Below are positions 1 through 24,622 of a stretch of 24,622 nucleotides of DNA, piece after piece. Origin of the DNA: a virus. Under the pieces are notes generated by a model that saw nothing but the letters and a program-made list of their open reading frames with translations, ran no database searches and was not told where the DNA came from. The stretch covers positions 1 through 24,622 of IMG/VR virus record IMGVR_UViG_3300009185_000100; one strand, 5' to 3'. Numbering within the stretch: the stretch's first letter is position 1; each line of letters begins with the position of its first letter. The position numbers and the translations under genes were made by a program.

Positions 1-1
1 A

Positions 2-871
2 GATGTTGATGCTGTTAGAAGTTGTTTAAGATATTACAGGGGCAAAAAAGGCGAAAAAACTAAATCACAATTAGCAAGTAGGGAGTTCTTAGATCAAAAC
101 ATTGAGTTTGTAATGCCTGAATCTTATGCCGAAACTTTTGAGCCATACGAAATTAGTCAGTCAAGAACCTTAATCATATCGGACTTACATATACCTTACC
201 AAGATAACGATTCAATTCAAAAAGCTATTAATTATGGTAAAGAGAAAAAAGTAAATTGTATTTTAATCAATGGTGATATTTTAGACTTTGCTGGTATAAG
301 CCGACATGAGAAGGACTGGAGACAAAGAAGTGTGCATGAAGAATTTGAAGCTACACGTGTATTTTTAAATTCGTTACGTGAGCATTTTCCGAAAGCTAAA
401 ATAGTTTTTAAATACGGGAATCATGATGAAAGATTTGAAAAATACTTATTCTTAAAAGCACCCGAGATATTTGATTGTACTGATTTTCAACTTGAAGTTT
501 TATTGAAACTTGGCGAATTAAAGATTGAAGTAGTAAAAGAAAAAAGACCTATTCGTATTGGTAAACTAACTGTATTACATGGACACGAATTGTTTGGAGG
601 TAGCGGTGGAGTTAATCCAGCTCGAGGTACGTTTTTAAAAACTTTAGAGAATGTAGTAGTAGGTCATTATCATAAAACAAGTTCTAATACTGAAGCTTCT
701 ATGTATGGGGATGTATTTAGCGTTCATTCAGTTGGTTGTTTGTGTGGTAAAACTCCTTACTATATGCCAATAAATAAATGGAATACTGGCTTCGCCTATT
801 GCGAATTAGAAATTAAAACAGGCAATTATACTTTTTACAATCTAAAAATTATTAACGGTAAAATATACTAA
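2..871 (+). CDS. Calcineurin-like metallophosphoesterase, 5' end cut by window edge
   Basis: Predicted metal-dependent phosphoesterase of the calcineurin-like fold. The metal-site motifs appear in the usual order: SDLH, NGD, GNHD, HGHE and GHYH, supplying the Asp, His and Asn ligands of a two-metal centre. The first in-frame ATG is at 113, but the frame is open without a stop from base 2, adding 37 codons that include VRSCLRYYRGKKG. That basic, helical stretch looks like the end of a DNA-binding or helix-turn-helix segment, so the real gene starts outside the window and 113 is an internal Met. 289 residues are visible. No signal peptide is visible. It is the first gene of the rightward early module. 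The substrate is unknown: phage members could act on nucleic-acid ends, nucleotides or phosphoproteins. The fold is secure; the role is not. Confidence 0.85.
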   Translation, partial: DVDAVRSCLRYYRGKKGEKTKSQLASREFLDQNIEFVMPESYAETFEPYEISQSRTLIISDLHIPYQDNDSIQKAINYGKEKKVNCILINGDILDFAGISRHEKDWRQRSVHEEFEATRVFLNSLREHFPKAKIVFKYGNHDERFEKYLFLKAPEIFDCTDFQLEVLLKLGELKIEVVKEKRPIRIGKLTVLHGHELFGGSGGVNPARGTFLKTLENVVVGHYHKTSSNTEASMYGDVFSVHSVGCLCGKTPYYMPINKWNTGFAYCELEIKTGNYTFYNLKIINGKIY

Positions 872-911
872 AACCTAATTTTAACACAGCATTAAAACCT
901 AATTTAAACAC
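870..911 (+). repeat. Pair of 18-base direct repeats, 24 bases apart
   Basis: The 18-mer beginning AAAACCTAATTT occurs at 870-887 and again at 894-911 with 17 of 18 bases identical. The start-to-start distance of 24 bases is slightly over two helical turns. The first copy overlaps the stop of the phosphoesterase gene; the second ends just before the ATG at 918. It could be an operator for a dimeric regulator or a replication-related repeat. The sequence alone does not say which. Confidence 0.55.
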
Positions 912-917
912 TAACTT

Positions 918-1079
918 ATGACAGGATTAAGACACGCACTTAAAGAATACTTTATGGTTCATCAGATAGCTGGTAGCAACCCGATATTAGCATTCGATAA
1001 CTTAAAACAGCAATACGTTGTATTTTGGTACTTTAAAAAGAATACTATAATTAATCTTGGATATGAAATAATTTTATAG
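918..1079 (+). CDS. Small hypothetical protein, 53 residues
   Basis: A short ORF begins with ATG at 918 and ends with TAG at 1077-1079. The product (MTGLRHALKEYF at the start, FWYFKKNTIINLGYEIIL at the end) is rich in aromatic and aliphatic residues and has no motif I recognise. It is the only sizeable reading frame on this strand in the 315-base stretch between the phosphoesterase and the replication initiator. Its stop codon directly abuts the TATATTTG promoter element at 1080, so the downstream gene has its own promoter. It may be a real small phage gene or a chance ORF. There is no Shine-Dalgarno sequence, but its neighbours lack one too. Confidence 0.4.
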   Translation: MTGLRHALKEYFMVHQIAGSNPILAFDNLKQQYVVFWYFKKNTIINLGYEIIL

Positions 1080-1087
1080 TATATTTG
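1057..1087 (+). promoter_or_regulatory. Bacteroidota-type promoter (TTG, 20 bases, TATATTTG)
   Basis: TTG at 1057-1059 is followed after 20 bases by TATATTTG at 1080-1087. This matches the primary sigma factor promoter of Bacteroidota (TTTG or TTG near -33, TAnnTTTG near -7). Transcription would start at about 1092-1095, immediately at the first hairpin of the RNA element and about 95 bases before the replication initiator gene. It is the best promoter I found in the window. Confidence 0.7.
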
Positions 1088-1090
1088 CAA

Positions 1091-1177
1091 TAGTTATGGT
1101 TTGTGCGAACCTTTTAATAACTACTTATTTAGCCTATTGCTGGCGGAGCGCACACTCCAAAAGCATTAGGCTTTTTT
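1091..1177 (+). ncRNA. Structured leader or small RNA with two stem-loops
   Basis: From the predicted start site to a T-run there are about 87 bases that fold into two hairpins and hold no convincing ORF. Stem-loop I: TAGTTAT (1091-1097) pairs with ATAACTA (1117-1123), and inside it GGTTT pairs with GAACC (1098-1111, one G-U pair, loop GTGC), with a 5-base bulge TTTTA on the 3' side. Stem-loop II: 1131-1141 pairs with 1162-1172 with a single mismatch, enclosing a smaller GGAG/CTCC hairpin. The initiator ATG is at 1187. It could be an 85-nt phage small RNA, or a leader with an attenuator controlling the replication genes. The pairings are seen; transcription is inferred. Confidence 0.5.
1131..1177 (+). 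terminator. Intrinsic terminator-shaped hairpin upstream of the initiator gene
   Basis: AGCCTATTGCT (1131-1141) pairs with AGCATTAGGCT (1162-1172), 10 of 11 pairs, with an inner GGAG/CTCC stem (1145-1158, loop CGCACA). It runs directly into T6 (1172-1177). The position, between a promoter and the next start codon only 9 bases away, suggests an attenuator or the end of a small RNA rather than an operon end. Confidence 0.6.
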
Positions 1178-1186
1178 AATTTAATT

Positions 1187-1861
1187 ATGGCTAAACTAGG
1201 TTATACATGGTACCCAAAGGATTGGGGCAATTCAGATAGTGTTTTCGAATTATCTTTAAGTGAACGTGGATTATATAGAGAATTTATTGATTTCGCAATG
1301 TTAAATGATAATAAAACTGAGCTAAAAAAAGATGTTTGGGTTCGTAAATTTTCAGTTTCGATGAATGAATTAAATTTGATTTTAGATAAATTATTACAAT
1401 TAAATCTTATTGAAATTAACGAAAATATATTATTTATTCCTAGCTGCGAAAATAGATTGAATTTATCTCGTGGAGGTAAGAAAGGCAAGCCAACCAGGGA
1501 AAGTATTAACAACCTAAATAATCAAAATAAAAAAGGTGCCTCGGAACCTATCTCGGAACCTACCTCGGAACAAAGAGAAAGAGAAAGAGAAAGAGAAAGA
1601 GAAAATGAAAGAGAAAGGCAAAATAATGGAATTATAAATTCAATAGAAAGTTATTATAAAGAATTACCAACATCATCAAATTTTGAATTAATTGCTATTG
1701 CTTTAAATATTCCAAAAGATAAATTAACTTTAAAAATTGCAGACTTTAAAAAAACATCTAAAATTGATTATCTTAACTTTAACGAATTTTGCAACCACTT
1801 TAAGAACTGGGCCAATAAAAATAATTCATCTAACCTAAAACTAAAAACTTCATTTAAATGA
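1187..1861 (+). CDS. Phage replication initiator, winged-helix N-terminal domain
   Basis: 224 residues. Residues about 6-80 (YTWYPKDW, then LSLSERGLYREFIDFAML) resemble the DUF1376/Lin1244-type winged-helix domain of phage replication proteins. The middle (about 105-147) is a low-complexity linker with SEP repeats followed by an alternating Arg-Glu run. Near the C-terminus, NEFCNHFKNW resembles the short conserved helix found at the end of many Bacteroidota phage initiators (DUF7833-like), often linked to helicase contact. The likely role is binding the origin and loading the DnaB helicase encoded next: the two genes overlap as ATGA (1858-1861), implying coupled translation. The linker DNA carries 12-base and 6-base tandem repeats that may be the origin. 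The assignment is by pattern and context; a purely regulatory DNA-binding role is possible. Confidence 0.7.
   Translation: MAKLGYTWYPKDWGNSDSVFELSLSERGLYREFIDFAMLNDNKTELKKDVWVRKFSVSMNELNLILDKLLQLNLIEINENILFIPSCENRLNLSRGGKKGKPTRESINNLNNQNKKGASEPISEPTSEQRERERERERENERERQNNGIINSIESYYKELPTSSNFELIAIALNIPKDKLTLKIADFKKTSKIDYLNFNEFCNHFKNWANKNNSSNLKLKTSFK
1535..1616 (+). repeat. Tandem 12-mer and 6-mer repeats inside the initiator gene, possible origin
   Basis: Three 12-base units (1535-1546, 1547-1558, 1559-1570) share the core CTCGGAA at exact 12-base period. They are followed by five perfect GAGAAA units (1575-1604), one variant ATGAAA and one more GAGAAA (1611-1616), making a nearly pure purine strand. 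An AT-rich stretch with few G or C bases follows (about 1620-1780). Iterons plus a purine tract plus AT-rich DNA inside the initiator gene is the plan of the lambda origin in gene O. Here the repeats also encode a flexible linker, so protein-level low complexity is the competing explanation. Confidence 0.5.
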
Positions 1862-3159
1862 TTCCAGCAAATACAAAATTAGAAGGTCAATTCCTCGGAG
1901 GATTATTAATTAATTCAAGTGAATTTAAATACATTCAAGAACTATTTCACGAAGAACTGTTTTACGATGAAAAGAATCAGTTAATTGCAAAAGCTATTTT
2001 AGGCCTAAATAACGCATCAAAAACTATTGACCTTATAAATGTATCAAACGAGTTAGAAAGTACGCTTAGAATTAACCCTATTAGCTTTTACGACCTATCT
2101 TTGCTTACTAATGATGCTATCCTAAATAGGTTTGATGAGAAAATACTAATTTTAAGCGAGTTTTACATTAAAAGAAAAATGATGTATAAGCTTTCAGAAC
2201 TCCTAGAAAAAACCCAAGAATCAACTAGCGATGTATTTGAACTTTTAGCTGATAACGAAAAAAATACAAACGAGATATTTAACAAAATTTCTATTAGCAA
2301 AACTTTTACAGCTTTAGATTGTGCTATTGAAATGGACCAGCATTTAGATAAAATTGATAAGTTAGTTGATGGAGATTTAATCGGTTGTGATACTGGATTT
2401 AGTGAACTTAATAAACTTACTTCGGGTTGGCAAAATAGCGATTTAATTATATTAGCAGCAAGGCCTGGAATGGGCAAAACATCCTTAATGCTTAAATTTG
2501 TTAATTCGGTTTTAAATCAAAACAAGTCAGTATTAGTGTTTAGCTTGGAAATGTCAAAACTTCAACTATATGCGAGGATGTGTTCACAGATTACCAGCAT
2601 TCCACTTTACAAATTTTTAAAAGAAAAAATGAATCCTTATGAAAAAGAACTTTATAAAAATGAAACTTTTAAGTTATCTAACTCACAATTATTCATCGAA
2701 GATAAAAGCGGAATCAGTATAAATTTTATAAAAGTTAAGGCCCGAAAATTAAAGAGAGATAAAGATATTAGCATGATAGTTATTGACTACATTGGACTTA
2801 TTGACAAAGGTAATAATAACAAAAGCACAAACGATCAAGTTGCTGAAATATCGGGAGCTTTAAAAGGATTGGCAAAAGAACTAAATATACCGATTATATT
2901 ATTAAGTCAGTTAAGTAGGGAGGTTGAGAAGCTAAATGATAAACGACCAATGCTATCACATTTGCGAGATTCGGGAGCTATTGAACAGGATGCGGATATG
3001 GTTATGTTTATTTATCGACCTGAGTATTATGGTATTATGGATGATGGAGCTGGTAATTCAACTATTGGTAAAGCAGAATTAATAGTTGCTAAACATCGGA
3101 ATGGAGCATTAAGCGATATAATTGTTAACTTTAACGGCAACTGTACAAACTTTTATTGA
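1858..3159 (+). CDS. dnaB: Replicative DNA helicase, DnaB family
   Basis: 433 residues, close to the usual 430-470 for DnaB. This ring helicase unwinds the fork 5' to 3' on the lagging strand and contacts primase. Residues about 1-100 form the N-terminal helical domain (TKLEGQFLGGLLIN). The RecA-like C-terminal domain carries Walker A (RPGMGKTS, about 202-209), Walker B (MIVIDY, Asp at about 310), the sensor region LLSQLSREVE, DSGAIEQDADMVMFIYRPEYY, and the KHRNG segment that holds the arginine-finger region. No truncation is seen. It starts within the stop of the initiator gene (ATGA), and the methyltransferase start follows its TGA by one base. No primase gene is seen nearby, so the host primase may be used or primase lies elsewhere. 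Confidence 0.95.
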   Translation: MIPANTKLEGQFLGGLLINSSEFKYIQELFHEELFYDEKNQLIAKAILGLNNASKTIDLINVSNELESTLRINPISFYDLSLLTNDAILNRFDEKILILSEFYIKRKMMYKLSELLEKTQESTSDVFELLADNEKNTNEIFNKISISKTFTALDCAIEMDQHLDKIDKLVDGDLIGCDTGFSELNKLTSGWQNSDLIILAARPGMGKTSLMLKFVNSVLNQNKSVLVFSLEMSKLQLYARMCSQITSIPLYKFLKEKMNPYEKELYKNETFKLSNSQLFIEDKSGISINFIKVKARKLKRDKDISMIVIDYIGLIDKGNNNKSTNDQVAEISGALKGLAKELNIPIILLSQLSREVEKLNDKRPMLSHLRDSGAIEQDADMVMFIYRPEYYGIMDDGAGNSTIGKAELIVAKHRNGALSDIIVNFNGNCTNFY

Positions 3160-3160
3160 T

Positions 3161-4114
3161 ATGAATGTAGTTAGTTTATTTAATGGAATGAATACAGGCC
3201 GACAAGCTTTAGAAAATGTAGGTATTAAAGTTGATAAATATTATTCAAGTGAGATTAAACCTTATGCAATAGAATTAACACAACATCATTTTCCTGATAC
3301 TATACAAGTTGGAGACGTTACAAAGTGGAGAGAATGGGATATTGATTGGCAAAGTATTGATTTAATTTTAAGCGGATCACCTTGTCAAGATTTAAGTGCA
3401 GCTGGTAAACGTGCAGGTATTAATGGAAGTAGAAGTAGTTTGTTTTTTACTTTTGTTGAAATACTTAATCATATTAAATTACTCAATCCTAAAGTTTTAT
3501 TTTTACAAGAAAATGTAGGAAGTGCAAGTAAATTAGATGTAGGAATTATGAGTAGAGCTTTAGGAGTTTACCCTGTAAGAATAAATAGTAGTTTAGTAAC
3601 TGCTCAATTAAGAGATAGATATTACTGGAGTAATATAAGAACTAAAGAAACTATGTTTGATATTGTTACTGATATACCTCAACCAAAAGATTTAGGAATA
3701 ATGTTTAAAGATATTATTACTGATGGTTATGTTGAAAGGGTAAAAGCACTTGCATTATTAGAATCTGAAAGCAGAGCTTGTACAAGTCAAGAAAGTATTA
3801 AAAAACGTGCAGATAGAGAATTTATAAATATGGTTTATGTAGATACTGATAAACATACTTGTTTAAATACAGGTAGTGGTACAATGGAAAAAAGCTCACA
3901 AAGATATTTGCAACATAGAAATGAAACAACTGGAATGATAACACTAATAAAACAAAATGAAATAGTAAGAACAGTAAACAAAATTGAGATGTGCAGACTA
4001 CAAGGATTCCCTGATAATTACTGTGATATACTAACAACAGCTAAAGCAGGTAGTTTACTTGGCGATGGTTGGACTTTACCAATAATAGAACATATCTTTA
4101 AATTTATAATATGA
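3161..4114 (+). CDS. DNA cytosine-5 methyltransferase, DNMT3-like
   Basis: 317 residues. It transfers a methyl group from S-adenosylmethionine to carbon 5 of cytosine. Motifs: I SLFNGMNTG (5-13, SAM binding), SSEI (29-32), GDV (51-53), IV GSPCQDLS (72-79, catalytic Cys75), VI ENV (117-119), VIII QLRDRYYWSNI (149-159), and at the end EMCRLQGFPDNY and LLGDGWTLPIIEHIF (IX/X region). Motif I lacks the usual GG, and the spacing and wording (VVSLFNGxxTG, SRSSLFFTF, LQGFP...LLGxxW) are closer to eukaryotic DNMT3 and related phage enzymes than to typical restriction methyltransferases. I chose ATG 3161, one base after the helicase stop; an upstream TTG at 3122 would lie inside the helicase gene. No restriction enzyme is adjacent, so it is an orphan, possibly protecting phage DNA or altering regulation. 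Target site unknown. Confidence 0.9.
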   Translation: MNVVSLFNGMNTGRQALENVGIKVDKYYSSEIKPYAIELTQHHFPDTIQVGDVTKWREWDIDWQSIDLILSGSPCQDLSAAGKRAGINGSRSSLFFTFVEILNHIKLLNPKVLFLQENVGSASKLDVGIMSRALGVYPVRINSSLVTAQLRDRYYWSNIRTKETMFDIVTDIPQPKDLGIMFKDIITDGYVERVKALALLESESRACTSQESIKKRADREFINMVYVDTDKHTCLNTGSGTMEKSSQRYLQHRNETTGMITLIKQNEIVRTVNKIEMCRLQGFPDNYCDILTTAKAGSLLGDGWTLPIIEHIFKFII

Positions 4115-4389
4115 ATAAGAAAATTAAAGTTAAATATTTAAAATTAGGCAGAGAGAATATATGGGGCCTTGCTCATTGCGGACTTAATCTTATTGAACTT
4201 GACATACGTTTGAAAGGTAAAAAGCACCTGGAGATATTAACTCATGAAAGTTTACACATATTACTTCCCGAACTAGAAGAAGATGATATTGTAAAGCTCA
4301 GCGTAATATTAACAAAAACTTTATGGTCGGAAGGGTATCGGAAAATAGATAACAATAATGATATGCAATTACAAGATGGAAGTAAGTAA
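4111..4389 (+). CDS. Small HExxH protein, putative zinc metallopeptidase
   Basis: 92 residues. The centre carries HESLH (45-49) followed by PELEED (53-58). HExxH is the zinc-binding and catalytic motif of gluzincin/SprT/ImmA-like metallopeptidases, and a Glu shortly after could be the third ligand, though the spacing here is very short. No signal peptide or transmembrane segment is visible, so it would act in the cytoplasm. The protein is far smaller than most active peptidases; it may be a minimal domain or a metal-binding protein without activity. Its ATG overlaps the methyltransferase stop (ATGA, 4111-4114), so the two are likely translated together. The motif is seen; peptidase activity is inference. 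Confidence 0.6.
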   Translation: MNKKIKVKYLKLGRENIWGLAHCGLNLIELDIRLKGKKHLEILTHESLHILLPELEEDDIVKLSVILTKTLWSEGYRKIDNNNDMQLQDGSK

Positions 4390-4440
4390 TATTATCCACA
4401 AAAACAAACTTAATGTAGAAACTAACCAACAAATAAAAAT

Positions 4441-4725
4441 ATGAATTACGAAAAATTTAAACAAATTATTGATTTACAAATCGCTCACAATAAAAGAGTA
4501 GATGAACTTTATGCTTTAAAAATTGATACAATAGAGTTCTTTAATGAACTTGGTCGAGCAAATGAATTGCTTTGGACTGAAGTATTAACCGAAAATGGCG
4601 ATTACCATTTATGTTATTATTTATACGAAATGAATGGTATGTATGGAACACCCGACCTTAACGAAGAATATAAAGACATCAAAGAACTGTATGATTATTT
4701 AATAGAAAACAAAGGATTCAAATGA
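4441..4725 (+). CDS. Conserved-looking small phage protein of unknown function
   Basis: 94 residues, acidic and predicted mostly helical, with an aromatic-rich middle (DYHLCYYLYEMNGMYG) and the end ELYDYLIENKGFK. I recall similar short phage proteins with N-terminal MNYEKF and a C-terminal LYDYL-type helix, but none with a known role. No membrane segment or catalytic motif is seen. Fifty-one non-coding bases precede it; its TGA overlaps the ATG of the next gene (ATGA, 4722-4725), tying it to the ABC-type membrane protein. The function is not assigned. Confidence 0.7.
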   Translation: MNYEKFKQIIDLQIAHNKRVDELYALKIDTIEFFNELGRANELLWTEVLTENGDYHLCYYLYEMNGMYGTPDLNEEYKDIKELYDYLIENKGFK

Positions 4726-5546
4726 ATAAACTAATTCAGATATTTAAAGAATATAAAAAACAATTAACGTTAATATATGTTTTTATGTTACTCACTGAAC
4801 TTTCAATTTTATCAACACCTTTCTTATTAGGTAAAAGCATTGATGGTTTGATTGTTAATGATTGGTTTTGGATATTGCTTTTAGGTGTTTCATATTTTTT
4901 ATCAAACTTTTTTAATTACAAACGAATGGTTTATGATACAAAAGTTTATAACACCATTTATAACAATATTGCATTAAAGTTTCTTAAAAAAGATGATGTT
5001 GATGTTTCAACTAAAATAGCCAGAACAGATATGGCACAACAAATTGTTTTTGTATTAGAAGGTTATGTACATTATTATATCGCAACAATTGTAACCATAA
5101 TCGGTTCGCTTATTTTTATATTTTCAGAGAACTGGCAAGTTGGTATACTCGTTAGTATTTCAATTATCTTTATTGTGAGTTCAGTATTTATACTTTATAA
5201 AAAAATAAAACAAGGGATCATTATAGCAAATAATCATTACGAAACAAAAGCAAAATCAATTGAGTGTGGATATGCAAGTTCTGAATCTTTTTTTAATAGG
5301 AGGGGCAAAATAGAAGTATGTCAATCAACCATACAAGGTAAGAATTGGTTTTTAATTAACAGTATTAAATATATTTTTTTAATTTTATCAATTATATTAT
5401 TAATCAACACATCAAAAAACATTACAATAGGAAGCATTATAACTGTATATTCTTATGTAAATAACTTTTTAATAGCATTACTATCAGCACCAGTTGCAAT
5501 TGAAATGGTTTTAAGAATCAGTGATGTTTTAAAACGCTTAAATTAA
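4722..5546 (+). CDS. Stand-alone six-helix ABC-transporter membrane domain (ABC_membrane_3-like)
   Basis: 274 residues with six predicted transmembrane helices at roughly 15-38, 48-66, 114-133, 139-158, 208-229 and 234-262, the layout of an ABC exporter half. The motif YKRMVYDTKVYNTIY after helix 2 and the segment DVDVSTKIARTDM fit the family annotated as ABC transporter six-transmembrane domain (PF13748). There is no nucleotide-binding domain: no Walker A, signature LSGGQ or Walker B in this protein or in adjacent genes. It would sit in the host inner membrane. Transport would need a host ATPase; otherwise it may modify the envelope or block superinfection. It is translationally coupled to the small gene before it and looks like cargo taken from a bacterial genome. 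Topology and family are fairly sure, function is not. Confidence 0.8.
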   Translation: MNKLIQIFKEYKKQLTLIYVFMLLTELSILSTPFLLGKSIDGLIVNDWFWILLLGVSYFLSNFFNYKRMVYDTKVYNTIYNNIALKFLKKDDVDVSTKIARTDMAQQIVFVLEGYVHYYIATIVTIIGSLIFIFSENWQVGILVSISIIFIVSSVFILYKKIKQGIIIANNHYETKAKSIECGYASSESFFNRRGKIEVCQSTIQGKNWFLINSIKYIFLILSIILLINTSKNITIGSIITVYSYVNNFLIALLSAPVAIEMVLRISDVLKRLN

Positions 5547-5551
5547 AATAA

Positions 5552-5878
5552 ATGAATACAGCAGAATTTAACAAAGTAATTGAAAAAAGAATTGATTTGA
5601 TTAAGTTAATTATGTTATCGAAAGGCAAAGAATATTCAACTGATTCCGATAAGTTCCATAATTTTAAACAGTCAGTAGGTATTAGTTTTCATACATGCCC
5701 CGAAAAAATAGCTTGGGAATTTGCTGTTAAACACTTTCAATCTATTAAAGATACTTTAGATGCTGTTGATAATGGAGCTGTAAATTATACTGATAAATAT
5801 ATTGAAGAGAAAATAGGAGATGCAATTAATTATCTTATTCTTATTGAAGGTATGCTTAAAGAACGTTTACTTGACTAA
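5552..5878 (+). CDS. Nmad1 (DUF1599) nucleotide-modification-associated protein
   Basis: 108 residues. The pattern SKGKEYSTDSDKFHNFKQ, then KHFQSIKDTL and IEEKIGDAINYLILIEGML, fits DUF1599/Nmad1, an all-helical family proposed from comparative genomics to work with enzymes that modify bases in phage DNA. The conserved charged residues (Lys-Glu-Tyr, Asn-Phe, Lys-His, Glu-Lys-Ile-Gly-Asp) are present. It is the last gene of the rightward module, 5 bases after the ABC-type gene, and shares the module with a cytosine-5 methyltransferase. A nucleotide or nucleoside monophosphate substrate is plausible but unproven. Its 3' end overlaps the convergent lysis-cassette gene by 12 bases. Confidence 0.8.
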   Translation: MNTAEFNKVIEKRIDLIKLIMLSKGKEYSTDSDKFHNFKQSVGISFHTCPEKIAWEFAVKHFQSIKDTLDAVDNGAVNYTDKYIEEKIGDAINYLILIEGMLKERLLD

Positions 5879-6274
5879 AGCAAAAACTAAACAGGATACT
5901 CCGAATATAATACTTATTCCTTTTAACCGCTTTTGTTTCTTTACCTCCAGGTTTAATCCTTTCATCTGAATAGTTAATGATTTATTTTCTTCGTCTTTAA
6001 ACTTGATTATAGTTACTTGATTTCCGATAATAGTTTGTAACTTATCTTCATTCTTTTTGTACAAATTAACCTGGTTACCTTTTAAGATAACTTGTTGCTG
6101 GCATAATGAATCTGATAAATAATATGCTTCAGCTTTATGGTATTGTTTTGCTAAGAACTTTGCTTTATCGGAACTAAAACAAATTAAAGTATCTTTATTA
6201 TTTATTAGTAAACTTTGAGAATATGCTGTCAAATTCAGCAACAAGGTTATTATTATTAAGCGAATCAATTTCAT
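5867..6274 (-). CDS. Signal-peptide plus C-terminal membrane protein, spanin-partner candidate
   Basis: 135 residues. A basic N-terminus with a hydrophobic core (MKLIRLIIITLLLNLTAYSQS) looks like a signal peptide. A charged, probably coiled-coil region follows (about 60-115), then a basic stretch VKKQKRLKG and a C-terminal hydrophobic helix ISIIFGVSCLVFALVK. No lipobox cysteine is seen after the signal peptide, so it is not a classical outer-membrane Rz1 lipoprotein. Its first 77 bases overlap the 3' end of the spanin-like gene upstream, reminiscent of Rz/Rz1 overlaps. It is the last gene of the leftward module and converges with the Nmad1 gene, overlapping it by 12 bases. Envelope localisation is likely; a role in lysis is inference from position. 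Confidence 0.65.
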   Translation of the reverse strand: MKLIRLIIITLLLNLTAYSQSLLINNKDTLICFSSDKAKFLAKQYHKAEAYYLSDSLCQQQVILKGNQVNLYKKNEDKLQTIIGNQVTIIKFKDEENKSLTIQMKGLNLEVKKQKRLKGISIIFGVSCLVFALVK

Positions 6275-6533
6275 TTACTTTGGTTTTATATTTTATTATT
6301 ACAGTTTGTTTTTTATTATTCAATACGTTTACCTCCTGAGTGTATTTATCTATAATAACTTTGTTCTTTTTAATATCGGAATATAAGCTATCATTAACTT
6401 TATTCAAACTATCAATTTCTATTCTATAACCTTGTATTATTCCTAATTCATTGTAAGGAGAATATAAAAACCACAATATCAATAAATGAACACATAATGT
6501 TATCAAGCATAAAATAATCGATTTATTGGACAT
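6198..6533 (-). CDS. Rz-like inner-membrane spanin candidate
   Basis: 111 residues from the chosen start. One N-terminal transmembrane helix (SIILCLITLCVHLLILWFLY) is followed by a periplasmic, heptad-like coiled coil with IDSLNKVNDSLYSDIKKN and INEIDSLNN-type repeats, ending FDSIFSKFTNK. This is the architecture of an inner-membrane spanin, which links inner and outer membranes during the last step of lysis in Gram-negative hosts. The ORF is open to an ATG at 6578, but that would overlap the holin candidate by 26 bases and put 15 polar residues before the helix. ATG 6533, 19 bases after the upstream stop, gives a typical N-terminus. The neighbouring M15 endolysin supports the role. Confidence 0.65.
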   Translation of the reverse strand: MSNKSIILCLITLCVHLLILWFLYSPYNELGIIQGYRIEIDSLNKVNDSLYSDIKKNKVIIDKYTQEVNVLNNKKQTVIIKYKTKVNEIDSLNNNNLVAEFDSIFSKFTNK

Positions 6534-6552
6534 GATAAAGTTATCAGGTATA

Positions 6553-6777
6553 TTATTTTCTTGTACTGAATTTATCAATAGTGGTTAATCCTAAACAACC
6601 AAAAGCTAATGCTGTTACACATTCAACTAATGTATCCGATGGTTTTATGTGTTCGGGTGTGAACTGATTAGCAAATAAAGTAGCACATAACATAACAGTA
6701 CATATAATACCACATACTCGCTTGCTAGATACTACTCCGCTATCATCTTGTAATATTTGTTTTATAAAATTTTTCAT
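6553..6777 (-). CDS. Two-helix small membrane protein, holin candidate
   Basis: 74 residues. A short amphipathic start (MKNFIKQILQDDSG) is followed by SSKRVCG, then two hydrophobic helices (about 21-40 VCGIICTVMLCATLFANQF and 49-68 LVECVTALAFGCLGLTTID), with a polar proline-containing turn between. Small size, two helices and location in a lysis cassette fit a class II holin, which opens the inner membrane to release or activate the endolysin. Similar SSKR-type small proteins occur in other Bacteroidota phages, mostly annotated hypothetical. It overlaps the upstream gene by 4 bases (6774-6777). Three other small membrane proteins nearby could be the true holin or an antiholin. Confidence 0.65.
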   Translation of the reverse strand: MKNFIKQILQDDSGVVSSKRVCGIICTVMLCATLFANQFTPEHIKPSDTLVECVTALAFGCLGLTTIDKFSTRK

Positions 6778-7019
6778 TCTTTTTTTCCTCTGCTTTTAGT
6801 GATTTTACTTTGTAATTTTTCGATTAACATCTCAATCCTTTGCTCCAATAATTCTATTCTTTTTTTGAGTTCGTTGATTTGTTCCTCGTATATTGTAATT
6901 ACTTTGTTATTACCTGAAGCTTTTAGTTCGTTTCTACTTTTAAAGTAATCCCAAACATCTTTACCTTTGAGTACACCTATTAAGGCGACTACTATGCCAA
7001 CAATAGTAACCTGGTCCAT
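6774..7019 (-). CDS. Small membrane-anchored coiled-coil protein, lysis cassette
   Basis: 81 residues. One N-terminal transmembrane helix (VTIVGIVVALIGVLKG) is followed by a long charged coiled coil (about 42-75) with leucine/isoleucine heptads (INELKKRIELLEQRIEML) and a basic tail ITKSRGKKE. It lies one base after the endolysin stop and overlaps the holin candidate by 4 bases, so it is co-translated with the lysis genes. It could be a second spanin-like protein or a holin regulator. The topology is clear, the function is not. Confidence 0.65.
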   Translation of the reverse strand: MDQVTIVGIVVALIGVLKGKDVWDYFKSRNELKASGNNKVITIYEEQINELKKRIELLEQRIEMLIEKLQSKITKSRGKKE

Positions 7020-7020
7020 T

Positions 7021-7422
7021 TTATTTAATTGCTAAAATTTGTTTTCTGTTTTTAATTGTATAGGATATATGCACCCAAGTAAAATCGTATTCGTTAATTA
7101 ACTGGTCAAATTCTAAATTTTCTTTACACCAATCAAATAACTTTTTATTTTCTTCTTTATTACCTCCGCTTAAATCAATAGCTTCACCTTTTACATGCTG
7201 ACTTGTTTTCGAACCGCCTACTTTTGCATTAAGTGATTCACACCTAAAAAAAGAATTAACCTTAATAGGTTTATTATACCACGTTCTTAATGGCTCAAAA
7301 CACTTCTCAGCAACTAATTTCATACAAGCTAACTGAATATCACTTGGATTGTTTTCTATTCTAAATCTAGTAGCTGTATTGCTTACAGTTGCTTCATCAA
7401 AACTAATGTGTTTACTTATCAT
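7021..7422 (-). CDS. Endolysin, peptidase M15 family
   Basis: 133 residues. Zinc peptidase of the M15 (M15_3, D-Ala-D-Ala carboxypeptidase-like) fold, which cuts peptide cross-links of peptidoglycan to release progeny. The zinc ligands are seen as SQHVKGEAIDL (His76, Asp83) and TWVHIS (His118). VNSFFRC and SLNAKVGGSKTSQH match the conserved approach to the active site. No signal peptide is present, so export would depend on a holin. Length is that of a single catalytic domain without a wall-binding module, normal for phages of Gram-negative hosts. The start overlaps the previous gene by 4 bases (7419-7422). This is the most secure assignment in the lysis cassette. Confidence 0.9.
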   Translation of the reverse strand: MISKHISFDEATVSNTATRFRIENNPSDIQLACMKLVAEKCFEPLRTWYNKPIKVNSFFRCESLNAKVGGSKTSQHVKGEAIDLSGGNKEENKKLFDWCKENLEFDQLINEYDFTWVHISYTIKNRKQILAIK

Positions 7423-7613
7423 TTCTTATGTTCTAATTGTTCAACTCTTCGTTCTAAACTATCATGCTTAACATCCTGGACCATTACCATAGTTTTAATT
7501 TCGTTAAGGTCTTTACTCATCTTCATCAAAGCATTAACCCCTAATGCTCCGATGAAAGATAAGATGGCTATCAATCCCGAGACCAGCCATAAAAGAATGT
7601 CAAATTGTGTCAT
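7419..7613 (-). CDS. Small one-helix membrane protein before endolysin, holin-like
   Basis: 64 residues from ATG 7613. This start shares the ATGA overlap with the stop of the upstream gene, while the longer ORF to 7631 would overlap it by 22 bases. An N-terminal hydrophobic helix (ILLWLVSGLIAILSFIGALGV) is followed by a charged coiled coil ending LERRVEQLEHKK. It immediately precedes the endolysin with a 4-base overlap. Position and size suggest a holin or accessory holin component; the reverse arrangement (coiled coil, then membrane helix) is seen in XhlA-type proteins. The role is not certain. Confidence 0.65.
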   Translation of the reverse strand: MTQFDILLWLVSGLIAILSFIGALGVNALMKMSKDLNEIKTMVMVQDVKHDSLERRVEQLEHKK

Positions 7614-7972
7614 ATATTTATTAAGTTCCATTTATTATTATTCCACGAATACATTTTATTATCGCTAGGATAAGGTATTGGTGCTTCCCATTTATAGTTT
7701 ACTAAAATCCAATCTTCGTATGGCTTAGGTGATATAAAAACATCATTCACACTATCATAAGTAAATCCTATTCCAGCATAAGTATTTCTAAAATTAGAAT
7801 TATAAGATGTTTGTTTTATAGCATCGTAATCATAAATACTTTTAATATTTAATGAATCTATAAAATCAATACCTAATTGTTCAACTTCAATTCCATTATT
7901 AGTAATAACCTCGTTATCAATAACTATTACAGCTATTACAATATTTTCTTTTATAAGTGCAAAATTTGCCAT
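7610..7972 (-). CDS. Small tail-associated protein of a phage-wide family
   Basis: 120 residues. MANFALIKENIVIAVIVIDN at the start, RNTYAGIGFTYDSVNDVFI in the middle and KPYEDWIL...WEAPIPYP near the end match a family common in marine and other environmental phages, where the gene usually sits beside tail fibre or receptor-binding genes. The function in that family is not established; a small structural or fibre-assembly role is plausible. Here it follows the glycine-rich tip gene, sharing one base in a TAATG junction (7970-7974), and precedes the lysis genes. No membrane segment is present. Confidence 0.7.
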   Translation of the reverse strand: MANFALIKENIVIAVIVIDNEVITNNGIEVEQLGIDFIDSLNIKSIYDYDAIKQTSYNSNFRNTYAGIGFTYDSVNDVFISPKPYEDWILVNYKWEAPIPYPSDNKMYSWNNNKWNLINI

Positions 7973-8814
7973 TATTGAAATTTATATTTTATTATTACTA
8001 TTCCACTTCCTCCACTACCACCAGCAGCAGTATTGGATGCGCCACCTCCGCCACCTCCAGTATTTGTAGCTCCATTAAAACCTGGGCTTGAAGAGTTACC
8101 ACCACCACCAGCACCGCCAGTACTGTTTGTTCCTATACTATAAACACCGCCACCACCTCCGCCAGAATAAGTTATAGAAGAACCTGTAATAGATGATGCA
8201 GTTCCGTTACCTCCATTACCACCAGCTGCTCCTGTTCCATTTCCACCAACAGTTCCAGCACCGCCACCACCCCCAGCGCCAAAATAAGGACTACCAGCAC
8301 CGCTGCCACCATTGTTTCCTTGACCAAATGTGCCAGTACCAGGAGTACTTCCAGTTAAACAACCGCTTCCTGAACCACCACTATTTCCATTTATACCAAA
8401 TCTAACACCACCACCTCCGCCAGTTGATGTGATTGAATTAAAATTGGAATTTACACCTTGACCACCTGATGCACCACCGCTACCAGCAACACCAGCAGTT
8501 CCACCGCTACCAACAACAACTGCATAAGTTTGAACAGCAATAGCTAATCCTGTACTTGTTAATAAACCTCCCGCACCTCCGCCTGAGGCACCAACTAAAT
8601 TTTGACCGCCACCGCCACCACCTCCGCCTCCAGCAACAACTAAATATTCAACTACATCATTAGGAGCAGTGCCTAATTGACTAACTACAAAATTAGCAGT
8701 TGATAAAAAAGTGTGAACCTTATAATCTCCTACTGTTGTTATAGTTCCACCCGTTGCAACTGTATATACTGCTGGTGGCACTTTATTCATTAAAGGTATT
8801 AAGTTGTAATACAT
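7972..8814 (-). CDS. Glycine-rich tail tip / receptor-binding protein
   Basis: 280 residues. After about 35 ordinary residues (TGGTITTVGDYKVHTF) and VEYLVVAGGGGGG, almost the whole protein is glycine-rich, with runs such as GGGGGGG, GGNGGNG and GGGGGAS separated by small polar loops, closing with GGSGIVIIKYKF. Proteins like this occur in phage tails. In the Salmonella phage S16 adhesin gp38, glycine motifs form a bundle of polyglycine type II helices whose loops bind the receptor, and a similar fold is plausible here. The DNA is much richer in GC (CCACCG repeats on the plus strand) than its surroundings because of the Gly codons. It shares one base with the genes on both sides (TAATG). Direct receptor binding is inference. 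Confidence 0.75.
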   Translation of the reverse strand: MYYNLIPLMNKVPPAVYTVATGGTITTVGDYKVHTFLSTANFVVSQLGTAPNDVVEYLVVAGGGGGGGGGQNLVGASGGGAGGLLTSTGLAIAVQTYAVVVGSGGTAGVAGSGGASGGQGVNSNFNSITSTGGGGGVRFGINGNSGGSGSGCLTGSTPGTGTFGQGNNGGSGAGSPYFGAGGGGGAGTVGGNGTGAAGGNGGNGTASSITGSSITYSGGGGGGVYSIGTNSTGGAGGGGNSSSPGFNGATNTGGGGGGASNTAAGGSGGSGIVIIKYKFQ

Positions 8815-11024
8815 TATGCTTGTGTGTTAATTCCTAAAACATCAAATTTAGTATCCGTGTCATTCCAAACCAAACCAATATAAATAGTTTTACTAATAGT
8901 TGTTGTAGTTGGTAATGTTACTCCGATAGCTCGATAGTTAGTTCCAAAGGCTATTGTTTGTGCTGTGCCATTATCTTTAATTCTTATTATCATTGCTTGT
9001 CCTTCAGACATTGTGCCTGTTGGATTTGCTATTGTTAAGCCTGTAGCTTGAGCTGTTATCTTAACTAAATCATTTGTTGCAGTTGGTGTTACCGTTGCTG
9101 AACTTGCTACACTTTGAACTCTAGGAGCATAATCTGCTTTAGCATTAAATGTAGTCCAATCTGTTGAACTTAAATAACCATTTACTGAAGTTGTTGCTAC
9201 AGGAATTGAAATAGTATTTGTTGCTCTACTTAATGGACTTGAAAATGTTAATGTTGATTCTTTACCATTAAATGTACTCCAATTTGCTGAAGTTAAAGCA
9301 CCCCTATTTGAAGCACTTGCATCTGGTAAATTAAAAGTATGAGTTGCAGTTGCCGAAGATATATTAAAATCAGTTCCTGTAGTACCTGTTGCTAATGATT
9401 GTATTTGTGCGGTTAATCCATTTAAAGCTGTTAAGCCACTTGTAAAAGTTGTTATTACTTGACCTAAATGGCTATTCTCAGTATGTAATGTAATTGTGCG
9501 ACCACTATTATTAACGTAAAATCTAATTGCTAACCTATCAGTTAAAGTTAAAACAGTTTGTGGAACCGCTAAAGCTGTAGTATATAAATCAATAGCTGTA
9601 CCTCCTGTAATGCTTTCAGGTGTTGCTGAATTAGTTGCAATTAAAGTTAAACTAGTCCCATCGTATTTATATAATTCTACATAAAAACTTGGAGTACCTC
9701 CAGCTGAAGATGCACTAAAATATGTTTCAAAATTCCAATTACCGCCAGGTATTAATAATTGATTAGGATCATTTGCATCGGTAATAAAACTTTCAATATA
9801 ACCATTAGATGAAATTGTAAAATCAGTACCAGCTCCGATAATAGGTGTTTTATTTATTTCTTTAAAAGCTACTCCACCTAAAGTTCCTTGAGCTACCGAA
9901 CCATTAAGATAATAAGATATTGAAGAACCGCCACCACTTGATTGTGGAAAGTTAGCAAGTGAACCATCACCTCTAACATATTGAGAAACGACACCAGCTC
10001 CTGTTATTGCTATTGTGCCACTTGTTGTTATCGGACTAGATGCAACACTAAATGCACTCGGCATTGATACGCCTACACTAGTAACTGTACCTGTAGTTAT
10101 GTTTCCACTACCTAATAAAGTTGTTGAATTAATAGTTTTAATATTCGTTCCCGAAACTAAAGTATCTTGTTTTAAATTTAATGCTGTTTGAGTTGCTGTA
10201 GATACGGGTTTGTTTACATCACTTGTATTATCAACATTGTTTAATCCAACCATTGATTTTGTTATTCCCGAAGTCGTTCCTGTAAAAGTTTTATCCCCAG
10301 CAATAGTTTGTGGACTTGTTGAAATCACACCCCTAGCTGTTGCACTTGCATCGGGAACGTTTAAAGTTATTACAGGAGTTGTTGTGCCTGTTGCTACCGA
10401 TGAAGTTAAATCAGTTCCACTAGTTGTTAAAGTTAATGCAGCTACACTTGTAACCGTTCCACCGCCACCCGTTGAAGCAATAGTAATTATTCCATCGGCT
10501 GTAGTTCCTGTAGTTGTTAAAGTTATATTACTTCCCTCAACTAATTTTATACTTCCACCTGTAGCCGATAAAGTTGCTGTATGCGAACTTGAATCTGAAG
10601 TATTTGCTAATGTTTGATTACCTGTATTTGTACCACTTGTATTTGTTATAACTGTTTGTTGAGCATCGGTAACATAATTTTTATTTGTACTTGCTGCTAT
10701 GTCCGCTGTTGTTGCATCTGCTCCAGCAGTTACTAAACCTTTTGAATCGTAAGTGATTTTAGTTTTAGTTGCTCCTGTTATAGCTGTATTGCCAGTTACT
10801 TTAGTTCCTAATGCTGTATTCAAATCGGTTTGACTTGCTAACGTTCCTGTTATAGCACCCCAAGTAACTGCACCCGCTGCACCTGGTCCGATTAAAGTAC
10901 CACCTAAAGTAGTGCCGTCTCCGATATAAAACATTTTAGTATCAGTTGTATAAGCGACCTCGCCACTTTCTAATACAACCGTTATTCTATCGGCATTCGT
11001 GCCACGTCTAATTCTTATTGCCAT
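8814..11024 (-). CDS. Large tail fibre protein, modular
   Basis: 736 residues. Residues 1-50 (IRIRRGTNADRITVVLESGE, TDTKMFYIGDGTTLGG) form the N-terminal attachment-type domain common in Bacteroidota tail fibres, similar in wording to the Mtd N-terminal domain. Long Thr/Ser/Gly-rich beta-repeat shafts follow, with recurring motifs PDASATARGVIS / PDASASNRGALT and ANWSTFNGK / TDWTTFNAK. A separate aromatic-containing domain (about 367-528) may be a jelly-roll carbohydrate-binding unit. The last 100 residues (ASSATVTPTATNDLVKI, NYRAIGVTLP, WNDTDTKFDVLG) are a common C-terminal fibre domain. It probably contributes to host recognition, with the glycine-rich protein encoded directly after it. Its start lies 12 bases after the smaller fibre gene. 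The exact position in the virion is inferred. Confidence 0.8.
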   Translation of the reverse strand: MAIRIRRGTNADRITVVLESGEVAYTTDTKMFYIGDGTTLGGTLIGPGAAGAVTWGAITGTLASQTDLNTALGTKVTGNTAITGATKTKITYDSKGLVTAGADATTADIAASTNKNYVTDAQQTVITNTSGTNTGNQTLANTSDSSSHTATLSATGGSIKLVEGSNITLTTTGTTADGIITIASTGGGGTVTSVAALTLTTSGTDLTSSVATGTTTPVITLNVPDASATARGVISTSPQTIAGDKTFTGTTSGITKSMVGLNNVDNTSDVNKPVSTATQTALNLKQDTLVSGTNIKTINSTTLLGSGNITTGTVTSVGVSMPSAFSVASSPITTSGTIAITGAGVVSQYVRGDGSLANFPQSSGGGSSISYYLNGSVAQGTLGGVAFKEINKTPIIGAGTDFTISSNGYIESFITDANDPNQLLIPGGNWNFETYFSASSAGGTPSFYVELYKYDGTSLTLIATNSATPESITGGTAIDLYTTALAVPQTVLTLTDRLAIRFYVNNSGRTITLHTENSHLGQVITTFTSGLTALNGLTAQIQSLATGTTGTDFNISSATATHTFNLPDASASNRGALTSANWSTFNGKESTLTFSSPLSRATNTISIPVATTSVNGYLSSTDWTTFNAKADYAPRVQSVASSATVTPTATNDLVKITAQATGLTIANPTGTMSEGQAMIIRIKDNGTAQTIAFGTNYRAIGVTLPTTTTISKTIYIGLVWNDTDTKFDVLGINTQA

Positions 11025-11035
11025 TTTATATATTA

Positions 11036-11383
11036 TTAAATAAAGTTACCGCCATCTATTAAAGTATAAGAAGTTGCTGCTGCAAAAGTACCGCCATCAA
11101 TTAATACATTGAAATTAGTACCGCCACCACCACCACTATATATAGGAATATTTAAAACATTACTTACTAAAGTAGATGCTCCACTTGTCCCCGTTGTTGT
11201 TAATGTTATTCCGCTTCCAGCTGGAAAAAAAGATAAAGCACTTAATTGTGTTGTCCCATCACCTAACTTGAATTGACCCGTTGTACTTAAATACGCTGGC
11301 TCACCAGCTTTTAAAACCATAGTTGCATTGGCTGAAAACCATGCTGAATCTTTTGGATCGTATCTTAATTCTACTACTGCCAT
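11036..11383 (-). CDS. Short fibre protein sharing the N-terminal fibre domain
   Basis: 115 residues. WFSANATMVLKAGEPAYLS followed by GQFKLGDGTTQLSAL is the same N-terminal domain type as in the large fibre, where the equivalent is VVLESGEVAYTTDT then FYIGDGTTLGG. It then has a Gly/Thr/Ser stretch (GITLTTTGTSGASTL, YSGGGGG) and a duplicated C-terminal motif LIDGGTF / LIDGGNF. It lies directly before the large fibre gene and shares one base with the upstream gene (TAATG at 11381-11385). It may be an adaptor between tail and large fibre, or a shortened duplicate. A structural role is likely. Confidence 0.7.
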   Translation of the reverse strand: MAVVELRYDPKDSAWFSANATMVLKAGEPAYLSTTGQFKLGDGTTQLSALSFFPAGSGITLTTTGTSGASTLVSNVLNIPIYSGGGGGTNFNVLIDGGTFAAATSYTLIDGGNFI

Positions 11384-11988
11384 TATGTTAAAGTTTGTAT
11401 TATTGTAACTGGTGCCGGGTTAGTTAATGTTTGTATTAATTCTTGTAAAACTTCAATCGTATAGTAAGAACCGCAAGGTACTACTGCAATAACATTTCCA
11501 TTCTGATCTATTATTCTTACATCATCTTGATTGATAACTGCTGGCGAACCTGTAATTGGTATTGAACAAGCATCCCACTCAAAGATTGCATTAAATTCAA
11601 CATCAAAATACCATCCAGCAACCTCATCATTAAAAGCATCTACAAAATCAGTTAAAGTTGCATTTGTATTAATTTTATGTAATTCTGAAATTTCAATTTG
11701 CATGAAGTAAATTAAAGTATCTAAAGCTATTTGCTTACAATCCGATAAGACTTCAAGTTGGTTTCTTAATCCCTTCTTGCTTTTATCACAAATGTAAAAT
11801 CTTATAACAGTAATATCACTAGTCCCTTCAACTCTGTTAGGTTGCAAAGTACCAAATAACATAGGATATTTAATTGACTGACCGCCATTTAATTGATCCC
11901 AAGGGTCACCAAAATACCAAGTCTTAATTTGCTTGTGAGCAGTTGAGTACGTTGCTATTGTTGATATTAATTTGTTTAAGGTAAACAT
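11383..11988 (-). CDS. Virion protein, tail terminator or neck-like (inferred)
   Basis: 201 residues. IKTWYFGDPWDQLN, KYPMLFGTLQPN and LEVLSDCKQIALDTLIYF resemble a Bacteroidota phage family found after connector genes. Such proteins (about 130-200 residues, one per head-tail joint region) are candidates for tail terminator or completion proteins, but I know no experimental proof for this family. The C-terminal part (DDVRIIDQNGNVI) looks like an added beta segment. Fifty-seven AT-rich bases separate it from the upstream adaptor gene, with no promoter match. It is more certain that this is a structural gene than which one. Confidence 0.55.
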   Translation of the reverse strand: MFTLNKLISTIATYSTAHKQIKTWYFGDPWDQLNGGQSIKYPMLFGTLQPNRVEGTSDITVIRFYICDKSKKGLRNQLEVLSDCKQIALDTLIYFMQIEISELHKINTNATLTDFVDAFNDEVAGWYFDVEFNAIFEWDACSIPITGSPAVINQDDVRIIDQNGNVIAVVPCGSYYTIEVLQELIQTLTNPAPVTIIQTLT

Positions 11989-12045
11989 CTATTAATTTCT
12001 TATTTTTTTTAATGTACTTTTTAATTTCAATCTTTGTTTTTTTTC

Positions 12046-12627
12046 TTATTGCCATATAGGATTGTCTCGGTTATCTTGAATATTGCTATAATCTTTTTTA
12101 CCTAAAATTCTCGTACCTAAATAAATGTCTACATCGTAAGCATTTCGTTCAGGGAATATATCCGCTCCTGTATTATTATTGTAAGTTGGATAAGTTGAGT
12201 TATTATAGTTTAAATATTTTATCATTCTATCCCCGTACATCTCGCCATTAGTTTTCCAAATATTCATTAAGTATTCCATGTCATTAGTTGGTATTGGTTG
12301 CCCGTTATCACTACTATTTGTCATTATGCCTTTGTTAGCATATCGGAATTTAAACGTTGGTGAGCTTTCATACATTATGTAATGAACCATCATTTTTAAA
12401 ATGTAGTTATCTATTAATGTTTTGTAAGCTGCTGGAATTGTAGTTGCTGAATTTATATAAGCTAAGATGTGTGTTTCAATAGTATTATATAAACTCGTTC
12501 CCAATAAAGGAAGTATGTATTTATCCTGTACCAATTCAATAACTGGTGTTATCTTATCGTACTCAGTATTGTCATCAATAACCGAATGTCTAATTAAATA
12601 ATCTTGACCTATCCAAAGTGTTGCCAT
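12046..12627 (-). CDS. Head-tail connector/adaptor-like protein
   Basis: 193 residues, mainly helical in the first 90. ITPVIELVQDKYILPLLGTSLYNTI matches the opening of small head-tail adaptor-type proteins of Bacteroidota phages (DUF6712-like), where a bundle of helices packs under the portal. The later part is Tyr/Asn-rich (NYNNSTYPTYNNN), possibly a disordered arm. It starts two bases after the portal stop, the usual place for an adaptor. The function is inferred from sequence pattern and neighbour. Confidence 0.6.
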   Translation of the reverse strand: MATLWIGQDYLIRHSVIDDNTEYDKITPVIELVQDKYILPLLGTSLYNTIETHILAYINSATTIPAAYKTLIDNYILKMMVHYIMYESSPTFKFRYANKGIMTNSSDNGQPIPTNDMEYLMNIWKTNGEMYGDRMIKYLNYNNSTYPTYNNNTGADIFPERNAYDVDIYLGTRILGKKDYSNIQDNRDNPIWQ

Positions 12628-12628
12628 G

Positions 12629-14764
12629 TTATTTCTTTTTACGTTTTATCCTAGTTTCACCAACCCAAATGTGGCGGCACCAAGGAGTTGTTTCAGTTCC
12701 ATCATTATAAAATCCTCCACGAAAATTCCAAGCATCTTCACCAAATTCATTAGTGTAATCTTCAATTTCATTATATGTTAATCTTTTAGCTTTTATTTTG
12801 CCATCGACTAATTCAGTTCCTGAAGTTAAACCAACCATTTTTCTACAAAAATCTCTTGATGTTGATATTAATTTATTACCACTTACATCGGGTCTTTTAT
12901 CGTATTTGTAAACTGTATAAATTTCAGTCTCATAATCTGCAGTATCTTTATCTAATCCTTTTTCAGTTGGTGTAAATAAACCTCCTAAAGTATCAATTAA
13001 TTTTTTAGCAGCTAACCATTCTAATACAGTTGTAACTTTATCTTTATCGACATTTAACGACTTAGCAAGTTCTTCAGGTTTAGCAAATGGATTACCTTTT
13101 AATTGATTTAATATTCCATTTCTTAAATCGGTTTCCGATAACTGAAATCTATTAGCTGTGTATAATTTTTGTTTAGACAACTCGAATTTTAAAACTTGTT
13201 TTGAATCCTTAAAGTTTACATATTCAATATCTATAATTTCATCTTCATCATCTATTTGTATTGCTCGAGCAGTTGCCCATTCAATAAATCTTTTTTCTTT
13301 GTCAGCAGATTGTTGAACTTTTACAACCTCGTTATTCATTTCATCCTGTGCTATTCCTAAAAACGTTAAAGCATCCGCATCACTTAATCCAAATCCTGTC
13401 TTAATCATTATTAATGCCTGGTCCGCTGTATAATCACCCTTCTTTAACTTGTTGGCTATATTAAAAAGATTTTGTCTTTGTCTTCCTGTTAAGTTTTTAA
13501 GATGTTCGTTTACTTGTATTTCTTCTTGAATTACAGTTGCAGTTGGTAAACCAATTTCTGCAGCTTCAATCTTTAACCCGTATTTTTCAATAATATAATT
13601 AGTAACGATATTAGGATCTCTAGCATTTAAAGCATTGATAACATTTTGATTTTCTAATGGCAGTTCTTTGCCTATTGGCTGAACTTGTTCTACTTCAAAT
13701 GTAATATCTAAACCAGTCTTTAGCTTAAACATTTTATCAATAAACTTATTAAAAGCTACTTGTTCAATCTTAGCATATTCGTTAATAAATAATTCATGTG
13801 CTAAATCTAATTCGTTACGATCTCCTAAAGTACCCTCAGTTTTGATTTTAAACAACACTCCCGGCACGTTATGTCCTGTTATTATCTTTTGTTGGTTACG
13901 TTTATTTAACGCTTCGTATTGGTCCGCTAAACCTGTTGGAGTTACATTTACAACTTCTGCTCCTTTACCATCGGGATTAGTAAATGATAAAACTACTTTA
14001 CCAGCATTTTGTGTACCTTGATGTTTCTCTTGAAAACGTTCTTTGATATCCTCCTTAACTTCAGGTGTTAATTTACCACTAAAAAAAGTTATAATATGAC
14101 CAGCACTAAATCCATTCTTTACTAAAGAGTGAAAAAAGTTGCTAATCTCAATATCGGTATTAATGTCTAATAGAACGCTTGAATAATCGGGTGAAGGGTA
14201 TAAGCCATCTAATTCATTTAAAGACGGTGTAAAGTCCTTAGAATAGTAAATTGAGGCACCTATAAACCCTTCCTTATAAAATGGAAAGTAAGTTTTCTTT
14301 AAATGGTAACTTTTAGCAGTCCAGTCTTCACTATACCAAACTCCGCAATTATCAGCACTTAGTCTTATTTTGCCCATATCTAAATGGTAAAACTCAATCG
14401 GTTGCCCTATTAAATTTGTAGTTACTTGACATGCGAAACCTCCGTATATAGCCTTATCGGAATCACATTTTTTTCTTAATTCATACCATGAATCAAATCT
14501 ATTTGCCTTGGCTAAAAATTGTTGAACTTGTGGTAAATCTTGACTAGGTACTATTTTAAGTCCGCTAAGATAACGTGCTTTACCTTTTACAATAGCAGCA
14601 TGCTCAGGATGATTGTTGTAAGAATTTAATAATTCTTTTGGGAAGTTATTGTCCTTACCCCACTTAACAAACTCACCAGCAGTATCAATTTTATAAGTAG
14701 GAAGTTGATTAACATCCATCTTAATAGTAATTATGTCATTATATACTTCTAATTTTTTAGCCAT
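12629..14764 (-). CDS. Portal protein with long C-terminal extension
   Basis: 711 residues. Residues about 1-400 are an HK97-like portal: FVKWGKDNNFPKELL, HAAIVKGKARYLSG, YGGFACQV, then KVVLSF, ITGHNVPGVLF and TEGTLGDRNEL in the crown/stem region. The portal ring forms the DNA entry and exit channel at one capsid vertex. Typical portals have 400-550 residues, so about 200 are extra. Around 555-605 a winged-helix-like segment appears (KPEELAKSLNVDKDKVTTVL, then KKLIDTLGGLFTPTEKG). The end (SRDFCRKMVG, EFGEDAWNFRGGF, PWCRHIW) resembles the Cys/His-bearing C-terminal part of MuF-type minor head proteins, so this may be a portal-MuF-like fusion. It overlaps the preceding gene by 8 bases. The core assignment is secure, the extension's role open. 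Confidence 0.85.
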   Translation of the reverse strand: MAKKLEVYNDIITIKMDVNQLPTYKIDTAGEFVKWGKDNNFPKELLNSYNNHPEHAAIVKGKARYLSGLKIVPSQDLPQVQQFLAKANRFDSWYELRKKCDSDKAIYGGFACQVTTNLIGQPIEFYHLDMGKIRLSADNCGVWYSEDWTAKSYHLKKTYFPFYKEGFIGASIYYSKDFTPSLNELDGLYPSPDYSSVLLDINTDIEISNFFHSLVKNGFSAGHIITFFSGKLTPEVKEDIKERFQEKHQGTQNAGKVVLSFTNPDGKGAEVVNVTPTGLADQYEALNKRNQQKIITGHNVPGVLFKIKTEGTLGDRNELDLAHELFINEYAKIEQVAFNKFIDKMFKLKTGLDITFEVEQVQPIGKELPLENQNVINALNARDPNIVTNYIIEKYGLKIEAAEIGLPTATVIQEEIQVNEHLKNLTGRQRQNLFNIANKLKKGDYTADQALIMIKTGFGLSDADALTFLGIAQDEMNNEVVKVQQSADKEKRFIEWATARAIQIDDEDEIIDIEYVNFKDSKQVLKFELSKQKLYTANRFQLSETDLRNGILNQLKGNPFAKPEELAKSLNVDKDKVTTVLEWLAAKKLIDTLGGLFTPTEKGLDKDTADYETEIYTVYKYDKRPDVSGNKLISTSRDFCRKMVGLTSGTELVDGKIKAKRLTYNEIEDYTNEFGEDAWNFRGGFYNDGTETTPWCRHIWVGETRIKRKKK

Positions 14765-15143
14765 TGTAAACCTTGTTAGTTATTGCTCCACCTTGATATT
14801 CTTTAAATGTAATTTTTGTTAAATCAAAACAAGTTGCATAACCCACCTCCACTACATTTAATCCAGTTGGATTAGTATTACTATTGCCTACTTGTTCGTA
14901 TATCGTATATTCGTAATCGCCTACTGTTAATGAAATCTGAGCAGTTGTTGGTGTTGCTGTTTCAACTATTATAAATTCATTATATCGTTCTTTTTGTGTG
15001 CTTATATCCGCTGGTAAAAAATATTGTGATGTATTTGTTTGAACGTTTTTAAACTGAAATAAAAAATAAGGATTTGCTAATAAACATTTCTCCTGTAATG
15101 TTAAGATAACTGTATTACTATTATTCTTATTAATTGTTATCAT
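14757..15143 (-). CDS. Small beta-rich structural protein, unknown role
   Basis: 128 residues, predicted mostly beta strands. The opening NSNTVILTLQEKCLLANPYFLFQFKN and the later YEYTIYEQVGNSN...VVEVGYA resemble a family I associate with Bacteroidota phage virions. It may be a decoration, fibre-base or tail component; nothing shows which. It is the first gene after the strong terminator at 15180-15206, has a TATATTTG element 14 bases before its ATG, and carries the ACGTTAT-N6-ATG signal. It overlaps the portal gene start by 8 bases, so the two are probably expressed together from this local promoter. Confidence 0.6.
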   Translation of the reverse strand: MITINKNNSNTVILTLQEKCLLANPYFLFQFKNVQTNTSQYFLPADISTQKERYNEFIIVETATPTTAQISLTVGDYEYTIYEQVGNSNTNPTGLNVVEVGYATCFDLTKITFKEYQGGAITNKVYNG

Positions 15144-15157
15144 ACTTATATAACGTA

Positions 15158-15165
15158 CAAATATA
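15158..15165 (-). promoter_or_regulatory. Promoter-like TATATTTG element after the late terminator
   Basis: On the minus strand TATATTTG matches the Bacteroidota -7 consensus TAnnTTTG exactly, 14 bases before the ATG at 15143 and directly downstream of a strong terminator. The -33 region reads CTTTT instead of TTTG, so the match is only partial. It would give a very short leader. The position between a terminator and a gene makes a real promoter plausible. Confidence 0.45.
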
Positions 15166-15179
15166 TCAATTTGTTATTT

Positions 15180-15206
15180 AAAAAAAAAGCCCAAGCTTAC
15201 GGGCCT
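15180..15206 (-). terminator. Intrinsic terminator after the tail-tube gene
   Basis: Read on the minus strand, AGGCCC (15206-15201) pairs with GGGCTT (15192-15187, one G-U pair) across an 8-base loop, followed by a run of about nine T (15188-15180 and beyond). It lies 25 bases after the stop of the tail-tube-like gene. This is the clearest terminator in the window and divides the leftward operon. Confidence 0.75.
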
Positions 15207-15231
15207 GAGCTTAACTTTAAAAAGTTACTTA

Positions 15232-15759
15232 TTAAGCTATTAAGTTAGCAATTAAAGTACTTGTTACTTTGTAAATTGGAGAAACCTCTTTACCTTTAAA
15301 AGATAATTTTTGTCCGTTAAAATCAGTAATTGCAGTTCCACTTTCAGCACTCCAAGTTAATAAATCCATTCCATTCTCTTTACCGAATAACCAATAGTCA
15401 CCGTTAACATCTTGAACCATCATAGTCAAACAATTTTGAGCAACTAAATGAATTTCTTGAATCATTGCAGTAGTTAATTTCTTAATTGTAAAGTCAATTT
15501 GTGGTTCGTATGTAATTGTTCCTGAAGCTGGTGTATACAATCCAGGGTTAGACATCATCGACATTTCCTTATCGAGTAAATAGGTTCTATACTTCTTGCC
15601 TGTAGCTAAAGTATAAGCTGTAACCACTCCAGCAGCTGCTGTAAATGTTGAACCAGTTCCTGAGTTGTTTTCAAATTCCGTTAGATAAATTGCTTTTATC
15701 CCTCCCGCACCACCGCGGCACCCGAGGTAAGAATATCCACTAGTTAAAATACACGCCAT
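15232..15759 (-). CDS. Major tail tube protein-like
   Basis: 175 residues. GYSYLGCRGGAGGIKAIYLTEFEN, then EPQIDFTIKKLTTAMIQEIHLVAQN, DVNGDYWLFGKENGMDLL and NGQKLSFKGKEVSPIY match a family of Bacteroidota phage structural proteins that are best read as tail tube subunits: a small beta-barrel that stacks into the tail. It is flanked by the capsid gene, with a GC-rich hairpin between, and by a strong terminator. Both suggest separately tuned high expression, as expected for a protein needed in many copies. I judged by sequence pattern; a head decoration protein is the main alternative. Confidence 0.65.
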   Translation of the reverse strand: MACILTSGYSYLGCRGGAGGIKAIYLTEFENNSGTGSTFTAAAGVVTAYTLATGKKYRTYLLDKEMSMMSNPGLYTPASGTITYEPQIDFTIKKLTTAMIQEIHLVAQNCLTMMVQDVNGDYWLFGKENGMDLLTWSAESGTAITDFNGQKLSFKGKEVSPIYKVTSTLIANLIA

Positions 15760-15788
15760 TTTTTTATAATTTTAATTGTTTATAATAA

Positions 15789-15804
15789 GGAGGGTTGCCC
15801 CTCC
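15789..15804 (-). terminator. GC-rich hairpin just after the capsid gene
   Basis: GGAGGG (15789-15794) and CCCTCC (15799-15804) form a perfect 6-base-pair stem with a 4-base loop, standing out in AT-rich DNA. It lies 9 bases after the capsid stop codon on the minus strand. The downstream minus-strand sequence TTATTATAAAC is only weakly T-rich, so termination may be partial. It may instead protect the capsid mRNA 3' end. On the plus strand a T-run follows, but nothing is transcribed that way here. Confidence 0.5.
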
Positions 15805-15813
15805 ATTAATTTT

Positions 15814-16821
15814 TTATCCTACGTAAAGAACATTCATTGCTTGATTCACAACGTGTGCGAATATTGTCATGATGTTTTTTACAAACATATCTTCACGATT
15901 AAAAGCAATTTTGTTAACTTCAAACTTATTGATATCTGATACTAAATCAGTACACCAGTAAATATAATCCGGACGTGCTGCGATAACAACGTTTTCAGCT
16001 AAAGGCACAAATTGAATTTGAATTCCATTGTAGAAATAAGCTTCAGTTGGTTGACCTAAATTAGTTACAGCGAATAAATCACGGTAAGTAGCAGATACGT
16101 TATAAATATTAATTAATTGTTTGTGAGAATAAGGAGCATAAATAAATGGCTTAACTGCACCATTAATAACTCTAGCAGGTATTGCTGCATAAACTTTAGC
16201 GTATTCAGTTTGGATATTAGTACTAGATATAGTCGTTCCTAAAACTTTAATTCTAGTTCCTAGAGCGCCACCATTATATATCATTCGGCTCGCTACTCCA
16301 TCTAGAAGTGAAGCAGAACCTGAAGCAACTAATGCTTGTTCAACTGAACTAACTTGATTCTGAGCAGTACCTGGAGTTAAAGCTGCAACTGCAGTACGTG
16401 TAGCACTTGTTGCACCATTCCAAAATTTAGATTGTAAATCTTCAGCAATTAAATTACCATAAGACTTTAATACTACTGAACCAAATTCACTTGATTCAAT
16501 TTCCCATGCACCTGGCTTCATTGTTCTGTTGAAACGTGAAGAACGTAAAGCATTAGGATCAAATTCTTGGTAGTACATTATTTTAGTTGGAGTAATCAAA
16601 GTATCAACTAATCCAAAAGTTCCTGATGAAGAAGGAGCACCACTTGCAAAAGCTTGAGCTGTTACGGTGTTATCATTTTCGGTGAAGATTGTGTCTGATT
16701 TTATATCAGTTGCTAAAGTTACTAAGTTTTTATTTACAGTATCATTTGCGAATAAAATCTCTTCAATTATCGGTTCTACGGATTTTCCGCGGATGTCAAC
16801 GATGGTAGCTGAAATTGCCAT
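15814..16821 (-). CDS. Major capsid protein, HK97-fold type
   Basis: 335 residues, usual for a major capsid protein. An N-terminal helix region (SVEPIIEEILFANDTVNKNL) is followed by a Ser/Thr/Ala-rich E-loop-like stretch, KIMYYQEFDPNALRSSRF, a spine-helix-like segment, and a C-terminal P-domain-type region with YAPYSHKQLINIYNVSATY, QIQFVPLAENVVIAARPDYIYW and MTIFAHVVNQAMNVLYVG. It forms the icosahedral shell. The context is decisive: protease, scaffold-like protein and capsid follow one another as in many HK97-type phages. Its upstream region (AAACTAAAAAAAT before ATG) is A-rich, which favours translation in Bacteroidota. No extra domain is seen. Confidence 0.8.
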   Translation of the reverse strand: MAISATIVDIRGKSVEPIIEEILFANDTVNKNLVTLATDIKSDTIFTENDNTVTAQAFASGAPSSSGTFGLVDTLITPTKIMYYQEFDPNALRSSRFNRTMKPGAWEIESSEFGSVVLKSYGNLIAEDLQSKFWNGATSATRTAVAALTPGTAQNQVSSVEQALVASGSASLLDGVASRMIYNGGALGTRIKVLGTTISSTNIQTEYAKVYAAIPARVINGAVKPFIYAPYSHKQLINIYNVSATYRDLFAVTNLGQPTEAYFYNGIQIQFVPLAENVVIAARPDYIYWCTDLVSDINKFEVNKIAFNREDMFVKNIMTIFAHVVNQAMNVLYVG

Positions 16822-16852
16822 ATTTTTTTAGTTTTAAATTGTTAGTTATTAA

Positions 16853-17437
16853 TTATTTTGTTAGTCTAAATTTTTCTAAAGAACTTAATTCTTCCCAATT
16901 TTTAGAAACCTTAGTTTCATTTTGTATTGGTGTGTTTAAAATTTCGTTTACTACTTTGTTAAGTAAAACAACTTGTTTTTTCAAACTAGATATTTGACTT
17001 TCTAAAGATACTTGCATGTTACTCATTTGAGTTTTCATATCGGGCATCTTTAATTCTGGAGCAACTACTTCAGGTAACTCAGGAGCTTCTTCTGCTTTAC
17101 TAGCTATCTCAGCTACTACTCCACTTGCAATAGTTACGATGTTACCATCTTCCATTGTGTATTCGCCATCCATTACTGGACTAGCTGTTCCACTTGTAAT
17201 ATCCATTATTGCAGTTCCGATAACTAATTCACCATCGTATGCGAATACTAAACCATCAACTGTTTTAGCTTCTTTCATTTTAACTTCAGGAGTTTGCTCA
17301 GTACTTGGTTTCTTTTCGTCAGTTGGCATTGTAGATGGTGCAGCAACTGGATTAAGACCTTCTAAGGCCACACGTTCATCAACACTAAGTTTAGTAATGA
17401 TAAAGTCTTTAATTTTTGAGATAACATTTGTTTCCAT
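16853..17437 (-). CDS. Scaffold-like capsid assembly protein
   Basis: 194 residues. An N-terminal helix (ISKIKDFIITKLSVDERVAL) precedes a Pro/Thr/Glu-rich disordered stretch. A small beta unit with the wording VDGLVFAYDGELVIGTAI, PVMDGEYTMEDGNIVTI and SGVVAEI is next, followed by a coiled coil (about 132-168, MQVSLESQISSLKKQVVLL) and a basic end SLEKFRLTK. Acidic, helical, low in aromatic residues and placed between protease and capsid, it fits a scaffolding protein that guides shell assembly and is then removed by the protease. The ATG is two bases after the protease stop. Confidence 0.65.
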   Translation of the reverse strand: METNVISKIKDFIITKLSVDERVALEGLNPVAAPSTMPTDEKKPSTEQTPEVKMKEAKTVDGLVFAYDGELVIGTAIMDITSGTASPVMDGEYTMEDGNIVTIASGVVAEIASKAEEAPELPEVVAPELKMPDMKTQMSNMQVSLESQISSLKKQVVLLNKVVNEILNTPIQNETKVSKNWEELSSLEKFRLTK

Positions 17438-17439
17438 AT

Positions 17440-18030
17440 TTATATAACGTTTAAAGTTTTTAAATTGTTTATTATTTTTATTACTTGTTCATCTGACATA
17501 GTTACTTTATTGACTTCAGCTGTTTTAAATAAGCCATCAATCGAAACACCGTTAACTTCACCCGACTTAATTTTTGTCCATACATCATCCGATTCAACCT
17601 TGCCCGTAAGAAACCAAGTTCCTTCTGGCAATCCTTCGAAGCCTTTTGCTGTTGCAAATCTTTCATTATTTAATAATACTGATTCAAAAAATGTAACCCC
17701 TTCTATTAATTTACTTGAATGCTCAATATCTACAGCACTTGATAAATTATCTTTAACCCATTTCTGCTCTACTAATTCAATCGTTTCTTTATCGAACATC
17801 AAGTTAAATTCCTCACCAGCTATATTCCGATAAATTAATTGATTTGGTATAAGTACAGGTGTAAATATAATTCTTTTGTCTTCGTTTTGAATTGCTAATT
17901 TGATTTCAGATTGTTTGTTGAACTTAATCCAATTTATTTGAATTGCTGGATCACTTACTAAACTAACTGTCTTTAATCCCATTTCGGAATCTTCGACATC
18001 TATTATTGCTTTCTTAATTGGTAATTCCAT
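17440..18030 (-). CDS. Prohead maturation protease, XkdF-like
   Basis: 196 residues. The pattern TVSLVSDPAIQINWIKF near the start, DIEHS (His104), FFESVLLNN, GLPEGTWFLTGKV, VWTKIKSGEVNGVSIDGLF (Ser163) matches the XkdF-type putative serine protease domain, related to herpesvirus-assemblin-like prohead proteases. The His and Ser are placed as the catalytic pair of that fold; a third residue cannot be named safely. It would cleave scaffold and capsid during maturation. It is directly followed by the scaffold-like and capsid genes. Confidence 0.8.
   Translation of the reverse strand: MELPIKKAIIDVEDSEMGLKTVSLVSDPAIQINWIKFNKQSEIKLAIQNEDKRIIFTPVLIPNQLIYRNIAGEEFNLMFDKETIELVEQKWVKDNLSSAVDIEHSSKLIEGVTFFESVLLNNERFATAKGFEGLPEGTWFLTGKVESDDVWTKIKSGEVNGVSIDGLFKTAEVNKVTMSDEQVIKIINNLKTLNVI
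17444..17455 (-). promoter_or_regulatory. TTTAAACGTTAT-N6-ATG start-site element, copy 1
   Basis: The 12-mer TTTAAACGTTAT ends 6 bases before the ATG of the scaffold-like gene. It also encodes the last residues of the protease (LNV), so coding constraint could contribute. An identical copy at identical spacing precedes the protease gene (18037-18048), and the 7-base core ACGTTAT precedes gene 14757-15143 at the same spacing (15150-15156). Confidence 0.4.
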
Positions 18031-18036
18031 AATGTA

Positions 18037-18048
18037 ATAACGTTTAAA
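18037..18048 (-). promoter_or_regulatory. TTTAAACGTTAT-N6-ATG start-site element, copy 2
   Basis: Second copy of the 12-mer, in the 31-base gap between the tape measure stop and the protease ATG, 6 bases before the start. This copy is non-coding, which argues that the motif may act in translation initiation or as a local promoter. It contains the palindrome AACGTT. Confidence 0.4.
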
Positions 18049-18061
18049 TTTTAAATATTGT

Positions 18062-19996
18062 TTATCCGTATGTTGATTCCGATACTAATTTGTTTACTCT
18101 ATTTGTAGTGCTTCGGTTTTCAGTTTCTACAACGTATGCTTTAACTGGTGCAAAGTTATTATTTTGATTACCACTAAACGTAGTTGATTGCCCTTGACCT
18201 GGTCCATATATTGCTGGAGCTTGACTTGTTGTTGATGGAATACTTACAGCCGATTCAGGACTTGTAGCTGGAGCACTAGCTCCACCCTCAAATTGTGCCG
18301 CCCCTATCTTTGCTAAGTTAGCTGCTGTTGTAATTGCTGAAGCTGCTAATAAGATACCAGTTGAAATACCAAAGTCAGCTTTTGGAGTTGTCGCTATAAT
18401 ATTAGATATTGCCATATACCCATCCATTCCAACTTTTGCTAAGTTAAATGCTTTTTGAATATTGAATTGTTTACGAGCTAAAGCTTCTTCTTTTGCTGCA
18501 TCACCTTTAACCTTTGCTGATTTAATAGTAAAATATATATCTGATAATCCCTGAGCTGCCTGTAATCCATTTTTAACATTCTCAAAACCTTGTTTTATTT
18601 CATCTTGTTTTATTTTTTTAGTTTCGGCTGCAATCTTTTTTTCTAATGCTATTTTATCTTTGTAGTATTTATTATCAATGTCAAGTTTGTTAGTACCTAA
18701 TAATTCAGTGTTTTCAATATTTATTTGATAAACTTTGTCAAGAAGTTCCTGTTCTTTTTGTAACTTAAGTAAATCGTTATTTTCTATTTTCTCTAATTGT
18801 AATTGATAACCACTCTCTAAATTTGATAATTGTAAAGCTATTTTTTTCTTTTCATCAGCTTCAATTATTGCTATATCTTTATCCGCTTTTGCTTGTCTTT
18901 TAATTTCATCTTCTTTTTCTTTCGCATCTTGTTTAACTTTATAATCTTTTTGTATTTGTAATATATTATCTTGTAAAGTTATTTCAGCTTGAGCTAATGC
19001 TTTATTTTTTGTTGCTTTACTTGCACTACTTTTATTTATATCTTCTATTAATTTATTATTTTCAAATTGTGCTTTTGCAATAGATTGTGTTTGTTCACTT
19101 TTTAAAGACCTTACATATGATTGCTCTTTTGCATTTTCTAAATCAGCTAATAACTTTTTTTCATCTGCAGCTCTTTTATCATTATATGATTTATTTTTTT
19201 CTGCTTTATCTTTTAATGCAGCAGCATTTTCAGTTATATCAATTCTTTTTAATTCTTTTTCTTTTTGAGCTATTTCAATATTTAACTTTAATTGATCTTG
19301 AAATTTTAAATTTCCATCTTGAGATATCTTAGTAACTTTTAAATTTTCTAATTCTAACTGTATTGATTCTCTTTTTAATTTATTTATTTCTTTTAAATTA
19401 TCTCCACCCTTAGCTTCTAAATCTTTTATTTTTTCAGTGTTTTTAAGAACATCTATTTGTTTTGCAACATAATCTTTATTACTTGTAATTATTTCATTAG
19501 TTAAATTTTTTTGCTTTTCCATAGCAGTATTTAACTCCTCTACACTTTTAGTTTGTTCTTTTGTAGCTCCTGTTAAATCATCATAAAGTTCAATTACTTT
19601 ATCAAAATTATCATATAAATATTTTAAACCTTCAATTAATAAAAATATTGGAATAGCACCCATTGCAGAACCAATACCTTTGAACCCTGTTTTAATTTTA
19701 TCAAAATCAAAAGTTCCTAAACCTTCACCTAATAATCTAAATGAAGATGTTAATCTTTCAACTCCACTACCTTTTAAACTTTTGGTAGAATCATTTAAGT
19801 CCTCAACTTTATCTTTTAATCCAGCTAATTTTTGACCAGCTTTTGTTGCTTCAATAGAACCTTCGCCAAACTTAGAAGTCATTGCTATCTGCTCATCTTT
19901 GGCTGCCTTAATCGCTGTTTTTAAATCTTTAAAAGAACTGATTGATTTTTCAGCTCCCTTAACCTCGACTTCTATTCCTATTTTCTCCGTTGCCAT
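18062..19996 (-). CDS. Tape measure protein
   Basis: 644 residues. It sets tail length and lies inside the tail tube. The N-terminus (KIGIEVEVKGAEKSISSFKD) is the usual beta-type start of such proteins. A hydrophobic segment (about 106-126, SAMGAIPIFLLIEGLKYL) follows, then about 350 residues of Lys/Glu/Gln-rich coiled coil. A second hydrophobic region (about 543-568, ISTGILLAASAITTAANLAK) and a Ser/Pro/Ala-rich end with VKAYVVETENRSTTNRVN, a closing motif familiar in Bacteroidota tape measures, complete it. With about 0.15 nm per residue, the tail would be near 95-100 nm if the whole protein is extended. No lysozyme or peptidase domain is seen. The gene follows the tail-tip gene by 2 bases. 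Confidence 0.85.
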   Translation of the reverse strand: MATEKIGIEVEVKGAEKSISSFKDLKTAIKAAKDEQIAMTSKFGEGSIEATKAGQKLAGLKDKVEDLNDSTKSLKGSGVERLTSSFRLLGEGLGTFDFDKIKTGFKGIGSAMGAIPIFLLIEGLKYLYDNFDKVIELYDDLTGATKEQTKSVEELNTAMEKQKNLTNEIITSNKDYVAKQIDVLKNTEKIKDLEAKGGDNLKEINKLKRESIQLELENLKVTKISQDGNLKFQDQLKLNIEIAQKEKELKRIDITENAAALKDKAEKNKSYNDKRAADEKKLLADLENAKEQSYVRSLKSEQTQSIAKAQFENNKLIEDINKSSASKATKNKALAQAEITLQDNILQIQKDYKVKQDAKEKEDEIKRQAKADKDIAIIEADEKKKIALQLSNLESGYQLQLEKIENNDLLKLQKEQELLDKVYQINIENTELLGTNKLDIDNKYYKDKIALEKKIAAETKKIKQDEIKQGFENVKNGLQAAQGLSDIYFTIKSAKVKGDAAKEEALARKQFNIQKAFNLAKVGMDGYMAISNIIATTPKADFGISTGILLAASAITTAANLAKIGAAQFEGGASAPATSPESAVSIPSTTSQAPAIYGPGQGQSTTFSGNQNNNFAPVKAYVVETENRSTTNRVNKLVSESTYG

Positions 19997-19998
19997 AA

Positions 19999-22950
19999 TT
20001 ATATTATAAAGATGTTAGTTGTATTTGATTTAATTTTTAAAACATTATATTGAGATGTTATTATTGTTTGTGGTAAAGCTGCTCCGTTAAGTGTTTCTGA
20101 TGCTGCTCCGTATATTTTTACTAGGTTAGCACTTGAATCCATTCTAAAGAATGTAAACTCATAATCAACAAACAAAGAAGCATTAACAGTTATATTAATA
20201 TTATTATCAGTAGCATTTACCCAAAAGAATGAACAAGTTCCATCAATGGTATAATTACTTGTTATAATTACTGACTTCTTTACTACTTGACTTGTATTTA
20301 TTTTAGCTAAATAAGTTCCACTTGAATTATCTATTGTAATGGCATCCGATAAGTTAATCCCACCACTTGTTATTGTGCTATTGGCTGTTAAATTAACGCC
20401 TGTAAAATTACTTACTGATGAAGGTATTACTACACTATTTGAGTTCGTTAAAGTAACATTGTTAGAACCTGAAGCTATATAGTTTGCATCCCCTCCAATT
20501 ATATTACTATTATAACCTAAGTTATTATTATTGCCACTTCCTGAACTTCTATTTTGCATTTGAAATACAAGACTATCACCACCTAAACTATCACCTGGTA
20601 AACTAATATTACTAGGAGCAAATACTTGATAATCGGTTAACTTTAATAGTTCGACCATTGTACTTTGTGGTTTCATAAAGTTGTAATCCTTTATCGCATT
20701 AACTACATAATAACCATCGTCCCAAACTATATTTCTAAAATCAAAGTTCTTAATATCGTAAGCACTTAAATTATAATACCGTCTTTCAATCTTTGAGTTC
20801 TTATCAGTTAACTGATTTATCATTTTTGAATAAAACCTGTTATACAAATTGTTATTAGTATAAGTTGCTTGAGGATAATTATAATAAACTTCTTTTGGAG
20901 TATCCCAATTTAAAGTTAAAGTAGGGTTATAAGGATTATCGCAATCCCCAGCAAACGGATAAGTAGAATAAGTTGTTACTGTATTACCATTTGACCTCCA
21001 TAGATTCCAACTGCCATAGCTTAAAGAAATTAATCCTCCATAATAAAGAGATCGTATGTTTGCTCCAGTTGGTTTTATTGCACCTGATTCAATTTTATAA
21101 ATACTTGGTATGACTAAACCATTTACATAATTACCTATTATTGGAGTACCCGAATAAATTACACTTACATCTTTTGTTTGATTAATAAAATCATTATCGA
21201 CATACTCTATATGTTTACCGAAACTTTCTTTGTAATCATTTTGATATTTGTCATTATAATAATCTGAATCTTCTTTGTATTCTAATTCATATCGTAAAAA
21301 ATCTAATTCTCCTATTGGCAACACTTCACGCTTCATAGAATAATCACGCTTATCGGACCAGTCTATTGAGCCACTATAAAAGTTTTCCCTATCTTCAATA
21401 AAGTAATTATATTCATTTGTCTTATCCTGAACCATATAAAGATTATGCAATTTAAACTCCGACATTAACCAGTCTATTTGTTTAATATTAATCGGTAATA
21501 CTTTGTTTAAATCGACTAAATCATCTTCATCAATATTTGTATTTACATAATTTCCCGAGAAGAATGTTTTTGCACTTTTAACCCTTGCCCTTACTTGAGC
21601 TGAACTTGCAGCAATAGGATTATATAAAGGTCCAACATCAAAAAAAGCAAATTCTAAATTCCAACCGATATCAACTTTAACATCTAATCCTCCATATAAA
21701 GCAAATGCTGGTAAAGATATTTTACGTTCTATATTTCCGATACTTAAAGGATAAAAAGCATTAGGGTCAAAAGCAACAAATGGATTAAATACAAATTCTT
21801 CATAAGCAACAACAACGTTATTAACTCTTATATTATAAAATATTTTTCTATTATTACCTAAAAAAGATACATAAGTTGGCGAACCCGAACCCGTATATAA
21901 TACATCTAAATCTAAATTTATAACCGCTTCTATATTATAATTAACATATTTAAAAGCTGCATAAGTATTTGTGAACTTACCATTAGCAGAATTATATTTA
22001 CCCGCAGCATTGTTATAAGGTGAAGATGTAGCATTAAATAAAATAGTATTTGTTGTTGGTGTGAATTGATTCCACGAACTTGATGCTCCTGAATAAGCTG
22101 CATTGTAAGGACCAACAGTAAAATCACTTGACCTTCCAACGTAAAATTGATTGTCTATTAATTGCTGTGCTGTTTTTTCAAACTTATCGCCACTTGTTGG
22201 AATAATTTGACTTTTGTAAAAAGCTGAATTAAAAAATGTAGATGTATAAGAATATCCAGCATCGGCAAATATTTTATCTAATATAGTCTTTTTATATAAT
22301 GCTGGTCTAAAGTATTTAATCTCAAAATCCCTTTCAGCAACTGGAAGTGTATTACCCGAACTTGGCATTACTTGATTTCCATAATCTATTAAAGGATAAA
22401 CATATCCATTACCTAATGCAAATGCAACAGGCGAACCAGCTACTTGTATTGATGTGGCCCAGCTATTAGTTACGTTGTTAAAAGTTAGATTGTGATTATA
22501 AGTACTAAAATTTAAACAGTTAGTAAACGAGGTATCTTCGGGATTCGATAATAACTTATCTCCTATCTTTGTAAATACGTTTCCAATAGTTCCTTTACAG
22601 CTACATTCGTAAACCACTTCACCGCTTGAATCATCAACGTTAATTTTGATTAGTTGTAAATCACCTTTAAACTGAAGTACGCTATTAACATAATAATATA
22701 TGTCACATTTCTTATTAGGATTAAAATAATTTAAACTAATGTTTGACTTCCATATTAACTCAAAGAATTTATTAATATCCTTAGTTCCTGGGAATGTTAT
22801 TGTCTTTGAAAAACTTGCATTCTTTTTATCAGGATTACGTATGTCCGATATTAAAAAGTTAAAGCTAATAGGAATCTCATCAATATAACTAACATCGTAT
22901 TCAATAGGAGTTGCATCTTGAGTATATAATAAAATCTTTATATCGTTCAT
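19999..22950 (-). CDS. Large tail tip/baseplate protein with YadA-like and fibre end
   Basis: 983 residues. Residues about 1-110 (KILLYTQDATPIEYDVSYID, NPDKKNASFSKTITFPG, CDIYYYVNSVLQFKGDLQLI) match a Bacteroidota phage tail protein family, probably at the distal tail. The centre is rich in Tyr/Asn/Phe beta structure, with a baseplate-hub-like stretch around 490-620 (IKQIDWLMSEFKLHNLYMVQ, KRDYSMKREVLPIGELDF). The C-terminal part changes style: Asn/Gly/Ser repeats (GNNNNLGYNSNIIGGDANYI) recall YadA-like trimeric head repeats, and the last 100 residues (SNYTIDGTCSFFWVNAT) resemble a fibre tip. It starts in a TAATG junction with the upstream tail gene and lies directly before the tape measure. 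A distal-tail location is likely; the host-contact role of the end is inferred. Confidence 0.7.
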   Translation of the reverse strand: MNDIKILLYTQDATPIEYDVSYIDEIPISFNFLISDIRNPDKKNASFSKTITFPGTKDINKFFELIWKSNISLNYFNPNKKCDIYYYVNSVLQFKGDLQLIKINVDDSSGEVVYECSCKGTIGNVFTKIGDKLLSNPEDTSFTNCLNFSTYNHNLTFNNVTNSWATSIQVAGSPVAFALGNGYVYPLIDYGNQVMPSSGNTLPVAERDFEIKYFRPALYKKTILDKIFADAGYSYTSTFFNSAFYKSQIIPTSGDKFEKTAQQLIDNQFYVGRSSDFTVGPYNAAYSGASSSWNQFTPTTNTILFNATSSPYNNAAGKYNSANGKFTNTYAAFKYVNYNIEAVINLDLDVLYTGSGSPTYVSFLGNNRKIFYNIRVNNVVVAYEEFVFNPFVAFDPNAFYPLSIGNIERKISLPAFALYGGLDVKVDIGWNLEFAFFDVGPLYNPIAASSAQVRARVKSAKTFFSGNYVNTNIDEDDLVDLNKVLPINIKQIDWLMSEFKLHNLYMVQDKTNEYNYFIEDRENFYSGSIDWSDKRDYSMKREVLPIGELDFLRYELEYKEDSDYYNDKYQNDYKESFGKHIEYVDNDFINQTKDVSVIYSGTPIIGNYVNGLVIPSIYKIESGAIKPTGANIRSLYYGGLISLSYGSWNLWRSNGNTVTTYSTYPFAGDCDNPYNPTLTLNWDTPKEVYYNYPQATYTNNNLYNRFYSKMINQLTDKNSKIERRYYNLSAYDIKNFDFRNIVWDDGYYVVNAIKDYNFMKPQSTMVELLKLTDYQVFAPSNISLPGDSLGGDSLVFQMQNRSSGSGNNNNLGYNSNIIGGDANYIASGSNNVTLTNSNSVVIPSSVSNFTGVNLTANSTITSGGINLSDAITIDNSSGTYLAKINTSQVVKKSVIITSNYTIDGTCSFFWVNATDNNINITVNASLFVDYEFTFFRMDSSANLVKIYGAASETLNGAALPQTIITSQYNVLKIKSNTTNIFII

Positions 22951-24161
22951 TATCCTTTTTGTCTTTGGTTATTGTGAGTAAATAATAAATCAAAAGTTAA
23001 GTTTCTTAGCTTATCGTTATTCTTAGATACATAAGTTCCATTAGTTACCTTTACCGAAGCATAACCCTGAGCAGTTCCTAAATCTAACTTAACATCGGGA
23101 GAACTAAACAAATCTTTATACTTTAATAATTCTGCCTTAGTAACCCAGTCGCTATTTAACTTTAATCCATTTTGAACGTTTACAATAGTTGGTTGTTCTA
23201 CAGCTACCGAATAATCTAAAGTCATTACATTACTTACATTAGTCCAAGGTGAACGTTTAAAAGTAGTGCTAGTCTTTGTAGAGTTTAATTCAGCTACCTT
23301 GCTACAATGTAAAGTTTCATAAGCTCCCGTTGTTGATAAGTAGTGAAGTGTATAAACATCAAATCTTGGACTGCATTTTATTGTATATCTTTTAATTTTG
23401 AATGGAGCAGTTTCTGAATTTATCTCAGCCATTATATCGTAATATTCAACACCTACTAAGTAACTTGCATTAATACCATCTATGCCCTTTTTACCCACAT
23501 CAATACAAACCATATTAGTTCGATAAGTTCCTGTACTTACACTATTTGTTATCGTATAAGTATTTAAAACAGATCCCGCAGCATTATAAGTTCTTAAATA
23601 TATTTTAGGTAAATCAGTTTGCCCTTCTAAAACCATCCAATATAAAAAGTTACTTCTATTATTAAACGTGTAGTCGTCTGCTAAGTCCGATAACAAAACA
23701 GGATAATTAAGATTAGGATTTGTACTTAAATCCCAAGTGTAATTCTTACTGTTGTATTGCGAAAACGTAAGCATTTCTAAACTACCATTCCATACATTAT
23801 ACTCAATATCAGTTCCTGAAGTAATTGTGCCAGGTAGTGGCGAACCATAAATCTCACCGATATTCACTCGTATCCTTCTAATACTTGTATTTTGTTGAAA
23901 CCCATAAACATTAACAGGAATGTAATTAGTCATTAGTAGTTCACTAAACTTTGAAGCATCAAATTGAAGCTTGCCACTAGGATTAGGTAAGAATTTTTCG
24001 GTTACACTATAACCACTTAATATATCAGTTACTACTATATAATATTTAAAGTTAGCTGCTGCTGTTTGTGAACTCGAAGCCACGAACCATTGATTATTAT
24101 AACAAGGTACATAACCGTAATATAATGCATCCGTTGGTTTACTAAGTATTGTTATCGCCAT
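22950..24161 (-). CDS. Distal tail / baseplate-type structural protein
   Basis: 403 residues, beta-rich. ITILSKPTDALYYGYVPCYNNQWFVAS, then YYIVVTDILSGYSVTEKFLP at the N-terminus look like an immunoglobulin-type fold. The end (SSPDVKLDLGTAQGYASV, NDKLRNLTFDLLFTHNNQRQ) resembles the last domain of Bacteroidota phage tail proteins that precede the large tip protein. The position between a neck-like gene and the 983-residue tip protein supports a distal-tail or baseplate subunit. Its start overlaps the upstream gene by 20 bases, and its stop shares one base with the next start (TAATG). No enzymatic motif is visible. Confidence 0.6.
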   Translation of the reverse strand: MAITILSKPTDALYYGYVPCYNNQWFVASSSQTAAANFKYYIVVTDILSGYSVTEKFLPNPSGKLQFDASKFSELLMTNYIPVNVYGFQQNTSIRRIRVNIGEIYGSPLPGTITSGTDIEYNVWNGSLEMLTFSQYNSKNYTWDLSTNPNLNYPVLLSDLADDYTFNNRSNFLYWMVLEGQTDLPKIYLRTYNAAGSVLNTYTITNSVSTGTYRTNMVCIDVGKKGIDGINASYLVGVEYYDIMAEINSETAPFKIKRYTIKCSPRFDVYTLHYLSTTGAYETLHCSKVAELNSTKTSTTFKRSPWTNVSNVMTLDYSVAVEQPTIVNVQNGLKLNSDWVTKAELLKYKDLFSSPDVKLDLGTAQGYASVKVTNGTYVSKNNDKLRNLTFDLLFTHNNQRQKG

Positions 24162-24622
24162 ATCTATTTGTCTTTAAAACTATTTCTATATCTTTTTTCA
24201 TTGCTAATCTTATATCAGTTGCTAATTTTTCTTGCCTTCCATCTTCCAATACCGAACTTAAAAACTGATTACCTTGATAACCTTTGTTCTTTAATTTACG
24301 TCTTACTAAAAAGTCCATTGCTTTTACAGCATCGGCAAACTTCATTTTCTTTAATACTTTCTTTTTTCTTGTACTTGTATTTTTAGCTTGATTTGCTAAT
24401 CGGTCCGATAAGTTCTTGTTTTGAAATCCTGGTATTAAGTTTCTAGATTTAATCCATTTATCAATCTTTGCATCTTGACTTACTCCAGCAGCCTTTCTAC
24501 CACTATCTACAGCTTCCCAATAATCATTTAAATAAACGTTTAATTTAATGCCCTCAGATGAATCTACTATTAAGTATTTAATTGAAGCACTTAAAGCACT
24601 ATCACCAGGATTAGATGAACCG
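24142..24622 (-). CDS. gp10-like neck/tail-completion protein, 5' end cut by window edge
   Basis: The frame is open from the right edge to TAG at 24142-24144, about 160 residues; the first ATG inside it (24345) is internal. Visible wording includes LSASIKYLIVDSSEGIKL, DYWEAVDSGRKAAGVS, IDKWIKSRNLIPGF, DFLVRRKLKNKGYQGNQFL and SVLEDGRQEKLATDI. This pattern (DYW..V..GR, KWI, kin of RPFL near the end) is that of HK97 gp10-like proteins, small neck or tail-completion factors. It is the first gene of the leftward module in this window, and more late genes probably lie to the right. The real start is not visible. Confidence 0.7.
   Translation of the reverse strand, partial: GSSNPGDSALSASIKYLIVDSSEGIKLNVYLNDYWEAVDSGRKAAGVSQDAKIDKWIKSRNLIPGFQNKNLSDRLANQAKNTSTRKKKVLKKMKFADAVKAMDFLVRRKLKNKGYQGNQFLSSVLEDGRQEKLATDIRLAMKKDIEIVLKTNRYGDNNT

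Follow-up and report, generated by a model that had tools for sequence, protein, structure and literature searches.

A putatively mobile phage gene encoding a predicted ABC-exporter fold with shortened docking hairpins and without a nucleotide-binding domain

The ATPases of ABC transporters dock onto two coupling helices, each located at the end of a long cytoplasmic hairpin, and in type IV exporters the ATPase is normally part of the same chain, free-standing partner ATPases of this type not being usual. A clear precedent for a transporter with the ABC fold and without an ATPase is the SbmA family; SbmA has the fold of an ABC exporter, lacks both a nucleotide-binding domain (NBD) and standard coupling helices, and is driven by protons (PMC13316013). 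PF13748 and its bacterial orphan members are already known by name, and a 2022 survey reports no solved structure for the family (PMC9408558). The open-access literature searched mentions the predicted fold only in passing and yielded no function of PF13748; a bacterial gene of PF13748-type name is listed, without a test, as mutated in a paper on resistance evolution. Among phage proteins, SieA of P22 is a small polytopic exclusion protein of the inner membrane (PMC10883804).

We have analyzed a PF13748 gene in a stretch of viral DNA of 24,622 nucleotides (IMG/VR record IMGVR_UViG_3300009185_000100, positions 1 to 24,622), the whole of which is referred to as the window. The features of the locus are as follows.

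1858..3159, + strand: DnaB-like replicative helicase of the replication module, in the same operon as the transporter gene (profile matches)
3122..4114, + strand: C5-cytosine DNA methyltransferase, the second variable cargo gene of the operon, whose true start is possibly later (profile, contigs)
4441..4725, + strand: 94-aa protein of unknown function, a core gene of the lineage, at the left edge of the insertion (contig comparison)
4722..5546, + strand: orphan transmembrane protein with predicted ABC-exporter fold, PF13748, 274 aa, no NBD (profile, model, relatives)
4722..5551, + strand: segment inserted relative to the empty site, consisting of the gene and a 5-nt spacer, with ATGAAT at both edges (contig comparison)
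4986..5006, + strand: turn of the first cytoplasmic hairpin, residues 89-95, the expected site of coupling helix 1 (model, alignments, conservation)
5552..5878, + strand: 108-aa protein of unknown function, phrog_6802, at the right edge of the insertion (contig comparison)

The open reading frame at 4722-5546 (+) extends from an ATG to a TAA codon. An earlier reading of the locus, made without database searches and referred to as the sequence-only reading, had placed it in the replication module, as borne out by the operon shared with the helicase, and had described its product as a complete six-helix protein of the ABC_membrane_3 type. In line with this, the protein of 274 residues scored 59 bits (E 6.3e-16) with PF13748 (ABC_membrane_3) in the Pfam search, where membership is taken as a profile score above the curated cut-off, here 27 bits; the distant L122 protein and proteins of five other phage records also exceeded it. 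PF00664, the second profile considered in that reading, was not matched in the Pfam search, nor was PF05992 (SbmA-like). Relatives of nearly fixed length occur on about 80 IMG/VR contigs and show a dN/dS of about 0.08-0.27, which together argue that the reading frame is not a chance occurrence, and the substitution ratios indicate strong purifying selection. Four charged residues in or beside helices are almost invariant (E113, H117, K216 and E261), and E113, E174 and E261 are conserved glutamates. Only a few acidic residues are conserved close to the membrane.

The AlphaFold2 model of the protein alone, calculated from 25 sequences, is all helical with a pLDDT of 88.1 and a pTM of 0.80. As evidenced by a Foldseek comparison with the PDB, its best matches are the transmembrane domains of ABC exporters, with TM-scores to the query of up to 0.82 (6rai_B, TmrAB), and TM287/288, PCAT1 and ComA are also found among them. 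The protein is thus predicted to adopt the complete six-helix transmembrane domain fold of a type IV ABC exporter, and in an alignment to MsbA its C-terminus coincides with the expected beginning of the ATPase linker.

The claim that the window encodes no NBD likewise held, as PF00005 was not matched above its cut-off either here or in 34 other transporter-bearing phage records, which reach 299 kb in length and may be incomplete. Weak P-loop fragments below this cut-off are present in some of the 35 records, and the fused or nearby NBD of a complete ABC exporter was found in none of these possibly incomplete sequences. ABC exporters are further characterized by coupling helices on a pair of intracellular loops of standard length. 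The phage protein lacks these, as each of its cytoplasmic hairpins falls short of those of canonical exporters by about 13-20 residues. Counted from anchor to anchor, the first hairpin spans 97-98 residues in the phage family and 100 in the distant L122 clade, compared to 100 in the bacterial orphans and 111-114 in MdlA/MdlB; for MsbA a span of 104 was tabulated from a misplaced anchor, and counting from D53 to W165 yields 112. The second hairpin spans 96-100 residues in the phage family and 99 in the bacterial orphans, versus 117-120 in MsbA, MdlA and MdlB. In the HMMER alignment of the family to TM288, two symmetric gaps of seven residues flank hairpin 1, and in a MAFFT alignment the MPVSFFDKQ stretch of MsbA, its coupling helix 1, has no counterpart in the family; note that at 15-20% identity the gaps are placed only approximately, an uncertainty that does not extend to the overall shortening. 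The lowest conservation in the protein is found in the turn that is left, at residues 90-95 (majority fraction 0.50, entropy 2.1), and the arms that flank it are among the best conserved parts of the protein. This pattern argues against a docking surface, for which the reverse should be observed.

The transporter gene is not a constant element of its lineage. A search with the 94-aa gene at 4441-4725 returned 48 contigs, and 35 contigs of the window lineage, nearly all of which carry DnaB or the gene at 4111 at 97-100% identity, could be scored. In 28 of these the 94-aa gene directly overlaps the start of the gene at 5552 (...ggattcaaATGAATGTAACC...), and in the other seven, the window included, the transporter sits exactly between the two (...ggattcaaATGAATAAACTAATT...TTAAATTAAaataaATGAATACAGCAG...); one of the seven, L034, ends inside its transporter gene. 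As empty and filled sites lie between the same two genes, the comparison of lineage contigs identifies the transporter as a single cargo gene that was inserted precisely, each edge of the insertion showing the short repeat ATGAAT. No promoter or terminator was recognizable within the inserted segment. The sequence-only reading had coupled the transporter to the 94-aa gene, and the stop codon of the latter does overlap the transporter ATG by 4 nt (ATGA); a functional pair, however, is contradicted by the 28 contigs in which this lineage core gene occurs without the transporter, and 4441-4725 was rejected as a partner, the overlap being positional only. The C5-cytosine methyltransferase at 3122-4114 is variable as well, being absent between DnaB and the gene at 4111 in L050, L008, L014 and L133 and diverged in others.

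Beyond this lineage the family occurs in other environmental phages. The sequence-only reading had called phage genes of this type unusual, and among cultured phages they are indeed rare, as no match was detected in 50,697 cultured phage records. The main clade shows 61-100% identity and is almost always exactly 274 aa long, and further clades are found at 51%, 40-48% and 26% identity; the last is a separate phage clade that also has a stand-alone PF13748 gene (L122:6251-7084, L178-L181). In L113 (near 10001-10822, of the 44% clade) two reading frames, with 215 and 65 codons, take the place of the intact transporter gene, which is either broken in this contig or was misassembled. The carriers are unrelated phages, comprising the small genome of the window and T4-type genomes of up to about 300 kb. 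Out of 30 records with the transporter gene, the window portal protein recurs in a single one, a sister contig, and a T4-type portal is present in 13; one of these 13 is a phage of 161 kb, and its transporter shares 88% identity with that of the window. In the tree, the window protein is nested in a clade whose members mostly adjoin thymidylate synthase. This gene (PF00303) is directly adjacent in 12 of 41 loci, usually 1-3 nt upstream, and is no more than three genes away in 17; among the large phages it ends 1-3 nt before the transporter near 10001 in L051, L052, L054, L062, L064, L065, L068, L069, L071 and L072. From these relationships the transporter appears to be mobile cargo of freshwater phages, and the small phage most likely acquired it from large ones.

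The hosts of these freshwater phages are probably Bacteroidota, since the window portal at 12629-14764 (-) has its only cultured relatives in Nonlabens phage P12024 (about 31% identity across 37% of the portal) and no Shine-Dalgarno signal stands out above shuffled sequences, the count of 66 versus 65 being consistent with, not proof of, such hosts. Bacteroidetes are known from a published study to be infected by freshwater phages that reach 331 kb (PMC9723584).

Outside viruses, the nearest matches that we found are orphan proteins of bacteria, with about 23-26% identity. These distant relatives were obtained from plasmid records, and two scans of GTDB genome contigs for relatives with the family motifs yielded none. 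Those bacterial members that we read are stand-alone and NBD-less with short intracellular hairpins, as are the phage proteins. A divergent TetR/AcrR regulator was found in five of the eight annotated loci read, and RND efflux genes adjoin the orphan in some; this arrangement points to the usual layout of a self-sufficient transport gene. Plasmid-borne orphans divergent from a TetR/AcrR regulator are L183 and L185-L188, and a Klebsiella copy (L184) is located near crrB.

The layout of the bacterial genes and the precedent of SbmA favor a reading in which the phage protein is an ion-driven or otherwise ATPase-independent, self-sufficient membrane carrier, to which we assign a probability of roughly 45%. 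Early in infection the protein would form a homodimer in the host inner membrane and alternate between inward-open and outward-open states, powered by an ion gradient as in SbmA, and it might thereby export a small substrate from the infected cell or import one, be it a peptide, a nutrient or something toxic. Against this stand the fact that SbmA is not detectably related in sequence and has an extra helix, the small number of conserved acidic residues near the membrane, and the best conservation in the cytoplasmic arms, which could equally reflect the binding of a cytoplasmic partner; the comparison with the bacterial orphans, moreover, rests on about 23-26% identity. The chief rival is superinfection exclusion, as single membrane genes that are optional and exchanged between phages typically serve in their competition. 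The sequence-only reading had likewise suggested the exclusion of competing phages or a change of envelope properties, and both are still conceivable. The inner-membrane protein would block DNA entry or an envelope component that competitors need, with the ABC fold as a mere scaffold, and an optional, precisely inserted and horizontally moved gene in unrelated phages is what one would expect of an inter-phage weapon. Small polytopic exclusion proteins of the inner membrane are known (P22 SieA, PMC10883804), and in L057 (1900-3268) and L108 the transporter is followed by a calcineurin-like metallophosphoesterase and a family 2 glycosyltransferase, possibly an envelope-modification module. The periplasmic loops, however, are minimal with poor conservation of ECL2 and ECL3, the non-phage relatives carry a regulator typical of transport genes, and no PADLOC defence model matched the protein. 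Known exclusion genes are, furthermore, mostly expressed from prophages, whereas the present one belongs to a replication operon, in a window where no integrase was recognized, so that we consider exclusion rather unlikely, if the most serious competitor.

Three other explanations are far less probable. The sequence-only reading had offered a host ATPase as a possible partner, by which the phage protein would be an ordinary ABC exporter or importer, and the ABC fold, the lack of an ATPase in the phage and the conserved cytoplasmic arms are compatible with such borrowing. Since each hairpin is 13-20 residues too short, the stretch of coupling helix 1 is missing and the tip that is left varies more than any other part, it nevertheless appears unlikely, all the more as type IV exporters normally have their ATPase in the same chain, and we give it little credence. 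Mixed dimerization with MsbA or another half-exporter of the host, which would poison that exporter or alter its specificity, is scarcely more plausible: transmembrane domains of exporters do dimerize and the phage protein stops exactly where the ATPase linker would start, but its profile similarity to MsbA and the E. coli relatives of MsbA is weak, the bacterial orphans occur as stand-alone genes, and the shortened hairpins would mismatch the domain-swapped arms of a partner. Finally, the thymidylate synthase neighbors (12 of 41 loci adjacent, 17 of 41 within three genes) are what a carrier for nucleosides, folate or related compounds in nucleotide supply would predict. As this neighbor is mostly missing from both the lineage of the window and the 42-44% clade, and the link may derive from one ancestor or from both genes being co-located cargo, this too is improbable.

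Beyond the single protein, we tentatively propose, at lower confidence than the carrier function itself, that PF13748 is a second, independent family of ABC-exporter fold that became a secondary carrier after losing its ATPase and docking helices, and that its phage branch is a mobile gene altering membrane transport of the infected cell. No description of the phage branch, the insertion polymorphism or the shortened docking hairpins was found in the open-access literature searched. If true, a second such family, with a phage branch that is under strong selection and exchanged between unrelated phages, would provide an independent test of how ABC machinery turns into a carrier driven by a gradient. 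It would also suggest that infection by many freshwater phages depends on some function in the membrane. Near-identical phage pairs with and without the gene exist in nature, making a direct comparison possible.

With respect to known systems, the phage protein shares the transmembrane fold of the type IV exporters MsbA, TmrAB, TM287/288 and BmrA (TM-scores to 0.82) but differs in being NBD-less and in the shortening of both intracellular hairpins; membership in the MsbA family was rejected, the MsbA group being only weakly similar by profile comparison (17.7%). Like SieA of P22 it is a small polytopic membrane protein encoded by a phage, although SieA belongs to another family and is smaller, with three helices in about 160 aa. 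To SbmA/BacA-like (SLiPT) proteins it is akin in its predicted ABC-exporter fold, the absence of an NBD and the missing coupling helix 1 stretch. SbmA, however, has 406 aa versus 274 aa, an extra helix and a glutamate ladder, where the phage protein has few conserved acidic residues near the membrane, and membership in the SbmA family was rejected on an hhalign probability of 0.1% and the lack of a PF05992 match. The closest likeness is to the bacterial PF13748 proteins of Serratia, Pantoea, Cronobacter, Bosea and Priestia, annotated as 'ABC transporter six-transmembrane domain-containing protein', which are likewise stand-alone, about 280 aa long, six-helical and NBD-less and have the motifs R..DT...IY and AR and the same shortened hairpins in common with the phage proteins. 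From these the phage clade is set apart by the absence of a TetR regulator and by its own invariant motifs, YKRMVYDTKVY and STxQGKNW.
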